From assembly GCA_003134855.1 (NCBI GenBank), contig PLCS01000014.1, positions 62,338 to 126,337 on the forward strand: DNA of 64,000 nt, in the 5' to 3' direction. This DNA comes from Acidobacteriaceae bacterium (lineage in GTDB: Bacteria; Acidobacteriota; Terriglobia; Terriglobales; Acidobacteriaceae). Positions 1 to 64,000 of this stretch are shown here, one piece after another. The notes under the pieces were generated by a model, which worked only from the letters and a program-made list of their open reading frames with translations, made no database searches and was not told the origin of the DNA. Each line of letters begins with the position of its first letter. Position 1 is the first letter of the stretch. The translations under genes and the position numbers were made by a program.

Positions 1-284
1 TGCGCCATGGCGGTGTGCTGGAGGCCCTGGGCGCGGGCTGCGTGCTCACTGGCGGCGGGGCGATGCTGCCCGGTATGCTCGACATTACCGAGAGCCAGTT
101 GCGGGTTCCGGCGCGCACCGGACTTCCGGTTCGCCTCTCGCAATTGCCCGGCGGGATGGTCCATCCGAGCTTTTCCGTGGCGATTGGCATGATTCTTTAT
201 GCCAATCGCACACGATCGAATCTGGTAGAAGAGAGCACCACATGGCGCTCCAGGGTGCGCGCCGCTTTTGCAGGAAGTTTTTAA
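1..284 (+). CDS. ftsA: Cell division protein FtsA, C-terminal end (partial)
   Basis: The window opens inside this gene; the frame is open from base 3 to a TAA at 282-284. The visible ~94 residues hold the actin-fold phosphate-2/adenosine signature (VLTGGGAMLPGM), the run seen near the C-terminus of FtsA and related HSP70/actin ATPases. FtsA anchors FtsZ filaments to the inner membrane and recruits the later divisome. The end (RVRAAFAGSF) has hydrophobic and basic residues compatible with the FtsA membrane-targeting tail. ftsZ follows after 57 bases on the same strand, the usual dcw-cluster order, which supports FtsA over MreB or DnaK. Upstream genes of the cluster lie outside the window. Confidence 0.9.
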   Translation, partial: RHGGVLEALGAGCVLTGGGAMLPGMLDITESQLRVPARTGLPVRLSQLPGGMVHPSFSVAIGMILYANRTRSNLVEESTTWRSRVRAAFAGSF

Positions 285-341
285 CCGCAATCATTCGAAG
301 TTAGATCATTCGAGGTCAGGAAGCAGGAGGACGGAGCCCAA

Positions 342-1826
342 ATGGAAGAGCAGAAGAGTGAAGGCGGAGAGATGCGCATTCAATATCACGAGGAGAGCCC
401 GCGCGGCGCGCGCATCAAGGTCATCGGCGTAGGCGGAGGCGGCGGCAACGCCGTCAATCGCATGATCCAGGCCCGTTTGGAGGGTGTGGAGTTTATTGCC
501 GCCAACACCGATGTGCAGGCGCTCAAGGTCTCCCATGCGCCGGTCAAGCTGCAACTTGGCGTCCGGCTCACCTCCGGGTTGGGCGCAGGGGCTAATCCCG
601 ACGTGGGACGGCGCGCCGCTTTGGAAGACTCGGAAAAGATCATCGAAGCCCTGGAAGGCGCGGACATGGTCTTCGTGACCGCCGGCCTGGGCGGCGGAAC
701 GGGCACGGGCGCCGCGCCGGTGATCGCCTCGCTGGCCAGCGAGATGGGCATTTTGACCGTGGCCGTGGTCACCTGTCCCTTCGGCTTCGAGGGCAAGCGC
801 CGCCAGCGGCAGGCCGAGCAAGGCTTGAAGGAACTGCTGGAAAGCGTTGACACGATGATTGTTATCCCCAACGAGAAGCTGCTGGCCGTGGCCAAGGACG
901 CCGGCTTCTTTGAGAGCTTTCGCATCGCCGACGACGTGCTGCGCCAGGGCGTGCAAGGCATCAGCGACATTATCACCATCCCCGGCATCATCAACCGCGA
1001 CTTTGCCGACGTGAAGACCACCATGGCCGGCATGGGCCACGCGGTGATGGGCACGGCGGTGCGCTCGGGCGAGAATCGCGCCATGGAAGCGGCCCAGGCG
1101 GCGATGGCCTCGCCGCTGCTCGAAGCCGGCGCCATCGACGGCGCGCGTGGCATCCTCATCAACATCACCGGATCAAGCTCGCTCAAGCTCTCCGAGGTCA
1201 ACGTGGCCTCGTCGCTCATCCAGTCCGCAGCTCACGAGGACGCGAACATCATCTTTGGCGCCGTGCTGGACGAGAAGATGGGCGAAGACGTCAAGATTAC
1301 CGTCATCGCCACCGGCTTTCGCAACCAGATGCCGGAGCGGCGCGAACGTATGTTGAGCGTGCTAGAGCCGTCCGTGGTTTCGATTCCGCTGGATTCCGCG
1401 CCGATGGCCTCGGTTCCTCTGGCTGCGCCTGAAAACAGGCTTCCGGCGACTCCTTCCACCTCTGCTTCCGCGCCGGTTCTTGCGCCCGCATCTCCGCCGC
1501 GCTTCCTCTCGCAAGATGAAGAGCCGGAAGACGCGGTCGAAGCCGAGGAGGTGGCAGAACCAGAGGAAGATGATGGGCCAACCTATTATTCTGCCACCGC
1601 GCCTTCTGCCCCGAACTCAGCCGACGCTGAGCCCGAGCGTGTCGAAACGGACAGAGAACTTCAACAGGAGGAGATGGAAGCGGCTGCCAAGCCTGCAAGA
1701 CCGAAGTTTGCCGAATTGTCCGAGGAGCCGGCCTACACCCCGCCGCCTAGTGAATACGTAGAGACCAACGTTGAGACGCAGCCGGATCTGGAGAAGCCAA
1801 CATTTCTGCGGCGGCTGGGGTTTTAG
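342..1826 (+). CDS. ftsZ: Cell division GTPase FtsZ
   Basis: Tubulin-like GTPase that polymerises into the Z-ring at mid-cell. The 494-residue product has the glycine-rich start of the GTPase fold ([18 protein letters not shown]) and the tubulin signature GGGTGTGA at residues 117-124. The GTPase and C-terminal tubulin domains end near residue 340. They are followed by a long (~140-residue) Pro/Ala/Glu-rich linker and a short conserved tail (PTFLRRLGF) that resembles the FtsZ C-terminal peptide used to bind FtsA. The linker is longer than in Escherichia coli, where FtsZ is 383 residues. The ATG at 342 is chosen for the AGGAGG at 325-330. Directly downstream of ftsA, as expected. Confidence 0.97.
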
Positions 1827-2071
1827 GTGACCAATTTGTATCGCAATGGGCCGCAGAGGCGTATAGTGCAATATAGCTCTAAAAATGCAAGGCTGCCTCT
1901 TGCGCCGACAGACAGTGCGCCGGGATCAGAGTTGGCTTCTCGCAACAGGGGCTGTAAGCTGTTTGCGAAGTGGCCGATAAGAGTGGTATTCCGGTTGTGA
2001 TGGCATGAAGTGCGTACCTCCGAGGAGGGCGCGCGGCACGGCACTCCGTTAGGAGAGAGGAATCTGGCTGG

Positions 2072-3367
2072 ATGATATTTCCCCGTGTTTGGGCAGTTGC
2101 ATTGATTTTGACTGGTTGCACAGGTGGCGCGGTGGCGTTGGACGTGCCGCACTCGCCGCATCGCGCCAAGGCTACGGAAAAGCATCTGACAGAGCCTCAT
2201 CGTACCGCCAGCCATCACGCCGCGGCTGCGAAGTCCACTACCGCTCACGCCGGGGCTACTCATTCCACATCGAAAGCCGCGCCTGCGGGACAAGCCCGTC
2301 TGACCGCAAGAGGCAACGCCAGAGCTAATGCGCGCCGCGCGGCTTTGCATCCCCGCCGCCATCACTACTATGAGCGCTTTACCGCCAGCTCCTTTGCCAA
2401 GGGAGACTTTCTTGCCGACGATGTGACGGCCGGCGAGGATCCGGTGGTACGCCAGGCGGCCATCGACGCCCTCGGCGACATGAACGGCACGGCCGTCGTC
2501 ATCGACCCCTCCAACGGGCGCATTTTGGCGATGGTCAACCAAAAGCTGGCCCTTTCGCCCGGCGCTGAACCCTGCTCCACCATCAAACTCACGGTCGCCA
2601 TGGCCGCGCTCTCCGAAGGGCTGGTCACACGCGACACGCCCGTTCAATTGGCCGGGTTCCGCATGAATATGACTCAGGCGCTGGCCAAGAGCAACAACCT
2701 CTACTTCGAGGAATTGGGCAGGGAACTGGGCTTTGACCGCGTGCGCCACTACGCCAACCAGTTCGGCCTGGGCGAACTGGCCGGCTACAACATCGAAGGC
2801 GAGCAGTTGGGGGTCTATCCCGATCAGGAGTTGCCCGCCGCCGAGGGTGGCGTGGGCCGCATGTGCAGCTTCGGCCAGGGCGTTTCGCTCACTCCGCTGC
2901 AACTGGGCGCCTTTGTGGCCGCCATCGCCAACGGCGGAACACTCTATTATTTGCAGCACCCGGCAACGCCGGAAGATGCCGCCAATCTCGAACCCAAGAT
3001 CAAGCGCACCCTGGACATCGCCCGCTACGTTCCCGACATCGAGGACGGCATGGCCGGCGCGGTCGAGTACGGCACCGCCCGCCGCCTGCGCGCCAACTTC
3101 AACGAACTGCCCGTCTTCGGCAAGACCGGAACCTGCTCGGACAAGGGAACGCGCTTTGGCTGGTTCGCCTCGTATTCCGACTCACCTCAGGGCAGCCTGG
3201 TCACAGTCTTCTTCCTCGAAGGCGGAAGGCCCACCTTCGGTCCACGCGCGGCGGAGTTGACCGGCGAGTTCTACAAGAACCTCTGGGACCGCAACTGGTT
3301 CGCCTCCAAGGGCCAGCAGGATGCGGCGGCAATTCAGACCGCGCCCTCCCAGCAGGCGCAACCGTAG
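2072..3367 (+). CDS. Penicillin-binding transpeptidase domain protein lacking the usual N-terminal domains
   Basis: Likely periplasmic D,D-transpeptidase or penicillin-interacting protein. A signal-peptide-like start (residues 1-23) is followed by a His/Ala/Lys-rich low-complexity stretch to about residue 95. The catalytic fold then carries all three active-site motifs: S169-x-x-K172, S207-N-N209 and K351-T-G353. The order and the FGQG(V)SLTPLQL run match class B PBPs (PBP2/FtsI type). At 431 residues it is shorter than FtsI (~590) and lacks a recognisable dimerisation/pedestal domain. It lies 245 bases after ftsZ on the same strand, so a role in septal or elongation peptidoglycan synthesis is plausible but not shown. 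AGGAG at 2051 supports the ATG at 2072. Confidence 0.85.
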   Translation: MIFPRVWAVALILTGCTGGAVALDVPHSPHRAKATEKHLTEPHRTASHHAAAAKSTTAHAGATHSTSKAAPAGQARLTARGNARANARRAALHPRRHHYYERFTASSFAKGDFLADDVTAGEDPVVRQAAIDALGDMNGTAVVIDPSNGRILAMVNQKLALSPGAEPCSTIKLTVAMAALSEGLVTRDTPVQLAGFRMNMTQALAKSNNLYFEELGRELGFDRVRHYANQFGLGELAGYNIEGEQLGVYPDQELPAAEGGVGRMCSFGQGVSLTPLQLGAFVAAIANGGTLYYLQHPATPEDAANLEPKIKRTLDIARYVPDIEDGMAGAVEYGTARRLRANFNELPVFGKTGTCSDKGTRFGWFASYSDSPQGSLVTVFFLEGGRPTFGPRAAELTGEFYKNLWDRNWFASKGQQDAAAIQTAPSQQAQP

Positions 3368-3405
3368 AGCGGCCATCTTTCCGACAGTCCGAGATCAACC
3401 GAATG

Positions 3406-3423
3406 GGCCGCCTTCGGGCGGCC
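3406..3423 (+). terminator. GC hairpin with TTCG tetraloop after the transpeptidase gene
   Basis: GGCCGCC at 3406-3412, loop TTCG, GGCGGCC at 3417-3423: a perfect 7-bp stem 39 bases after the stop. The following T-tract is weak (TCTTAGTG). The same hairpin form recurs at 52746-52763. Confidence 0.75.
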
Positions 3424-3575
3424 TCTTAGTGTGTTTGTGCGTTAAAGCGAATACATGAAGCCAACATGCTCAGAAAATCATCTGATTCGATGAGGCCGCT
3501 CGAACTCTTCTGCAATTTTCTATTCTGACAGGGCTGCGCGGTCTGACTCCTGCTAGTGAATACAGGATCATCTCA

Positions 3576-4532
3576 ATGGCTCTGCCGGAACACATTTTGC
3601 TCCTCTACGGCTACGTGCTGCTCTTTGCCTGGGTTCTGGTTGAGCAGTTAGGCATTCCTCTGCCTGCCGCGCCTGTTCTGCTTGCGGCCGGCGCGCTCTC
3701 CGCGCAGCATGAATTCAATTTTCTTTTCGCCCTGCTGGCCGGCCTCGCCGCCTCGCTCGTTGCCGACAGCTCCTGGTTCCTCATCGGCCGCCGCTACGGG
3801 CACGGCGTGCTGCGCATTCTTTGCAAACTCTCTCTAGAGCCGACCATCTGCGTCCGCCGGACGCAGAACTCCTTTGGCCGCCGCCGCGCCATCACCGTCA
3901 TGATCGCCAAGTTTGTTCCTGGATTGGCAACACTGGCTCCTCCCGTGGCCGGCCAGAACGGAATGGCCTTCGGCAGCTTTGTCTTCTTCGACGCCATTGG
4001 CGCCGTGGTGTGGCTCAGCGCGTTGATGGCCTCGGGCCGCTTCTTCGGCGACCTGATCCAGCGCGACCCCAGCCTGCTCGACTGGGTGGGCCGTTTCTCC
4101 GGCGCCTTGCTGATCCTGGGCATTCTGGGATTTTTTGTTGGCCGAGTCGTCCGCCGCCGCATGGTGATCAAGAAGCTCGTCGCCGCTCGTTTGGAACCCG
4201 AAGAACTAAAGCGGCAACTTGACGCCGGTGAGGAGGTCTTCATCGTGGATTTGCGCCATCCGCTCGAATTGGCGCCAGATCCTTTTACACTGCCTGGCGC
4301 GCTCCTTTTCTCGCCCGAGGCGCTGGCCGAGCGCCATCACGAGATTCCCCGCGACCGCGACATCGTGCTTTTTTGCTCCTGCCCCAACGAGGCTACCGCC
4401 GCCAAGACCGCGATGACCCTGCACAAGCTGGGCATTGAGCGCATCCGCCCCCTGCGCGGCGGCTACGACGAGTGGAAGCGGCTGGGATTCCCTCTGGATG
4501 CGGTTGCATCAACTCTGCCTGTTGCGGACTAA
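3576..4532 (+). CDS. DedA/SNARE-associated membrane protein fused to a rhodanese domain
   Basis: Two-domain inner-membrane protein of 318 residues. Residues ~1-195 form a DedA (VTT-fold) domain: hydrophobic segments, the early G-I-P-L-P motif typical of the family, a re-entrant-type stretch and a conserved basic loop (RRRAITVMIAKFVPG). DedA proteins are implicated in phospholipid/undecaprenyl-phosphate flipping and membrane homeostasis. Residues ~205-310 form a cytosolic rhodanese domain with the catalytic Cys in the loop FCSCPNEATA and the closing GGYDEWKRLGFP motif. DedA-rhodanese fusions occur in several phyla; the coupling is usually unexplained. The gene stands alone between the hairpin at 3406 and the cytochrome gene. 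Confidence 0.88.
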   Translation: MALPEHILLLYGYVLLFAWVLVEQLGIPLPAAPVLLAAGALSAQHEFNFLFALLAGLAASLVADSSWFLIGRRYGHGVLRILCKLSLEPTICVRRTQNSFGRRRAITVMIAKFVPGLATLAPPVAGQNGMAFGSFVFFDAIGAVVWLSALMASGRFFGDLIQRDPSLLDWVGRFSGALLILGILGFFVGRVVRRRMVIKKLVAARLEPEELKRQLDAGEEVFIVDLRHPLELAPDPFTLPGALLFSPEALAERHHEIPRDRDIVLFCSCPNEATAAKTAMTLHKLGIERIRPLRGGYDEWKRLGFPLDAVASTLPVAD

Positions 4533-4547
4533 GGCATAATCATCTCT

Positions 4548-4551
4548 GAGG
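4548..4551 (+). promoter_or_regulatory. Putative Shine-Dalgarno deciding an unusual CTG start
   Basis: GAGG lies 9 bases upstream of an in-frame CTG at 4561. No ATG or GTG exists in this frame between the preceding in-frame stop (4537-4539) and the mature region, so this site decides the start of the cytochrome lipoprotein. Confidence 0.4.
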
Positions 4552-4560
4552 CACAAGTAT

Positions 4561-4908
4561 CTGCGCATTTTTCACAATAAACTCATCCTTTGCATTGGAT
4601 TGACAGTCTTTTGGAATGGCTGCCGCTCAGCCCCGTCTCTGACTCCGCAGGAAGCGGAGGGCAAGCGCCTCTATAAGGTTCGCTGCGCCCACTGCCACGA
4701 GGAGAACGACCTGGCTCTCAAGAAGGTTCCTCCTGACTTGCACGGCGTCTTCGACCATAAGACCTTGCCCAGCGGCGCTCCTGCCACGGACACAACCGTG
4801 CGGCAGAATGTGCTGGCAGGGAAGGGAATGATGCCCAGCTTCAGCGGCCGCTTCACCGAGGAGCAGATGGCCGCACTCCTGGCCTACCTCCACACTATGT
4901 TACGTTGA
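4561..4908 (+). CDS. Small c-type cytochrome, predicted lipoprotein, non-standard start codon
   Basis: Monohaem cytochrome c. The haem-attachment motif CAHCH and a possible distal Met ligand in GKGMMPSF are present, with a closing helix (EEQMAALLAYLHTM), all typical of class I cytochromes. Read from the CTG at 4561, the first 20 residues form a basic-then-hydrophobic signal ending in a lipobox-like FWNGC (Cys21), so the protein would be lipid-anchored in the periplasm. A TTG at 4600 is the only conventional alternative, but it leaves just seven residues before that Cys and destroys the signal. I therefore prefer the CTG start, preceded by GAGG at 4548-4551. Electron-transfer partner unknown; no oxidase gene is nearby. 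Confidence 0.75.
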   Translation: MRIFHNKLILCIGLTVFWNGCRSAPSLTPQEAEGKRLYKVRCAHCHEENDLALKKVPPDLHGVFDHKTLPSGAPATDTTVRQNVLAGKGMMPSFSGRFTEEQMAALLAYLHTMLR

Positions 4909-5134
4909 GGTTACTTGTCCAAAAAAGCACACTGTAACGCTATAGACTTGCGCTAATGCCTCATTCTGGAACAAAATAATTACTATAGTACCAAGCCTTT
5001 GATGAATATAATCACACTTTCGTAATAAATCCGCGTTACATTTGCAAGGAAGCGGCCCTACTTTTTTCATTCGATCATCAGGGCCGCAAGTTGCCCCACA
5101 TTGGAGTACGGAATCAAGACCAAGGAGGGAAAAA

Positions 5135-6664
5135 ATGCATCGTAGAATCTGCACGAATTACGGCAAATGCGCGCTGGCAGAGAGTCATGAGGACTTTTCC
5201 CACGAAAAGAAACCCATGACCTATTGCCCACTATGCGATAAGAGACTCAGTGAAGTGGTGCCCCCATCCCGGAGCAGCGCCAGCAACATTGTCTTCGCAC
5301 TATTTACCACCGTCGTCCTTGTCCTTCTTTTTGCTGCCGCTGTTGGGAAGAAATGGATCGACTCCTCGCAGCAGGGGGCCACGGCTGCCGAATTGAAGGA
5401 AGCTCCGAAGGCAATTCTTCGCCTGACCGACTCGAATACCATCCAGGACAGTCTGGGACCCGCGATGGCTGAAGCTTTTCTCAAGGCTCAAGGCGCCTCG
5501 GATGTTCAGATTCTTCCCGGAACGGATCCGCAGGAAAGGATGGTTCAGGGCGTCCTGCCCGGCGACCGGCTTCCATCCGCGATTACGATTGCGGCTCATG
5601 GTTCAGCAACCGCGGTTACCACGCTGACCGCGGACGCGTGGGACATTGGAATGTCCTCGCGGAAGCTCAAGCCCGATGAAGCGGGCAAACTGGGGGCGTC
5701 AGGCGATTCCCATTCCGCGCTGAGCGAAGATGTTCTGGGGCTTGATGGTATCGCTGTGATCGTCAACTCCTCGAATCCTCTCAAAGAGCTTCGCAAAGAC
5801 ACAATCAAGCAGATCTTCACCGGGAAGATCACCGACTGGTCGAAGGTCGGATCCATGCGCGGCGCAATTCAAGTTTATGCAAGGGACGATCAGTCAGCGA
5901 TAGCAGATTCATTCAAGACCATGGTATTGGCGGGAACGCCCGTGGCCTCATCGGCCCAGAGGTTCGAGGACAGCAATGCGCTATCCCAGGCAGTCTCCAG
6001 CGACCCCAACGGCATCGGCTTCGTCAGCCTTCCCCTCATCCATCGTGCAAAGTCCATCGCGATATCGGATCGAGGGGCAGACGCGCTCAAGCCGACTTGG
6101 CTAACGGTGGCTACAGAAGAGTACCCTCTGTCGAGGCGGCTTTTCCTTTATACTCCTTCGACTCCGCACAACGCATTTACGCAGAAGTTTGTTGAGTTTG
6201 CTCTTTCCAGGCAGGGTCAGGAGGTGGTTGCAGCCAACGGTTTTGTTGCCCAGACGGTAGCGCGGGAATCCCAGCCGGTATCTGATTTAGCTCCGGGCGA
6301 ATATCAGGAGTTGACCAGGAATGCAGAGCGCTTGTCGCTCGATTTTCGGTTTGTCAACGGAGATTTGGACCTGGACAACAAGGCACAGCAGGATTTGGAC
6401 CGGGTTGTTTCACTGGTGGCGGACCAAGGCAGGGCGAAAAAGCAGATACTGCTCTTCGGATTCACCGACGACACAGGCGTCACTGCGGAAGTGGATCAAG
6501 CTGTGTCGTTGAATCGGGCCAGGATAGTCGAGGGGTTATTCCTTCAACGAGGCGTCAAGCCCGCGGATGTGCAAGGTTTCGGTTCCGCTCTGCCGGTTGC
6601 TCCAAACGACACCGCTGAAGGCCGGGAGAAGAACAGACGAGTTGAGATCTGGATCCAGAAATGA
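5135..6664 (+). CDS. PstS-like substrate-binding domain fused to OmpA domain, with N-terminal Cys motif and membrane anchor
   Basis: 509-residue envelope protein. Residues 1-40 carry four cysteines (C6, C12, C31, C34) suggesting a small zinc ribbon on the cytosolic side. Residues ~51-70 are a transmembrane segment. Residues ~85-400 resemble PstS-type periplasmic binding proteins (FTGKITDWSKVG and the GIGFVSLP run are typical of that family). Residues ~420-509 are an OmpA/MotB-type peptidoglycan-binding domain (ILLFGFTDD, LNRARIV, ENRRVEI-like KNRRVEIWIQ end). The ATG at 5135 is set by AAGGAGG at 5122-5128; a longer reading from 5042 would precede that site. The design suggests a ligand sensor or scavenger tethered between inner membrane and cell wall. 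Not a classical transporter: no pst genes nearby. Confidence 0.82.
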   Translation: MHRRICTNYGKCALAESHEDFSHEKKPMTYCPLCDKRLSEVVPPSRSSASNIVFALFTTVVLVLLFAAAVGKKWIDSSQQGATAAELKEAPKAILRLTDSNTIQDSLGPAMAEAFLKAQGASDVQILPGTDPQERMVQGVLPGDRLPSAITIAAHGSATAVTTLTADAWDIGMSSRKLKPDEAGKLGASGDSHSALSEDVLGLDGIAVIVNSSNPLKELRKDTIKQIFTGKITDWSKVGSMRGAIQVYARDDQSAIADSFKTMVLAGTPVASSAQRFEDSNALSQAVSSDPNGIGFVSLPLIHRAKSIAISDRGADALKPTWLTVATEEYPLSRRLFLYTPSTPHNAFTQKFVEFALSRQGQEVVAANGFVAQTVARESQPVSDLAPGEYQELTRNAERLSLDFRFVNGDLDLDNKAQQDLDRVVSLVADQGRAKKQILLFGFTDDTGVTAEVDQAVSLNRARIVEGLFLQRGVKPADVQGFGSALPVAPNDTAEGREKNRRVEIWIQK

Positions 6665-6674
6665 TGTTCTTGAG

Positions 6675-6720
6675 ACCGCGACAGGCGCATTGATGCGAGG
6701 ATTCAATTGCCTGTCGCGGT
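6675..6720 (+). terminator. Perfect 12-bp inverted repeat between the OmpA-fusion gene and miaB
   Basis: ACCGCGACAGGC at 6675-6686 pairs exactly with GCCTGTCGCGGT at 6709-6720 across a 22-base loop. It starts 10 bases after the upstream stop and ends 15 bases before the miaB ATG. It could terminate upstream transcription or act in the miaB leader; there is no proper T-tract. Confidence 0.6.
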
Positions 6721-6735
6721 ATACTTAAAATTGCT

Positions 6736-8055
6736 ATGGCAACCGAGAAAACCTTCTACCTTGAGACCTTCGGCTGCCAGATGAATGCCCATGACTCGGA
6801 GAAGGTCATCGGCACATTGGAGCATGAGGGCTATCGTCAGGTTGAGTCGGAAGAAGATGCCGGCCTGATCCTCTACAACACCTGCTCCATCCGCGACAAA
6901 GCCGAGCAGAAGGTCTTCCACCGCCTCGATGAATACAAGCGTCAGCACAGGGAAGGCAAACGCTTCGCGGTGCTGGGCTGCGTGGCGCAGCAAGAGGGCG
7001 AAAAGATCTTCGAGCGGGCGCCGTACGTCTCGCTGGTCTCAGGCTCGGCCTCATACCGCAAGCTGCCGGAGATGCTCGTGCGTCTGGAAGCCGGCGAGAC
7101 GCGCATCACCGGCCTCGACGACCGCCAGACTGATGAGACCTTCGAGACCGAGTTTACCGCCCGCCAGAACCCGTATCGCGGCTATATCACTATCATCGAG
7201 GGCTGCGACAAGTTCTGCGCCTACTGCGTGGTGCCGTTCACGCGCGGCAAGGAGCGCAGCCGAGGGTCTGATTCGGTGCTGGCGGAGGCGCGGCGCATCG
7301 CCGACCAGGGCTACACCGAGATTCAACTGCTGGGCCAGAACGTGAACAGCTACCGCGATCCGGAAGGGAAGCGGAGCTTCGCGGAGCTGCTGGCCGCCGT
7401 GGGCGAGGTCGCGGGCATTCGGCGCGTGCGCTTCACCACCAGCCACCCGCGCGACTTTACGCGCGACATCGTCGAGGCCATCGACGCCGTGCCGACGCTC
7501 TGCGATCACGTACACCTGCCGGTGCAGTCAGGCTCCTCGCGGATTCTCAAGGCGATGAACCGTGAGTACACCCGCGAGGATTACCTGGAGAGGATCAGTT
7601 GGATCAAAGCCGCGCGCCGGCCCATCTCGATTTCGACCGATATTATTGTCGGATTTCCCGGCGAGACAGAGGAAGATTTGATTCAGACGATGGACCTTTT
7701 GGCCGAGGTCGAGTACGATTGCGTCTTCGGGTTCAAGTACTCGGGCCGACCCAACACTCCGGCGTTGACGATGATTGACTCCATCTCGGAGGCGGAGAAG
7801 GCACGCCGGCTTCAAGTTGTTCTTGATCGTCAGCGCGAGATTCAAAGAGTCAATTATGCCAAGCATTTAGGTCAGATCATGGAAGTTATGGTCGAGGGGG
7901 CTAACCCGGCGCGGGGGCAAGTTATCGGACGCAGCAGCCAGAACAAGCCGGTCAACTTCACATGTGCGCAAGCGATCGCGCCGGCGCCCGGAAGCTACGT
8001 ACAGGTGAAGATTACCGCAACGCATCCGAACAGTTTGGCAGGCGAGGCAGTCTAA
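6736..8055 (+). CDS. miaB: tRNA-2-methylthio-N6-dimethylallyladenosine synthase MiaB
   Basis: Radical-SAM methylthiotransferase that adds the 2-methylthio group to i6A37 of tRNAs reading UNN codons. The 439-residue product shows the three-part family layout. The N-terminal UPF0004 domain has cluster cysteines C14, C50 and C82. The radical-SAM core has C157-x3-C161-x2-C164 in EGCDKFCAYC. A C-terminal TRAM-like domain starts around residue 375. The KERSRG and GQNVNSY motifs favour MiaB over MtaB or RimO. The ATG at 6736 has no clear Shine-Dalgarno and sits 15 bases after a strong hairpin, so translation may be leaderless-like or regulated. The downstream gene begins 29 bases later and is probably co-transcribed. 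Confidence 0.95.
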   Translation: MATEKTFYLETFGCQMNAHDSEKVIGTLEHEGYRQVESEEDAGLILYNTCSIRDKAEQKVFHRLDEYKRQHREGKRFAVLGCVAQQEGEKIFERAPYVSLVSGSASYRKLPEMLVRLEAGETRITGLDDRQTDETFETEFTARQNPYRGYITIIEGCDKFCAYCVVPFTRGKERSRGSDSVLAEARRIADQGYTEIQLLGQNVNSYRDPEGKRSFAELLAAVGEVAGIRRVRFTTSHPRDFTRDIVEAIDAVPTLCDHVHLPVQSGSSRILKAMNREYTREDYLERISWIKAARRPISISTDIIVGFPGETEEDLIQTMDLLAEVEYDCVFGFKYSGRPNTPALTMIDSISEAEKARRLQVVLDRQREIQRVNYAKHLGQIMEVMVEGANPARGQVIGRSSQNKPVNFTCAQAIAPAPGSYVQVKITATHPNSLAGEAV

Positions 8056-8084
8056 GATAATAGCGGGCGAAGGAAAGGGAAGCC

Positions 8085-8573
8085 ATGGATGTTGAAGTGC
8101 GGATTCGCGGCCTGACGTTAGACCCATCGACGAATATGCCCATCATTGTTCTCAAGGACGTTGTCTCGGAGACCGTGATGCCCATCTGGGTTGGGATCTT
8201 CGAGGCCAACGCGATCGCCCTCGAAATAGAGAAGGTGGCGTTGCCGCGCCCCATGACCCACGACTTGACCAGAAATCTCATGCGCCACTTGAATGCGCGA
8301 CTGGAACGTGTTGTTATATCAGAGCTTAATGACGATACGTTTTTCGCTACACTATGGCTTCGGCAGGGGAATGAGCCGCTGGTGCTGGACGCCCGGCCGT
8401 CGGACGCCATCGCGTTGGCGCTACGCGCGGATTGCCCGATTTATGTTACCGAAGAGGTGATGCAAGCAGCCAAGTTAAACACCACGGGCCCGGCCGAGGG
8501 ACAAGCGGCCGAGCAGTTGCGCGGCTGGCTCGAAGGGCTGAACGACGAGGATCTTGGGCGGTACAAGATGTAG
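8085..8573 (+). CDS. Bifunctional nuclease (BFN/DUF151) family protein
   Basis: 162-residue member of the BFN/DUF151 family. It shows the typical opening (V-x-G-L-T-x-D-x-x-T-x-x-P-I-I-V-L-K), the PIWVG..EA run, and the closing RPSDAIALALR signature. Plant relatives have RNase/DNase activity; bacterial members are mostly uncharacterised, and one thermophile structure is known. It likely acts in the cytoplasm. AAGGAAAGGGA upstream supports the ATG at 8085. Transcribed with miaB. No transmembrane segment or signal is seen. Substrate unknown. Confidence 0.85.
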   Translation: MDVEVRIRGLTLDPSTNMPIIVLKDVVSETVMPIWVGIFEANAIALEIEKVALPRPMTHDLTRNLMRHLNARLERVVISELNDDTFFATLWLRQGNEPLVLDARPSDAIALALRADCPIYVTEEVMQAAKLNTTGPAEGQAAEQLRGWLEGLNDEDLGRYKM

Positions 8574-8900
8574 CCGAGGAGACAGGTAGGCGAGAATTGC
8601 CGATCAGCCAGGCAGCGCGGCAGGGAACTCCTGATAATCGAGGCATTTGCCGGATTGAAGGCAGAAGATATAAATGAAGGATTTAGGACATTGTGATTCG
8701 ATGTTCAGTATACAGAATATACGTTATCAGACATTATTACAACCTGGGAAACTCCGGGTCTGCCGGGGCGATAGTCGAATCTTGACATTTACGGGAGTTG
8801 CCCCCGGTTTTGTGCTTTTCCATTCCTTTATGCGAACGAGCCGATGGAATGCATGCAAGTAGTATGCGCCGTCCCTTCCAGGACTCCGGTTCTGTCTTGG

Positions 8901-8919
8901 TGGGGATGTTCACCCCACG
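8901..8919. repeat. 6-bp palindrome
   Basis: GTGGGG at 8901-8906 pairs with CCCCAC at 8914-8919 across seven bases. Possible decayed repetitive palindrome or terminator part. Confidence 0.35.
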
Positions 8920-9001
8920 CTGAAGCGCAGGGCTAACAACCATTGCGCATACGGCACGGATTTCAGTCTGGCGTGAGCAATACGCTTGGTATAGCGCGGC
9001 T

Positions 9002-9048
9002 AGGCCCCTTTGAGGGGCCTCAAACCATAAAGCCCCGGCTCTGCCGGG
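9002..9048. repeat. Two adjacent GC-rich hairpins
   Basis: AGGCCCC (9002-9008) pairs with GGGGCCT (9014-9020), and CCCGGC (9034-9039) pairs with GCCGGG (9043-9048). Both are perfect and short-looped, without T-tracts. They may be repetitive extragenic palindromes. Confidence 0.5.
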
Positions 9049-9092
9049 AGATATTTACTGAAATGTTTGACTGTAATACCTCGGCGCTGACC

Positions 9093-9148
9093 GAACCCCG
9101 CTGGCCTATGCAATTCCGATCCATCGGCCTGCATAGGCGGCGGGGTTC
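9093..9148 (-). terminator. Long three-stage hairpin downstream of the DsbA-like gene
   Basis: GAACCCCGC (9093-9101) pairs with GCGGGGTTC (9140-9148), and CCTATGCA (9105-9112) with TGCATAGG (9130-9137). The loop itself contains CCGAT/ATCGG. The 56-base structure begins 18 bases past the stop of the minus-strand DsbA-like gene and could stop transcription from both sides. Confidence 0.6.
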
Positions 9149-9165
9149 AACTTCCTCTGGCATGA

Positions 9166-10155
9166 TTACTGAGCCGCCACACCGTCCAGCTTGGCCTGAT
9201 ACAGGATGATCTGTTTCAGGTTGTCATAGGGAGCATTGGCGGGAACCTGACGGCCGTTGATCAATAACGTGGGAGTTTGATTGATGTTCAAATCCGCTGC
9301 CAGCTTCACCAAAGCATCCACCGCGGCAACGGTGGCGGGGGTTGCGGCGCATTCGGCAATCTTGGCCGGGTCCAGGCCGGCCTTGGTTACCGCGCTGTTC
9401 AGGGTCAGAGTGGTGCCATCCTCGGTCGCCAATCCTTCTTGGCCATCAAAGACAGCCGAGGCGAAGATGAAGAAAGCGTCGCTGCCGCCCTGTTTGGTCA
9501 CGCAGACGCCATAAGCCGCCGAGCGCGCGGCCTGGGGATGGATGCTCTCCAGCGGAAAGGTCTGAAAGACAATACGGGCCTTGGGAAAATCCACCGCCAG
9601 TTTATCCATGTTGGCCTGCGCATCCTTGCAATGGGGGCACTGGAAGTCGGCAAACTCAATAAGCTCCAGGTCCTTCATGGACGAGCCGCGGTAGGGGCCA
9701 TCGGCGCGCTTCTGGGCCAGGGCGCGGTATTCCGCATAGGGATGCTGGCCAAAAGGAAGAATTTCATTTTGGGCCAGGATGTGCTTGCCGTCAGAAAGAG
9801 CAAAAAACTCAACGACAGCGGGCTTTTGCTTGCCGCTCTTATCGCCAACCAGGATGGTTACCCTGCTGACGCCCTCCGCCGGGGTACTCTTGATCGCCCA
9901 GACCTCCCAGATGCGGCTGTCATCGTAACCCCAGCTGGTCTGAATAAAGGCATCGACGGCCTCTTTGGTAGGCGACGCGGCGGTGAAATTCGCGGGATCT
10001 GGCTTGGGAAACGTGGGCGCCGCGGCGGGAGCCGGCGCGGATGGGGCCGACGCGGGCGCAGCAGGCACATCCTGCTGGGCCGTGGCCTGGAAGATAGGCA
10101 GGGACAATGCAACCAACGTCAGAGCACTGGCAAAACGAATTGAAGGACGGATCAA
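9166..10155 (-). CDS. DsbA-family thioredoxin-fold protein, secreted
   Basis: Periplasmic thiol-disulphide protein of 329 residues. A signal peptide (ASALTLVALSLP...ATA) and an Ala/Pro-rich spacer are followed by a ~90-residue domain of unknown role, then a thioredoxin fold with the redox motif C173-P-H-C176 and a cis-Pro loop (NQTPTLLING). CPHC is the classical DsbA active site; the fold matches DsbA/BdbD-type oxidoreductases. The TTG at 10155 is chosen because AAGGAG stands seven bases upstream (10163-10168) and the signal peptide starts there; a longer ATG reading would run into nadE. Lies just downstream of nadE on the same strand. No DsbB partner in the window. Confidence 0.88.
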   Translation of the reverse strand: MIRPSIRFASALTLVALSLPIFQATAQQDVPAAPASAPSAPAPAAAPTFPKPDPANFTAASPTKEAVDAFIQTSWGYDDSRIWEVWAIKSTPAEGVSRVTILVGDKSGKQKPAVVEFFALSDGKHILAQNEILPFGQHPYAEYRALAQKRADGPYRGSSMKDLELIEFADFQCPHCKDAQANMDKLAVDFPKARIVFQTFPLESIHPQAARSAAYGVCVTKQGGSDAFFIFASAVFDGQEGLATEDGTTLTLNSAVTKAGLDPAKIAECAATPATVAAVDALVKLAADLNINQTPTLLINGRQVPANAPYDNLKQIILYQAKLDGVAAQ

Positions 10156-10162
10156 GCTGTTT

Positions 10163-10168
10163 CTCCTT
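10163..10168 (-). promoter_or_regulatory. Shine-Dalgarno deciding a TTG start
   Basis: AAGGAG on the minus strand, seven bases before the TTG at 10155-10153. It fixes the start of the DsbA-like gene immediately before its signal peptide. Confidence 0.75.
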
Positions 10169-10213
10169 AAACTGTGGAAAAGCTGAACTGCGGGAAGGCT
10201 CCCAACTTCTAGC

Positions 10214-11857
10214 TTATACCTGAACTTTGACGGCAATGGGAAATCTGCGGCCCATTCCAAAGGATTTGCAGGTCACCTTGAGCACCGGCGCGGCCTGCTG
10301 ACGTTTGTACTCGCTGCGCTCGACCAGGCGCACCACCTGTTGGACGAGTTCCAGGGGAAAGTGGTTTGCGCCGGCGATCTGCTCGGGGGTTTCATAGCGC
10401 TCGACGTAGCCTTCGAGAATCGGATCTAGGACTTCATAAGGCGGAAGCGAGTCGGTGTCTTTCTGGTCCGGACGCAACTCCGCGGAGGGCGGCTTTTCAA
10501 GGATTGAGTGGGGAATGACTTCCCTGCCCCGGTTGATCCAGCGGCAGACGGCGTAGACGCGGCTCTTGACCAGGTCGCCGATGACGGCCAGCGCGCCAAC
10601 CATGTCACCGTAAAGGGTGCAGTAGCCCACGGCCATCTCTGATTTGTTGCCGGTGGTGAGCACCAGCGCGGAGAATTTATTAGAAAGAGCCATGAGGAGG
10701 CAGCCGCGAATCCGGGATTGGATGTTCTCCTCGGTGGTGTCGGGCGTGGTTCCAGCGAAAAGCGGTTCCAGGGCTCGGGTGAACTCGGCAAAGAGGCCGC
10801 TGATGGGGATGACTTCAAAACGAATGCCCAAGTTGGCTGCCAGTTCCCTGCTGTCGTCGATCGAACCCGTGGAGGAATACGGGCTGGGCATTCCGATGCC
10901 GAGGACGTTCTCCGCGCCCAGTGCCTCGGTGGCGATGGCCGCCACCAACGCGGAGTCAATGCCGCCGCTCAAAGCCACTAAAGCTTTCTTGAAGCCGCAT
11001 TTGCGCACATAATCGCGGGTGCCCAGAACCAGGGCGCGGTAGGCGGCTTCGGTGTCGTCCTCCTCCGGGGCTGGCACGACCGGCGCCTCGAATGGGTCAA
11101 CGACAATGAGGTCCTCTTCGAAGGAGGCGGCCTGGGCGATCAGCTCTCCGCGCGCATTGAGAGCCATCGAGGAACCGTCAAAAACTAAGCTGTCGTTGCC
11201 GCCCACCTGGTTGGAGAACAGCACCGGCACACCATCCCGGCGGGCAATCGCCGAGAGCATCTGGCGGCGAAGGGCACGTTTGCCGTGCCAGAAGGGCGAC
11301 GAGGAGAGGTTGATGAGCACTGCGGGCTGCTGGCGCATCAACTCTTCGACCGGATCGACCGCGTACAGGCGGCGCGGCCAGAAGTTCTTGTCGTTCCAGG
11401 CGTCTTCGCAGATGGTGATCGCCAGCCGGAGGCCGTCCAGCTCGACCACCTGTTGTGGCCGCGACGGGGCGAAGTAGCGCTGTTCGTCGAAGACATCGTA
11501 GAAGGGCAACAGGCGCTTGTGCTGTTCGAGGAGCAGGTGGCCGCCATCGAGCAGAACGGCGGCGTTGACGGCCGGCTTTCCACTCTCGCGCTCGGCTGGC
11601 AGAGCCACGCCCGCCAGCACAGCGGTAGACAACTCGCGGGTGGCCGCGGCAAGTTCATCGACGGCAGCGCGGCAGCGGGCCAGAAAGCTGGGCTTTTCCA
11701 GGAAGTCGGCGGGGGGATAACCGCAGAGGGCCAGCTCGGAAAAGACGGTAAGCCGCGCGCCCTGAGCGGCGGCGCGGCGGCTGACAGCAACAATTTTTTC
11801 TAGATTGCCGGTGAAATCTCCGACAGTCGGATTGATCTGGGCCAGTGCGATCTTCAC
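10214..11857 (-). CDS. nadE: Glutamine-dependent NAD+ synthetase
   Basis: Last step of NAD biosynthesis: amidates deamido-NAD using ammonia released from glutamine. The 547-residue product has an N-terminal nitrilase-type glutaminase domain with the Glu-Lys-Cys triad visible as E41 (FSELALCGYPP), K114 (KRLLPFYD) and C150 (ITICEDAW). A C-terminal ATP-pyrophosphatase domain carries the P-loop S297-GGIDS. Both halves are intact, so it should use glutamine directly. Start is a GTG at 11857 because the conserved KIALAQINPTVGDF begins there. nadK, another NAD-pathway gene, is elsewhere in the window (25.7 kb), not in this operon. Confidence 0.96.
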   Translation of the reverse strand: MKIALAQINPTVGDFTGNLEKIVAVSRRAAAQGARLTVFSELALCGYPPADFLEKPSFLARCRAAVDELAAATRELSTAVLAGVALPAERESGKPAVNAAVLLDGGHLLLEQHKRLLPFYDVFDEQRYFAPSRPQQVVELDGLRLAITICEDAWNDKNFWPRRLYAVDPVEELMRQQPAVLINLSSSPFWHGKRALRRQMLSAIARRDGVPVLFSNQVGGNDSLVFDGSSMALNARGELIAQAASFEEDLIVVDPFEAPVVPAPEEDDTEAAYRALVLGTRDYVRKCGFKKALVALSGGIDSALVAAIATEALGAENVLGIGMPSPYSSTGSIDDSRELAANLGIRFEVIPISGLFAEFTRALEPLFAGTTPDTTEENIQSRIRGCLLMALSNKFSALVLTTGNKSEMAVGYCTLYGDMVGALAVIGDLVKSRVYAVCRWINRGREVIPHSILEKPPSAELRPDQKDTDSLPPYEVLDPILEGYVERYETPEQIAGANHFPLELVQQVVRLVERSEYKRQQAAPVLKVTCKSFGMGRRFPIAVKVQV

Positions 11858-11935
11858 ACTTCCAGTTTAATCCCCAGAGACGAAGAGGGCGCCCATTGAG
11901 AGGGCGGCCCATCCGAGTGAAAACATGAAGAGAGG

Positions 11936-13453
11936 CTACGTTCCGGTTCCGGCAAAGACCACGCCGAGCGTGCGCAGGATGATCTGGAAGTCCAGCCAGA
12001 TGCTCCAGTTCTCGATGTAGGTCACATCCAGCGAAATATAGCTGTCGAAGGAGGGGTCTTGGCGGGCCTGCACCTGCCAGAGGCCCGTGATTCCGGGGGT
12101 CACGTCGAGCCGGCGCAGGTGGCTCAGCTTGTACTCGCGCACTTCGCTGCCGATGGGCGGCCGGGGACCGACCACGCTCATATCGCCGCGCAGCACATTG
12201 AAGAATTGGGGCAGCTCATCCAGCGAATACTTGCGCAGGAAGCGTCCCAGCCTGGTGATGCGGGGATCGTCGGAGATCTTGAAGAGTACACCCTCGCGCT
12301 CGTTCAAGTGCATCATGCCGGCGCGCTTCTTTTCCGCGTCGCGGATCATGGTGCGGAATTTGATGCAGCGGAAGACGCGGCCTTTCTTGCCGATGCGGTC
12401 AGAAAGATAGAAGACCGGGCCGGGGGAATCCAGCTTGATCGCGATGGCAATGGCCAGCAACACCGGCGAAAGAAGGATCAATACGAGGATGGAGAAGACG
12501 TAGTCAAAGGCGCGCTTGAACAACAGCGCCACCTCGGGCACGTGGCCACGGTGCAGCGGAATGGTCGGGAACTGGCCAACGTATTCGATGGAGTTGTTCC
12601 ATGTGAGGCCATCGTACATTTCGGGGACGATCCGCAGGTCAACGCCGTAGGCGCGAGCCTGCGCGAGGGCGTCCTGAACGACGCTGCGCTCACAGGGGGC
12701 GGTAAAGAAGATCTCATCCACAAACTGCTTGCGCGCGAGCTGGAAAAGCGTAGCGAGAGTGCCCACCACGTCACTTTGGCCCGAGGCCTGCATGGGAGAG
12801 GAGCCGGGGAGTTCAATGAAACCCTTGAATGTGTATCCCAGATGGCGAATACCATCCAGGTGATGACGCAAGGCCTGCGCCTCCGGCCCGGTGCCCACGA
12901 TGAGAATGTTGCGCGTGCCCACTCCGCGTTCGAAGCTGTGATATAGAAAGAGGCGATAGACCAGGCGGCGCAGGCTGAGGAGGATGGTGACCAGACCCAC
13001 CGTGAGCAGCACGATGGCGCGGGGAATGTCCTGGGCATGAACCAGATAGAGTGTTCCGGTAAGCAATAAACCGGCGGTGAGGCAGGCCTGGATGCTGAGG
13101 CGCTGCTCCAGCAGTACGTTGCTGAGCCGGGTGGGTGAATACAGATTCAACCGGCGGCTGGTAATGATCAGCGAAATAGCGTAGAAGCCCAAAAGGGCCA
13201 GCAGGATTCCCATGGAACGGCCATGGATCAGTGTGCCGTGCCAGAATCCCCGTGCATCGTTCACCAGGCCCGCATGTTTTCTATATAGGGTGGCAACCAC
13301 GGCGGAGGCGACTATTGTAATCACATCCAGGACCATCCAGAGGCGGGTCGTGCCCCGCGGCCCGCGCACTGCATCCCCAGCCGACGCTTCCGCCCATTCC
13401 TGGGGAGAAGATACCGAAGCGGATACCCTTTGCCAGAAATCTGATGTTGCCAT
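11936..13453 (-). CDS. Undecaprenyl-phosphate sugar phosphotransferase (exopolysaccharide-initiating)
   Basis: Polyprenyl-glycosylphosphotransferase of the WcaJ/WbaP/ExoY type, which transfers a sugar-1-phosphate to undecaprenyl phosphate to begin polysaccharide assembly. Four N-terminal transmembrane segments and a CoA-binding-like Rossmann domain (ILIVGTGPEAQALRHHL) precede the catalytic domain. That domain has a re-entrant helix (FDYVFSILVLILLSPVLL), then KFRTM, LRKYSLDELPQ, VVGPRP and PGITGLWQV, all family signatures. The ATG at 13453 is preferred to a TTG six codons earlier because GAGG lies upstream. It is a lone gene here with no glycosyltransferases beside it, so it may serve a remote locus. 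Confidence 0.93.
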   Translation of the reverse strand: MATSDFWQRVSASVSSPQEWAEASAGDAVRGPRGTTRLWMVLDVITIVASAVVATLYRKHAGLVNDARGFWHGTLIHGRSMGILLALLGFYAISLIITSRRLNLYSPTRLSNVLLEQRLSIQACLTAGLLLTGTLYLVHAQDIPRAIVLLTVGLVTILLSLRRLVYRLFLYHSFERGVGTRNILIVGTGPEAQALRHHLDGIRHLGYTFKGFIELPGSSPMQASGQSDVVGTLATLFQLARKQFVDEIFFTAPCERSVVQDALAQARAYGVDLRIVPEMYDGLTWNNSIEYVGQFPTIPLHRGHVPEVALLFKRAFDYVFSILVLILLSPVLLAIAIAIKLDSPGPVFYLSDRIGKKGRVFRCIKFRTMIRDAEKKRAGMMHLNEREGVLFKISDDPRITRLGRFLRKYSLDELPQFFNVLRGDMSVVGPRPPIGSEVREYKLSHLRRLDVTPGITGLWQVQARQDPSFDSYISLDVTYIENWSIWLDFQIILRTLGVVFAGTGT

Positions 13454-13471
13454 AGCTATCGCAGACCTCAA

Positions 13472-13909
13472 TCAATATTCGGGGAAAATGTGCATTCCAT
13501 TGTCGTCAGAAACACACAACGTTAAGGAAGCCAAGCGCAATGATATGCGGACCACGCCAGGTTAATCCTGCCCAGTCATACATCAATTTTGCATCGTCTA
13601 CCGCAATTGCCAGTCAATCGCGGCTAGAACTTGTGGTGAATGGCCCAGGGGGAACTGGTTTAACCTGAGTTGGACCAACTTGGGGATATGAGCTTCACCG
13701 CGAACCTGGAACCAGCCCGGCGAAGTGCAAACTACTGAGAATAACCGATTGTAAAACAACTATCCGGCTGAGGTCTACCGGCAATCGCGAGATTTTTTCT
13801 CAAAATTGCGATCCGTTCTCACCGAACCCAACACAGATAGCATGACCCAGGTTGCCAAATCACGGCAAGAAAAAAATCGTTTGGCTACGGTTACGGTGTG
13901 AAGAGTTCC
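13472..13909. other. Intergenic stretch without genes
   Basis: About 440 bases, presumably containing the promoter of the sugar-phosphotransferase gene and the 3' flank of the MlaF-like gene. A compact palindrome AGTTGG-A-CCAACT is at 13668-13680, and a TTGCC/GGCAA pair followed by an A-run is at 13852-13875. No coding frame is convincing. Confidence 0.5.
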
Positions 13910-14713
13910 TTATTCCAAAGGTAACAAGTAGGTGTCCAAGGCAAGAAACTGCTGAATATGCGGGTCGGGAGAGGCCAGAAAGCCCTTGAGCGGGCCAAAA
14001 TACTGCGCCCGACCCTGATGGAGGAAGAGCACCAGGTCGGCGAGCCGCTCGGCAAAGCGCATATCGTGGGTGACGACGATGCTGGTCTTGCCAAGATGGT
14101 GTTGGAGAATCTCGATCAGATCGCCGAGGCGGCGGGCGATGATGGGATCGACCATGGTGGTTGGCTCGTCGTAGAGGACCACATCGGGCTCCGCGGCGAG
14201 GGCGCGCGCGATGGCCACTGCGCGTTTGCGTCCGGTGGAAAGGCTGGCCGGCAAGGCATCGACCACGTCCTCGGCGCCCACCACGTTGATCAACTGGTCT
14301 ACCTTCTCCAGGATTTGCTCTTCCGTTAGGCCGCCGCGTTCGCGTAGCGGAAAGGCCACGTTTTCGCGCACGCTGAGCGAATCGAAGAGCGCGCCGTTCT
14401 GGAAGACCATGGTGACGCGCTTGCGGATGGCCCGCAGGCCCTCTTCGCTCAGTGTGGTAATCTCCTGGCCTTCGACGCGGATGGAACCCTCATCGGGCTT
14501 GAGAAAGCCCATCAGCATCCGCAGCGCCACCGACTTGCCCACGCCGCTGCGCCCCAGTATGCAGAGGGTCTGGCCGCGATTGACATAGAAGCTCACGTCC
14601 TCCAGAACCGATCGGCCATCGAAAGAGATGCCGACGTGGCTGAAGGAGATGATCGGCTCGGGATCTTGAGCCGGCGTGCCGGTGGGGTCTGTGTTGGTCG
14701 AGGTGTCGAACAT
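13910..14713 (-). CDS. ABC transporter ATP-binding protein, MlaF-like
   Basis: 267-residue nucleotide-binding subunit. Walker A is GRSGVGKS, the Q-loop FQNGALFDSLSVREN is characteristic of MlaF/Ttg2A-type ATPases, the signature is LSTGRKRAVAIARAL (LSTGR in place of LSGGQ), Walker B is VVLYDEPT and the D-loop/H-switch region ends VVTHDM. MlaFEDB removes mislocalised phospholipids from the outer membrane or moves lipids between membranes. The usual partners (MlaE permease, MlaD/MCE protein) are not next to it in this window, so the assignment rests on sequence type alone. The ATG at 14713 has only a weak ribosome-binding site. Confidence 0.85.
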   Translation of the reverse strand: MFDTSTNTDPTGTPAQDPEPIISFSHVGISFDGRSVLEDVSFYVNRGQTLCILGRSGVGKSVALRMLMGFLKPDEGSIRVEGQEITTLSEEGLRAIRKRVTMVFQNGALFDSLSVRENVAFPLRERGGLTEEQILEKVDQLINVVGAEDVVDALPASLSTGRKRAVAIARALAAEPDVVLYDEPTTMVDPIIARRLGDLIEILQHHLGKTSIVVTHDMRFAERLADLVLFLHQGRAQYFGPLKGFLASPDPHIQQFLALDTYLLPLE

Positions 14714-14877
14714 GGCCGTAGATTCAGATTACGCGATGGGGGCCGAGGCGGCGGTTTTGCCATTCCTTCTCTCAGAATTAAGGGTGCTGTTCTCGCTTTG
14801 GTCTACACTATTCGCAACGGGAACGTTCGCTTCATCTCGTTCCGATATGCCTCAATTGCAGGATACAGGGCCACAGC

Positions 14878-15420
14878 TTATAGTCCGAAACGCTTCTTCA
14901 TCGCCTCGAGTTTTGGAATGCTTCGCCGATCCCGCACACTTTTCTCATGCGCCATAATTCTCTTCAACAGCTCAGGCAGTTCCTGAACCCACAGCCCCTC
15001 AATAAACCATGTGATATCTCCCATATCATCGTTCCAAGCCGGTCCATCATCCAAGTAGCGAGTGCTTCTCCTAATCTCAAACTTCAACACGCGCTGGTCG
15101 TCTACACTAAGATCCAGCATCGCAGGAACAATGCTCTCCCCAAATAATTCCCCTCTCCCTGGAGCTTCACGTCTGACCTTGGGCCCCTCGGTATAGACAA
15201 TGCGATAGATCGATTGCCTCAACGAGAATTCAACACTTTTATCGGAGATCTTGATCGATTCACAGACTTCCGGGCATAGGAGTTCCGGGTCTTCTTGAAT
15301 TAAAGTCTCATAGTGACTGAGGTGGGAGTGATAGAGAGACCACAGCACCTCTCTAATCTTGAGGTCCATGGCTCGTTTCTTTCTTCGTTCAATTTCAGCA
15401 CGAATCACGTCCGGTTCCAT
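14878..15420 (-). CDS. Hypothetical protein, 180 residues
   Basis: I do not recognise a family. The N-terminal third is charged and helical (EIERRKKRAMDLKIREVLWSLY); the middle has an alternating beta-like pattern. The C-terminal part is rich in Trp and acidic residues (WNDDMGDITWFIEGLW), then helical and basic. No signal peptide or membrane segment is seen, so it is probably cytosolic. The ATG at 15420 is set by GGAGG seven bases before it. It sits downstream of a cluster of palindromic repeats and of the BrnT/BrnA pair on the same strand, but 250 bases separate it from brnA, so shared transcription is uncertain. Confidence 0.6.
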   Translation of the reverse strand: MEPDVIRAEIERRKKRAMDLKIREVLWSLYHSHLSHYETLIQEDPELLCPEVCESIKISDKSVEFSLRQSIYRIVYTEGPKVRREAPGRGELFGESIVPAMLDLSVDDQRVLKFEIRRSTRYLDDGPAWNDDMGDITWFIEGLWVQELPELLKRIMAHEKSVRDRRSIPKLEAMKKRFGL

Positions 15421-15472
15421 CAAAGCCCCTCCGAAATAAATCTCTCCGTCCTTAAGACCAGACGACGGGTGG

Positions 15473-15497
15473 CCCAGGTCTCGACTTTAAGACTGGG
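15473..15497. repeat. REP-like palindrome, copy A
   Basis: CCCAGGTCT (15473-15481) pairs with AGACTGGG (15490-15497), one base deleted in the right arm. Same core (CCCAGGTCTC / GAGACCTGGG) as copies B, C and D nearby. Confidence 0.55.
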
Positions 15498-15558
15498 AAT
15501 CTACCCAAGAACGGAGAACAGCCGGGAAACCCGAAAAACGGTCGAGATTCATCGTCTC

Positions 15559-15582
15559 CCAGGTTTGAGAATCCAGACCTGG
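15559..15582. repeat. REP-like palindrome, copy B
   Basis: CCAGGT (15559-15564) and ACCTGG (15577-15582) flank a 12-base loop; a shortened version of the same core. Confidence 0.5.
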
Positions 15583-15630
15583 ACCACCTGCCCACTCATC
15601 GAAGGCTCGCAGAAGCCAGTTCCCAGGTGC

Positions 15631-15654
15631 CCCAGGTCTCGTTTGAGACCCGGG
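15631..15654 (-). terminator. REP-like palindrome, copy C, at the end of brnA
   Basis: CCCAGGTCTC (15631-15640), loop GTTT, GAGACCCGGG (15645-15654): a 10-bp stem with one mismatch, 13 bases past the brnA stop. It is placed to serve as terminator for brnTA. Confidence 0.6.
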
Positions 15655-15667
15655 ATTCCGCGCCGCT

Positions 15668-15934
15668 TCAGCTTGCCACCCGCAACTCTTCGCGCAATAC
15701 GCGGCGCAGAGTCTCTTCCAGTTTTGGCGCTTTGCCTTCCACGTGCTGACGCAGGGCCTGGTTGATGAGCGTCTGGTAGCCCATTGTTCCGCCGTAGGTG
15801 CCGGACTCTTTCAGGAAGTAATCCACCAAATCTTCATCCAGCCGAATTGTGATACGCGTCTTGCCGGGCGGCTCCGGCTCCGGTGGGATAACCCGGCCAC
15901 GCTTGCCTTGACTGAAATCGTAACTCTGCTTCAT
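15668..15934 (-). CDS. brnA: BrnA-type antitoxin
   Basis: 88-residue antitoxin of the BrnT/BrnA type II system. The centre TRITIRLDEDLVDYFLK is the ribbon-helix-helix signature of BrnA, followed by the GYQTLINQALRQHV helix. The N-terminus (SQGKRGRVIPPEP) matches the stretch typical of BrnA. It binds and neutralises BrnT and represses the operon through its DNA-binding fold. Its ATG overlaps the brnT stop by four bases (ATGA), giving translational coupling. The order toxin-then-antitoxin is normal for brnTA. Confidence 0.92.
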   Translation of the reverse strand: MKQSYDFSQGKRGRVIPPEPEPPGKTRITIRLDEDLVDYFLKESGTYGGTMGYQTLINQALRQHVEGKAPKLEETLRRVLREELRVAS

Positions 15935-16206
15935 CTGTGCTCCTCATATTGCCTATGCTCATGCGCCTCTGCCGGACGTGCGGAGATGATGCGGATCTTT
16001 CTGCCGCGATAGCAGTAAACCACCACCAAAACCCTTCCCTTCATGCCCATTCCAATCGTGACATACCGCACCTCATGCGGGTCAGATTCATCGTCTATGT
16101 TCGTAATTGCAAAATCGTCCACGAAGACCGGCTCCGCCTCAGCAAAGCGAACCCCATGCTTTCTGAAATTCGACTCATCCTTGCGGGGATCCCATTCGCA
16201 ACTCAT
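15931..16206 (-). CDS. brnT: BrnT-type ribonuclease toxin
   Basis: 91-residue RelE-like toxin that cleaves RNA and arrests translation. The family pattern is clear: the F-x-W-D-P-x-K-x-x-x-N-x-x-K-H-G-V-x-F start (here CEWDPRKDESNFRKHGVRF), then the R-x-x-x-I-G strand (EVRYVTIGMG) and the late RKIRIISARPAEAHE motif holding the catalytic Arg/Glu-type residues. The ATG at 16206 is chosen because the family begins there and AAGGGCGG precedes it; an upstream extension would cross the likely promoter. No truncation seen, so the toxin should be active unless neutralised by BrnA. Confidence 0.92.
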   Translation of the reverse strand: MSCEWDPRKDESNFRKHGVRFAEAEPVFVDDFAITNIDDESDPHEVRYVTIGMGMKGRVLVVVYCYRGRKIRIISARPAEAHEHRQYEEHR

Positions 16207-16220
16207 ACCGCCCTTACCGT

Positions 16221-16240
16221 ATGTACGTATTGTACACCAT
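16221..16240 (-). promoter_or_regulatory. Probable brnTA promoter/operator
   Basis: On the minus strand a -10-like TACAAT (16229-16234) lies 23 bases before the brnT ATG. TGTAC occurs twice, in direct orientation, at 16222-16226 and 16231-16235, around a TACGTA core. Such a repeat is a reasonable BrnA operator, by analogy with autoregulated systems; no -35 is clear. Confidence 0.35.
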
Positions 16241-16278
16241 AAACTTTTTGCAGAGAAACATTCTACGGAGACCGTCAA

Positions 16279-16306
16279 GCCCCAAGTCTCGATTGAGAGC
16301 TGGGGC
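16279..16306 (-). terminator. REP-like palindrome, copy D, upstream of brnT
   Basis: GCCCCAAGTCTC (16279-16290), loop GATT, GAGAGCTGGGGC (16295-16306): 12-bp stem with two mismatches. Ends six bases before the stop of the M20 peptidase gene and can terminate it before the brnTA promoter. Confidence 0.6.
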
Positions 16307-16311
16307 GCAGG

Positions 16312-17682
16312 TTATGCGCCGGCTTCCTCCAGGAAGCGGACGACTGATTCAATCCCCAGCTCGAAGTTTTTCAGGCAAAACTTCTCGTTGGGGGCGTGTA
16401 TGTTGTCGTCGGGCAGGCCAAAGCCCATCATCACGCTGGGAATGCCCAGATTGCGGTCAAAGTCGCCGACGATGGGGATGGAGCCGCCGGAGCGGATGAA
16501 GACCGTCTCCTGGCCCCAGACCTCGCGCAGGGCGGTGGTGGCAGCCTGAATGTAGGGGTTGTCGACCCGGACCAGGCAAGGGTCGCCGGAGTGAATCAGC
16601 CGCACCTCAATATCGACGCCGGCGGGGGCGATCTTCTCGACGTAGTCCTTGTAGAGGGCAAAGGTTTTGGCCGGAGTCATGCCGGGAACCAGGCGCATGG
16701 AGACCTTGGCGATGGCCTTGGCGGGAATCACCGTCTTGGCGCCCGCGCCGATAAAGCCGCCAGGGATGCCGTGCACGTCGAGCGTGGGCCGCGCCCAGGT
16801 GCGCTGCAGCACGCTGTAGCCGGCTTCGCCCACCAGTGTGCGCGAGCCAACCTCGGTGAGGCGGTAGTGCTCCTCGTCAAAGGGCAGGCTGCTCCATGCG
16901 GCCAACTCCTCGGGGCTGGGAGGGATGATGTCGTCGTAGAAGCCGGGGATGAGGATGTGGCCGTCCTCGTCCTTGAGCTTGGCCAGGATTTGCGCAATGG
17001 CGACGAAGGGATTGGGCGCCGCGCCGCCGTACATTCCGGAGTGCAGATCGGTCTTGGCGCCGCGGACTTCCAATTCCGTATAGATCATGCCGCGCAGGCC
17101 GACGCACAGGGTGGGCAGGCCGGGCGCGAAGAGCTCGGTGTCGGAGACCAGGGCAAAGTCGGACTTCAACTCCGGGGGCCTGGAGGCGACAAAGGCTTCA
17201 ATTCCCTCCCCTCCCACCTCCTCTTCGCCTTCGAAGAGGGCGCGCACGTTGATGGGCAGCTTGCCATTGGCGGCCAGCAGCGATTCCAGAGCTTTAATTT
17301 GCGCCCAGACCTGACCCTTATCGTCGCAGGTGCCGCGGCCATAGAGGTTACCGTCGCGCTCGGTGGGCTCAAAGGGCGGCGAAAGCCACTCGTCCTCGGG
17401 GTCAGTGGGCTGCACGTCGTAGTGGCCGTAAAAAAGCGCAGTGGGCTTACCCTCCGCGTGCAGCCAGTCGGCGTAGACCAGCGGGTGGCCTTCGGTTTCC
17501 AGCAACTTCGCGTGCTCGAAGCCGATGCGGGTCAGCTCGGCCAGGAGGAACTCGGCGGCGCGGCGGCAGTCGGCCTTGTTTTCCGGCAGCGTGGAGATGG
17601 AAGGAATGCGCAGCAAATCCTTCAGTTCACTCAAAAAGCGGGGATGGTTCTCACGGGCGTAGGCTACGGCGGGCGATGACAT
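16312..17682 (-). CDS. M20/M28-family dipeptidase
   Basis: 456-residue zinc peptidase of the M20 (CNDP/ArgE/DapE-like) family. Metal and catalytic residues are visible: H87 and D89 in FYGHYDVQP, D120 in GRGTCDDKG, E153/E154 in FEGEEEVG, and an Asp in SDTE. A dimerisation (lid) domain is inserted at about residues 200-360. No signal peptide, so probably cytosolic hydrolysis of di- or small peptides. The ATG at 17682 follows AAGGGAG. Monocistronic by its surroundings. The substrate cannot be read from sequence. Confidence 0.92.
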   Translation of the reverse strand: MSSPAVAYARENHPRFLSELKDLLRIPSISTLPENKADCRRAAEFLLAELTRIGFEHAKLLETEGHPLVYADWLHAEGKPTALFYGHYDVQPTDPEDEWLSPPFEPTERDGNLYGRGTCDDKGQVWAQIKALESLLAANGKLPINVRALFEGEEEVGGEGIEAFVASRPPELKSDFALVSDTELFAPGLPTLCVGLRGMIYTELEVRGAKTDLHSGMYGGAAPNPFVAIAQILAKLKDEDGHILIPGFYDDIIPPSPEELAAWSSLPFDEEHYRLTEVGSRTLVGEAGYSVLQRTWARPTLDVHGIPGGFIGAGAKTVIPAKAIAKVSMRLVPGMTPAKTFALYKDYVEKIAPAGVDIEVRLIHSGDPCLVRVDNPYIQAATTALREVWGQETVFIRSGGSIPIVGDFDRNLGIPSVMMGFGLPDDNIHAPNEKFCLKNFELGIESVVRFLEEAGA

Positions 17683-17773
17683 GGGTGTGCTCCCTTAAAA
17701 TGGATTTCGCAGTCAAAACAGGATTATAGGCGCTAGGACGTCATCCGGTCCGATCACAGGAAAGGAAAATTGT

Positions 17774-18556
17774 TTGTCCATTCTCGAACGTTCAAGTCTG
17801 TCTGCCCATGGCGCCATCTTTTTCCTTCTCACCGTTCAGTTCCTGAATGTTGGTGTTGCATCCGCTCAGGCTCCGGCGACGGCGGAAAACCCCTACTACG
17901 CCAGGAAAAACACCTTCAGCCTCTTCAGCGCTTACTCAGGCGACTCCAGTCACATTCTGCTGGGCAAGGCCGAGAATCGTATGCTGCTGGAGTTCGGCGC
18001 CGCCTATAGCCGCAAGCTCTTGCTCAACCGTATCGTGAACTGGCAATACAACGGGGAGTTGCTGCCGGTGGCGCTGGAGAGCGATCCACATAGTCACGTC
18101 ATACAAGTCCAAACTTCACCAACATCGGCAACATATTCCTATGATTCTGTGCCCAATGTCTCCTGCGCGACGGTGACAATACCCTACAGTTGGACTGAGA
18201 ATGGTGTCACCTATAGCGGGACTTTCACAGATTCCTGCCATGGACGCCAGTGGACGATCGGCGAAGCTGTCTCACCGGTTGGCTTTCAATGGAACTTCCT
18301 TCCTCGCCGCAAGCTGCAACCGTTCTTCATTGGTCACGGAGGCTATATGTATTCCACGCAACCCATCCCTATCTCTACTGCCGGTTCCTTCAACTTCACC
18401 TTTGACTTTGGAGCGGGACTCGAACTCTACCGCTCCAAAACCCGGTCAGTCCGCGCTGAGTATCGTATTCACCACATCTCGAACCACGGCACGGCCCACG
18501 ACAATCCGGGCATCGACAACGGCCTCTTTCAGTTCACGTACTCCTTCGGGCGGTAG
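17774..18556 (+). CDS. PagL-like lipid A 3-O-deacylase / acyloxyacyl hydrolase
   Basis: Outer-membrane beta-barrel hydrolase of 260 residues. A signal peptide (to ~residue 32, ASAQA) precedes alternating hydrophobic strands. The C-terminal strand pair carries the PagL catalytic signature: H234-x-S236-N in YRIHHISNHG, then NPGIDN, ending in an aromatic barrel closure (FQFTYSFGR). PagL removes the 3-O acyl chain from lipid A. A Cys pair (C131, C155) in a long loop is unusual and may form a disulphide. Start is TTG at 17774 after AAAGG; no ATG fits before the signal. The gene fits the LPS theme of the window (lpt, kdsD). Confidence 0.75.
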   Translation: MSILERSSLSAHGAIFFLLTVQFLNVGVASAQAPATAENPYYARKNTFSLFSAYSGDSSHILLGKAENRMLLEFGAAYSRKLLLNRIVNWQYNGELLPVALESDPHSHVIQVQTSPTSATYSYDSVPNVSCATVTIPYSWTENGVTYSGTFTDSCHGRQWTIGEAVSPVGFQWNFLPRRKLQPFFIGHGGYMYSTQPIPISTAGSFNFTFDFGAGLELYRSKTRSVRAEYRIHHISNHGTAHDNPGIDNGLFQFTYSFGR

Positions 18557-18610
18557 CGAACTCCGCGTCCCGGCAGCGGCGTTGCGCGCCACACGGTACT
18601 CTTGAGAGAG

Positions 18611-20575
18611 ATGCCTCCTATTCTCAACGCGCAGTCGATCACCAAGCAGTTCGGCGCCAAGCCGCTCTTCCAGAACATTTCGCTCACCGTCGAAGAGGGC
18701 GACCGGATCGGGCTGATCGGGCCAAATGGGGCGGGAAAGTCCACGCTGCTGGCAATTCTTGCCGGGCAGGTCGAGCCGGACTCGGGCGAGCTGGCGGTGC
18801 GCAAGCGCGCCCGCGCCGCCTACGTGCCGCAGGACTCGCGCTTTGCTCCCGGCCTCAGCGTCCGGCAGGTTTTGGAAGCCGCGCTGGCCGCCGCGCATGT
18901 GAACGAATCCGAACGCGAGGGGCGGTTGCGTGAGCTGAGTGGCCGCGCCGGTTTCGCAGACCTCAATGCGGAGGCGGCCGCGCTCAGCGGAGGCTGGCGC
19001 AAGCGGCTGGCCATCACCGAGGCGCTGGTTTGCGAGCCGGAGGTGATGCTGCTGGACGAGCCGACCAACCACCTCGACCTGGCGGGGATCGAATGGCTGG
19101 AGGAGCTGCTGACCTCGTCCTCGTTTGCCGCCGTCACCGTCAGCCACGACCGCTACTTTCTCGAATCCACTTCAAGTCAGATTGTCGAACTCAATCGTAT
19201 ATTTGCAGATGGACTCTTTCGCGTGAAGGGCAATTTCAGCCGCTTTCTGGAAGAAAAGCAGGCCTATCTCGAGTCGCAAAACCGCCAGCAGGAGAGCTTG
19301 CGCAATCAGGTGAGGACCGAGATCGAGTGGCTGCGGCGCGGGCCCAAGGCGCGGACGACCAAATCCAAGGCGCGTATCGATACTGCCAATGCGATGATCG
19401 GCCAACTGGCGGAGATGAACGCGCGGACGGCGGTCTCGATGGTGGGGATCGACTTCGACGCCAGCTTGCGCAAGACCAAGCGGCTGGTCGAATTCAAGGA
19501 TGTGGCTTGCGATGTGCCTTCTTTCGAAGACGGAGAAGATTTTTATGGGACAGGCCTCGAGGTATCCCACCCTAGCCGCAACAACAAAGACGCGGCGAGG
19601 GTGGGGCACCCAAGTCCTAATATTCTTGATGAAAAGTCTCCAAATGGAGAAAAGCGCTCACGGCGCCTTTTCAGCGGGCTGAATTTCATTCTCACCGCGG
19701 GCATGAAGGTGGGGCTGGTTGGGCCGAACGGCAGCGGCAAGACGACACTGCTGCGCCTACTGCGGGGCGAGATCGAGCCGGCTCAGGGATCGATTCGCCG
19801 GGCAGAGGCGCTGCGGCTGGTCTACTTCAGCCAGATGCGCGAGCTGGATGAGAGCCTGACCTTGCGCCGGGCGCTGGCTCCAGAGGGGGACGGGATCACC
19901 TATCAGGGACGACCGGTTCACGTTGCCAGTTGGGCGGCGCGCTTCCTCTTTACCAGCGAGCAGTTGAATCAGCCGGTGCGCAACCTGAGCGGCGGCGAGC
20001 GGGCGCGGGTGCTGATTGCCAAGTTGATGCTGGAGCCTGCCGACGTGCTTCTGCTCGACGAGCCGACCAACGACCTGGATATTCCGACTCTGGAGATTCT
20101 GGAAGAAAACCTGCTCGACTTTCCCGGCGCACTGGTGCTGGTGACGCACGACCGCTATCTGCTGAACCGCGTCTCCTCGACGGTGCTGGGTCTGGACGGC
20201 CGCGGCCATACCGGGCGCTTTGCCGACTATGGGCAGTGGGAAGACTGGATAGTGGGACAAGAAGCCGAACAGAATAATTCCGGCCGAACGTTGAGCGCAT
20301 CGTCCGCCTCGACCGTCTCCGCCACTTCCCTGCCCCCTCAGGCTGGAGGCAAGAAGAAGCTCTCCTACCTGGAAGCGCGGGAGTTCGCGGCGATTGAAGT
20401 GCGGGTCGAGGTCTCCGATGCGCGACTGGCCGCTGCTCACGAGCGCGTCGAGAGCCCAGAGATCGCGACGAATGCCGCCGCGCTTCAGGAGGCGTTGCTG
20501 GAACTGGACGCGGCGCAGCACGAAAATGATGCGCTCTATGCGCGCTGGGCGGAGCTGACGGAAAAGGCGGAATAG
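18611..20575 (+). CDS. uup: ABC-F ATPase, Uup type, with in-frame insertion before the second ATPase domain
   Basis: Soluble twin-ATPase ABC-F protein of 654 residues; ABC-F proteins act on ribosomes, and Uup also affects transposon excision precision. ATPase 1 has GPNGAGKST, LSGGWRKRL and LLDEPTNHLDL. The linker region (QNRQQESLRNQ...EWLRRGPKARTTK) is typical of Uup. ATPase 2 has GPNGSGKTT, LSGGERARV and LLDEPTNDLDI. The C-terminal coiled coil (KKLSYLEAREFAAIE...) is Uup-specific. Roughly 50 extra residues between LVEFKDVACD and RRLFSGLNF, encoded at about 19505-19665, contain a REP-like palindrome (19566-19605) translated in frame. ATG at 18611 is preferred to a TTG three codons earlier. 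Confidence 0.92.
   Translation: MPPILNAQSITKQFGAKPLFQNISLTVEEGDRIGLIGPNGAGKSTLLAILAGQVEPDSGELAVRKRARAAYVPQDSRFAPGLSVRQVLEAALAAAHVNESEREGRLRELSGRAGFADLNAEAAALSGGWRKRLAITEALVCEPEVMLLDEPTNHLDLAGIEWLEELLTSSSFAAVTVSHDRYFLESTSSQIVELNRIFADGLFRVKGNFSRFLEEKQAYLESQNRQQESLRNQVRTEIEWLRRGPKARTTKSKARIDTANAMIGQLAEMNARTAVSMVGIDFDASLRKTKRLVEFKDVACDVPSFEDGEDFYGTGLEVSHPSRNNKDAARVGHPSPNILDEKSPNGEKRSRRLFSGLNFILTAGMKVGLVGPNGSGKTTLLRLLRGEIEPAQGSIRRAEALRLVYFSQMRELDESLTLRRALAPEGDGITYQGRPVHVASWAARFLFTSEQLNQPVRNLSGGERARVLIAKLMLEPADVLLLDEPTNDLDIPTLEILEENLLDFPGALVLVTHDRYLLNRVSSTVLGLDGRGHTGRFADYGQWEDWIVGQEAEQNNSGRTLSASSASTVSATSLPPQAGGKKKLSYLEAREFAAIEVRVEVSDARLAAAHERVESPEIATNAAALQEALLELDAAQHENDALYARWAELTEKAE
19566..19605. 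repeat. REP-like palindrome inside the ABC-F coding sequence
   Basis: CCCACCCTAGCCGC (19566-19579) pairs with GCGGCGAGGGTGGG (19592-19605): a 14-bp stem with one mismatch and a 12-base loop. It keeps the frame and lies in the extra segment ahead of the second ATPase domain. Confidence 0.75.
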
Positions 20576-20652
20576 AGCGGATCATCGGTAACTGGCTGTC
20601 GGCGCCCAGGTGATAACGGTAACATCAGTTCGCACGCGAAGGGATTTCCATC

Positions 20653-21765
20653 ATGCGATTCAAGCATTTCATTGTTTTTGCTTTGGCAGCCGTTCTGAGT
20701 TGCGGGGGCTGGGCGCAGACGGGGCCGGAGCCGGTCAACCCTCATGCGACGCCGGAGGCGCGTGCGCTGCTGGCTTATCTCAATTCAATCTCCGGTCAGG
20801 CGACGATCGCCGGGCAGCACAACTATCCCAATGTGGGCGCGCGCTGGACGGATATGGCCTATGACCTTACGGCCAAATATCCGGGGCTCTTCGGCGGTGA
20901 CTTCGGCTTTTCCGGCGGCGAGGACAAGGACTCCGTGCTTTCGCGTCCGGCAATGATCGCAGAGGCCGAGCGGCAGTACCGCAACGGCGCGGTGGTCACG
21001 CTGACCTGGCATGAGGTGAAGCCTACCGACGACGAGCCGGTCACCTTCCACAACAGCGTGCAGGGCCATCTGACGGACGCCGAGTGGAAGGAGCTGCTCA
21101 CCCCTGGCAGCCCGCTCAATCTGAGCTGGCAGGCGCAGGTGGATGTGATCGCCGGCTACCTCAAGCAACTACAAGACGCTCATGTGCCGGTGCTCTTCCG
21201 TCCTTATCACGAGATCAACGGCAACTGGTTCTGGTGGGGCGGGCGGCCGGGTCAAGATGGGAACAAGATGGGTTCGGGCGCGCTTTACCGGCAGCTTTAT
21301 GACCGCTTCGTCAACGTCCATCATCTGGACAACCTGTTGTGGGTGTGGAATGCGAATGCGCCGAACGGCGGCAATGCCGGAGCGATTGAGGCGTACTATC
21401 CCGGCGCGCAATACGCCGACGTGGTCACCATGGACATCTACGGCGAATTCAAGCAGGAGTACTACACGAGCATTCTCGCGCTGGCCGGGGACAAGCCCAT
21501 TGCGCTGGGCGAGGTCGGCGGCCTGCCCAGCCCAGAGGTTCTGCAAAAGCAGCCGCGCTGGACGTACTTCATGTGCTGGAGCGAGTTTATTCAGGAGCAC
21601 AACCCGCTTGATCTGGTGATTGCCGTCTATCACGCGCCGCTGGTTCTGACCCGCGAGGATGCGCGGCTGGCCGGGCCGCTGGCGGCGATCCGCAGGGCTA
21701 CAGCCGAGCGGATCGCTTCCGCACCCACAGCCGCTCCGGCGGCGATCCCAGCTCCGGTGCACTGA
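20653..21765 (+). CDS. GH26 endo-beta-mannanase, secreted
   Basis: Glycoside hydrolase family 26 enzyme of 370 residues that cleaves beta-1,4-mannans. A signal peptide (to AWAQ-like GGWAQ, ~residue 22) is followed by a single (beta/alpha)8 domain. The acid/base E187 sits in FRPYHEINGNWFWWG and the nucleophile E287 in IALGEVGG, both canonical. Conserved aromatic subsites (WHEVKP, WVWNANAP) are present. The last ~20 residues are an Ala/Pro tail. It has no neighbouring carbohydrate genes; a GH51 arabinofuranosidase lies 8 kb away, so plant cell-wall hemicellulose use is a fair inference. Confidence 0.93.
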   Translation: MRFKHFIVFALAAVLSCGGWAQTGPEPVNPHATPEARALLAYLNSISGQATIAGQHNYPNVGARWTDMAYDLTAKYPGLFGGDFGFSGGEDKDSVLSRPAMIAEAERQYRNGAVVTLTWHEVKPTDDEPVTFHNSVQGHLTDAEWKELLTPGSPLNLSWQAQVDVIAGYLKQLQDAHVPVLFRPYHEINGNWFWWGGRPGQDGNKMGSGALYRQLYDRFVNVHHLDNLLWVWNANAPNGGNAGAIEAYYPGAQYADVVTMDIYGEFKQEYYTSILALAGDKPIALGEVGGLPSPEVLQKQPRWTYFMCWSEFIQEHNPLDLVIAVYHAPLVLTREDARLAGPLAAIRRATAERIASAPTAAPAAIPAPVH

Positions 21766-21846
21766 AATGAAGACTCAATCCTTGAGATTTTGTGCAGTCT
21801 TGCATGGTAGAAAGGTAGATTGAGGTATAGCTGCATCGAAGACGCC

Positions 21847-23253
21847 ATGCAAAACTCCGTGAAGGTTCTGATCGTGGAAGACGAACCCCATGCGCTGATG
21901 GGGCTGGCGGAGCTGATCTCCGGGTGGGGCTACCGTACCGAGACCGCGTGCGACGGCCTGGAAGGCTGGGAGAAGGCGCTGGCCTGGGATCCGGCGATCG
22001 TGGTGACCGACCTGAAGATGCCGCGGCTGGACGGCATCGGCCTGCTTGAAAAACTCACCGCCGACGGCTCCGGCCTCAATGCCAACCTGGCCGTGGTGGT
22101 ACTCACCGCGATGGGTTCGATTCAACTGGCCGTGGACGCGATGAAGCTGGGCGCGTACGACTTTTTGCAGAAGCCGGTGGACGCGACCCGATTGCGGACG
22201 ATTCTGGCCAACGCGACGCGGCAGCGCGAGACCGCCATTGAACTGGAAGTGGCGCGGCGGCGGCTGCGCGAGAGCGGCGTGCTGGGCTCGCTGGTGGGCA
22301 GCTCGCGGGCGATGCGCGAGATCTTCGGCCTGATCGAGCAGATTGCACCGTCGAACGTTTCAGTGCTGATCACCGGCGAGAGCGGCACGGGAAAGGAGCT
22401 GGTGGCGCGCACGCTGCATGATCTGAGCCCGCGCAAAGCGCGGCCCTTTGTCGCGGTCAACTGCGCGGCCATTCCGGAGACGTTGATCGAGAGCGAGATC
22501 TTCGGCCATGAGAAGGGCGCATTCACCGGCGCGGCGGAGCGGCGGGCAGGCTGCTTCGAGCTGGCCAACGGCGGCACGCTGCTGCTGGACGAGATTGGCG
22601 AAATGCCGTCGGCGACGCAAGCCAAGCTGTTGCGCGTGCTGGAAGAGCGGAAGCTCCGCCGGCTGGGCGCGCGCACCGAGCAGGAGGTGGACGTGCGGGT
22701 GCTGGCCGCGACCAATCGCGATCCCGGACAGGACGTTGCCAGTGGGAGCCTGCGGCCCGACCTCTACTACCGGCTGAACGTCTTCAACATCGCGATGCCG
22801 CCCTTGCGCGAGCACATGGAAGATCTGCCCTTGATGGCCGAGGCGATGCTGGAGCAGATGAACCTCAAGCATGGCCGCAACGTCTCCGGGATGGCCGTGT
22901 CGATGCTGGACCGGCTGATGGCCTACGACTGGCCGGGAAACGGCCGCGAACTGCGCAACACCATCGAGCGGGCGGTGATTCTGTGCGCGGATGGAGCGCC
23001 GCTGGATGCGGGCCACCTGCCCGCCGGCTTCGGCAAGGCGCAGAGCCAGGCCGCGCCGGCCTTTGACGCGAGCGTGGTGGAGGTGCGCGTTGGCTCGACG
23101 GTGGATGAGGCCGAGCGGCTGCTGATTCTGCGCACGCTGGAAGCCACCGGGCAGAACAAGACGCGCGCCGCGGAGATTCTGGGCTTGAGCCCGAAGACGA
23201 TGCACAACAAGCTCAAGGAGTACAGCCATGCCCGGGAAGATTCCGAGGCCTGA
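21847..23253 (+). CDS. NtrC-family sigma-54-dependent response regulator
   Basis: Two-component activator of 468 residues. A receiver domain holds the phosphoacceptor D55 (VVTDLKMP). The AAA+ domain has Walker A GESGTGKE (177-184) and the sigma-54 contact loop GAFTGA (224-229). A C-terminal Fis-type helix-turn-helix follows (NKTRAAEILGLSPKTMHNKL). It should activate RpoN promoters; rpoN lies in this window at 40.8 kb. The next gene, its likely cognate kinase, begins three bases after the stop. The ATG at 21847 is chosen because the receiver begins there; a TTG at 21820 with AAAGG nearby is an alternative. Confidence 0.94.
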   Translation: MQNSVKVLIVEDEPHALMGLAELISGWGYRTETACDGLEGWEKALAWDPAIVVTDLKMPRLDGIGLLEKLTADGSGLNANLAVVVLTAMGSIQLAVDAMKLGAYDFLQKPVDATRLRTILANATRQRETAIELEVARRRLRESGVLGSLVGSSRAMREIFGLIEQIAPSNVSVLITGESGTGKELVARTLHDLSPRKARPFVAVNCAAIPETLIESEIFGHEKGAFTGAAERRAGCFELANGGTLLLDEIGEMPSATQAKLLRVLEERKLRRLGARTEQEVDVRVLAATNRDPGQDVASGSLRPDLYYRLNVFNIAMPPLREHMEDLPLMAEAMLEQMNLKHGRNVSGMAVSMLDRLMAYDWPGNGRELRNTIERAVILCADGAPLDAGHLPAGFGKAQSQAAPAFDASVVEVRVGSTVDEAERLLILRTLEATGQNKTRAAEILGLSPKTMHNKLKEYSHAREDSEA

Positions 23254-23256
23254 GCC

Positions 23257-25164
23257 ATGCGCCTGAAGACCAAACTCGTTCTGGCCATCACCCTGCTGGT
23301 CTTTCTGATTGCCGGGCTGCTTTCGCTGGTCTACGTGAGCCAGTTGCTCCATTCCGCCGTGCAGCAGTCCTACGACACCAATCGGATGGTGGCCAACCAG
23401 GTGCGCTTCGCCTTGCAAAATGCGCTGGAGACCGGGCTCAAGGACCGCAAGGTCGATCCCAACAATCCTGCCCAGTTGCGCAACCTGGCCGCCGAGGTGG
23501 TGCGCGACAACGCGGCATTGCAGGCGGTGATTGACTCGGTCAACCGCTACTCGCTCACGGTCTATGACATCAACATCGGCGACAACCAGTTGAGCACGCT
23601 GCTCAGCACCAATCCCGAAAACGAAGACAAGCCGCTGCCGGAGCGGCCCGATTACCTGGAGCTGCTCGACGCCAATCCAATCGAGTTTATCGAGGTGGTC
23701 TTTGGGCCGCCCAAAGTCTTCGACGTGGTGGTGCCGCTGGAGCGCAATGGCCAGCCCTTTGCCACGGTGCATGTGGGTGTGCGCACCACGCTCTTGCGCG
23801 CTGTTTACAAGCCGTGGCTTTCTGCGACCATCACGCTGATGGAGATGGTGCTGGGCCTGGCTCTGATCGCTGCCTTCCTGCTGAGCAACCTGGCGCTGCG
23901 GCCGTTGGAAGATATCAGCCTGCAACTCGACTATTGGACCGCGGCCAGCGAGGCGGCCAATGAGGATGAGAAGGAAGAGGCGGCCAAGGAGGATACGGCG
24001 GCGCGCGTCTCCAACAAGATCGATTTCATTGGCCAGCGCATGCGCGACGTGGAAGAGGTTTTTTCCGCTTTGAAGGAGAATCTGGACCAGATACTCGGCA
24101 ATCTGCAGGACGGAATTCTGCTCTTCACCGGGGATGGGCGGGCGGTGCTGGTCTCCGAGGCGGCGAGGCGCTTCCTGGCTATCGATCGAAGCGCGATCCT
24201 GGGCCGGCACGCGCGCGAGATCTTCGACAGCTCAACGGTACTGGGCCAGATGCTCCGCGAGGCCTTCGACGCGGGCACCGCCTTAACGCAGGTGGAGATT
24301 CGCACCGAGACGGGAAGGCGCATTCAGGTCTCGCTGGATTTGATTCATGACGACCGGACGAGTCCGGGATTAGGCGCACTGGTGACGCTGCACGACCTGG
24401 AGTCGGTCGAGGAGATCGGGTCTGAGCTGGAGCTCTCGCGGCGCATGGCGGCAATCGGCCGGCTGACCTCCGGCGTAGGCCACGAAGTCAAGAACCCCAT
24501 CAACGCCATCGTTGTGCATCTGGAACTGCTGAAGACCAAGCTGGGCGACGCCAGCGCCCCGGCGGTCCGCCACCTGGAGGTGATCGACGCGGAGATTCAT
24601 CGCCTGGACCGCGTGGTGCAGACGCTGGTGGACTTCTCCCGCCCGGTGGAGTTGCGACTCAGCGAACAGGATCTGCGGCCGGTGATCGATGATGTGCTGG
24701 CGCTGGCCGCTGAAGAGCTTTCCACCCACAAGGTGACACTGGTCAGCCGTTTGCCGTCCAAACCTCTGGTGGCCAATATTGATGCGGACCTGCTGAAGCA
24801 GGCGGTGCTGAACGTGATTCAGAACGGCGCGCAGGCCATGCAGCAAGGCGGCCGGCTGGAGGTGGTTCTCGAAGAAGAGGGGAAAACGGCTATTCTGCGC
24901 GTCTCCGATGAGGGTCCGGGCATTCCCGAGGATATTCGGGAAAAAATCTTCGACCTGTATTTCACTACCAAGAGCGGAGGCAGCGGAATCGGTTTGGCGA
25001 TGACCTACCGAATTCTTCAGTTCCATCACGGCAGCGTGGAAGTACAATCTAAAACAGAACGTGGCGCTGAATTCCTGTTGCGAATTCCTCTTGCCGCCAC
25101 GGAATGGGGACGCCGGCATCTTCCGCCGGCGAGTACTGAAATCGAGAAAGGGCTTGCGGGATGA
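23257..25164 (+). CDS. Membrane sensor histidine kinase with PAS domain
   Basis: 635-residue kinase. Transmembrane segments at ~8-28 and ~190-210 bracket a periplasmic sensory domain of ~160 residues. After a charged linker (~230-260, Glu/Lys/Ala-rich) comes a PAS-like domain (~275-385). The dimerisation helix then carries the phosphorylated H409 in [11 protein letters not shown], and the ATPase domain shows N-, G1 and G2-type motifs ([24 protein letters not shown]). Paired with the preceding sigma-54 regulator by spacing (three bases) and strand. The signal sensed is not evident. Its TGA overlaps the ATG of the downstream lipoprotein (ATGA). Confidence 0.93.
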
Positions 25165-25706
25165 AGTTGCCTGCCAGGAGTGCTGTGTGGTTGCTGCCGT
25201 TGTTGCTGACGGCGTGCTTTCACAAGACCGATCAAGCACAAGTTGAACCGCTCGCGCCGCCCATCGAGGATGCGCCTCTGCCCAAGCCTGTGCCGTCGCC
25301 CACTGATCTGCCCCCTCCGGTCATCACCGTTCCCAACCAGGCCCCCGCGCCCGACACCAATCCGCAACCGACGCGGGAACCTCCCAAGCCGCCGGTCAAA
25401 CACCGGAAGCCCCCGGCGAATAGCACACAGCAGGCATCCATCGAAAGCCCCGGGGTGAGCGCCATCGGCCAGCTTTCCTCGGGCGATCCCTCCGACCTGC
25501 GGCAGCAAACAGTCAATTCCATCGCAGCCACGGAGCGCGGACTGAGCAGCATCACTCGCCAGCTCACTGACCAGGAGCAGAAGACGGCCGCGCAGATCAG
25601 GGAGTTTCTGAAGGAAGCCAAGGCGGCGCTGGCCTCCGGCGATGTGGATGGAGCGCACACACTGGCCGCCAAAGCCAGGGTGCTGCTGGGCGAACTCAGC
25701 AGATGA
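25161..25706 (+). CDS. Proline-rich lipoprotein in a two-component operon
   Basis: 181-residue predicted lipoprotein: short basic start, hydrophobic core and lipobox LLLTAC (Cys19). Residues ~30-90 are a Pro-rich spacer of the kind that spans periplasm or wall. The C-terminal ~70 residues are helical (GLSSITRQLTDQEQKTAAQIREFLKEAKAALASGDVDGAHTLAAKA), resembling a short coiled coil or TPR-like helix pair. I do not recognise a named family. Overlap with the kinase stop by four bases indicates co-translation, so it may be an accessory to the sensor, for example a periplasmic modulator. Confidence 0.75.
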   Translation: MKLPARSAVWLLPLLLTACFHKTDQAQVEPLAPPIEDAPLPKPVPSPTDLPPPVITVPNQAPAPDTNPQPTREPPKPPVKHRKPPANSTQQASIESPGVSAIGQLSSGDPSDLRQQTVNSIAATERGLSSITRQLTDQEQKTAAQIREFLKEAKAALASGDVDGAHTLAAKARVLLGELSR

Positions 25707-25710
25707 TTGG

Positions 25711-25742
25711 AAGGGACTATAGGCCCAAGTCCCTAGTCCCTT
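25711..25742. terminator. Bidirectional hairpin between convergent genes
   Basis: AAGGGACTA (25711-25719) pairs exactly with TAGTCCCTT (25734-25742), 14-base loop. It lies just between the lipoprotein stop and the nadK stop, so it can serve both. Confidence 0.65.
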
Positions 25743-25746
25743 CCCT

Positions 25747-26604
25747 TTACCGCTCGCCCCAGCTGAGCTTGCTGCGCAGCACCTCGAAGAATCCACCCTC
25801 GCTCATGCGGATCAGGTTGACGGTGTGCGAGGATTTCCGGCAGCGGAGTTCATCGCCCATGCGCAACTCGACGGCCTTCTGGCCGTCCACGGTGAGCAGC
25901 GCCGGATTGGCGACGCCCTCGACGCGCACAGCGAGCAAGGCGTCGCCGCGAACCACGATAGGCCGCAGGGTAAGCAGATGCGGGCAGATGGGCGTGACCA
26001 CCATCGCATCGACGCTAGGCGTCAGGATAGGGCCGTTGGCGGCCAGCGTATAGGCCGTGGAACCGGTGGGGGTGGAGACGATGACGCCATCGGCGCGGAA
26101 GCGGGCCACGCTCTTGCCGTCCAGTTCGACGGCGAAGTCGCCCATGCGGGCAATGTCGCCCTTGGAGACGACGGCCTCGTTCAGCGCCTCGTAGGCGGAG
26201 TGCAGCTCGCCTCCGCGCCACAGTTCGGCGCACAGCATGGCGCGTACATCAATATCGTTGCAGCCGCCGTGCCAGCACTCCAGCGCCGGATAGAGGTCGG
26301 CGAGGCGAACCTCGGTAAGGAAGCCGAGAAACCCCAGATTCACGCCGAGGATGGGCGTTCCGGTCGAGGCAAAGATGGACGCAACAGAAAGGAGGGTTCC
26401 GTCGCCGCCCAGAACGATCACCAGCGCCGGCGCCTGCTCGGGCATTGCCATGCGATCAACAGCCGGCGCTGCCGTGGTGTACTGCCCGCCCTCCAGGTCC
26501 AGCAGCGGCTCATAGCCGTGCTGGCGCAGCCAGGCAATCAGCTCCGGCAGTAGCCGGACCAGTTCTTGCTTCTCGGATTTGCAGACAATCGCGACGCGAA
26601 CCAT
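25747..26604 (-). CDS. nadK: NAD kinase
   Basis: Phosphorylates NAD+ to NADP+, in the cytosol. The 285-residue product has the family signature GGDGT at residues 66-70, followed by LLSVAS, then the NExxxxR-type region (YEALNEAVVSKGD) and the PTGSTAYTLAANGP run that contacts NAD. Length is normal. Starts with ATG at 26604, six bases after the stop of the tlyA-like gene, so the two are one transcript, a pairing found in many bacteria. Confidence 0.96.
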   Translation of the reverse strand: MVRVAIVCKSEKQELVRLLPELIAWLRQHGYEPLLDLEGGQYTTAAPAVDRMAMPEQAPALVIVLGGDGTLLSVASIFASTGTPILGVNLGFLGFLTEVRLADLYPALECWHGGCNDIDVRAMLCAELWRGGELHSAYEALNEAVVSKGDIARMGDFAVELDGKSVARFRADGVIVSTPTGSTAYTLAANGPILTPSVDAMVVTPICPHLLTLRPIVVRGDALLAVRVEGVANPALLTVDGQKAVELRMGDELRCRKSSHTVNLIRMSEGGFFEVLRSKLSWGER

Positions 26605-26610
26605 GCGGCT

Positions 26611-27432
26611 CTAGTGTAACGGAACTCCTGCGGTGGGGCCAACCTGCAGCCAAGGTTCTGAGGATGAAGGCCGCCGCGCGTAGAGCAGAAACTCCCGGTT
26701 GCCCTCCATGCCGGTGATGGGCGACGGAATTGTCTCCACGACCTCCCAACCCAGCGAGCGGACGCAATTGGCGACCTTGTCGATGGCCAACTGGTGCGCT
26801 TCTGGATCGCGGACGATGCCTCCCTTGCCGACGTGTTCACGGCCGGCCTCAAACTGCGGCTTGACCAGAATGACGGCTTCGGTGAGCGACGGCGCGGCGG
26901 CGAAGACCGGCCCCAGCAGCAGCGTGGCGGAGATAAAGGAAACGTCCATCACCAGCAAGGTTAGTTCAGGGCTTCCCTGCCCTGTCGTTAACGACCCTGG
27001 CTCGATCAGCCGCGCATTGGTGCGCTCCAGCAGGCGGACACGCGGGTCGATGCGCAGCTTCATAGCAATCTGGCCGAAGCCGGTGTCGATGGCGGTGACG
27101 TGAGCGGCGCCATGCTGCAAGAGGCAATCCGTAAAGCCGCCGGTCGAAGCGCCCACGTCCAGGCAGGCGCGTTGCTGAACGGCGATTGGCCAGTGCGCAA
27201 GCGCCGCGGCCAGTTTGATGCCGCCGCGGCTGACGTAGGGCTGATCCTCGCCCAGCAGGCGAATGGGAGCATCCACGGGAACGGCCATCCCCGGCTTTTC
27301 CACTTTTTGCTCGCGGACCAGAACCCGGCCAGCCAGAATCATCGCGCGGGCCCGCTCGCGGCTGGGAACAAGTCCCTGCTCGACCAGCAGAAGGTCCACG
27401 CGCATTTTTGTACTGGCAGCCATTCCTTCCAT
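26611..27432 (-). CDS. tlyA: TlyA-family 2'-O-methyltransferase (hemolysin A family)
   Basis: S4 RNA-binding domain (RVDLLLVEQGLVPSRERARAMILAGRV) fused to an FtsJ-type Rossmann methyltransferase with the SAM motif LDVGASTGGFTDCLL and the catalytic-lysine context VKPQFEAGR. In mycobacteria TlyA methylates 16S and 23S rRNA and determines capreomycin sensitivity; other members are less studied. The start is uncertain: ATGs at 27432, 27423 and 27405 are possible. The S4 domain begins at the last of these, while a GGAAGG sits directly before 27423. Transcribed with nadK. Confidence 0.9.
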   Translation of the reverse strand: MEGMAASTKMRVDLLLVEQGLVPSRERARAMILAGRVLVREQKVEKPGMAVPVDAPIRLLGEDQPYVSRGGIKLAAALAHWPIAVQQRACLDVGASTGGFTDCLLQHGAAHVTAIDTGFGQIAMKLRIDPRVRLLERTNARLIEPGSLTTGQGSPELTLLVMDVSFISATLLLGPVFAAAPSLTEAVILVKPQFEAGREHVGKGGIVRDPEAHQLAIDKVANCVRSLGWEVVETIPSPITGMEGNREFLLYARRPSSSEPWLQVGPTAGVPLH

Positions 27433-27558
27433 CGTTTCACACGCCAGCCGAAACCGCCGTGCAGTCGCTGAATCGGGCACAAAAACAGCCAAAGCAATCA
27501 TTCCTTGCGGAAGGACCCTCTTTGGCTGTCTTGCGTTTCATTCGCTTAAACGAACGCT

Positions 27559-29073
27559 CTACGGCAAGGCCTGACAAGCAGCAAGCGATGCGGTGGCCGC
27601 GGCGCCCGGCAGGTTGCAGGGCTGGCCATAGCCGGGAATTCGGCTCACGTTGTTATTGTTTCCGCTCGTGCCGTTCTGTGTGCTCACGCGCACATCCACG
27701 ACGTTGCCCTGCAACAGCAAGGTGTTGTCCACAATGTCCTGGTCGGTGCGGATCAGGGTGAGGACATCGCTGTCCGGCGAGGCCACGTAGACCTTGCCCT
27801 GGGTCGAATTCTGGGTTGAAACCACGGTGCGCGGATGGCCTGAGACGGGTAGCGTCTTTTCCACGGTGTGGGAACTGAGGTTCACGATGGTCACCGTTTG
27901 GCCGGTCTGGTTGGCCGTATAGGCGCGGCTGCCATCGTAGAGAACGGTCACGCTGGCGGGATTGCTGCCCACCGGAACCGTGTAGGTAGTTCCGAAAGTC
28001 GGACTGTCGTTGCCGTACTCGTCCAGGCTCACATCGATGATGCTGATGGAGTTGCCGTCGTAGTTGGCCACGACGAGCTGGTTGGTGGCGAAGTTGTAAT
28101 CAGCGTAGACCGGGCCGGCGGTCTGAGTCATGCCACCACAAGTTGGGTCGGTTGTGAGGTTGCAATTGGGGGGTGTGATCCCTGTGGCCTGCAATGCGTT
28201 GAGCGATAGCGGCAGGGTGGGATGGCAGGTAACTGGCTGGCCAGCCTGGTTGACAAGCCCGGAGCAGGTGTCCAGCGTGTCATTCTGAGCGTTGATCACG
28301 GAGATGGTGTCGTTGCCTCGATTCATCACGAAAAGCCTCTTGCCATCACCGCTCAAGACGGCGTAGACCGGGCACCTGCCCACCGAAATCGGCGGGTCGC
28401 TCGAATAGCTTGATAGCTCGATTCCGGTCACCTCACCGGTGGGTTGCGTCGTGGGCGATGTGTTGCACTCCACGCCAGTGGGCGCGGCCATGTTCTGACT
28501 CAGAGTGAAGTAGCGCAGGGCGGTTGAGCCAAAACCTATCACCATCACCGGGGTAGGCGCCATCGGAACTGAGTTCAGGAAGGTCAGGGGACTTCCAACG
28601 AAAATATCCAGGAGGTTCCCATCGAGATCGGCAGCCCACAGCCCGGTAAGAGGAGCGTACAGGTTCAACGGCTGCGCGAGGGGCGGCAGTGTCGTGTTCT
28701 GTATCAATTTTTCCTGTAGGTTGGTACTGACAGGGAACCCGGTCAGGGTGTGGTCGCGGTTCAATGTGTAGCCGGTGGAACCGCCTGCGTCCAAGGCAAA
28801 CGAGGTTGGGCCGATACCTAAAGCAGCAGAAGCCATAATCGAATCGCCGGAGTAGTCGATGATAGTGGCGATGCCGGGCGTTGTGGCCGAAGGAGCTGAA
28901 ACCGCCACCGCATACGACGTGGGCTGCGGGGCAGGCCCACTGGCGTTGATGGGTATGATCGCCGGCCGGTAGTTGTTACCGCAACCGGCAACCAGCGCAG
29001 CAGCCGCCAGCACCGTGCCCGCCTGAACCAACCGCACACGCGCCTGGCAAAAATTCATGCGAAAAAACCTCAT
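27559..29073 (-). CDS. Beta-propeller (YncE/NHL-like) lipoprotein
   Basis: 504-residue predicted lipoprotein (hydrophobic core, lipobox LVAGC with Cys31). The rest is built of propeller-like repeats with YVTN-type motifs, for example LFVMNRGNDTISVINAQND, LVVANYDGNSISIIDV and AYTANQTGQTVTIVNL. Such 7-bladed propellers are common surface or periplasmic proteins and often bind proteins or redox partners; the function here is unknown. The ATG at 29073 is chosen for the signal and AGGTGA upstream; a longer reading would add 57 residues with no signal peptide. C-terminal residues ~470-504 are low complexity with many Asn. Confidence 0.8.
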   Translation of the reverse strand: MRFFRMNFCQARVRLVQAGTVLAAAALVAGCGNNYRPAIIPINASGPAPQPTSYAVAVSAPSATTPGIATIIDYSGDSIMASAALGIGPTSFALDAGGSTGYTLNRDHTLTGFPVSTNLQEKLIQNTTLPPLAQPLNLYAPLTGLWAADLDGNLLDIFVGSPLTFLNSVPMAPTPVMVIGFGSTALRYFTLSQNMAAPTGVECNTSPTTQPTGEVTGIELSSYSSDPPISVGRCPVYAVLSGDGKRLFVMNRGNDTISVINAQNDTLDTCSGLVNQAGQPVTCHPTLPLSLNALQATGITPPNCNLTTDPTCGGMTQTAGPVYADYNFATNQLVVANYDGNSISIIDVSLDEYGNDSPTFGTTYTVPVGSNPASVTVLYDGSRAYTANQTGQTVTIVNLSSHTVEKTLPVSGHPRTVVSTQNSTQGKVYVASPDSDVLTLIRTDQDIVDNTLLLQGNVVDVRVSTQNGTSGNNNNVSRIPGYGQPCNLPGAAATASLAACQALP

Positions 29074-29222
29074 TGAGTTCTTCACCTGCTTACCTTGCGA
29101 TTGTAAATCAGCAGACCGGTGGTTAGACGCGGCAGGCGCGATTGGGTATCGAGGCGGGCAAGACTGGCGATTGTTAGGCGCGCTCACAAGCCTTCCGTGG
29201 GTTACGATGAAGCGTGGCGCGC

Positions 29223-30104
29223 ATGAAGCTGATATGGCAATCAAAACTTGTGCTGCTGCTGGTGCTGCCCTTTGCGGGTGCCAGCATGGTGCTCCAGGCT
29301 CACTGGTGGGCGGTGAATTGCTGGCCGGTGGCCTTCTGGACGCTGGGCCTCAGCCTGTTGTTCGGGCTGGTAGTCCTGCATCTCGGCGCGGCCACGCCGG
29401 CAGCGGCCTTTGCCGGGATGGCGATTGCCGCCTGCCTGATGTTTTCCACTGTGACTTTCACTCCCGCTGAGGCCATTCCGTATGCCCCGTGGCACACCGC
29501 GCTGGTTCCTGTGCTAACGGTCTTTTTGCTCGCCTTCCTCGCAACACGACTGGGCCGGGAAGGCAAAGAACGGCAGGGCCTGGGGGAGCATCGGCACGGG
29601 CGCACCGCGGCGCAAGTGGCGGCCAATCTGGGCGTTGCCGCAATTGTCTCCAGTGAGCCTGTTCAGTCCTGGCTGACCGGTTTAGGTTGGTTTTCGCGCG
29701 CGGCCGTGGCGCCTATGCCCCTGTTTGCCGTGGGGCTGGCTGCGCTGGCGGAAGCAGCGGCTGATACGGTCTCCTCGGAGGTAGGGCAGGTGCTGGGTGG
29801 GCGGCCACGCATGCTGACAACGCTGCGGCTGGTCGAGCCGGGGACCGACGGCGGAGTCAGCCTCATCGGCACGCTGGCTGGCGTGGCCGCTGCCGTTCTT
29901 GTCGCGGCTGCCGGAAGCCTGGCGCTGGGCGGCGGCCGGACCATCTTCTGGATCAGTTGCGCGGGCGCGGTTTTCGGGTTGTTCTTCGATAGCCTGCTGG
30001 GGGCTACCCTCGAACGGCGCGGCTGGCTGAACAACGATGCGGTGAACTTCTTATCAACCGCCAGCGCGGCGGGGTTTGCGCTGGGAGTGCTGGCGATGTT
30101 TTAG
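29223..30104 (+). CDS. DUF92-family integral membrane protein
   Basis: About 293 residues with seven or so hydrophobic segments. The conserved family motifs are clear: EAAADTVSSEVGQVLGG, then EPGTDGGVSLIGTLAG and FFDSLLGATLERRG. The DUF92 family includes plant VTE6, a phytyl-phosphate kinase in tocopherol synthesis, and the fold is related to dolichol/phytol kinases using CTP. A prenyl- or polyprenyl-phosphate kinase role is thus possible; the bacterial substrate is not established. ATG at 29223 preferred over a GTG nine bases upstream. Its stop overlaps the convergent GH51 stop. Confidence 0.85.
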   Translation: MKLIWQSKLVLLLVLPFAGASMVLQAHWWAVNCWPVAFWTLGLSLLFGLVVLHLGAATPAAAFAGMAIAACLMFSTVTFTPAEAIPYAPWHTALVPVLTVFLLAFLATRLGREGKERQGLGEHRHGRTAAQVAANLGVAAIVSSEPVQSWLTGLGWFSRAAVAPMPLFAVGLAALAEAAADTVSSEVGQVLGGRPRMLTTLRLVEPGTDGGVSLIGTLAGVAAAVLVAAAGSLALGGGRTIFWISCAGAVFGLFFDSLLGATLERRGWLNNDAVNFLSTASAAGFALGVLAMF

Positions 30105-31996
30105 TAGCTCAACTCCAGAACATTGATCGAGTAGGGCGCGAACTTCTCCTCGAACTTCGGTCCGGCGACTTCAATCCTGTGCTCGACCGGCACAACCGCA
30201 TCGGGATGCGTGATGCTGTTGGTGGCATTGGGCGTCTTGCCGCTCAACGTGATCAGCATGGCATCGCGCTTCACCTGCCCTATGCCCTCCAATGCGATGC
30301 TCAACGGCGCCTCATCCGACGTAGCATTCACCACCTTGACGAAGAGCTTGCGCCGCTTCTCGTTGCGCGTGGCCGAGACAAAGACTCGCGATCCGGCGTT
30401 GGTAAGCGTTGCAGCTACCGCCTCCGTACCTAGGTACTTGCCGAAGAGCACCTGCGCCCAATAGCTGGGCGAACCGTAGCTGGAGAGCACGTCATAGCCA
30501 ATCAGGTCCGTCGCCCATTGCATCCCGCCCGGATTCACATTCACAAACAGAGGCGCGTAGCAGGCCATCACAATCAGGTCGGCGTTGCGCTCCATGCCGG
30601 TCATCCAGGCCGCGTCGCCCAGCGCCGCTTCCAGGTTGGGCGTGGGTTCGGCCTCGCGCGTCGCCCACTCGCCCACAAAAATCTTCGGCCCCTTGCGGTC
30701 GGCTTTGTCATAGTGGCCGGCGTCGGTTAACGACTCCTGAGCGGACATATAAAAGTGCTCATCCAGCACATCCGGCGTCACGCTTTTCACTTTCGCAGTG
30801 GCAATCACCTGTAGCTGCGGATAGCGCTGCTTGATCGCCTTAAAGTACTGCGCAAAGCGGCCGTCATAGGAGCCGGATCGGTCGAACCAATCCTCGTTGC
30901 CGACTTCCACATAGTGTAGCGGGAAGGGCGCGGCGTGGCCGTTCCTGATGCGCTCTGCGCCCCACTTTGTCTCCGGGCCGCCGGTCACGTATTCGATCTC
31001 GTCCAGAGCGTCCTCTATATAAGGCTTCAGGGCCGGACCTGGCTCCACATGCTCCTGCGCCATCGAATATCCGGCATAAACCGCCAGCACCGGCTCAATC
31101 TTCAAGTCCTCGCACCACTCCAGGAACTCCAGCAATCCCATGCCGTCCGAGGAGCGATAGCCCCACGCGCCGGGATGCGTCGGCCGATCCACCCAGGGGC
31201 CGATGGTCGTCTTCCAGTCGAAGCGCTCGCTAATGTGGTTGCCCTCCAGGTAGTTGCCGCCCGGCAGGCGCAGAAACTTCGGATGCATCGCCGCCAGCTT
31301 CTCCATCAGGTCGATACGGTTACCCAGGGGGCGGGCCTGATAGGTGGGCGGAAAGAGCGAAACCAGGTTGAGCCAGAGAGTCGCGGGGCGCGGAATGGTC
31401 AGGATCAGGTGGTTGTTCGCCGTAACCGGAAGCTCCCCGGTCTTGAGCGTAAAACTGTATTGCTTCCACTCGCTCGTTACTCCCGCAATCGTCGCCGTCG
31501 CCGCGGCAACGCCTGTCTCATCGTTTACCAGGCTCACGGTGACCGGGAGGCTGGGGCTGTCGGATTTGGCGTAGAAGGAGCCGGTATAGGTTGCCTGTGG
31601 ACGAACGGGAATGCCCCAGTAGCCGTCATTCTGGAGTCCGGCGGGCGCGGCCTCCGTCGCCGACGTCACGCTGACCTTAATGCTGCGCGGCAGAGCCTCG
31701 CTGGGGCCTGTCGTTTCGTCTTCGGAGATCGTCACCGCGGAGTTTCCCCGCGCCACCATCGTCCAGTGGGTAAGCGCCCCCCAGCCGTGGCCGATGGCGC
31801 GGTCGCGCACCAGCTCCGGGTATATTCCGCCGTCATAGGAGAAGTTGATCTCCTCGGTCATCAGCCCATAGAGCATGGGACTGACCTGAGCTGTGGGATG
31901 ATCCACCTGAATAGTAAGTGAGGGCGTTTGGGCAATCAGGCTTACGGGCAACAGTGATGCGGCGAGCAGAGCAAGAGAGAAGAATAGTTTTCGCAT
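30101..31996 (-). CDS. GH51 alpha-L-arabinofuranosidase, secreted
   Basis: 631-residue exo-enzyme that removes arabinose side chains from arabinoxylan or arabinan. Signal peptide to about residue 22. A beta-sandwich carbohydrate-binding-like domain (~80-220, FYAKS...LVNDETG) is inserted before the (beta/alpha)8 barrel. The acid/base E368 is in VEVGNEDW and the nucleophile E443 in FVGEWATRE, both as in GH51; the FLRLPGGNYLEG motif is also typical. The C-terminal beta domain ends YSINVLELSY. Starts at ATG 31996; a palindrome 40 bases upstream may be an operator. Confidence 0.94.
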   Translation of the reverse strand: MRKLFFSLALLAASLLPVSLIAQTPSLTIQVDHPTAQVSPMLYGLMTEEINFSYDGGIYPELVRDRAIGHGWGALTHWTMVARGNSAVTISEDETTGPSEALPRSIKVSVTSATEAAPAGLQNDGYWGIPVRPQATYTGSFYAKSDSPSLPVTVSLVNDETGVAAATATIAGVTSEWKQYSFTLKTGELPVTANNHLILTIPRPATLWLNLVSLFPPTYQARPLGNRIDLMEKLAAMHPKFLRLPGGNYLEGNHISERFDWKTTIGPWVDRPTHPGAWGYRSSDGMGLLEFLEWCEDLKIEPVLAVYAGYSMAQEHVEPGPALKPYIEDALDEIEYVTGGPETKWGAERIRNGHAAPFPLHYVEVGNEDWFDRSGSYDGRFAQYFKAIKQRYPQLQVIATAKVKSVTPDVLDEHFYMSAQESLTDAGHYDKADRKGPKIFVGEWATREAEPTPNLEAALGDAAWMTGMERNADLIVMACYAPLFVNVNPGGMQWATDLIGYDVLSSYGSPSYWAQVLFGKYLGTEAVAATLTNAGSRVFVSATRNEKRRKLFVKVVNATSDEAPLSIALEGIGQVKRDAMLITLSGKTPNATNSITHPDAVVPVEHRIEVAGPKFEEKFAPYSINVLELSY

Positions 31997-32037
31997 ACAG
32001 AGTAGAGACTATAGAAAACCGACATAGGTGACAAGGG

Positions 32038-32049
32038 GAGAACGTTTTC
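32038..32049 (-). promoter_or_regulatory. Possible LacI-type operator upstream of the GH51 gene
   Basis: GAGAAC-GTTTTC at 32038-32049: a 12-base dyad with central CG, 5 of 6 pairs matched, about 40 bases before the GH51 start. Central-CG dyads are typical of LacI-family sites. Only suggestive; no regulator gene is adjacent. Confidence 0.3.
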
Positions 32050-32175
32050 TAAGACCCGCACATTCGATTCAGGCAGGCAGTGGATCTTGGCCGCGGTGTA
32101 TGCATCCCCCGCGCCAATATCTATCCCCGGGCAGCCTGGAGTTCTCCCGCTTGGATTGGATTCAGATCTTCCGGC

Positions 32176-33978
32176 TCACTTCGCCCCCGGCGTGGGCGGC
32201 GCGCTCTGCCCGGTTGCCGCATTGGAAGGACTTAGCGGAATCTCCATCGTTCCCGCCTTGTTCGACCCCCAGTCGTAGACTCCGGTATTCAGATAGATTT
32301 CCTCATTGGGCAGGTCGACCTCCATGTGCGCGGGAATGCCGGATTTTTGAATCGCGGTCCAGGTGTCGGGCTTCACATTCATATCCATAGAGCCGCCCTC
32401 CCAGTTCACGGCTTTTCCGTCCCGGTCGTAGGCCTGCAGCGCCATTTGAATTCTGCCGTGGTGTGTGCCGTCCGGCCTCAGATCGAAGGCCACGTCCGTC
32501 CAGCGAATCATGAAGTCCAGTGCGTAACGCGTCACTGGGCCTGTCAGCGCGGGGTTCTTTCCGGCCCGTATGGCATTCGGCGCGGGCTGCTGCGCGGCTG
32601 GCGCCACGCGTACTGCGTAGAGAAGCTGGGTGGAGTCTGGCAGCCCGAATTTCAGCAGCGGCCGCAGCGGATCGGATTGGGGCATGGCCTCGGCCGTCTT
32701 CATATCGTCGGCATTATAGCCGTGCCTGTAGGCCAGCTTGTATTTGCCCGTGGCGCTCACCTTCACTTCGATCCGCCGGTAGAAGCCGTCCAGCTTGCCG
32801 TTGGTCGGCGTATAGGCCAGCGTGTAGTAGTTCGCGCCATCGTCGATTGCGCGTTTAATCGACTTATTCAGGTCATTGGTATTGAAGAAAGCCTTGCCGC
32901 CGGTATCGGATGCCAATTGCTCCATCGCCGCCATATTGTCGGTACGTCCCGCGGCATCGCCCATAAGGCTTCTACCTTGCGCAAGACCGCTCTCCCTTCC
33001 GGAGAGACCCTGGTCAGCCTCAAGCCAATGATCGTTCATCATTCCACCCGCGCTGATGGGATAGACCGCGACCTTTGAGACTGTCAGCAAATCGGCGGTC
33101 GTCTTTATCTCTCTCGCCGGCACGAGCAAGTCGTTGTTCAGTGTCACCATCTGCCCGTCGTTGGGAAAGACGGTCACCGGAAATGAGCTGGCAAACCAGA
33201 TCAAGTTCTTCCGCCCCGGCACACCCCCCAGATAGCGGGCCAGATAATCCAGCGCTTCCAGCGTCATCTCAATCCTCCGGGAGTAATCAAATTGGAGGGA
33301 TTCACGGTTCGCAGCCATGATCGCCCCCAGCCCGGCAGTCTCGTGTCCATCGATCGTCGTCATGGAACTCATCTGTCTTACATCTTCCTCATTGTCCGAG
33401 CGGGTGCGCAGCAGGATTTCCGTTTTCGGCCCATTCTTCTTGTCGTTCAGCGCCGCTCTCAGCACCGAGGTATCCGTTGTGAACCCCTGCACAAAGCGCA
33501 GCTTTGATCCCAGCAGGAAGATCGCCGTCCGCGTCCCCGGCTCCATCGTCTTCAGGAAATCCATGATCTGCTTGTGCACATAGCTCTGGTCCTGAACGGG
33601 TGTGTTCAGACTATCCAGCAAAAGAACGTTCACCGAATCGCTCTCCGGAACCGGCGGAACGTTGGTGTAAACATCGGGCGGCATCTTCGGCATCGGGGGA
33701 AGAGCGCCCGGCGGCATTGTCTTTGCAGTGTGCTCTTCAAAAAAATCGATGGATTGCTCCTTCCCTTCCTCCATCACTTTGAAGTTTCCCTTGTGAAGCG
33801 ACGTCACCGCCTCCCCGTTCTCCCTGGTTACCACCACGTCCACTACTACGGCGCGGGCATTAACCTTGAGCACAGGCACCGGCTGGTTATCAACGGGAGC
33901 CGCCGTCTGCCCTTGTACGCCCGTCGCAAAGCACCAGGCTGCCATTACCCCAATCAACCCCAAAGCACGCAGACGCAT
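32176..33978 (-). CDS. VWA domain protein, acidobacterial VWFA-related type
   Basis: 600-residue secreted protein. Signal peptide (to ~residue 24), a beta-rich N-terminal region (VKVNARAVVVDVVVTRENGEAVTSLHKGNFKVMEEGKEQSIDFFEEH) and a von Willebrand A domain (~110-300) match the VWFA-related domain proteins that are very numerous in Acidobacteria. The classical MIDAS DxSxS is degenerate (VNVLLLDSLNTP). The C-terminal 300 residues are beta-rich with a Pro/Gly tail. Probably an envelope or secreted adhesion-type protein; no function is assigned to the family. AAGGAGG precedes the ATG at 33978. Confidence 0.85.
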   Translation of the reverse strand: MRLRALGLIGVMAAWCFATGVQGQTAAPVDNQPVPVLKVNARAVVVDVVVTRENGEAVTSLHKGNFKVMEEGKEQSIDFFEEHTAKTMPPGALPPMPKMPPDVYTNVPPVPESDSVNVLLLDSLNTPVQDQSYVHKQIMDFLKTMEPGTRTAIFLLGSKLRFVQGFTTDTSVLRAALNDKKNGPKTEILLRTRSDNEEDVRQMSSMTTIDGHETAGLGAIMAANRESLQFDYSRRIEMTLEALDYLARYLGGVPGRKNLIWFASSFPVTVFPNDGQMVTLNNDLLVPAREIKTTADLLTVSKVAVYPISAGGMMNDHWLEADQGLSGRESGLAQGRSLMGDAAGRTDNMAAMEQLASDTGGKAFFNTNDLNKSIKRAIDDGANYYTLAYTPTNGKLDGFYRRIEVKVSATGKYKLAYRHGYNADDMKTAEAMPQSDPLRPLLKFGLPDSTQLLYAVRVAPAAQQPAPNAIRAGKNPALTGPVTRYALDFMIRWTDVAFDLRPDGTHHGRIQMALQAYDRDGKAVNWEGGSMDMNVKPDTWTAIQKSGIPAHMEVDLPNEEIYLNTGVYDWGSNKAGTMEIPLSPSNAATGQSAPPTPGAK

Positions 33979-34011
33979 CGCCCCTCCTTGACTTCATAGC
34001 AAATATATCAG

Positions 34012-34209
34012 TTATGGATGTGGACCTGCCCGAACAACAAAACAGGGTTCCCCTTCATGGGATATAACCCGTCGGTTGCTGATAAGTTGCGTTAGAAAAA
34101 ATTGCGCGCCGCTCAAAAACGCCCCTTCCGGCACTAGATCCCACAGCAGTTCTCCAATTCCGAGGATCAGATGCGGCTGCTTCAAAGTTCTACCCCCAAG
34201 CTCCGGCAT
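34012..34209 (-). pseudogene. Possible remnant of a PfkB-family sugar kinase gene (N-terminus only)
   Basis: A 65-codon frame whose residues ~14-35 (LILGIGELLWDLVPEGAFLSG) look like the N-terminal strand of PfkB/fructokinase proteins, where G-I/V-G-E-x-L-W-D-L-L-P and G-G-A-P motifs occur. The Gly-Gly after the loop is replaced by SGAQ, the remaining ~30 residues match nothing, and the whole kinase fold is absent. I read it as a decayed fragment left after a deletion. A short functional protein is not excluded. It lies between the methyltransferase and the VWA gene. Confidence 0.5.
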
Positions 34210-34226
34210 ATTCCCTGTTCCCTGCT

Positions 34227-34976
34227 TTATCCCACCCAGCGCCAGATCGAGCAGTCCTCGTAATTGGCGGACGCATACTCCCTCTCCGGCTGGTTGGCCA
34301 TGATCTTGTGGTCGGCAATCGCATCCGCTCGGGAGCGCCGGATCTGACCCAAAAACAGCCTCGCAAATCCCGGTTGCCGCTCCAGCACGCTCTCCAGCTC
34401 ATTGTTCACATACAGAATGTCGAGCGACGCAGGGCGCCCAGCGAGAGCTTTACTCCAGGCCGTCAGCAGCCTCCGCATCACCGGAGCGCCAAAGGGATTG
34501 AAGAGAAACGCCAGGCACGGTCCCGCCGGAAGCCGGAATTCCACCGCATCGCCGGAGATGATTTTCATTGGCGTCCGCGCGCGCCCCAAGGCTCGCCAAA
34601 CCGTCAGATTCCTCCGGGCTATCCTCGTCAGCGTGGGATTGAGTTCCACTCCTAACACCTGGCGAAAAGGCAGCTCGGCCGCAAGCAGCACCGCCCGCCC
34701 CATCCCCGCGCCCACATCGATAAAGCTGAATTCCTCTATCACCGCAGCCGGCCGGCTCCGCTGCCAGCGCCGCACCAACGCCCGGAAGACCGACGGCGCA
34801 ACACCGTAGTAAGCCGTTGCATGGCGGTCATGGCGGTGCCCGCTCTTCAAGTGCCGCCCGGCAACCAGACCGCTGGTCCGCACCCCGAACTCCTCGTCGA
34901 AAGGATGCCGCGTGAACCCATCCCCCACCTTGAGCCCCAGCAGCCGCCGCCGTTCTGCTACCGTCCTGGTTGTCAT
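34227..34976 (-). CDS. Class I SAM-dependent methyltransferase
   Basis: 249-residue cytosolic protein. The SAM-binding motif I is FIDVGAGMGRAVLLAAEL, with motif II acidic residue in VLGVELNPTLTRIARRNL and a ISGDAVEFRLPAG step; FLFNPFGAPVM occupies the post-II catalytic position. The N-terminal ~60 residues are basic (RHPFDEEFGVR...GHRHDRHATAYYG). Members with this HATAYYG start are found scattered in Acidobacteria; the substrate is unknown. Start ATG at 34976. Followed by the possible kinase remnant on the same strand. Confidence 0.85.
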   Translation of the reverse strand: MTTRTVAERRRLLGLKVGDGFTRHPFDEEFGVRTSGLVAGRHLKSGHRHDRHATAYYGVAPSVFRALVRRWQRSRPAAVIEEFSFIDVGAGMGRAVLLAAELPFRQVLGVELNPTLTRIARRNLTVWRALGRARTPMKIISGDAVEFRLPAGPCLAFLFNPFGAPVMRRLLTAWSKALAGRPASLDILYVNNELESVLERQPGFARLFLGQIRRSRADAIADHKIMANQPEREYASANYEDCSIWRWVG

Positions 34977-35007
34977 TCAGGCAATCTCCATCTGCCCCGC
35001 ACGCACA

Positions 35008-35032
35008 AGAGCCTCCCGCGCGGGGAGGCTCT
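35008..35032 (-). terminator. Strong hairpin after the small zinc-finger-like gene
   Basis: AGAGCCTCCC (35008-35017), loop GCGCG, GGGAGGCTCT (35023-35032): perfect 10-bp stem, 24 bases past the stop of the minus-strand gene at 35056. Confidence 0.75.
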
Positions 35033-35055
35033 GAGGTTTGAATTTCGTGTCAACT

Positions 35056-35517
35056 CTAGCGCGAACGAAGCGCCTTGATGGCCTCCGGCAGCCGCTCTTC
35101 GATCAGCCGGACCCGCTCGGCGGCAATGCCTCCCAGATAGGTTGGCGCAGGCGTGGTTGTCAGCACCAGCGCCAGTGCGATCACCGAGAAGCAAAGCCCC
35201 GCAATGCCGGCTGAGAAGAGCATATGGTAGGTGTCGGCAACATCCAGGCCGAAGACATTGAAGGCCATATGTTCCAGCGGCTTGATGTGCTTGAGAACCG
35301 CCAGTGCGAAGAGGAAGAAGAAGATCGCCGTCGAGGTGAGAACGGTAAGCGTTACATCCAAGCTGCGGTGGAAGTTCTGCCGCGCGCTGCAGTGGGGGCA
35401 TTCGGCAAAATGCTGCTCGTAGTCCTTGCGCATCTCCGGAGAGATCCCTGAGATGTCATATCGCCAACTTGCCAGGATGGCGCCTGCGACTCTGTCTGTG
35501 CATCTGGTTCTAATCAT
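35056..35517 (-). CDS. Small membrane protein with putative zinc-finger motif
   Basis: 153 residues. The N-terminal ~45 contain H-F-x-x-C-x-x-C (HFAECPHC), the anti-sigma-factor-type zinc finger pattern, preceded by Cys6. Two transmembrane helices follow (~55-75 and ~95-120), then a basic C-terminal tail (ERVRLIEERLPEAIKALRSR). No sigma-factor gene adjoins it, so an anti-sigma role is only a possibility. ATG at 35517. Ends in a clear hairpin terminator. Confidence 0.6.
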   Translation of the reverse strand: MIRTRCTDRVAGAILASWRYDISGISPEMRKDYEQHFAECPHCSARQNFHRSLDVTLTVLTSTAIFFFLFALAVLKHIKPLEHMAFNVFGLDVADTYHMLFSAGIAGLCFSVIALALVLTTTPAPTYLGGIAAERVRLIEERLPEAIKALRSR

Positions 35518-35735
35518 AGAATGAACGACTCACTTTGCAAAGGATGTGTCCCGCCGCCTTGTTCCCGCGCGGCTCACGTGGCCCGAAAGGCTTTAATCTG
35601 TGGCTGTTCCACCGTCCTTGAATTCGGTGGCGCCCCATCAACTCCGCCTCGCCTTGGCCTCCGCCTCGGCACTTTCCCGGCCAACCTAACCTGGTACAGA
35701 GTGATGCCCGTCTTCTACCATTGTACTGTATGTCA

Positions 35736-36701
35736 TTAAAAGTCAATAGGAAAAAGTGGTTCATTTTGCTCAGCCAGTAGCAGACGGTTGGCCATCAGGC
35801 TCGCCCGGCCGATCAGTGCGCGCTCGGCCGTCACCCTGGCAAGATCAGGAAGATTATTGCTTTCAGAGAGATGCGCAAGAATCACATAGGCTGCCTGGCC
35901 GTCGTAACCCTTCTCCAGAAACTCCGCCGCCGCCTCGTTGGAGAGGTGTCCTACACGCGAAAGTACCCGCTGCTTGACCGCCCAGGGGTAGGGGCCGTCG
36001 CGCAGCATCTCCAGATCGTGGTTGGATTCCAGCAGCAGCAGGTCCAGTTCCTTGAGCTGCGCCTTGACGTTGGGGGGAATGTAGCCGAGGTCGGTGGCGA
36101 AGCCTATCCGCACCCCCTCGGCCTGGAAGACAAAGCCCACCGGGTCGGCGGCGTCGTGAGGAATCGTGAAGGAGCTGATGGCAATGTCGCCGATCTCGAA
36201 TGGCTCCCCGGCCTGGAAGTACTCGACTGCGGGCAGCCAGGTGGGGTCTTTTGCCTTGACCGGCTCGACAGGCTCAGCAGCCTCCTGCGAGGTCTCCGCA
36301 GCTTCGACAACATCGCCTTCGTCAGGATCACCTTCTTCGGCGGCCACATCGGCCTCCGCCTGACGCTCCGTGGCCTGCTTGCGAATCCGCTCCAGCCACT
36401 GGGCATAGGTCATCTGCCGACGCGGCGAAATCCAGCGCATCCAGGCGCGGTGCGTGCCCTCGGTAAAGTACACCGGAATGCCCAGCTTGCGCGCCGTCAC
36501 GGCCACCCCGCCAACGTGGTCGGAGTGCTCGTGGGTGATGAGGATGGCGTCCAGCGTCTCCGGCTCCTCGCCCACCTGCCGCATCCGCCGGAAGAGCTCC
36601 CGGCAGCTCAGCCCGCAATCCACTAGAATGCGCGTCCGCCCGCCGGAGAGAACCGTAGCGTTCCCCTTGGACCCCGACGCCAGCACTGTGAATCGCACCA
36701 T
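35736..36701 (-). CDS. Metallo-beta-lactamase-fold hydrolase, YycJ/WalJ type, with acidic insertion
   Basis: 321-residue protein. The opening VRFTVLASGSKGNATVL and the metal motif THEHSDHVGG are those of YycJ/WalJ, an MBL-fold exonuclease (5'-3') associated with the WalRK system in Firmicutes and with mismatch repair in some studies. Later metal ligands are present (TIPHDAADPVGF; ESNHDLEM). Between the WMRWISPRR stretch and the WLPAVEYFQAG strand, where relatives are short, there is a ~60-residue Glu/Asp/Ala/Val-rich insert (E-rich, low complexity). ATG at 36701 is chosen by family start; ATGs further up (36731) are possible. Confidence 0.85.
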   Translation of the reverse strand: MVRFTVLASGSKGNATVLSGGRTRILVDCGLSCRELFRRMRQVGEEPETLDAILITHEHSDHVGGVAVTARKLGIPVYFTEGTHRAWMRWISPRRQMTYAQWLERIRKQATERQAEADVAAEEGDPDEGDVVEAAETSQEAAEPVEPVKAKDPTWLPAVEYFQAGEPFEIGDIAISSFTIPHDAADPVGFVFQAEGVRIGFATDLGYIPPNVKAQLKELDLLLLESNHDLEMLRDGPYPWAVKQRVLSRVGHLSNEAAAEFLEKGYDGQAAYVILAHLSESNNLPDLARVTAERALIGRASLMANRLLLAEQNEPLFPIDF

Positions 36702-36877
36702 CCTTCGAGGATACCGCGAGGGGCTGTGCATCGCGCAGATGGACATGACGATCGTGGAAATCAATGTGCAATCGCGCGTTCGAAATTTTGATTGACAGGC
36801 ATGGGGCAGAGTGAAATTATGATCGGGACAAACTAATACAACTGAATTCTGTTTGAAAGTTGAGACGCGGAGGAGAT

Positions 36878-37480
36878 ATGGGCATTTTGTCCTTGGTGAG
36901 ATTGCTGGTGAAATATGTCAAGCCGGCAGACCTGATTGTTTTCCTGATCGCTGTCTTTATCGGATACTACGTGGCTTCCTTTCTGCCGGAAGGCGCTTGG
37001 GCCAACTATGCTTTTATTCTTATCGCGTACCATCTCTTCCTTACCTGGCTAGTGATCGACGCCGATCATGAAACAGGCATCTCTCTTCCGATTGGTTCAA
37101 CGCTGTTGACCCACGCTGCCTGTCTGGTGCTCATCATTTCCTTCGGGGCGGGAAGCCGCCATATCCCATTTTTCACATTTGTTCGCGCTGGAGTAGTCAT
37201 GCTGGCTATCTTTGAACGCGATTGGCTTTTCCGCGGAAATACACAGAAGAAGGTTATCAAGAAGAAGGTTCCGGCCACCGCCGCGGTCAATGCAATCCCG
37301 GTCCATGTAGCCATCGCCGAAGCCACCGCGGAAGACAACGAGGCGTGGATCCGCCATCTCGCCCAGCCCAACAGAGCGACCAGAAAACCAGGAGTAACCG
37401 TCAAGGACGAATACGAACAGTGGCTGGTCGCGCGTATCGGAAGCCGGCACGCAGCAGCTTCCAGCAAAAGTCCTGCTTAA
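36878..37480 (+). CDS. Hypothetical membrane protein, 200 residues
   Basis: Four hydrophobic segments in the first ~115 residues (LIVFLIAVFIGYYVASFL, YAFILIAYHLFLTWLVI, LLTHAACLVLIISF, FTFVRAGVVMLAIFE) and a basic, likely cytosolic, tail of ~85 residues (TQKKVIKKKVPATAA...EQWLVARIG). No recognised domain. GGAGGA just before the ATG at 36878 fixes the start. Divergent from the YycJ-type gene, convergent with the LytS-type kinase gene, whose stop overlaps its own by four bases. Confidence 0.7.
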   Translation: MGILSLVRLLVKYVKPADLIVFLIAVFIGYYVASFLPEGAWANYAFILIAYHLFLTWLVIDADHETGISLPIGSTLLTHAACLVLIISFGAGSRHIPFFTFVRAGVVMLAIFERDWLFRGNTQKKVIKKKVPATAAVNAIPVHVAIAEATAEDNEAWIRHLAQPNRATRKPGVTVKDEYEQWLVARIGSRHAAASSKSPA

Positions 37481-38775
37481 GGCGCCACCGGCAGGTTGGC
37501 TGGAATCTCAATCGAGACCAACGTGCCGCGCCCCGGATTGCTGACCACGCTAAATTTGGCCTCGTTCCCGTAGAGGACTTCGAGACGCTCCCGCACGTTC
37601 TTCATGCCGATGCCCGCGCCCGAACGGCGAAGCGCCGAAGCCGGCCGGTTGCCCATGCCCACGCCGTCGTCGGCCACCTCGATGCACACTCGGTCGCCTT
37701 CGAGGCGGCTACGCAGTGTGACCGTTCCTCCCATCAGGCGCGGCTCCAGGCCGTGCTTGATGCTGTTTTCGATCAGCGGCTGGAGGAGAATGCTGGGCAC
37801 CAGAACCCCCAGCGTCCGCGGATCTATCTCCTTTTCCACGCGCAGCTTGTCGGCGCCGAAGCGGACGACTTCAATGTCCAGATAGTCGTCGGTAAAGCTC
37901 AGTTCCTCACTGAGCGGCACGTAACTGTCGTGTTCCTTGAGCAGCGCGCGAAGGATGTTGCCCAGCTTCACAATCATCTCCCGGGCCAGCTCCGGCTTGA
38001 CGCGCACCAGCGAGGCGATGGAGTTAAGCGTGTTGAAGAGAAAGTGCGGATTGATCTGGCGTTGCAGGGCATCGAGCCGTGCTTCCAGCAGCAGCCGCTT
38101 CTGCTCTTCGAGCTTCATCTCGATGCGCAGCGTATTCCACACCTTCAGCGCGATGCCCACGTTGATGGGCGCGCACAAACCCACCAACGCTTGTACCCAG
38201 AACCGGCTGGCAACGAGCGCAAAGAGCCGGTGGGGATAGGCGTGGGCGATCCAGTCCCGGCAGGCCTCAGCCGCCACGATGAGAAAGAGCATGAGGAACT
38301 GGCGGTCGATGCGCGGCTGGCGCAGGTTGCGGCGCACCCAGCGGTAGAGGCTCAGGTCAATGAAAGGCGTGAACGACCAGATCTCCTCCTTCTCGACAAA
38401 GCGGCCCAGCACTCCCGCCACAAGGCCCAAAGCCGCATTGAAGGGCAGAGCCAGATACTCGTGGTGATAGACGGCTGGCGCCGCCAGCGCCAGCCCGCCC
38501 AGCATCGCCCATTCCGGCCCTAACAGCAGGCCCAGCAGGATTACCGTGGTAAAGGAGATGTCCGCCGCCAGGAAGTTGGGCACCGCGATGCGAATCCACA
38601 CGCCCAGCGTCAGCGGAACCAGAAAGAATGCCAGCAGCGCCAGGGTCTGCCGGGGCCGGCGCTGCTCGGCAAAGAAGAGCCGCCGGAAGGTGGTGACCCG
38701 CGCCAGCACGCTGGCCACCGAGGCCACCACGCCCAGCTTGACCAGCAGCGTAATCAGAATGAGATTGTCGCTCAC
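37477..38775 (-). CDS. LytS/YehU-type sensor histidine kinase
   Basis: 432-residue membrane kinase. Five to seven hydrophobic segments in residues 1-210 resemble the LytS sensor region, followed by a coiled coil and the HisKA-type core of the LytS family (QINPHFLFNTLNSI; the His is the phosphoacceptor). The ATPase domain has PLIENSIKHG (N-box) and DDGVGMG, then GIGMKNVRERL. LytS kinases usually pair with a LytTR regulator; none is next to it in this window. GTG start at 38775 overlaps the rapZ stop by four bases, so the gene is co-translated with rapZ, an unusual neighbour. Confidence 0.88.
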   Translation of the reverse strand: MSDNLILITLLVKLGVVASVASVLARVTTFRRLFFAEQRRPRQTLALLAFFLVPLTLGVWIRIAVPNFLAADISFTTVILLGLLLGPEWAMLGGLALAAPAVYHHEYLALPFNAALGLVAGVLGRFVEKEEIWSFTPFIDLSLYRWVRRNLRQPRIDRQFLMLFLIVAAEACRDWIAHAYPHRLFALVASRFWVQALVGLCAPINVGIALKVWNTLRIEMKLEEQKRLLLEARLDALQRQINPHFLFNTLNSIASLVRVKPELAREMIVKLGNILRALLKEHDSYVPLSEELSFTDDYLDIEVVRFGADKLRVEKEIDPRTLGVLVPSILLQPLIENSIKHGLEPRLMGGTVTLRSRLEGDRVCIEVADDGVGMGNRPASALRRSGAGIGMKNVRERLEVLYGNEAKFSVVSNPGRGTLVSIEIPANLPVAP

Positions 38776-39683
38776 CGCGGCGTATCCCGGTGCAGAGCCT
38801 TCACCTCATAGCCGGCGCGCTTCAGCTCCGCGGTGATCTCCTCGACCATCATCACGCTGCGGTGCTGGCCGCCGGTGCAGCCGAAGGCCACGGTCAGGTA
38901 GCTCTTGCCCTCCTCCACATAATGCGGCAGAAGATAAAGCAACAGGTCCGTGACACGATTAAGAAACTCCACCGTCTGCGGAAAGCCGCGCACATAGGCA
39001 GCTACCTTGGGGTCGAGGCCGGTCAGTTTGCGAAACTCCGGCACAAAATGCGGATTGGGCAGGAAGCGCACGTCGAAGACCATATCCGCATCCAGCGGAA
39101 CGCCGTTCTTGAAGCCGAAGCTCAGGCAACTGACCAGCAGGCGCTTCGTCTCCTCTTCCTGGCCAAAGCGGGCCTGAATCTGGGCGCGCAACTCATGCAC
39201 GTTGTAATTCGAGGTGTCGATCAGCGTGTCGGCGACGTTGCGGATAGGGTCCAGCAGTTGCCGCTCCTCGACGATAGAGCGCGAGACCGTCTCTTGCCGT
39301 CCCAGTGGATGCGGCCGCCGGGTCTCGGAGTAGCGCTGCACCAGCACCGCGTCCTGCGCGTCCAGAAAGACCACCCGCGTGCACAAAAGTTTTTTCACGC
39401 CTTTGAGAATCTCCGGAAGGCGATCCAGGGTCTGGCCCTCGCGGACATCGACCACGATCGCCGCTCGTTCCGTATCGGAGGATTTTTCCACCAGCGTGGC
39501 AAAATCAGGCAGCAGCTCCAGGGGCAGATTGTCCACGCAGTGATAGCCCAGATCCTCGAAGGCCTTGAGCGCCGAAGCCTTGCCGGAGCCGGAGATACCC
39601 GTGACGATGACCAGATCCTTGCATGGCTTGGCCTCCGAACGCGTCGAGGCAACTTGATTCGCGGGCTGTGAAGTAGAAGCCAT
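38772..39683 (-). CDS. rapZ: RNase adaptor / nucleotide-binding protein RapZ
   Basis: 303-residue RapZ/YvcJ family protein. In E. coli, RapZ binds GlcN6P and guides RNase E to small RNA GlmZ. The N-terminal NTPase region has GISGSGKAS, where the usual Ser/Thr after the Walker A Lys is Ala. The ALKAFEDLGYHCVDNLP run, VLVQRYSETRRPHPL, FGFKNGVPLDADMVFDVRFLPNPH and the C-terminal AFGCTGGQHRSV motif are all conserved. The ATG at 39683 is used; a longer reading adds 50 residues without similarity. Located after hpf as in the proteobacterial rpoN-hpf-ptsN-rapZ order, without ptsN. Confidence 0.92.
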   Translation of the reverse strand: MASTSQPANQVASTRSEAKPCKDLVIVTGISGSGKASALKAFEDLGYHCVDNLPLELLPDFATLVEKSSDTERAAIVVDVREGQTLDRLPEILKGVKKLLCTRVVFLDAQDAVLVQRYSETRRPHPLGRQETVSRSIVEERQLLDPIRNVADTLIDTSNYNVHELRAQIQARFGQEEETKRLLVSCLSFGFKNGVPLDADMVFDVRFLPNPHFVPEFRKLTGLDPKVAAYVRGFPQTVEFLNRVTDLLLYLLPHYVEEGKSYLTVAFGCTGGQHRSVMMVEEITAELKRAGYEVKALHRDTPR

Positions 39684-39896
39684 GGCCACATCGTACACTG
39701 AAAACCGAAAATTGATGTCAATTTTGTCTGCCTGTGGAAAAGCGGCAATGCCCGATTCACGCTTCGGGCGCAACCTTCCAATTGCCCAACTGCCGCACTC
39801 GACAACCACAGTCTCAGAAAGGTTGGCGAGCACATCCTCTGCCAGCCGCTGCCGGGCGGAGTCCGAGTTTTACGAAAGATTCAAGCGTGCGATCCT

Positions 39897-40532
39897 CTAG
39901 GGAAGCTCCACCAGCTCCATCTGGCCGTCGCGGCGGCGATGAAGCACATACTGTTCTCCAGTGAGATTGCGGAAGATCAGCAGGTCGCGGTCGCGGAACT
40001 CGGCCTCTTTGACTGCCTCCTCGATGGTCATGGGCTTCAAGGCAATGGCCTCGCTGGCGGAGACGATGTGCGGTTCGACGACCGTCTTGCCCGCCGGGAA
40101 GGAGTGCACGGCGATCACTGTGCTGGCCTTCTTGCGGGCACGAGCAGGTTTGGCCTCCGCAGGCTCCGCATCCTGCTGGGCGGCACGAGCTTTGGGCCGG
40201 GAGACCGGAGGCGCGGTAAGCACCTTCTCTTCCGTCGGCAGCCGTTTGCTCGTCATCCGCCGGTCGCGGTGACGGCGCGCCTGGCTTTCGGCGTGCTCCA
40301 GGGCAAGACGCAGCGCCGACTCCATCGTGTCGGCCTTGCCCGTGGCTGCGATGGTCTGCAACCGGGCCTGGATCGTCACCTCGACGATCAGTTGACGCTT
40401 CTGCGCGCTGAACGTAACGCTGGCGCGCGCGCTCTTGCCCAGAATGCGGGCAATCCGTTCCATCCCCTCTTCGGCCTGCGCGCGCAGCGCCTTGGAGATT
40501 CTCACTTGCCTGGCGGTGTACTCCACTTCCAT
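39897..40532 (-). CDS. hpf: Ribosome hibernation-promoting factor, long form
   Basis: 211-residue long HPF. Residues 1-95 are the YfiA/RaiA fold (VRISKALRAQAEEGMERIARIL, then EVTIQARLQTIAATGKADTMESALRLALEHAESQ). A basic/Ala/Pro linker (~100-145) joins a C-terminal domain (~150-211; KPMTIEEAVKEAEFRDRDLLIFRNL...YVLHRRRDGQMELVELP). That C-terminal domain drives 100S ribosome dimerisation. Located between rpoN and rapZ, the conserved order. Upstream (40604-40777) are inverted blocks of a heptamer repeat. Confidence 0.94.
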   Translation of the reverse strand: MEVEYTARQVRISKALRAQAEEGMERIARILGKSARASVTFSAQKRQLIVEVTIQARLQTIAATGKADTMESALRLALEHAESQARRHRDRRMTSKRLPTEEKVLTAPPVSRPKARAAQQDAEPAEAKPARARKKASTVIAVHSFPAGKTVVEPHIVSASEAIALKPMTIEEAVKEAEFRDRDLLIFRNLTGEQYVLHRRRDGQMELVELP

Positions 40533-40605
40533 GGTCAGCCTCCGCTTCTTGATCTTCTCGCAGCCAATGAAAAGACTGGAGAACTTCGGATTCTATACGA
40601 TAAGT

Positions 40606-40632
40606 TCTCAGTTGTCAGTTTTCAGTTCTCAG
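40606..40632. repeat. Degenerate CTCAGTT heptamer repeats (left array)
   Basis: Four approximate copies of CTCAGTT (CTCAGTT, GTCAGTT, TTCAGTT, CTCAG) in the gap between hpf and rpoN, inverted relative to the array at 40715. Confidence 0.75.
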
Positions 40633-40714
40633 CAATTAAACTGAGTTGCTTTCCAACATCAGATTGAAATCAATGAGAAAGTGCTTGACAATCCGCCAAA
40701 CTCGAGAAGAATTC

Positions 40715-40777
40715 AACTGAGAACTGAGAACTGAGAACTGAGAACTGAGAACTGAGAACTGAGAACTGAGAACTGAG
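40715..40777. repeat. Nine perfect tandem copies of AACTGAG
   Basis: Exact 7-bp unit repeated nine times (63 bp), ending nine bases before the rpoN stop codon. The opposite-orientation array at 40606-40632 could pair with it across ~80 bases. Perfect copies imply a recent or actively maintained repeat. Confidence 0.95.
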
Positions 40778-40785
40778 AATTGTCG

Positions 40786-42378
40786 TCACCCCTCGCGGCG
40801 GCGGCGCTGGTGGGTGCTGGGAATATTCATATCCTCGCGGTACTTGGCCACGGTGCGGCGGGTCAGCTGAATGCCCTGGGATTGGAGCATGGCGGCCAGC
40901 AGGTCGTCGGTAAGCGGATGGCGCATATCCTCGTCCTCGATCAGCTTGCGGACCTTGCGCTTGAGCACCAGCAGCGGCGTGTCGGCGCCCTCCGGCCCGT
41001 TCGACCCCTCGGAGAAGAAGAAGCGGAGCTCGATCACTCCTTGCGGAGTGTGCGCGTACTTGTTGGCCACCGCGCGGCTCACCGTCGAGGGGTGAACGCC
41101 GATCTCCTCGGCCACCTCCTTGATCATCATCGGCCGCAGAGCCTCGATGCCCGACTCGAGAAAATCTTGCTGGCGGCGGACAATCACTTCGCAGGTCCGC
41201 AGAATCGTGCTCTTGCGCTGGGCGATGTTGCGCATCAGTTGCAGCGCCGAGCGGAAGCGCTCCTTCACGTAGTCCTTCACCTCTTTGTCGGTGCCCTCGG
41301 CGGTGAGCATCTGCCGGTAGCGGCGGCTGAGCCGCAGACTGGGCATGTCCTCCTCGTTCATCGAGACCACCCACTCGGTTCCGCGCTTGATGAAGACCAC
41401 GTCCGGCTCGATCAAACGCGATTGTTCGCGGTTGTACTGGCGGCCGGGCCGGGGATCAAGGGTGCGGATATACTCAATCCCGCTATGCGCTTCGTTGGGA
41501 GTAATCTGTGCCGCCCGCGCCAGATCCTTCACGTCCCGCTTCTGCAGCAGATGCAGGTGCCGGTCCGCAATCAGCACCGCCACTTCCATGCTGCGCCGCC
41601 GCTCCTCAAGCTGGGCCTCGGCCTCGGCGCGGAAGCTGCGATTAGAATTCTCCTCCGACTCGGCCGGTTCGGCCGAGTGCCGGGCAAACAACAGGGCAAA
41701 CTCATGCTGCTGGGCGGCAATCTGAATCAGCAGGCATTCGCGCAGATCGCGGGCACCCACGCCAGCCGGGTCAAGCTGCTGCACCAGGTCGATGCCGCGC
41801 CGCAGCAGCTCAAGCGCCGCTTTCTTTTCCGGCTCCCCTTCAGCGTTGCCGAAGGCCGCCGCCAGTTCTGCTTCGCTGCCGGCCAGGTAGCCATCCTCGT
41901 CCAGATTGCCAATGATGAACTCCACCGCCTCGCGCAGGCTGGGCTCCAGGGTCATAGCTCCCAACTGCCACGCCAAGTGATCGGCCAGAGTTGTAGGCTG
42001 GGAGAGAAAGTTCTCAAACGAGGGCTTTTCGTTCTCTTCATACTCCGGCTGTGTGCGATAACCGGGGTCCAGGTAGTCCTGAAAGTACGATCCGAAGTCG
42101 ATTTCGTTGAAGGAGTCCTTGGGTATGTCCGCCGGCTCCACGATCTCGCGCTCCTCAGCCCCGCGTTCCAGGCGCACCTCCCGGCCCGCAACCTCATCCA
42201 GCATCGGAACCGTCTCGTCAATTTCCTCCAGGACGGGATTCTCCACCAACTCGGCATCGATCATCTCCTGAAGCTCGAGCTTGTTGAGCGCAAGAACGCT
42301 CACCATCTGCATCAGACCCGGAGTCAGGATCTGGCGTTGTGCGACCTTCAGGCTCAATTTGGGTTGCAGAAGCGCCAT
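40786..42378 (-). CDS. rpoN: RNA polymerase sigma-54 factor
   Basis: 530-residue sigma-54, needed for promoters of the -24/-12 type. Region I is Gln/Leu-rich (KLSLKVAQRQILTPGLMQMVSVLALNKLEL...). Region II is acidic (~55-100). The core-binding and helix-turn-helix parts follow, and the RpoN box is RRTVAKYRED near the end. Full length, closing with a basic tail (STHQRRRREG). It partners with NtrC-family activators such as the regulator at 21847. Transcribed after lptB at 42600, typical of the lptB-rpoN-hpf locus. Confidence 0.97.
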   Translation of the reverse strand: MALLQPKLSLKVAQRQILTPGLMQMVSVLALNKLELQEMIDAELVENPVLEEIDETVPMLDEVAGREVRLERGAEEREIVEPADIPKDSFNEIDFGSYFQDYLDPGYRTQPEYEENEKPSFENFLSQPTTLADHLAWQLGAMTLEPSLREAVEFIIGNLDEDGYLAGSEAELAAAFGNAEGEPEKKAALELLRRGIDLVQQLDPAGVGARDLRECLLIQIAAQQHEFALLFARHSAEPAESEENSNRSFRAEAEAQLEERRRSMEVAVLIADRHLHLLQKRDVKDLARAAQITPNEAHSGIEYIRTLDPRPGRQYNREQSRLIEPDVVFIKRGTEWVVSMNEEDMPSLRLSRRYRQMLTAEGTDKEVKDYVKERFRSALQLMRNIAQRKSTILRTCEVIVRRQQDFLESGIEALRPMMIKEVAEEIGVHPSTVSRAVANKYAHTPQGVIELRFFFSEGSNGPEGADTPLLVLKRKVRKLIEDEDMRHPLTDDLLAAMLQSQGIQLTRRTVAKYREDMNIPSTHQRRRREG

Positions 42379-42599
42379 AAGAGGGACCCATTCCCGATTC
42401 GACTCACCGTTAGTGTACTGGGGTGAGAAAAAAGCTAAAGGTTAAAATGCCGCAAGCCGTGCCAACCGTTCCGGATTGGGCGGCATTCAATCCGGAAATC
42501 TTTGTCTGGAATTGTAGCGAATCTTTGCACTGCAGGGGCATTGACTTGAACCGAATTGCCATCAACCGCTCTTCAGTCCTTGCCCAGCTACTGCTCGCA

Positions 42600-43328
42600 T
42601 CAACCCAGCTTGAATCCCTCGCCCAGATAAACCCGCCGAACCTCCACGTCGTTGCCCAGCTCGTGCGGCGTGCCGGCGCGGAATATTCTCCCTTCGGCGA
42701 TGATATAGGCCCGGTCGGTTACGCTCAAGGTCTCGCGCACATTGTGGTCGGTGATCAGCACGCCGATGCCGCCGGCCTTCAAATCGAAGATGATCTTTTG
42801 CAGCTCCAGCACGGCGATGGGGTCGATGCCGCTGAACGGCTCGTCGAGCAGGATGAAGTTGGGCTGGATGCACAGCGAGCGCGCAATCTCCACCCGGCGC
42901 CGCTCGCCGCCGGAAAGCGCGTAGCCCCGCGTGGTGCGAATGTGGCCCAGATTCAACTGGTGGATCAGCCGCTCGGTCCGCACCCGCCGCTCCCGGCTGC
43001 CCAACGGCTGCGCCTCCAGCACCGCCTGGATGTTCTCCTCGACGGTCAGCTTGCGAAAGACCGAAGGCTCCTGGGGCAGGTAGCTGATGCCGAAGTTGCG
43101 CGCGCGCAGATACATCGGCAACTGCGTGATCTCGGTTAAGTCCACCAGCACGCGCCCAGTCTCCGGCTGCACCAGTCCCACGATGATGTAAAAAATCGTG
43201 GTCTTGCCGGCGCCGTTCGGCCCCAGCAGGCCCACCACCTCGCCGCGCGAGATTTTCAGGTCCACCCCGCGGACCACCTGCCGTCCCTTGTAGCTCTTGC
43301 CGATTCCCTCGGCGATCAGTGTTTCCAT
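42600..43328 (-). CDS. lptB: LPS export ABC ATPase LptB
   Basis: Cytosolic ATPase of the LptB2FG transporter that pulls LPS from the inner membrane. Walker [11 protein letters not shown]-loop [15 protein letters not shown], signature [15 protein letters not shown], Walker [17 protein letters not shown] (the FSGIDP form is typical of LptB) and switch His in ITDHNVRE. 242 residues from the ATG at 43328; a longer reading adds ten residues. Upstream of rpoN on the same strand. LptF/G are not in this window. Confidence 0.96.
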
Positions 43329-43495
43329 CGAGTGGGCATCCCGTCCATACGTCAACAAATCAATCTATCACCCTGGGCATGAAAACGCATGATCTTCTGT
43401 TCACTTCTTTGGAAGCGCCACTGTGAGGATGCCGCACAACTCATCTCGGCCCTTCACTCTCTAACGAAGATATCTTTGGGATGGAAGAACTGTTT

Positions 43496-43525
43496 GCGAG
43501 GAAGCCGCTCTCACGGCTTCCCCGC
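43496..43525 (-). terminator. Hairpin after the TonB-like gene
   Basis: GGAAGCCG (43500-43507) and CGGCTTCC (43514-43521) with a 6-base loop, extended by GCG/CGC outside one mismatch. Eleven bases past the stop of the minus-strand gene at 43537. Confidence 0.65.
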
Positions 43526-43536
43526 AAGAGAAGGGA

Positions 43537-44739
43537 TTATTGCTTTGGCGCGGCAGCAGCCGGCTTGGCCTTGGGGCGGTTATAGGAAGGGACAAACGGC
43601 TTGTCCAGGTTGTACATTACCGTATAGCCCACCTCGACCGGCTGTCCGTCTATAACGTACGGCTTGTACTTCCATTGGTTGATAGCGTCCTCCACGGCAT
43701 CCTTCAATGTCGGGGCCGGAGGAACAATCCCCCTCGTAATCACCTTCACGCTGCCGTCCTTTTTGATCACGATGGGAACCGTGATGATACCGCTAAAGTA
43801 TTGGCTGCCCTTCCCAAACGAAGTCGAATTTTTGGACGGAGGCGGGAATCCCACTTCATGCACGGATTCCGGTTGAGGCATTCCCGGTTCGAGCCGGTAC
43901 GGCTCTGAGACAGTGCCTTTACCAGGCTTCAACAGCGCGGTATCGGCGCCTGCCCACTCCTCCAGCAAGGTCACCTTCGACTCCGCAATCAGCGCACCAT
44001 TGACCAGGACCTTCTCATCGCGGGCAATGGAACGATTCTGAAAGGGCTGAAAGTCGCTATACTTCACAGCGGTATCGGAGGCCGAAACCGCCCGCACATT
44101 CAGATCGTTGTCAATACACACTGTCGGAAACCGATTATCGGGGTTTGTCTGGTCAACGTCATAATCGGATGGATTCTCTACCAGGACGCACTTCAGCGCC
44201 GCCCCATCCAGGGAGGTGGTCATGATCGTCATTTCATAGTTTGGCTGAATGTTGCCCGCCAGATAAAGCGGATCGATGACCGGACGCGCCGTGCTGGAGC
44301 CGATGGTCGATGGATCAAAGCCTGGATCAAAGCCACTGCCGTTGGGCTTGGTGCGATATTGTTCAAAGCGCGAGACGCTCCACTCCGAGCCGTCGTAGTC
44401 CGTCTCCTTGCTTGCATAAACGCGCTTCCACTGGTACGGCCCCATCGACCACACCTCCAGTGTTGCGCTGTCCGGCTTCGACTTCCCCATCTTCGGAATC
44501 TGAAGGTCAACCTTCATGTGCCATGGCTTGAGACCCTCCGCTTTCAGGCCGCTCGTCTTGGTCCCCGTGTTGAGGATACGATGAGCCAATATGTTGAGAC
44601 TCTCCGTAGCATCGGAACTATGCGCAGCGGCAGCCGACAGTGAGGTCGGCGCCTGCGCGGAAACGGCAAGCGTAGAGCCTGCCAAAAGTGAAAACAACGC
44701 CAGGAAACAGCGCCGTCTGTTTGAATAACATGAATGCAT
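43537..44739 (-). CDS. Secreted protein with TonB C-terminal-like domain
   Basis: 400-residue exported protein. A signal peptide (~13-32) precedes a ~230-residue domain of unknown fold (DATESLNILAHRIL...KMDL, DYDGSEWSVSRFEQYR). The last ~100 residues match the TonB C-terminal domain pattern (FSGIITVPIVIKKDGSVKVITRGIVPPAPTLKDAVEDAINQWKYKP). The P-rich N-terminal spacer and transmembrane anchor of real TonB are missing, so it may be a periplasmic energy-transduction accessory rather than a TonB. GAGGAG supports the ATG at 44739. Sits between lptB and the lptC/A gene, but its own hairpins suggest separate transcription. Confidence 0.75.
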   Translation of the reverse strand: MHSCYSNRRRCFLALFSLLAGSTLAVSAQAPTSLSAAAAHSSDATESLNILAHRILNTGTKTSGLKAEGLKPWHMKVDLQIPKMGKSKPDSATLEVWSMGPYQWKRVYASKETDYDGSEWSVSRFEQYRTKPNGSGFDPGFDPSTIGSSTARPVIDPLYLAGNIQPNYEMTIMTTSLDGAALKCVLVENPSDYDVDQTNPDNRFPTVCIDNDLNVRAVSASDTAVKYSDFQPFQNRSIARDEKVLVNGALIAESKVTLLEEWAGADTALLKPGKGTVSEPYRLEPGMPQPESVHEVGFPPPSKNSTSFGKGSQYFSGIITVPIVIKKDGSVKVITRGIVPPAPTLKDAVEDAINQWKYKPYVIDGQPVEVGYTVMYNLDKPFVPSYNRPKAKPAAAAPKQ

Positions 44740-44857
44740 TTCGATCACTCCTCTGTGCCGCTTGTGCACGCGCGTTGAAAATTAGAATCTCTCGACCGGC
44801 GTATTCATTGCCCCGCCTGTCGATTCAGGGCCCATTTCTTCAAGAAAAGATGGCCCC

Positions 44858-47344
44858 TCACTTCGGCGCCGTCGTTTCAGTAACCGTTTTCTTACCACCA
44901 CCCTCAACCCTAACACTGTCATCGCCGCTATGGAAGATCAAAGCCTCGCCGGTCACCGTTCCCCGCGCCGGATCGCTCATCCTGGGCGGCACGGCCGCCG
45001 TGCCGGTCAGGACGTACTCACCCGTAGCGCCGGTGTAGACCAATTGTTCGCCAGTTCCACGCCTGCCTTGAGAGATCAATACCACATGGCCGCGGGCCGT
45101 CATATGGTCCACCTGCGCCTGTCCGCCGTCCTCGCTCGCAGTTTTGCCCGCCAGTCGCAGCACGACCTCTATTTCATCAGACGACGAGGTTGCCGTTCCG
45201 GTTTCAGCCGCCACTTTGCCCAGTACGCCCGAGCGCATCACCGCCCTGCGCTCGGCGTCGGAGTACTTCAGATCGCCCCCGCGCACCCTGATCACGGAAG
45301 GCTGATTAGCCTTGCCTGTGTCTTTGCCCGGCGCCGAGCCGAATACGGATTCAGCCGCGCTCAGCAACACGACCCGCACCGGCTCAGCCGCATCCATTGT
45401 ACGCGCTACCAGCGTCTGCCGCTCCCGGTCCAGCACAATCACCGGCGCGGCTACCGAGTTGGCCTGCTGCCAGAGTCTCGCCTGGCCTCGGAAGGTGGCC
45501 TCTCCGGTCGCCTGATGCAACTGCGCCTCGGCGGCAACGATATGCGCTGGACCCTGCCCGCCCAGAGCTACGCCGCCCGCGGGCCTTCCCTGCTGGCCGC
45601 TGCCTGCGGCGCTGTCATTGATCCAGCTCGCCTTCACATTGCCGTGCGCAAAGGCATCGCCCGAGACCCGCGAAACGTCCACCTTGTCGGCGGTAAGCTG
45701 CAGAGCGCCGTCTTCGATGCGTGGATTCACGGTCAGATGAAGCCACTCGCCCGCGCTCGCATAGTCGGTGCGGCCTGAAGTAGCCCGCAGCGTGGCCGGC
45801 GGAGGCGTTCCCGGCTTGGCCGCCGGTGTTTGTGTCAGCACCACATGACCCTCGACTGTAGCCGTTTGAATCTGCGCCTCGCCGCCCTGCCCGGGCTTTA
45901 CTCCTGATCTGGACGGAGCCGCGAAATGGGCTTCGAGCCGGTCGCCTGCCGTCGTCTGCCGTGCTCCCGTCTCGGCGGTCTCCTCGATGCTCGCGTGGCC
46001 GACTCCGTTCATCGCTGTCAGCACGGAAGCCGGACCAAACGCGCCCGTCACTTCGTCGGCTAAAAGCCGGAAGGGCGCAGCCGCAGCATTGCCGCGCTGG
46101 CTCTCGCCTGTAATCACTACGCCGCCCGTCCCGCGGATCTTAGAAGGCTCGATCTGCCCATGGCCGGAATCGCGAAACTCCATGTCGGCAATCGGCGAAC
46201 GCCAGTGGCGGTTCAGCCGCTGCGGCTGACCGGCCTGCTCACCCTGCTCGACGCTGTCCATGGCCACGCCCAACTCCAGACGCGCGTGGCGCAATTTACC
46301 CTGCGCGGTGAATTCCAGCTCCGCCTGTGGCGCCGCCCCGTGCAACTGCCGATGCCACTCTCCGTTCTCTGAATCACTCGTCGAGTCCATCGCCACTCCG
46401 CCCTGCAAGCGTCCGTGGCGAGGCAGGTTGTGCTCATCAAAATCCATCATGCCGGTGGATGCCGTCAGATGGCCGCCGGTCGCGGTGGCCAGCGTAAATC
46501 CGTTCATCGCATCCAGCCGCACCGCCGATCCATCTTCGCGGAAGAGGATCGTAGCGTCTCCGGCCATCGCTTCCCCGCCCTGATAATCGGCGTTGGCAGC
46601 GCGCAGGCGGCAGAGTAGGCTCCCGCGCTCGAACTCCGCGTGCTGTGCGTAAATCTGGACCGTCTCCGCGCCGCGCTGAGTGGTCAACTCCACCGCCCGC
46701 TCCAGCACCAACAGGCCATTCTGCGAGTCGTACGTGGCGCCCATCGAGCTGCCCGCTCCCTGCACCATGGAAAAAACCACGCGCTGGCTGGTTGTCGCCA
46801 CTCCGCTCTTCTGGTCGAAGGTGAGGCCGCTGGTCTTCACATGAATCTGGCCCCGCGCCGCGGCTTCGGCCACCGAGGCCACCGGAGCGCCTTTCCGCTT
46901 GTCGCCCACCACCTCTCCAGTCGCCACTTTGGGCGCAATCGCCGGCGCAACGCTAGGCCGCATTACCGTTATCTCGACCGGACCGGCGGCGATGGCCGTG
47001 CCTGCCTTCTGGTCGTACTCGAACTCGGCGCCTTCGATGCGGTCCACGCGGTTGCCGTCTTCGCCGTACAGCTCGATCTTCACGTCGTGCAGCAGTAGGT
47101 GTTTGTCCTTCAGTTCCACAGCTTTCGAGGCATGGAGTTCGATCTGTTTGTGGCCGCCGCGCGCCTGCGTATAGGTGACGCCTCCGGAATCCGATTGGAT
47201 TTCAATCCCCAGCCGCTGGGGCAGGTCGCTGCGGTTGAAGGGATTCTTCCACTTGCCCACGGCCAGAAAGACCACCAGCGCCGCCACCAGCAGAACTCCC
47301 GCTGCCAGCACCAGCGTCCGCAGTCGCTCAATGGTCAGTCGCAC
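44858..47344 (-). CDS. LptC/LptA-like fusion (LPS transport bridge, very large)
   Basis: 828-residue protein. A single transmembrane helix (LVLAAGVLLVAALVVFLAVG) and the LptC-like start (KNPFNRSDLPQRLGIEIQSDSGGVTYTQARGGHKQIELHASKAVELKDKHLLLHDVKIELYG) are followed by many repeats with the OstA/LptA jelly-roll look (GEVVGDKRKGAPVA, TYDSQNGLLVLERAVEL, MEARNGFTL-type). E. coli LptC is ~190 and LptA ~185 residues, so this is an enlarged bridge. GTG at 47344 with GGGGG nine bases upstream is preferred; a longer reading runs into the preceding gene. Follows a gene of unknown function with a two-base gap, so co-transcribed. Confidence 0.8.
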   Translation of the reverse strand: MRLTIERLRTLVLAAGVLLVAALVVFLAVGKWKNPFNRSDLPQRLGIEIQSDSGGVTYTQARGGHKQIELHASKAVELKDKHLLLHDVKIELYGEDGNRVDRIEGAEFEYDQKAGTAIAAGPVEITVMRPSVAPAIAPKVATGEVVGDKRKGAPVASVAEAAARGQIHVKTSGLTFDQKSGVATTSQRVVFSMVQGAGSSMGATYDSQNGLLVLERAVELTTQRGAETVQIYAQHAEFERGSLLCRLRAANADYQGGEAMAGDATILFREDGSAVRLDAMNGFTLATATGGHLTASTGMMDFDEHNLPRHGRLQGGVAMDSTSDSENGEWHRQLHGAAPQAELEFTAQGKLRHARLELGVAMDSVEQGEQAGQPQRLNRHWRSPIADMEFRDSGHGQIEPSKIRGTGGVVITGESQRGNAAAAPFRLLADEVTGAFGPASVLTAMNGVGHASIEETAETGARQTTAGDRLEAHFAAPSRSGVKPGQGGEAQIQTATVEGHVVLTQTPAAKPGTPPPATLRATSGRTDYASAGEWLHLTVNPRIEDGALQLTADKVDVSRVSGDAFAHGNVKASWINDSAAGSGQQGRPAGGVALGGQGPAHIVAAEAQLHQATGEATFRGQARLWQQANSVAAPVIVLDRERQTLVARTMDAAEPVRVVLLSAAESVFGSAPGKDTGKANQPSVIRVRGGDLKYSDAERRAVMRSGVLGKVAAETGTATSSSDEIEVVLRLAGKTASEDGGQAQVDHMTARGHVVLISQGRRGTGEQLVYTGATGEYVLTGTAAVPPRMSDPARGTVTGEALIFHSGDDSVRVEGGGKKTVTETTAPK

Positions 47345-47346
47345 GG

Positions 47347-47985
47347 TCAGTTCGCCCCCCTGAGCCGGGCCGCCAGCCGCTGCGCAAGGCTCTCGCCCAA
47401 CTCGCTCCACAACAGGCGCGCCGTCGCTCCCGAAGCCTTCTCGACGGCCGCGGTCAACTCGACCAATTGGCGCACATTCTCTTCCACGTGCCGGGCGGCA
47501 ACCGAGTCCAGCTCCAAATCCTCTTCCAGAAAAGGCGCATCCGAACCGAAGTCTACTCGGATGTGCCCGTCGGCCTCGTAGGCGCCCTCGTCAAAGAGCG
47601 GCCCAAAGCCCGTCACCCGCACCAGCCGCAGCTCCCGCGTCCAGCGCGGATCGAGGCTGGCGCCCGTCTCCAGCTCCCACAGGCTCCAGCCAATCTGGAA
47701 CTCATAGGCGAAGTCGTCGTGCAGCAACTCCAGCGCCTCTTCGACGGCAAAGCCCGGCTCCGCGCCCAATTTGCCGGTTTCCTCGCTGCCCGCTCCGATT
47801 CTCCGGCCATAGACCTGCTGAAAGACCGGCGACTCATTCCAATTGATCGGCCAGACCGTCGCCGAATAGACGCTCGCCTCGCCGCCATGCGCGGCAAAGG
47901 CGCTCAGCACCGCCTTCAGCTTGCGGGGAAGCTCGGCAAGGCGCAGATTGGGGTACCACAGACTCAGATAAAGCGTGTCGGCCAT
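47347..47985 (-). CDS. Conserved hypothetical protein upstream of lptC/A
   Basis: 212-residue cytosolic protein. It begins MADTLYLSLWYPNLRLAELPRKLKAVLSAF and is acidic and rich in Leu/Trp/aromatic residues; strands and helices alternate. No signal or membrane segment, no recognised motif. Its stop is two bases before the lptC/A start, implying one operon and a role coupled to LPS transport or envelope regulation. Present next to lpt genes here; not assignable to a family by eye. Confidence 0.65.
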   Translation of the reverse strand: MADTLYLSLWYPNLRLAELPRKLKAVLSAFAAHGGEASVYSATVWPINWNESPVFQQVYGRRIGAGSEETGKLGAEPGFAVEEALELLHDDFAYEFQIGWSLWELETGASLDPRWTRELRLVRVTGFGPLFDEGAYEADGHIRVDFGSDAPFLEEDLELDSVAARHVEENVRQLVELTAAVEKASGATARLLWSELGESLAQRLAARLRGAN

Positions 47986-48108
47986 CTCTTCTGATTGTAG
48001 ACGGCGGAGCGGAGGCGACGATGCTTGAGTCTGTCGTACAAACCGACATTAAAAGGACACGGCATTAAAGACCACGGAAATCTGATTCCGAAAAGCATGA
48101 AGCGTCAG

Positions 48109-48163
48109 GGCACGACTTTAGTCGTGCCGCAAGAGCAACATAAAATGGGTTGGGCTTTAGCCC
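48109..48163. repeat. Two adjacent REP-like palindromes
   Basis: GGCACGACT (48109-48117) pairs exactly with AGTCGTGCC (48120-48128), and GGGCT (48152-48156) with AGCCC (48159-48163). The paired motif (GGCACGACT..AGTCGTGCC then GGGCTTTAGCCC) resembles repetitive elements found in Acidobacteria. Intergenic, upstream of the gene at 47985 and downstream of the one at 48249. Confidence 0.7.
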
Positions 48164-48248
48164 CTGAGGAATGCTTTGCACAGGTCTAATTAGATATATC
48201 CAGGATTTAAAGTGCTGTTGTAATTCAACTGTTCGTTCAATTGTCATT

Positions 48249-48677
48249 TTAGTCTGTGGGAATGCGATATGGCCACAACAGTTTCTTCATATCGTCCGAA
48301 AGAGTTGGGTAATGATAAGGCTTGTCCAACTCCCAGGTCTTCGTTCCCCCTATTAGTCCTTTTGACAATACCTGCTCAAGCAAGTCGGCATGGTTGTACA
48401 TATACCAAAGACCGTGATCGCCATCCCTGAAGCAAATGTATAGATCTTTATCGTGATATTTCTTGTCGAAAGTCAACCGACTCTTAAGTTGAACCTTCAG
48501 AAACAACTTTGTTTTGAAGTGCTGCGCGATGAAATCCGCTCCGTTCCAGTCGTCGCTAAGTCGGATGGTAAGGTAGCCAAAATCGGCTAGGACAGCGGAG
48601 ACTTTTTGGAAGTTATATGTCTCCTGTTGCCGACTGTTGAGCGTCTTATAGACGATTTGTTTGAATTCAATGGGCAT
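48249..48677 (-). CDS. Hypothetical protein, possible PD-(D/E)xK nuclease-like fold
   Basis: 142-residue protein, lysine- and tyrosine-rich and visibly more AT-rich than its neighbours. Residues ~38-65 read RLSDDWNGADFIAQHFKTKLFLKVQLKSR: an Asp (GAD) followed after a strand by Q-L-K, an arrangement similar to the D...(E/Q)xK active site of PD-(D/E)xK nucleases. The beginning (SRQQETYNFQKVSAVLADFGY) and end (YPTLSDDMKKLLWPYRI) are characteristic of a family of orphan proteins found scattered across bacteria. Biochemical role unknown. Isolated between REP elements and kdsD; transfer is plausible. Confidence 0.6.
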   Translation of the reverse strand: MPIEFKQIVYKTLNSRQQETYNFQKVSAVLADFGYLTIRLSDDWNGADFIAQHFKTKLFLKVQLKSRLTFDKKYHDKDLYICFRDGDHGLWYMYNHADLLEQVLSKGLIGGTKTWELDKPYHYPTLSDDMKKLLWPYRIPTD

Positions 48678-48694
48678 AAAACCTCCTCAATTCG

Positions 48695-48717
48695 TTCTGT
48701 TCCCTGTTCCCTGTTTT
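48695..48717. repeat. Short GTTCCCT heptamer repeat
   Basis: GTTCCCT occurs twice in tandem (48699-48712) and continues as GTTTTTT, right at the stop of kdsD. A second TTCCCTG doublet lies at 34211-34224, at the 3' end of the methyltransferase. Confidence 0.6.
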
Positions 48718-49740
48718 TTATATCAACTCCACACCCCACAGATCATGCAGATGGAGCACGCCTTCGACGGTCCCCGCCGCATCCACCACCACCAGCGAGG
48801 TAATCTTGCGCTCCTCCAGGATCGCCAGCGCCGTGGCGGCCAACTCCTCGGCGGCGATGGTGCGGGGATGGGCGTTCATCGCTTCGCCGGCCGTGCGGCT
48901 GAGCGCCGCGCCGCCTTCGCGCTCGAGCAGCCGCCGCAGATCGCCGTCGCTGATCACGCCGCGCAGACGGCCCTCCTCCTGCACGGTTGTCACGCCCAGT
49001 TTCTTCGACGACATTTCGTAGATCACGTCGGTCATGGGCGTGGCAGGACTGACCACGGGTACGGCATTGCCCGCGTGCATCAGGTTACGAACCTTGGCCA
49101 GCCGCTTGCCCAGCTTGCCGCCGGGATGCAGTTCCGCAAAATCCTCCGCGCGAAAGCCCTTGCGCAGGCTCACCGCGATGGCCAGCGCGTCGCCCAGCGC
49201 CAGCATCGAGGTGGTCGAGGCCGTCGGCGCGAGGTTCAGCCCACAGGCCTCGCGCTCCACGCCGCAATCCAGAGCCACATCGCTGGCCCGCGCCAGAGTC
49301 GAATCCAGACGGCAGCAGAGGCTGATCAGAGAGTCGCCCTTGCGCTTGAGCATAGCCAGCAGGCGCAGAATCTCCTCGGTCTCGCCGCTGGCCGAGAGCG
49401 CCACCACCACGTCGCCCGGCATCAGCACGCCCAGGTCGCCATGCACCGCCTCGGCCGGGTGCAGAAACAAGGCCGGCGAGCCGGTGGAACTGAGCGTGGC
49501 GGCGATCTTCTGCGCAATAATCCCGCTCTTGCCCATGCCGGTCACGACCACCCGTCCGCGCTCTTCGCCGCAGCGCAGAATCAGCTCGACGGCCCGGTCG
49601 AAGCCGGCGGCCATTGAGCCTTCAAGGCGCGCTGCCAAGGCTTCCAGCGCTGCCGCCTCGGTGCGCACCAACGCTGCCGGAGCAAGGGTGCGGGCTGCTT
49701 CACGATCGGTTTGGTTAGGCTGAATTCCTTCTTCGCTCAT
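48718..49740 (-). CDS. kdsD: D-arabinose 5-phosphate isomerase
   Basis: Converts ribulose 5-phosphate to arabinose 5-phosphate, the first step of Kdo synthesis for LPS. The 340-residue product has an SIS domain (VVVTGMGKSGIIAQKIAATLSSTGSPALFLHPAEAVHGDLG, SASGETEEIL) and two CBS domains (~225-335; HAGNAVPVVSP, ISDGDLRRLLE). Full length compared with KdsD (~328). The His in LHPAEAVHGDLG is the expected active site. Located upstream of the lptC/A block, matching the kds-lpt organisation of Proteobacteria. Confidence 0.95.
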   Translation of the reverse strand: MSEEGIQPNQTDREAARTLAPAALVRTEAAALEALAARLEGSMAAGFDRAVELILRCGEERGRVVVTGMGKSGIIAQKIAATLSSTGSPALFLHPAEAVHGDLGVLMPGDVVVALSASGETEEILRLLAMLKRKGDSLISLCCRLDSTLARASDVALDCGVEREACGLNLAPTASTTSMLALGDALAIAVSLRKGFRAEDFAELHPGGKLGKRLAKVRNLMHAGNAVPVVSPATPMTDVIYEMSSKKLGVTTVQEEGRLRGVISDGDLRRLLEREGGAALSRTAGEAMNAHPRTIAAEELAATALAILEERKITSLVVVDAAGTVEGVLHLHDLWGVELI

Positions 49741-49824
49741 CGGTTATTGATGGTAACAGCTTCTACCCTACACTGTGACCGCATGTAGTTGGTAATACCT
49801 ATCACTGTGGCCGCGCAGCGGCAG

Positions 49825-49862
49825 TTGGCCCCACCGCAGGTGGTTGGCCCCACAGCAGGTGG
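49825..49862. repeat. Two 19-bp tandem repeats
   Basis: TTGGCCCCACCGCAGGTGG (49825-49843) and TTGGCCCCACAGCAGGTGG (49844-49862), one difference. Directly ahead of the TlpA-like gene. Confidence 0.8.
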
Positions 49863-49892
49863 CTCGTACAATAAGTCAAGAGGTCATTCCCC

Positions 49893-50522
49893 GTGAAGCG
49901 CAACACCCTCGTCGTAACCACTGTTCTCTTCATCCTGGCCGCTTTTGCGTGGGCCGGCTGGGCTAACTTCGAATACCGCAAGCAGACTCGCGAGCGACTG
50001 CTGGCCAGGTCGCCGCAGGGTGAAATGGTGGCCAGCCCCACTGGCGGAGCGCCGCAGTACGTCACCCCGCTCCAGGGCAAACCCGCGCCGCAGTTCACGC
50101 TCGAAGACCTCAGCGGAGAGAAGCGCTCGCTGGCCAGCTACAAGGGCAAGGCGGTGCTGATCAACTTCTGGGCTACCTGGTGCGCGCCGTGCAAGATCGA
50201 GACCCCATGGCTGATCGAGTTGCGCAACCAATACGCGGCGCAGGGCTTTGAGGTTCTGGGCATCTCCGCGGACGACATCGACCGCGGAGACCCTGGGAAG
50301 TTGAGCGATGAAAAGAAGGAGATCGCCCGCTTCGTCCAGAAGATGCAGATGCCCTACCCGGTGTTGATTGACGGCGACTCGATCAGCCAGCCCTACGGCG
50401 GCCTGGACGAACTGCCCACCTCCTTTTTTGTGGACCGCAATGGAATCGTCGTAGCCGCGCAACTGGGACTGACCTCAAAGGCGGAGATCGAAGCTAACAT
50501 CAAGAAGGCGCTGGGGGATTAA
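49893..50522 (+). CDS. TlpA/ResA-like membrane-anchored thioredoxin
   Basis: 209-residue periplasmic reductase. An N-terminal signal anchor (~6-24) is followed by a TlpA-like domain: GKPAPQFTLEDLSGEKRSLASYKGKAVLINFWATWCAPCK, with redox C97-A-P-C100. The insert ISADDIDRGD...KMQMPYPVLIDGD and cis-Pro loop LPTSFFVDRNG are also typical. TlpA/ResA-type proteins reduce apocytochrome c or other cysteines in cytochrome maturation. GTG at 49893 is preceded by AAGAGG. Next gene is a DsbD-alpha-like protein, which may supply electrons in the same envelope chain. Confidence 0.9.
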   Translation: MKRNTLVVTTVLFILAAFAWAGWANFEYRKQTRERLLARSPQGEMVASPTGGAPQYVTPLQGKPAPQFTLEDLSGEKRSLASYKGKAVLINFWATWCAPCKIETPWLIELRNQYAAQGFEVLGISADDIDRGDPGKLSDEKKEIARFVQKMQMPYPVLIDGDSISQPYGGLDELPTSFFVDRNGIVVAAQLGLTSKAEIEANIKKALGD

Positions 50523-50526
50523 CGAA

Positions 50527-50553
50527 GTTAGCGGGGTTAGCTGAGTTAGTCAG
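50527..50553. repeat. Three imperfect 9-bp repeats (GTTAGxxxx)
   Basis: GTTAGCGGG, GTTAGCTGA and GTTAGTCAG follow each other at 50527-50553 in the short gap between the TlpA-like and DsbD-alpha-like genes. Confidence 0.6.
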
Positions 50554-50571
50554 GAGTATAAGGACAGATTG

Positions 50572-51084
50572 ATGATTGTAGCTAAATCTGGAATATGCAT
50601 TGCTGTTGCGGCGGCCCTGGCGCTGGCCTCCGCGCTGGCGTCAGGCCAGAGATCGCTGGTCGATGGGGCTGAGCGCTCCGCTGAAAAGCCCGCTGCCGTC
50701 GAGTACCTCTACCCCGAGCAGGTCACCGTTCCCGCCGGCAAGGCCACCACGGTCACGCTGCACTTCCGCATCGCGCCGGGACTGCACATCAACTCCCACA
50801 CGCCCAGCGAAGACGAACTCATCCCCACCACCCTCTCGATTCCCGATGGCTCCGGTGTGCGCCTCGAAGGCGCCATCTACCCGCCCGGCACGGATTTTAC
50901 GCTGCCCCTCGACCCCAAGACAAAACTCAGCGTCTACACCGGCGAGTTCATCATTCAGGCGCGCATCGTAGCCACACCCGGCGATCATCTGGTCGAGGCC
51001 CGGCTCCGCTATCAGGCCTGCGATAATCACGCCTGCATGCCGCCCAGGACGATGACCGCTGCGATTGATGTCCTTGCGAAGTGA
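50572..51084 (+). CDS. Stand-alone DsbD N-terminal (alpha) domain-like protein
   Basis: 170-residue exported protein. A signal peptide (~1-25) precedes a domain like the periplasmic alpha domain of DsbD: VTVPAGKATTVTLHFRIAPGLHINSHTP, LSVYTGEF and the cysteine pair in YQACDNHACMPP (C150, C155; the alpha domain has YQ-x-C near its active site). DsbD normally has an eight-helix membrane domain and a C-terminal thioredoxin domain; both are absent here. It may therefore act as a soluble or periplasmic electron relay with the TlpA-like protein encoded 49 bases upstream. ATG at 50572 has AAGGA nearby. Confidence 0.7.
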   Translation: MIVAKSGICIAVAAALALASALASGQRSLVDGAERSAEKPAAVEYLYPEQVTVPAGKATTVTLHFRIAPGLHINSHTPSEDELIPTTLSIPDGSGVRLEGAIYPPGTDFTLPLDPKTKLSVYTGEFIIQARIVATPGDHLVEARLRYQACDNHACMPPRTMTAAIDVLAK

Positions 51085-51164
51085 GCGCAGTTGCCCGCCG
51101 CAGCCTTTGAAACTCGCACCCCCGCCGGCACGTCATCCTACAATGTTGTGCGGAGGCTTGAATT

Positions 51165-52724
51165 ATGCGATTTGGAATGAAAACAGTGTGTACGTTGGCA
51201 ATTGCGGGACTCGTGGCAGGGCTGTCTGCCCGGCTGCAAGCCGACCCACTGACGGTGAAGACTGAACAAGGCAAGGCACAGGGCAAGACCCTCAACGACG
51301 GCAAGGTCAAGGCCTTTCTCGGCCTACCCTACGCGGCCGCTCCGGTGGGCGACCTGCGCTGGAAAGCGCCCCAACCGGCAGCCACGTGGAAGGGCGCGCG
51401 CGATGCGTCCAAATTCGGCGCCCATTGCGCCCAAGGCCATGTCTTTGACGACATGATCTTTCAGGACAGCGTGAACAGCGAGGACTGCCTCTTCCTGAAC
51501 GTCTATGCGCCCGCTGACGCCAAGGTCAAGAGCAAGCTGCCGGTGATGTTCTGGATTCACGGCGGCGGCTACTCCGGAGGCTCTGCCTCTGAGCCGCGGC
51601 ATAACGGCGACTTTTTGCCCCTCAAGGGTGTGGTGCTGGTCACCATCAACTACCGGCTGGGCGTCTTTGGCTTTCTCGCCACTTCTGACCTGGCGAAAGA
51701 GGCCAACGGCGCGGCGGGCAACTACAGCCTGCTCGACATGATCTCCGCCTTGCAATGGGTCAAGGCCAATATTAAGAACTTCGGCGGCGATCCGGAGAAC
51801 GTGACCATCTTCGGCGAGAGCGCCGGCTCCTTTGCCGTCAGCACGCTGATGGCCTCTCCGGCGGCCCGCGGCCTCTTCCAAAAGGCTATCGGCGAGAGTG
51901 GCGCGGCCTTCGGCGATGCGGTACCAACCGACGCACTGGAAGTGCGCGAAAAACAAGATGCGGAGTGGGTTGCTTCGGTGGGGGTGACTACACTGGCGGA
52001 ACTGCGTGCGCTGCCGACGGACAAGGTCCTGGATGCGGCTAAAAGCAAGAAGGGCGGCTTTTGGCCCTTCGTCGACGGCAAGCTGCTGACTGAGCCGGTA
52101 CCGGACACATACGCCGCGGGCAAACAGGCCCATGTCCCGCTGCTGGCCGGCTGGAACCGCGATGAGGGCAGCTTCTTCGCCATGCGTCCCATGACCGCGG
52201 AGCAGTTCAAGGGCATGATTGGCGGCATCTACAAGGAGCGCGCCGCGGAGTTTTTGACGCTCTACCCCGCCGAAACCGACGCGCAGGCTCTGCGTTCGGC
52301 CATCGACTACGGCAGCGACAACTTCATCGCCTTCGGCACATGGAAGTGGATTGAGGCGCATCGCAAGACGGGAGAATCTCCGGTCTACCGCTATCACCTC
52401 GAGTTGGCCGCACTGCCTAGCAAGTACCACCCTGGCACATTCGCCTTCCACTCCGACGACATCGAGTACATCTTTGGCACGCTCGACACGCGCCCAGGCG
52501 CGGAGTGGCGGCCCGAGGATCGCAAGCTGAGCGAGCAGATGATGAGCTACTGGACCAACTTCGCCAGGACCGGCGACCCCAACGGACCGGGATTGCCTGC
52601 ATGGCCGAAGTATGACACCAGCGACTCGCTCATCCACCTCGACAGCACCATCACCTCAGGCCCGGACACGCTGCGCCCGCGCTACGAATTCCTGCTGAAA
52701 GGAATGCCGGCGTTCCACTTCTGA
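51165..52724 (+). CDS. Secreted carboxylesterase type B
   Basis: 519-residue esterase/lipase of the alpha/beta-hydrolase fold. Signal peptide (~1-25). The family opening (GKVKAFLGLPYAAAPVGDLRWKAPQP), oxyanion-hole HGGGYSGGS, nucleophile S219 in FGESAGSFAV, an acidic residue in NRDEGSFF, and a His in FHSDDIEYIFG supply the triad. Type B esterases have broad ester substrates. ATG at 51165. Ends in a GC-hairpin terminator. No operon partner. Confidence 0.93.
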   Translation: MRFGMKTVCTLAIAGLVAGLSARLQADPLTVKTEQGKAQGKTLNDGKVKAFLGLPYAAAPVGDLRWKAPQPAATWKGARDASKFGAHCAQGHVFDDMIFQDSVNSEDCLFLNVYAPADAKVKSKLPVMFWIHGGGYSGGSASEPRHNGDFLPLKGVVLVTINYRLGVFGFLATSDLAKEANGAAGNYSLLDMISALQWVKANIKNFGGDPENVTIFGESAGSFAVSTLMASPAARGLFQKAIGESGAAFGDAVPTDALEVREKQDAEWVASVGVTTLAELRALPTDKVLDAAKSKKGGFWPFVDGKLLTEPVPDTYAAGKQAHVPLLAGWNRDEGSFFAMRPMTAEQFKGMIGGIYKERAAEFLTLYPAETDAQALRSAIDYGSDNFIAFGTWKWIEAHRKTGESPVYRYHLELAALPSKYHPGTFAFHSDDIEYIFGTLDTRPGAEWRPEDRKLSEQMMSYWTNFARTGDPNGPGLPAWPKYDTSDSLIHLDSTITSGPDTLRPRYEFLLKGMPAFHF

Positions 52725-52745
52725 GGCGCAAGAATACGCAAGAAC

Positions 52746-52763
52746 GGCCGCCCTCGGGCGGCC
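52746..52763 (+). terminator. GC hairpin with CTCG loop after the carboxylesterase gene
   Basis: GGCCGCC (52746-52752), loop CTCG, GGCGGCC (52757-52763), then TTTCTT: classic intrinsic terminator 22 bases past the stop. Confidence 0.85.
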
Positions 52764-52796
52764 TTTCTTATGTGAAATGGAACAGAGCCGGCAGAA

Positions 52797-53255
52797 TTAC
52801 CGGTTCACGCCCGCGGCATCGGCAAAATCGGCCGCCTGCGCCGGTGGAGTAGTGCCGACGGCGGGCGGAGGAGCGAAGGATGAGTTCTTGGCGTTGATTG
52901 CGTTCGAGTAATCGGGGCCAAGACCAAGCTTCTTCAGCGCGCGCGAGTCGGGCATCAACTTCGTTTGCCAGCCCTGATTGGCCTGATACTTCTGCATGGC
53001 GGCCTTGGTCGATTCGTCCCACTTGCCGTTGGCGGGACCGGGAAGATAGTGCTCGCGGACGAGGGCCTGCTGAATCTCCATCACCCGGGCTGGATCAATG
53101 GCCTGCTGGCCTCGCAATCTGGGCGCGGCTTTCTTGTGGGCGTGGTGCTTCGCGGTCTTGCTGGCAGGGGCAGAATGAACTTTGGTTGCAAAGGCCGGGG
53201 ATGCCGCCAGAGCCACGAACAGCGCAACTGCCAGGCTTGCTCGAAGCGAAAGCAC
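52797..53255 (-). CDS. Secreted protein with peptidoglycan-binding-like domain
   Basis: 152 residues. A signal peptide (~1-24), a basic His/Lys stretch, and a ~65-residue helical domain (DPARVMEIQQALVREHYLPGPANGKWDESTKAAMQKYQANQGW) with the PG_binding_1 pattern. The C-terminal ~45 residues are Asn/Ala/Pro-rich and unstructured. Probably exported to the periplasm and bound to peptidoglycan; no catalytic domain. ATG at 53255. Convergent with the carboxylesterase gene. Confidence 0.85.
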   Translation of the reverse strand: MLSLRASLAVALFVALAASPAFATKVHSAPASKTAKHHAHKKAAPRLRGQQAIDPARVMEIQQALVREHYLPGPANGKWDESTKAAMQKYQANQGWQTKLMPDSRALKKLGLGPDYSNAINAKNSSFAPPPAVGTTPPAQAADFADAAGVNR

Positions 53256-53376
53256 GCTGATTCACCTCTGGGTCATCAGATTTGACTCGACCTTGTTAAT
53301 AAATTCTAACGAATTGTCCCGCATGGCGGCAAGATAAAACCAATTTGCAATTGGGAATCCAGCGGTATGCGGAAAT

Positions 53377-53410
53377 GGGCGCCAGAAGCGGAAATCCGCT
53401 GCTGGCGCCC
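53377..53410 (-). terminator. Long hairpin downstream of the HtrA gene
   Basis: GGGCGCCAG (53377-53385) pairs with CTGGCGCCC (53402-53410) and, inside one mismatch, AGCGG (53387-53391) with CCGCT (53396-53400), 4-base loop. It begins eight bases after the HtrA stop (minus strand). Confidence 0.8.
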
Positions 53411-53418
53411 TGCTGACG

Positions 53419-55062
53419 TTACTGCAACGTTCCTCCGATATAGTTGATCCCAGAATCGGGATGGCGCGGGTCCATAATTTCGAAGACAACGTCATCGCCG
53501 GTTTTGAGCTTGCTCACCACCGCATCGAACTGTTCTTTGTTGCCGGTGGGCTGCTTGTTGATGCGAATGATCACCAAGCCAGGTTCAAGCGCTTGCAGGT
53601 CAGCGAAGGAGCCGGAGCGCACCGACTGGACGACGACGCCGGTAGCATGCAGCTTGGCGGCGGTGGCCGGAGTAACCTCGCGGACCACGATGCCCAGCTT
53701 GGTCTCGCCCGGGTCGCCCTTCTCCTCGGTGTCCTTCTCAGCCTGCTGGTTGCCCAGGTCGGCGAAGACCTTGTCGCGGTCGCCAATGGTGACTGTGGCG
53801 TCGGTTGGCTTACCTTCTCTCAGCAGGCCCAGGCGAATGTTCGAGCCCGGCCTGCGGCTGGCAATCTCGTTCACCAGATCATCGCCGTCCTTGATCGGCC
53901 GGCCGTCAATCGCGGTAATAATGTCGCCCACTTTAAGCCCGGCCTTCTCCGCCGGGCCGCCCGCTTTAATCTCCTGCACCAGCACGCCGTTCTTGAAGCC
54001 GTAGACGCGGTTCACCGCGCCCGAGAGATCCTGCCGGAATATGATGCCGATGGAGCCGCGCGTCACCTTATGGATGGGGCTGATCAGATCGTTGTAGACC
54101 TCGACCACGGTATTGGAGGGCATGGCGAAGCCCAGACCCTGGTAGCCGCCCGACTCGGTAATGATGGCCGTATTGACGCCGATAACCTCGCCGTTCATGT
54201 TCAGCAGCGGTCCGCCCGAGTTCCCCGGATTGATGGCCGCATCGGTCTGGATGAAGTGCTGGAACTGTCCGTTGGCGCCACGATCAATGATGCGGTTCTT
54301 GGCCGAGATGATGCCGGCGGTGACGGTCTGCGAGTAGCTGAAGGGGCTGCCGATAGCTTCCACCCAGTCGCCCACCTGCGCCGTCTCAGAGTTGCCCAGC
54401 TTCACCGTCGGCAGCGGAGAGCTGGCGTCAATCTTGATGACCGCCAAATCCGTGGACTTGTCGAAGCCGATGACACGCGCCTTTCGGCCCAAATCCTGGT
54501 TGTCCGGATCGGTGGAGAGTTTCACGTAAATCTCGTCGGCCTTGTCAATCACGTGGTAATTGGTGATGATGTAGCCCTTGGGGTCGACAATAAAACCGGA
54601 GCCCAGAGACTGGCGGACCTGGCCGTCGTCCCCGCCTTCCATGTCGGGCATCTGCCCGCCAAAGAAGCGTCTGAGCATATCCGGGAGGTCGCCCTGCCCC
54701 TGTTGCTGTCCTTGCTGATCCTTATCTTCATCGTCGTCGCCGGGCTGCTGCGGAATGGGCTGAACGCGGCCGTGAAAGCTGCGCCGGCCCTTGCCGCCCG
54801 CGGCTTGCTTGGGCAGGGTCCGAGTGTTGATGTTCACCACCGCCGGCCCAACCTCTTTGGCAATCTTCACAAACTCGTTGGGAAGAACCGTGGAATTGAC
54901 CACTTTCAGTGGAGTGGCATCGGCGCTCGAGTTCTGCGTCTCTTGTCCGCGAACTCCGTGCGCGGCAAAAGAACCGCCCACGATAGCGGCCGAAAGCGTG
55001 GCAAGCAAGACAAACACGGAAGCGAGACGGCGCGCGCGCAGCCGTTCAAAGAGTGATTTCAT
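53419..55062 (-). CDS. HtrA/DegP-family serine protease
   Basis: 547-residue periplasmic protease/chaperone for misfolded envelope proteins. A signal/anchor (~12-32), a Gln/Asp/Pro-rich loop (~85-150), and a trypsin-like domain with H170 (TNYHVID), D205 (STDLAVIK) and S282 (NPGNSGGPL). Two PDZ domains follow (~320-400 and ~440-540). The loop insertion between strands is longer than in E. coli DegP. ATG at 55062. Downstream is a hairpin terminator. Single gene, not paired with a sensor in this window. Confidence 0.94.
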   Translation of the reverse strand: MKSLFERLRARRLASVFVLLATLSAAIVGGSFAAHGVRGQETQNSSADATPLKVVNSTVLPNEFVKIAKEVGPAVVNINTRTLPKQAAGGKGRRSFHGRVQPIPQQPGDDDEDKDQQGQQQGQGDLPDMLRRFFGGQMPDMEGGDDGQVRQSLGSGFIVDPKGYIITNYHVIDKADEIYVKLSTDPDNQDLGRKARVIGFDKSTDLAVIKIDASSPLPTVKLGNSETAQVGDWVEAIGSPFSYSQTVTAGIISAKNRIIDRGANGQFQHFIQTDAAINPGNSGGPLLNMNGEVIGVNTAIITESGGYQGLGFAMPSNTVVEVYNDLISPIHKVTRGSIGIIFRQDLSGAVNRVYGFKNGVLVQEIKAGGPAEKAGLKVGDIITAIDGRPIKDGDDLVNEIASRRPGSNIRLGLLREGKPTDATVTIGDRDKVFADLGNQQAEKDTEEKGDPGETKLGIVVREVTPATAAKLHATGVVVQSVRSGSFADLQALEPGLVIIRINKQPTGNKEQFDAVVSKLKTGDDVVFEIMDPRHPDSGINYIGGTLQ

Positions 55063-55330
55063 GGATTCATTGACCTCGTCACGTAATCAGCCTTGCGGCT
55101 GGGTTGTTCATAGTGTTGATTACACCAAAAATCAGTATAGCCAGTGGCGGGCAACCCCGTCTGGCTCGCAGAATCCGCACGCCTGAACCATTGAACTCCG
55201 GCCGGCGTGAAAGGAACCGTCCCAACCATATAGACGCGGCTTGGCCAAAAGAGTCGCAAAGGAAGGCTGCAAGCGGAGAGACAACGGGCGGGAAGTCAGA
55301 ATCCAGAATCCAGCATACGGCTGGTTTATG

Positions 55331-55404
55331 TGGCTGCCCACCAGGGATTCGAACCCCAATATGCTGCTCCAGAGGCAGCTGTCCTACCATTGAACGAGTG
55401 GGCA
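55331..55404 (-). tRNA. tRNA-Gln (anticodon CTG)
   Basis: 74 bases read on the minus strand: acceptor TGCCCAC pairs exactly with GTGGGCA; D-arm GTTC-GGAC; anticodon stem GCTGC/GCAGC enclosing CTCTGGA (anticodon CTG); T-arm GGGGTTCGAATCCC; discriminator G and an encoded CCA. Read right to left from 55404 to 55331. Lies in the gap between the HtrA gene and dxs. Confidence 0.93.
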
Positions 55405-55587
55405 ACTCGTATGCGCGGCCTAGATTGCAGCCGTATCGGCAGTAGCCGCGACAGTGCGCCGGCGGCCAAAACCAACTAGCTCATCATAAAAGGATTCTGC
55501 ACCCGCGGTCAAACGAGCGCGGCCTCCGGCTATAAATAGTTGGCGGCAGCAGGGTGAGAGCCAGCGCCACGTGATCAGGCCTGCTTT

Positions 55588-57480
55588 CTATCGCGCCACC
55601 AGCACGGGTCGCTGGCGATGCACAAGCAGCGGCAGCACCTGGGCCTGCGCCTCATCAACGGTAAGACCGTACTTGGCACGCAACGCATCGACCTTGCCGT
55701 GCTCGATGAAATGGTCGGGCCAGCCGATGCGCACCACCGGAACCGCGCTGCCCAGCTCGCCAAGCGCCTCAATGACCGCCGAGCCGAAGCCACCCATTTT
55801 CACGTGATCCTCAAACGTCACAAAAGCGGAGACGCGGCCGGCGTATTCGGCGAGCATCTCGCGGTCGAGAGGTTTAATGAAGCGCGGATTGATGACCGCC
55901 GCGGAGAGGCCGTCGCGCTCCAGCCGCGCAGCCAACTCCTCAGCCAGCGTGTTCATCGGCCCCAGGCCGAGAATCGCCACATCGGAGCCGTCCTTGAGCA
56001 CCTTGGCCTTGCCCACGGGAATCAATTGCGGCTCCGCCTTGCGCGCCACGCCCGGCCCTACGCCGCGCGGATAGCGGATGGCGCTGGGCCCCGGAAGCTG
56101 GAGGGCGGTCGCCATCATGTCGGCCAGTTCGTCCTCGTCCTTGGGCGCCATTAAAATCAAATCGGGAACGCCGCGCAGGTAGGCAATGTCGAACAGTCCG
56201 TGATGCGTCGGCCCATCGTCGCCGGAGAGGCCCGCGCGGTCCATGCAGAAGAGAACCGGCAGCTTTTGCAGCGCCACGTCATGAACGATGCAGTCGAAGG
56301 CGCGTTGAAGAAAAGTCGAGTAGATGGCGCAAACCGGCCTGAAGCCGCGCGTGGCCATGCCGGCGGCGAAGACCACCGCGTGCTCCTCGGCGATGCCCAC
56401 ATCGAAGTAGCGCTTGGGATGGTGCGGCCGGAAGAGGTCCAGTCCCGTGCCGCTGGGCATCGCGGCGGTGATGGCCACAATGCGCTCGTCCTTGTTCGCC
56501 AGGCCAACGAGCGTGTTGGCGAAGACCTCGGCGTAGCTGGGTTGGCCGACAGGCTTGGTCTCGCCGGTTTCCGCGTCAAAGGGACCAAGGCCGTGAAACT
56601 TCTTTTGCAGGTCGAGCGCGGGTTGAAAGCCGCGGCCTTTTTGCGTCAGCACGTGCAGCAGCACCGGGTGGTTGGTCTCCGCCTTGAGAAACTTGAAGCT
56701 CTCCACCAGCAGCGGCAGGTTGTGCCCGTCGATGGGACCATAGTATTGCAGCCCGAACTCCTCGAAGAGGATGGAAGGCCAGAGCAGGCTCTTGGCAGCC
56801 TCTTCGGCGCGGCGCGCCACCTCCGCCGCCGTCTTGCCGCCCACACGCTCGATGATGCGATGGGCTGAATCGTGCAGGCTCTTGTAGTGCTCGTTGGTGA
56901 CGATCTTGTGGAAGTAGCGGGCAATCGCGCCTACATTGCGGTCGATGGACCACTCGTTGTCGTTGAGCACCACGATCAGCCGCTTGGTCTGCTCGGCGAT
57001 ATTGTTCAGCGCCTCGAAGGAGATTCCATTGGTAAAGGCCGCGTCGCCGGCCACGGCGATCACGTGCTCCTTGCCGCCGGCCAGATCCCGCGCCACGGCC
57101 ATGCCCAGCGCCGCAGACAGCGCCGTCCCCGCGTGCCCCGCTCCGTAACAGTCGTGCTCGCTTTCGGTGCGCAGCATGAAGCCGTTCAGCCCGCCCGGCT
57201 GGCGAATCGTCTCCATTCGCTCCAGCCGCCCGGTGAGCATCTTGTGGATGTAAGCCTGGTGGCTCACGTCGAAGAGCAGCTTATCCTCCGGGGTATTGAA
57301 GACCATGTGCAGCGCCAGCGTCAGCTCGACCACGCCCAGATTCGGCCCCAGGTGGCCGCCGGTTTTGGAGAGCGTCTGAATCAGGAATACGCGAATCTCC
57401 TCGGCCAGCTCCGCCAACTGCGCAAAGTTCAGGCGCTTCAGATCGGCAGGTGAGTGAATCGATTCAAGCAGCGTTCCCAT
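55588..57480 (-). CDS. dxs: 1-deoxy-D-xylulose-5-phosphate synthase
   Basis: Thiamine-diphosphate enzyme of the MEP isoprenoid pathway. 630 residues from the ATG at 57480. Conserved: LSKTGGHLGPNLGVVELTLALH, VSHQAYIHKMLTGR, ALGMAVARDL, the TPP-binding region with AVAGDAAFTNG..ALNN (GDA instead of the common GDG) and VLNDNEWSI, the transketolase-pyr domain (AEEHAVVFAAGMA) and MDRAGLSGDDGPTHHG. GGAAGG precedes the start. A long upstream extension is possible but lacks similarity. Isolated on the minus strand. Confidence 0.96.
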   Translation of the reverse strand: MGTLLESIHSPADLKRLNFAQLAELAEEIRVFLIQTLSKTGGHLGPNLGVVELTLALHMVFNTPEDKLLFDVSHQAYIHKMLTGRLERMETIRQPGGLNGFMLRTESEHDCYGAGHAGTALSAALGMAVARDLAGGKEHVIAVAGDAAFTNGISFEALNNIAEQTKRLIVVLNDNEWSIDRNVGAIARYFHKIVTNEHYKSLHDSAHRIIERVGGKTAAEVARRAEEAAKSLLWPSILFEEFGLQYYGPIDGHNLPLLVESFKFLKAETNHPVLLHVLTQKGRGFQPALDLQKKFHGLGPFDAETGETKPVGQPSYAEVFANTLVGLANKDERIVAITAAMPSGTGLDLFRPHHPKRYFDVGIAEEHAVVFAAGMATRGFRPVCAIYSTFLQRAFDCIVHDVALQKLPVLFCMDRAGLSGDDGPTHHGLFDIAYLRGVPDLILMAPKDEDELADMMATALQLPGPSAIRYPRGVGPGVARKAEPQLIPVGKAKVLKDGSDVAILGLGPMNTLAEELAARLERDGLSAAVINPRFIKPLDREMLAEYAGRVSAFVTFEDHVKMGGFGSAVIEALGELGSAVPVVRIGWPDHFIEHGKVDALRAKYGLTVDEAQAQVLPLLVHRQRPVLVAR

Positions 57481-57658
57481 CGTCTTCCTTCCCCGGAAAA
57501 GTGCCGGGCAGTCCAGCAATATCGCACGGAAGCCAGGTCCAGGCAAACCAGCATCGCCAACAGATAGTATACCAACGCGGCGGATTCGATCATCAAAAGA
57601 CGGAGTTGCTTTTTGCGGGATTACAGGCTATATTACCGGTTATAGATTGGAGGCGGTC

Positions 57659-57958
57659 ATGGGCAGCACCTCTCAAACGCGCGCATTGAAGAATTACCGC
57701 AAACGCCTCTATCTGCGCGGAATGGCTCGGTTTGAGGTTCTGGGGCTTGATTCTGACCGTGAACTGATCCGTTCGCTGGCCCGAAAGCTAGCCGATAATA
57801 GCCCGGAGGCCACAGCGATTCGCGCTTCCATGCGGCAGGTATCATCGCAACCACTCAAGAAAGGGGGAATTCTGGCCGCGCTGCGCCGTTCGCCCTTGGT
57901 CGGAGCCGATCTTAACCTCACTCGGCCACGGATCGATGGCCGGAAGGTTGAACTGTGA
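57659..57958 (+). CDS. Antitoxin partner of a PIN-domain toxin
   Basis: 99-residue protein encoded immediately before a VapC-type gene. The N-terminal half is helical and basic (RKRLYLRGMARFEVLGLD, SDRELIRSLARKLA), the C-terminal half contains KKGGILAALRRSPLVGADLNLTRPRIDGRKVEL. This layout is a family of small antitoxins found with FitB/VapC-like PIN toxins rather than a classical ribbon-helix-helix VapB. GGAGGCGG stands just before the ATG at 57659. Stop overlaps the toxin start GTG by two bases. Confidence 0.8.
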   Translation: MGSTSQTRALKNYRKRLYLRGMARFEVLGLDSDRELIRSLARKLADNSPEATAIRASMRQVSSQPLKKGGILAALRRSPLVGADLNLTRPRIDGRKVEL

Positions 57959-58386
57959 CCCGCTACCTTCTCGACACCAACATCATCAGCAACGTAACCA
58001 AGCCTGCGCCGTCCGAATTGCTCCTCGCATGGATGTCGGAGCAGACCGACGAGAATCTCTTTATCGCATCTCTGGTGGTTGCCGAAATCTGGTTTGGAGT
58101 GCTGGGCAGTCCGGCCGGAAAGAAACGCACTCAGTTGGAGAGCTGGTTTGCCGGACCCGATGGGCCGCAATCGTTGTTTGCCGGCCGTGTTCTCCCCTTC
58201 GATGAGAAGGCCAGCCTGGTTTGGGCGCGACTGATGGCCGAAGGCGCAAGAGCCGGACGCCCACGCAGCGCGCTGGACATGATCCTTGCCGCCGTCGCCG
58301 AAGCCAACGATTGTATTGTTGTCACCGACAACGAAAAGGATTTTGCCGGCCTCCAGTTCATCAACCCCATGCGCTTCAAATCCTGA
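57955..58386 (+). CDS. vapC: PIN-domain ribonuclease toxin (VapC/FitB-like)
   Basis: 143-residue PIN nuclease. The four acidic active-site residues are visible: D7 (YLLDTN), E44 (VVAEIWFG), D108 (SALDMILAA) and D125 (IVVTDNEKDF). It is followed by the typical LQFINPMRF strand. VapC toxins cleave tRNA or rRNA and are held inactive by their antitoxin. GTG start overlaps the antitoxin stop (GTGA), giving coupled translation. Full length, so likely functional. Its 3' end borders the duplicated diguanylate-cyclase segment. Confidence 0.93.
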   Translation: MTRYLLDTNIISNVTKPAPSELLLAWMSEQTDENLFIASLVVAEIWFGVLGSPAGKKRTQLESWFAGPDGPQSLFAGRVLPFDEKASLVWARLMAEGARAGRPRSALDMILAAVAEANDCIVVTDNEKDFAGLQFINPMRFKS

Positions 58387-58552
58387 GCAATATCCGTACT
58401 TTCTGGTCTCAAATCCTGGATCTGGAGTACAGAGTGCACGGCTGGTCCGCCAAAAGTGTATTCTTCAAGCCAGAGTATGAGATTCGCAATTCTCGCCGAT
58501 AAGTACTCTCAGGAACCAATTAGCACGGTTGCCGGTTGGCCTGTGCTCCCCG

Positions 58553-60820
58553 ATGAAGAAACTGATTCCCATCTTCGCGATCCTTCTCGGCTGGGCCGCG
58601 GCTGCCTGGGCAGCGCCGCCCGGCACGCTGACCACTCTGCGCGCCATCTCCAGCCTCAGCAAAGTCGAGGCCAGCAAGGGTCTTCCGGTCACCTTCGAAG
58701 GAACGGTCACTTACTACCGCGGGTATGAACATCAGCTGTTTGTGCAGGATGGCGACCTCGCCGTTTTTGTACTCGCCACCGTAGACACCAAACTGGTCCC
58801 CGGCGATCGCGTCCTGGTCAAAGGAACGACGCGTGAGAGCTTTCACGCCATCGCCGTGAGTCAGGACGTGACTGTGCTCCACCATGGCGCCCTGCCTAGC
58901 CCTATTCCCGCCAACTTCGGCGATCTGATCCTCGGGCAGCACGACTGCGTACTGGTCAAAATGCGCGGCGTAATTCGCGCCGCCGATCTGGTCTGGAGTT
59001 CGCAGGCTCCCGTTCGCAGCGCCACTCTGCAGGTGCTCACCGACGGAGGCTATATTGAGGCGGTCCTGGACAGCGACAATCAGAAGGCGCTGAATAACCT
59101 GCTGGACGATGAAGTGGAGATCATCGGGGCAGCCGGCGGGGAATTTGATGACAAGATGCAGCAGACCGGCATTGTGCTCCATGTTTCCACGTGGGCAAAC
59201 ATTAAAATCCTCAAGCGCGCCAATAAGAATTTATGGGATCTTCCTGTCACGCCCATGCACCGGATTATGGGCGGCTATCGCGTCCAGGATTTCACATCGA
59301 GAATCAGAGTTCAGGGCGTCATCACCTACTACCAGCCTGGTTCGGCGGTCGTGCTGCAGGACGGCGGCAGGAGCCTTTGGATCAGGACCAATGCCGACAT
59401 CCCCCTGCGCATCGGCGACCTGGCCGACGCAACGGGTTTTCCCGAAGTCTTGGTTACCGATCTGGCGCGGAGCGCGAACGATGGCTTTTTTACACTCACT
59501 CACAGCGAAATCAAAGATAGCGGCGTGCAGGCGCCGATCGCGCCACTCCACGTGACCTGGCAGCAACTGGCGGTGAGCGGCGACCTGGGTGTTGGGCACC
59601 ACTTCGATCTGGTATCCATCGACGCAGAGGTCGCAGTGCAGGAGCGCGGGGGCGCACAGGACGAATATACGCTGGTCGCGGATGGGCACACTTTCTCAGC
59701 CATCTATCGGCATCCAAGCGGTTCGCTGACGGAGATGAAGCAGTTTCCGCTGGGTTCAAGGGTGCGCGTAACCGGAATCTGCACCGTCCACAATTCCAAC
59801 CCATTCGGCGGTCCGGTGCCCTTCGATATTCTGTTGCGCTCCTTCGACGACATTGAAGTCATCAAGGGCCCCTCCTTGCTGAACATTCGCAATCTGGTGC
59901 TCCTCGTCTGCTTGCTGCTCGCGATCGTGGCCGTAGTCGGCGGCTGGGGATGGAAGCTTGAGAACAAGGTTCGCCGGCAGACGGTCGCCTTGGCGGCCCT
60001 GGAACGCCGGCGCAGCCGCATCCTCGTAGACATCAACGGATCGCGGCCACTGGCGGAGATCCTCGAAAAGATCGTGGGGATGGTCTCCTCGATGCTGGAT
60101 GGGGCGCCCTGCTGGTGCGAGCTCGCCAATGGAACGACGGTGGGGAATTGTGCTCGGGAGCCGCACAGCCTGGAGATCGTCCGCGCGAAGATCGATGCAC
60201 GATCCGGTCCGGCGCTGGGAGCGCTGCTGGCCGCGTTTCGTCCGGAGTATCGTCCGGTAGCACGTAGAACAGAGGCGCTTGCCGACGGGGTGCGGCTGGC
60301 CACCCTGGCCATCGAAACGCGGCGGCTCTACAGCGACCTGCGGCATCGCTCGGAGTTCGATCTGCTCACCGAGATGCCCAACCGCTTCGCGATGGACAAG
60401 CGGCTTGACCTCCTTCTTGAAGAGGCGCGCCAGAACTCCGGTATCTTCGGGTTGATCTACATCGACCTCGACGAGTTCAAACAGGTTAATGACCGCTACG
60501 GCCACCGCATTGGAGACCTTTACCTCCAGGAGGTGGCCGTGCGCATGACGCGGCAGTTGCGCGGAGGAGATATGCTGGCCCGGCTGGGCGGCGACGAATT
60601 CGCCGCACTGGTTTCAGTCGTCCATAGCCGCTCCGATGTGGAAGAGGCCGCCCATCGCCTGCAACGATGCTTCGACGCTCCGTTTGCCGTGGAGGACTGC
60701 TCGCTGCACGGCGCGGCGAGCATCGGTATTGCTCTCTACCCGGAGGACGGCCACACAAAAGACAGCCTGTTGAGCGTCGCCGATGCCGCCATGTACGCTG
60801 TGAAAAACAGCAAACGGTAA
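58553..60820 (+). CDS. Diguanylate cyclase with repeated OB-like periplasmic modules, copy 1
   Basis: 755-residue membrane-bound GGDEF enzyme that makes c-di-GMP. Signal peptide (1-20), a large periplasmic part (~21-440), one transmembrane helix (~446-467, RNLVLLVCLLLAIVAVVGG), a coiled coil, a GAF-like region (~490-590), then the GGDEF domain: GGDEF at 679-683 intact and the inhibitory I-site R670-G-G-D673 five residues ahead. The periplasmic part shows at least three beta modules with the same pattern (V-x-x-Y-Y..L-F-V-Q-D-G-D; VITYYQPGSAVVLQDGG; EYTLVADG...GSRVRVTGI), reminiscent of OB folds. ATG at 58553 sits at the signal peptide. The second copy follows. Confidence 0.88.
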   Translation: MKKLIPIFAILLGWAAAAWAAPPGTLTTLRAISSLSKVEASKGLPVTFEGTVTYYRGYEHQLFVQDGDLAVFVLATVDTKLVPGDRVLVKGTTRESFHAIAVSQDVTVLHHGALPSPIPANFGDLILGQHDCVLVKMRGVIRAADLVWSSQAPVRSATLQVLTDGGYIEAVLDSDNQKALNNLLDDEVEIIGAAGGEFDDKMQQTGIVLHVSTWANIKILKRANKNLWDLPVTPMHRIMGGYRVQDFTSRIRVQGVITYYQPGSAVVLQDGGRSLWIRTNADIPLRIGDLADATGFPEVLVTDLARSANDGFFTLTHSEIKDSGVQAPIAPLHVTWQQLAVSGDLGVGHHFDLVSIDAEVAVQERGGAQDEYTLVADGHTFSAIYRHPSGSLTEMKQFPLGSRVRVTGICTVHNSNPFGGPVPFDILLRSFDDIEVIKGPSLLNIRNLVLLVCLLLAIVAVVGGWGWKLENKVRRQTVALAALERRRSRILVDINGSRPLAEILEKIVGMVSSMLDGAPCWCELANGTTVGNCAREPHSLEIVRAKIDARSGPALGALLAAFRPEYRPVARRTEALADGVRLATLAIETRRLYSDLRHRSEFDLLTEMPNRFAMDKRLDLLLEEARQNSGIFGLIYIDLDEFKQVNDRYGHRIGDLYLQEVAVRMTRQLRGGDMLARLGGDEFAALVSVVHSRSDVEEAAHRLQRCFDAPFAVEDCSLHGAASIGIALYPEDGHTKDSLLSVADAAMYAVKNSKR

Positions 60821-61251
60821 ACCGAAAAGATATGGTCTCAGCTTCCACTGCGTGCTTTACTTCCCTGCGCGCGTCCATCTCTCAATGTTTACCGCTGCCC
60901 TGCTTCCACTCCGGCCGCCCGCGGCTCCACCAGCACACCGTCAAACAGCGAAGCCGCCAGCAGCCAACCCGCAGCCGCACGCACATGCGCGATGCGGTAG
61001 CCGGTCTGCGCCCACTTCCACTCCAGCGTCGAAGGATTTCACCAGCATCCAATTCATCATGTTCACATAGCACTCCGGTACTTGAGCAGACATCGTGCAA
61101 TCAGGTCTCAATACGGGATCTGAGTTCACGGCGCACGGCTGGTCCGCCAAAAGTGTATTCTTCAAGCAAGATTAAGAGGTTCGCAATTCTCGCCGATAAA
61201 TACTCTCAGGAGCCAAAAAGCGCGGTTGCAGGTTGGCCCGTGCGCCCCTCG
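60821..61251. other. Junction between the duplicated units
   Basis: 431 bases. It holds the stranded 3' part of a beta-propeller gene (60889-61030, minus strand), about 60-100 bases of unmatched sequence at the joint (61031-61100) and the copied leader of the second cyclase (61100-61251). No other gene is supported. Confidence 0.75.
60889..61030 (-). pseudogene. Truncated 3' fragment of the beta-propeller gene
   Basis: About 46 codons plus TAA encode TLEWKWAQTGYRIAHVRAAA and then GWLLAASLFDGVLVEPRAAG, almost identical to the C-terminus of the gene at 63567. No start or upstream part remains; the match stops at 61030. Stranded copy made by the tandem duplication. Confidence 0.85.
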
Positions 61252-63510
61252 ATGAAGAAACTGATTCCCATCTTCGCGATCCTTCTCGGCTGGGCCGCAG
61301 CTGCCTGGGCAGCGCCGCCCGGCCCGCTGACCACTCTGCGCCAGATTCACGCCCTTTCTAATGGCGAGGGCAACCGGGGGTATCCTGTCGCCTTCGAGGC
61401 AACGGTAACCTACAGCCGCACGGATGAAAACATTCTTTTTGCCCAGGATGAGGATGTAGCCGTTTTCGTCCTGATCGCGGCGGATGCCAAACTTCTACTC
61501 CCCGGAGACCGCGTACAGATCAAAGGAAAAACTTCGGGCAGCTTCAACCCTATCGTGATCCCCGACAGCATCACGGTGCTTCATCACGGCGCCCTGCCGA
61601 GGGCCGTTCCGGCTACTTTCGAGCAACTGATCAAGGCACAATACGATTGCCGGTTGGTTTCCGTGCGGGGCATGGTCCGCTCCGCGGACGTGAGGTCTGC
61701 TGGAAACGGGTCGTCACGCCGCGGCCAGCTTCAGATGGTGACCGAATCGGGTCCCGTCGAGGTGAATCTGGACACTGACGATGCCAACGTGCTCAGCACT
61801 TTGCTGGACACGGAGGTTGAGATTACCGGGGCCTCCGCTGGCAAGTTCGACGACAAAATGCAGTTGACCGGTACCGTGCTCTATGTTCCATCCATGGCGA
61901 ACGTCAAAATTCTCGCACGCCCCGGCAAAAGCCCATGGTCCGTATCGATCACTCCTCTAGACAAGATTTTTTTGGCCTACAACAAACACGATCTCACCCC
62001 CAGGGTTCGGGTACAGGGAGTCATCACCTATTACCAGCCGGGGCTTGCCATTGTGCTGCAAGACGGCTCAAAGAGCCTGTGGATTGAGACCAATTCCATG
62101 CAACCCCTGCGGATTGGTGATCGCGCGGAGGCGATTGGTTTTACCGAAGAGCGTTACCGGTTTCTCTCCCTGGTCGATGCCGAAGTCCTCGATAGCCACG
62201 TTTTCACACCCATCGTGCCGCGACCGTCGACATGGAAGCAACTGGCCAACTGGAGCGCCAACCAACCCGACGGCCACAGTATAGATCTGGTCTCCATCGA
62301 GGGAACGGTGGCAGCCGAAGTTCGCGAAGACGTGCAGGACGAGTATGTCCTGGTCTCCGATGGACGCTTGTTCACCGCGATCTATCATCATCCGCCCGCA
62401 ACCGGTGCAATTCCACCGATAATGATGATTCCTTTGGGAACCAAAATCCGCGTCACCGGCATCTGCACACGTTCTGTTACCAGATCGGTGAACCCTGGTT
62501 ATGAGGTCGCCTTCGATATTCTGCTGCGAGACTTTGACGACATTACGGTTGTCGCCAAACCATCCATGTTGAACATTCGCAATTTGGTGCTCCTTGTCGT
62601 CTTACTGCTTGTGATCGTGGCCCTGGTAGGCGGCTGGGGATGGAAGCTCGAGCGCAAGGTTCGCCGGCAGACTGCCGCATCGGCGGCTCTGGAACGTCAG
62701 CGCAGCCGCATCCTCGTAGACATCAACGGATCGCGGCCACTGGCCGAGATCCTCGAAAAGATTGTGGGGATGGTCTCCTTGAGGCTGGAGGGCGCGCCCT
62801 GCTGGTGCGAGCTCGCCGATGGAACGACGGTGGGGAATTGTCCTCCCGAGCCGCGCAGCCTGGAGATCGTCCGCGTGAAGATCGACGCGCGATCCGGTCC
62901 GGCGCTGGGAGCGCTGCTGGCCGCGTTTGGCCCTCAGTCTCCGCCGGCCGCGCACAGAACAGAGGCGCTTGCCGACGGGGTGCGGCTGGCCGCCCTGGCC
63001 ATCGAAACCCGGCGGCTCTACTCCGATCTACGCCACCGTTCGGAGTTCGATCTGCTCACCGAGATTCCCAATCGCTTCGCGATGGAGAAGCGGATGGACA
63101 TATTGATTGAAGAGGCGCGCCAGAACTCCGGTATCTTTGGGTTGATCTACATTGACCTCGACCAGTTCAAACCGATCAACGACCGTTACGGCCACCACAT
63201 TGGAGACCTTTATCTCCAGGAGGTGGCCGTGCGCATGAAGCGGCAGTTGCGCGGAGGCGATATGCTGGCCCGGCTGGGCGGCGACGAATTCGCCGCCCTG
63301 GTTTCTGTCGTGCGTAGCCGCGCCGATGTGGAAGAGGCCGCCCATCGCCTGGAACGCTGCTTCGACACTCCGTTTGCCGTGGAGGAGCACTCGCTGTGGG
63401 GTGAGGCAAGCATCGGCATTGCTCTCTACCCGGAGGACGGCCTCACCAAAGACAGCCTGCTGAACGCCGCCGATGCCGCCATGTACGAGGTTAAAAACAG
63501 CAGACGGTAA
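61252..63510 (+). CDS. Diguanylate cyclase with repeated OB-like periplasmic modules, copy 2
   Basis: 752-residue paralogue of the preceding enzyme. Signal peptide identical (MKKLIPIFAILLGWAAAAWA) and the GGDEF part nearly so (GGDEF at 676-680, I-site RGGD nine residues ahead). The periplasmic part is more diverged, for example its first module and the DGSKSLWIETNS stretch, so the copies may sense different ligands. The transmembrane and GAF-like segments correspond closely. The reading frame is open upstream to 60667, but this is the copied leader; the ATG at 61252 is equivalent to that of copy 1. Followed by the intact convergent beta-propeller gene. Confidence 0.88.
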   Translation: MKKLIPIFAILLGWAAAAWAAPPGPLTTLRQIHALSNGEGNRGYPVAFEATVTYSRTDENILFAQDEDVAVFVLIAADAKLLLPGDRVQIKGKTSGSFNPIVIPDSITVLHHGALPRAVPATFEQLIKAQYDCRLVSVRGMVRSADVRSAGNGSSRRGQLQMVTESGPVEVNLDTDDANVLSTLLDTEVEITGASAGKFDDKMQLTGTVLYVPSMANVKILARPGKSPWSVSITPLDKIFLAYNKHDLTPRVRVQGVITYYQPGLAIVLQDGSKSLWIETNSMQPLRIGDRAEAIGFTEERYRFLSLVDAEVLDSHVFTPIVPRPSTWKQLANWSANQPDGHSIDLVSIEGTVAAEVREDVQDEYVLVSDGRLFTAIYHHPPATGAIPPIMMIPLGTKIRVTGICTRSVTRSVNPGYEVAFDILLRDFDDITVVAKPSMLNIRNLVLLVVLLLVIVALVGGWGWKLERKVRRQTAASAALERQRSRILVDINGSRPLAEILEKIVGMVSLRLEGAPCWCELADGTTVGNCPPEPRSLEIVRVKIDARSGPALGALLAAFGPQSPPAAHRTEALADGVRLAALAIETRRLYSDLRHRSEFDLLTEIPNRFAMEKRMDILIEEARQNSGIFGLIYIDLDQFKPINDRYGHHIGDLYLQEVAVRMKRQLRGGDMLARLGGDEFAALVSVVRSRADVEEAAHRLERCFDTPFAVEEHSLWGEASIGIALYPEDGLTKDSLLNAADAAMYEVKNSRR

Positions 63511-63566
63511 ACCGCTGCATACTGATGCAGTGCTTTACTTCCTTACGCGTGTCAATTTCCCGGCGA

Positions 63567-64000
63567 TCATCGCTGTCCTGCTTCCACTCCGGCCGCCCGC
63601 GGCTCCACCAGCACACCATCAAACAGCGAAGCCGCCAGCAGCCGCCCAGCAGCCGCACGCACATGCGCGATTCGATAGCCGGTCTGCGCCCACTTCCACT
63701 CCAGCGTCTGGGTGTCGATCACGTAGATCTGGTCGCTCGCCCGCGAGCTGACAAGAATTTTGCCCAGGCGCGTGTCATAGCTCAACTCGTCCACATCGCC
63801 CAACGGAAAGCGGTGGACCCACATCCACGTGCCGCCCAGGTCGCGCGAGAAGTACACGCCTTCGCGCGCGCCCAGCCATATCGTCCCATCCGCGGAGAAA
63901 GCTACACTATGAATCCGCGTCAGCGTGGCCGGAACCCCCATGAACTTCCAGCTCTGGCCGGCGTCCGTGGAGAGCACCACTTCCTCCTGCTGAACAGCGG
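63567..64000 (-). CDS. BNR/YCF48-like beta-propeller protein, partial (cut by window end)
   Basis: The 3' end of a minus-strand gene that runs off the window; the frame is open to base 64000. The visible ~144 residues contain Asp-box-like repeats (STDAGQSWKFMG, SRDLGGTWMWV, YDTRLGKILVSSR, VIDTQTLEWKW), as in BNR/sialidase-like or YCF48-type propellers. The last 46 residues are duplicated as a fragment at 60889. Role unknown; probably exported. Convergent with the second diguanylate cyclase gene, 56 bases between their stops. Confidence 0.8.
   Translation of the reverse strand, partial: AVQQEEVVLSTDAGQSWKFMGVPATLTRIHSVAFSADGTIWLGAREGVYFSRDLGGTWMWVHRFPLGDVDELSYDTRLGKILVSSRASDQIYVIDTQTLEWKWAQTGYRIAHVRAAAGRLLAASLFDGVLVEPRAAGVEAGQR

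Follow-up and report, generated by a model that had tools for sequence, protein, structure and literature searches.

For paralogous bacterial receptors that share a conserved output half but differ in their input half, fast sensor evolution has been offered as the explanation. In the PctA, PctB, and PctC chemoreceptors of Pseudomonas aeruginosa, the signaling halves are >96% identical, whereas the sensory halves are <56% identical, and the accessible part of that report attributes the contrast to accelerated sensory evolution combined with strict constraint on the signaling domain and gives no dS values (PMC6974571). The signaling domains of Tlp2, Tlp3, and Tlp4 of Campylobacter jejuni are identical, and their sensory regions are about 30% identical. 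When each part is given its own tree, the topologies disagree; as far as the article was available, domain duplication and divergence are proposed, and the word "recombination" is absent from its main text (PMC9769880).

Here, we describe a tandem pair of diguanylate cyclases with a similar contrast, in which silent sites trace the contrast to recombination at the domain borders. Literature searches found no paper on Terracidiphilus together with c-di-GMP, nor on diguanylate cyclase paralogs in Acidobacteriota, and a search for gene conversion together with diguanylate cyclase gave nothing on topic among the matches listed, as judged from the listing. With tandem duplication added, a single genome paper was listed.

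A tandem repeat with two intact cyclase genes

The window (the whole stretch of DNA analyzed, 64,000 bases) contains a head-to-tail tandem repeat at 58336–63708, with unit 1 at 58336–61030 and unit 2 at 61032–63708, both on the plus strand. Each unit begins with the 3′ end of a vapC-like gene and finishes with the last 46 codons of a minus-strand neighbor; between these lies a diguanylate cyclase with a spacer on either side. Flanks shared by the units on each side, the vapC end and the neighbor end, are what a tandem duplication would leave. The junction was placed at 61030/61032 because the vapC remnant begins at 61032; a single base, 61031, separates this remnant from the neighbor fragment, with little or no microhomology.

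The left border of unit 1 is the 3′ end (58336–58386) of a vapC-like PIN-domain gene (57955–58386, plus strand; Pfam PIN, E 1e-12), for which NCBIfam VapC models scored below cutoff. A 103-residue ORF (57647–57958, plus strand) overlaps vapC in the antitoxin position and had no match in Pfam or NCBIfam. In unit 2, the repeat alignment reveals a vapC 3′ end remnant (61032–61085, plus strand) that is more similar to the sequence of a sister genome, G009, than to the intact vapC of the window. The neighbor fragment between the cyclases (60889–61030, minus strand) derives from an F510_1955/Ycf48-like repeat protein and lacks the 5′ part. It matches the C terminus of the neighbor ending at 63567 in 45 of 46 residues, with 93.7% DNA identity over 142 bases. 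That intact neighbor (691 residues, minus strand) has its 3′ part at 63567–64000 and extends beyond the window. An Rfam search of the window had a tRNA at 55334–55404 as its sole match.

A preliminary description of this DNA had recognized the tandem, the inclusion of the neighbor's 3′ end, and the 46-codon fragment, all of which are borne out. Its extents for the repeat (58405–61030 and 61090–63708, ~2.6 kb) were too short, as the vapC 3′ end had been missed and the units are 2.7 kb long; the vapC end explains most of the stretch before copy 2 that had been left without a call. A false tandem assembled from two strains or loci is very unlikely. The copies are diverged, and a chimeric join would presumably appear similar, but the genome is 99.58% complete in 17 contigs, the locus lies within a contig of 338,540 bases, neither ORF is disrupted, and comparable tandem arrays are present elsewhere, at a second locus and in further genomes.

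Copy 1 (58553–60820, plus strand; 755 residues) has a signal peptide, OB-like barrels, a membrane helix at residues 445–473, a coiled coil, and a GGDEF domain; copy 2 (61252–63510, plus strand) has 752 residues. The GGDEF domain (PF00990) is found at E 2e-40 in both, with the active-site motif GGDEF intact at residue 679 of copy 1 and 676 of copy 2. An RxxD inhibitory site (I-site) five residues before GGDEF is an optional feature of this family; it is present as an intact RGGD in both copies, at residues 670 and 667, respectively. From established knowledge of GGDEF enzymes, we would expect each copy to make c-di-GMP in response to a periplasmic cue sensed by its OB barrels, and the pair would then couple two different inputs to one output.

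Silent divergence and conflicting trees of the two halves

The copies differ unevenly along their length. The first 20 codons encode identical protein (pS 0.07), as had been noted for the signal peptides, and the first 30 codons contain 1 silent difference in 25 sites, making them more alike than the catalytic half (p 0.06). The sensor (codons 21–444) is 54% identical in protein, in agreement with the diverged periplasmic halves described before, whereas the membrane and GGDEF half (codons 445–755) reaches 86% identity in protein and 89% in DNA, for which the earlier wording, "near-identical," is too strong. Silent divergence follows the same pattern, with a fivefold jump in dS from 0.25 in the membrane and GGDEF half to 1.29 in the sensor, and dN/dS is equal in the two parts (0.33 and 0.30, respectively). 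DNA identity is 0.87 in the upstream flank, 0.89 in the catalytic half, and 0.94 in the neighbor fragment versus 0.61 in the sensor. The borders are sharp, at codons 28–32, shortly past the signal peptide, and codons 440–445, at the start of the membrane helix (nucleotides 58641, range 58635–58647, and 59880, range 59871–59886). The two-breakpoint identity profile has an LR of 269 versus at most 17 in 30 shuffles, which were scanned at a coarser step. In a control ortholog pair, pS is 0.19 in sensor and catalytic halves alike.

Trees of the two parts conflict. Sensor data reject a clade of copy 1 and copy 2 (delta lnL 113, AU p 1e-4), whereas with catalytic data copy 1, copy 2, and G009_C77 form a group at 99.9 and the pairing of copy 1 with G030_C204_2642 is rejected (delta lnL 212, AU p 4e-5), although among the family members listed the sensors nearest to that of copy 1 are those of G030_C204_2642 and G009_C230. 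The AU tests were run on quick LG+G4 trees. The family set has at least 64 members, 55 of them over 700 residues, and weaker members may be missing from it. The sensor tree has 58 rows and the catalytic tree 62, comprising members with at least 220 residues in the sensor or 200 in the catalytic half; G023_C525_3226 was omitted from the catalytic tree, its frame being broken there. Long-branch warnings for the catalytic tree concern rows outside the clade discussed.

The preliminary description had proposed tandem duplication followed by faster change of the sensor, possibly under selection for a new ligand. Such a history would account for sensors 54% identical next to catalytic halves at 86%, and the available part of the PctA/B/C report explains its contrasts in these terms (PMC6974571), but it predicts raised dN/dS with even dS along the gene. 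Instead, dS rises in step with dN, the borders are sharp, and the trees conflict, making accelerated sensor change highly improbable; the equal dN/dS and raised dS rule out that selection produced the contrast. Individual sites inside the sensor could still have come under selection after an exchange. Sharp breakpoints in silent divergence combined with conflicting segment trees are what mosaic paralogs display. The dS jump at equal dN/dS and the conflicting half-trees thus point to recombination, and, judged from sequence, the pair is recombinant.

We think it probable that the sensor of copy 2 was replaced whole by homologous recombination. The junction shows that the two 2.7-kb units came from an illegitimate join, with one end inside the vapC-like gene and the other inside the neighbor. 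Then, or earlier, homologous recombination would have exchanged the whole periplasmic sensor in copy 2 (about codons 31–443) for one from a divergent member of the family, the crossovers falling in two conserved blocks, the signal peptide and the membrane helix. Mosaic structure is evident in the data; the direction of exchange and the donor are what we infer. The lineage may have produced the second unit itself or imported it as an already diverged allele. Most likely, the tandem dates from around the time when the sister species split off and the copy 2 sensor came from an unsampled divergent relative.

The sensor cassette of copy 1 (type A, codons 31–444; 58643–59884, plus strand) is nearest to the G009 sensor at the same locus and to a G030 sensor at another locus. 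Relatives with both copies at different loci had been named beforehand as evidence against a tandem history, and the type A sensor in G030 realizes this in part. The proposed exchanged segment in copy 2 (type B; 61342–62574, plus strand) shares no more than 58% identity with any other sensor among the family members listed, and no donor was found among them. Beyond the missing donor, three observations count against sensor replacement. The spacer at 60821–60888 is just 61% identical between units, and at 58332–58431 the copies differ more from each other than copy 2 does from G009; further local events are therefore needed. The third is the count of derived sites, given below.

The sister genome and the wider family

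In G009 (89% complete), the assembly breaks inside the cyclase, leaving the locus on two contigs. Both contigs have 23 bases in common at their ends, and the junction piece is present only as two separate halves; the break fits either one copy or an unassembled middle. The sensor at this locus in G009 is of the copy 1 type, so the copy 2 sensor is likely the newcomer. No copy 2-type sensor is among the G009 members retrieved, with the caveat that this locus is broken and the genome 89% complete.

The dS of dxs between the window's genome (G000) and G009, the only gene from which their divergence was taken, is 0.24, the same age as the divergence of the catalytic halves. At silent sites, the neighbor fragment (pS 7/39 sites) is as diverged as the catalytic half (50/237), so one event can date both. 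Shared derived sites in the catalytic half number 1 for copy 1 with copy 2, 11 for G009 with copy 1, and 8 for G009 with copy 2, and in nucleotide trees of both parts copy 1 joins G009 (at 78 and 76). These counts do not fit a plain duplication that followed the species split; either the tandem predates the split, or it was joined from diverged alleles, or G009 has both copies.

Joining from diverged alleles, in which a second unit about as distant as G000 is from G009 and with a different sensor was fused by illegitimate crossover or integration, is possible but on balance unlikely, and it would be a special case of sensor replacement rather than its opposite. The derived-site counts favor it, as does the closeness of the vapC remnant to G009. 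The fragment at 60889–61030 has accumulated on its own branch only 3 changes (2 silent, 1 not), versus 4 silent changes on the branch of the intact neighbor, so that the fragment has changed less than expected under neutral decay (p 0.047). However, this p is marginal and few sites are involved; the same pattern results if the duplication predates the split and one copy was lost from G009 or left unassembled there. Decay of the 46-codon fragment was rejected as a clock, given 3 changes and a marginal p.

Mismatches between sensor and catalytic half recur in the genus, in 26 of 55 informative pairs (the pairs are not independent). Within this genus, the OB-barrel sensors of this cyclase family may tentatively be seen as exchangeable cassettes that are moved whole from one catalytic half, locus, or species to another. 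Crossovers in the two conserved blocks, signal peptide and membrane helix, could then, with similar reserve, have rebuilt the c-di-GMP input repertoire by shuffling rather than mutation. The odds of such shuffling are lowered because the best border falls at codons 25–35 or 435–450 in just 10 of the 26 strongly mismatched pairs, and a breakpoint common to the whole family was rejected on the same count.

The main rival to sensor replacement is gene conversion of all but the sensor: in an old tandem pair whose sensors had been separate for a long time, repeated conversion would have evened out the upstream and downstream flanks, signal peptide, and GGDEF half. We consider it rather unlikely, although it predicts the same mosaic and would suit the closeness of the first 30 codons, yet at p 0.06. 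Three array members in one genome, G010, also have catalytic halves 76–83% alike and sensors 58–62% alike. Against this, conversion must span the nonfunctional neighbor fragment and the spacers on either side of the junction, and the lack of a copy 2-type sensor among the G009 members retrieved also weighs against it, with the caveat given above. The nearest relative lies within the same genome for just 8 of 41 members by catalytic half and 3 of 41 by sensor (shuffled means 1.0 and 0.92), so homogenization is not the rule; genus-wide concerted evolution was likewise rejected as a general rule, being weak in this test. The gene conversion offered as an option in the preliminary description is upheld as far as recombination goes, and replacement of a single sensor fits at least as well.

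The periplasmic sensors and comparison with known receptors

A structure search with the whole cyclase model returned mostly matches to the GGDEF part (top row 5m3c, Z 25.8); because that part dominates, the sensor was modeled separately. The AlphaFold models (pLDDT 83 and 87) predict β-barrel repeats with OB topology, with four OB-like barrels in the modeled sensor. Barrels 1, 2, and 4 are each covered by matches to OB-domain structures, the highest Z being 12.8 (rmsd 3.0 Å over 101 residues), barrel 3 being assigned as OB-like from its strand pattern only, and TM-scores normalized by the whole sensor are low (≤0.25 among the matches listed). No Pfam model reaches its cutoff in the sensor, with PF01336 sub-threshold at E 5e-4. 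Single barrels share their fold with the anticodon domain of AsnRS/AspRS, RPA and CST subunits, and HIN domains. Unlike in those proteins, the barrels here are periplasmic and follow one another within a sensor enzyme; a ligand is not indicated by the shared fold.

In its GGDEF part, the cyclase resembles membrane diguanylate cyclases of the YfiN/TpbB (DgcN) type. The best NCBIfam match is PRK09966 (E 4e-47, far below the model's cutoff), and 4iob and 7a7e are among the best structure matches (Z 24.8, 1.1–1.2 Å over 151–155 residues). YfiN has a small periplasmic PAS-like domain, whereas the periplasmic part of the cyclases described here is made of ~420 residues of OB-like barrels. The breakpoints offer a natural swap point for chimeric cyclases.

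Overall, the cyclase pair is like PctA, PctB, and PctC, as far as the available text describes them, in being clustered paralogs with a conserved output half and a diverged sensory half. It differs from them, with their chemotaxis output and dCache sensors, in that its dS indicates recombination, and from Tlp2, Tlp3, and Tlp4, which are likewise described as chemoreceptors with dCache sensors. The same test, dS along the gene combined with a tree for each half, is applicable to PctA/B/C, Tlp2/3/4, and other receptor families.

The tandem unit and its mosaic divergence

The two diguanylate cyclase genes, copy 1 (58553-60820) and copy 2 (61252-63510), are both complete and stand in tandem. The repeated unit runs from the 3' end of a vapC-like gene for a PIN-domain protein (57955-58386) into the minus-strand neighbour. 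The latter encodes a repeat protein of 691 residues, which barely passes the cutoff of the NCBIfam F510_1955 family (178.2 bits versus 175). Between the copies, the last 46 codons of the neighbour (60889-61030; 45 of 46 residues identical to the intact neighbour) are followed from 61032 by a decayed vapC end. The tandem repeat of the preliminary description thus holds as a head-to-tail pair with a neighbour fragment, but its extent was put too small, the vapC 3' end also falling within the unit. With 60815-61260 as query, bases to 216 align to the neighbour end and 218-446 to the sequence preceding the cyclase (58336 onward in this genome, and also in the sister species G009), with a single base between the two parts and little or no microhomology. 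Among the genomes covered (23 of 36 from the genus, plus 14 others), an intact junction was found in this genome only.

Upstream of the gene (58425-58552), the units have an identity of 0.87. Within the gene, identity is 0.98 for the first 30 codons, drops to 0.61 in the sensor (codons 31-444), and is 0.89 in the half with the membrane helix and GGDEF domain (the catalytic half); in the neighbour fragment it reaches 0.94. The best two-breakpoint model of this identity places borders at 58641 (3-lnL range 58635-58647) and 59880 (59871-59886), with an LR of 269; 30 shuffles, for which the scan used coarser steps, gave at most 17. Directly after the cyclase stop codon, a short spacer (60821-60888; 63511-63566) is 61% identical between units, with flanks at 89-94%. 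A small inverted repeat is visible by eye in the copy 2 spacer.

Profiles of identity and dN/dS along the gene, as proposed in the preliminary description, give a sharp two-border mosaic with a step in dS. By Nei-Gojobori counts, the sensors differ with pS 0.615, dS 1.29, and dN/dS 0.30, and the catalytic halves with pS 0.212, dS 0.25, and a similar dN/dS of 0.33. These values speak against the proposal that faster change of the sensor, or selection, caused the contrast, as selected faster protein change would keep dS level and therefore does not explain it. Two orthologs from this family, G000_C8_793564 in this genome and G009_C262_2517, differ with pS 0.19 in each half; the gene therefore has no intrinsic dS step.

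Family trees and the history of the locus

Among the matches listed for the 60 genomes searched, the family is matched at E 1e-100 or better in 32 of 36 genus genomes (this one included) and in none of the 24 others. We call the genus Terracidiphilus because 14,000 fetched bases of contig C73 of genus genome G003 are identical to JARLGE010000287.1, from Terracidiphilus sp. MAG_BO331. The family set comprises 64 extracted members, 55 of them longer than 700 residues, and tandem arrangements of adjacent members occur in the fetched stretches on 12 contigs from 11 genomes. In one member (G023:C525:3226-5466, L053), the catalytic half is out of frame and the sensor is open, possibly a pseudogene or an assembly error in an array. 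This genome holds four full members, the window pair and a second tandem pair (C8:793699-798349; L041:5700-10350), plus seven weaker matches. Among the matches listed, the genes flanking the C8 pair also flank family arrays in many genomes of the genus, and the C8 locus may therefore be the older home of the family.

In G009 the locus is split between contig C230 (dxs, a vapC remnant, and sensor A, the copy 1 type) and contig C77 (catalytic half and neighbour); the ends of these contigs have 23 bases in common, within the cyclase. The sensor trees join copy 1 to G009_C230 and a member from another genome, G030_C204_2642, and copy 2, at most 58% identical to any sampled sensor, is placed apart from copy 1. 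In catalytic trees, both copies and G009_C77 form one clade (support 99.9). With sensor data, AU tests reject a clade of the two copies (p 1e-4); with catalytic data, they reject one of copy 1 and G030_C204_2642 (p 4e-5). The latter member is flanked, among the matches listed, by genes matching neighbours of the C8 pair, and in the first 8 kb of its contig the DNA match to the dxs locus is confined to the cyclases. Since this sensor A gene sits at a non-dxs locus, the sensor type, or its gene, moved between loci. Because sensor A is found at the same locus in G009, it is the copy 2 sensor that was likely imported.

The dS of dxs between this genome and G009 is 0.24, the same as copies 1 and 2 show in their catalytic halves. 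With six family members used for polarisation, the copies share one derived catalytic site with each other, whereas copy 1 shares 11 with G009 and copy 2 shares eight; small nucleotide trees place copy 1 with G009 (support 78 and 76). The copies therefore seem not to have parted after the species split, and on sequence evidence either the tandem would be older than the split or two diverged alleles would have been joined. At 58332-58431 the copy 2 flank is nearer G009 than is the copy 1 flank (25 sites versus 5), whereas in the spacer region (60804-60903) G009 agrees with copy 1 (20 versus 6), and the fragment at 60889-61030 has accumulated less change than expected under neutral decay (p 0.047). 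These patterns lead us to lean, without proof, towards joined alleles with local exchanges. The vapBC-like module (57647-58431) is open in this genome; the G009 vapC consists of the 3' part only, with a 4-base gap, ~60 bases from a stretch matching dxs. Ahead of copy 1, the vapC tail is not close to either the G009 sequence or the 61032 remnant, and local import or replacement is likely.

Sensor and catalytic halves across the genus

At least one half has pS < 0.5 in 55 of 1485 full-member pairs. The halves differ by at least three standard errors in 26 of the 55, which come from 18 members and are not independent; the sensor is the more diverged half in 22 and the catalytic half in 4. The window pair has the largest LR (259). 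The best border falls at codons 25-35 or 435-450 in just 10 of the 26 mismatched pairs, so a common breakpoint is not the rule. Of 41 catalytic halves, 8 have their nearest relative within their own genome, as do 3 of 41 sensors. In pairs from genomes G005 and G012 the two halves remain in step; sensor/catalytic exchange is therefore recurrent in the genus, not universal. An array of three members in a row (G010:C20:131353-138750, L043; spacers ~240 bases) would lend itself well to a second half-versus-half test, as its catalytic halves are 76-83% identical and its sensors 58-62%.

Predicted sensors and comparison with known receptors

The periplasmic sensors (58613-59884 in copy 1, 61312-62574 in copy 2) are predicted to contain OB-like barrels. 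AlphaFold models (pLDDT 83 for the whole protein, 87 for the sensor alone) give the order signal peptide helix, four barrel-like strand groups (a pattern read by eye), membrane helix 445-473, small mixed domain, long helix 569-601, and GGDEF. Barrels 1, 2, and 4 match OB-fold structures, with Z reaching 12.8 (3.0 A across 101 residues), and whole-sensor TM-scores are low. No Pfam model covers the sensor at cutoff; a match to PF01336 is sub-threshold (E 5e-4). OB folds commonly bind oligonucleotides or oligosaccharides, and for this reason we speculate that the sensors may bind extracellular DNA or glycans. With GGDEF and RGGD motifs intact in both copies, the pair is expected, from sequence and models, to be membrane diguanylate cyclases that would bring two periplasmic cues to the same output.

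Paralogous receptors with conserved output and diverged input are described for PctA/B/C (PMC6974571) and Tlp2/3/4 (PMC9769880), and the portions of these sources consulted invoke accelerated or divergent evolution. Among the matches listed from the open-licence literature, we found no report of domain-border recombination in diguanylate cyclases. The window pair differs from both receptor sets in being a cyclase with an uncatalogued sensor and in having silent-site, tree, and breakpoint evidence for recombination at domain borders.
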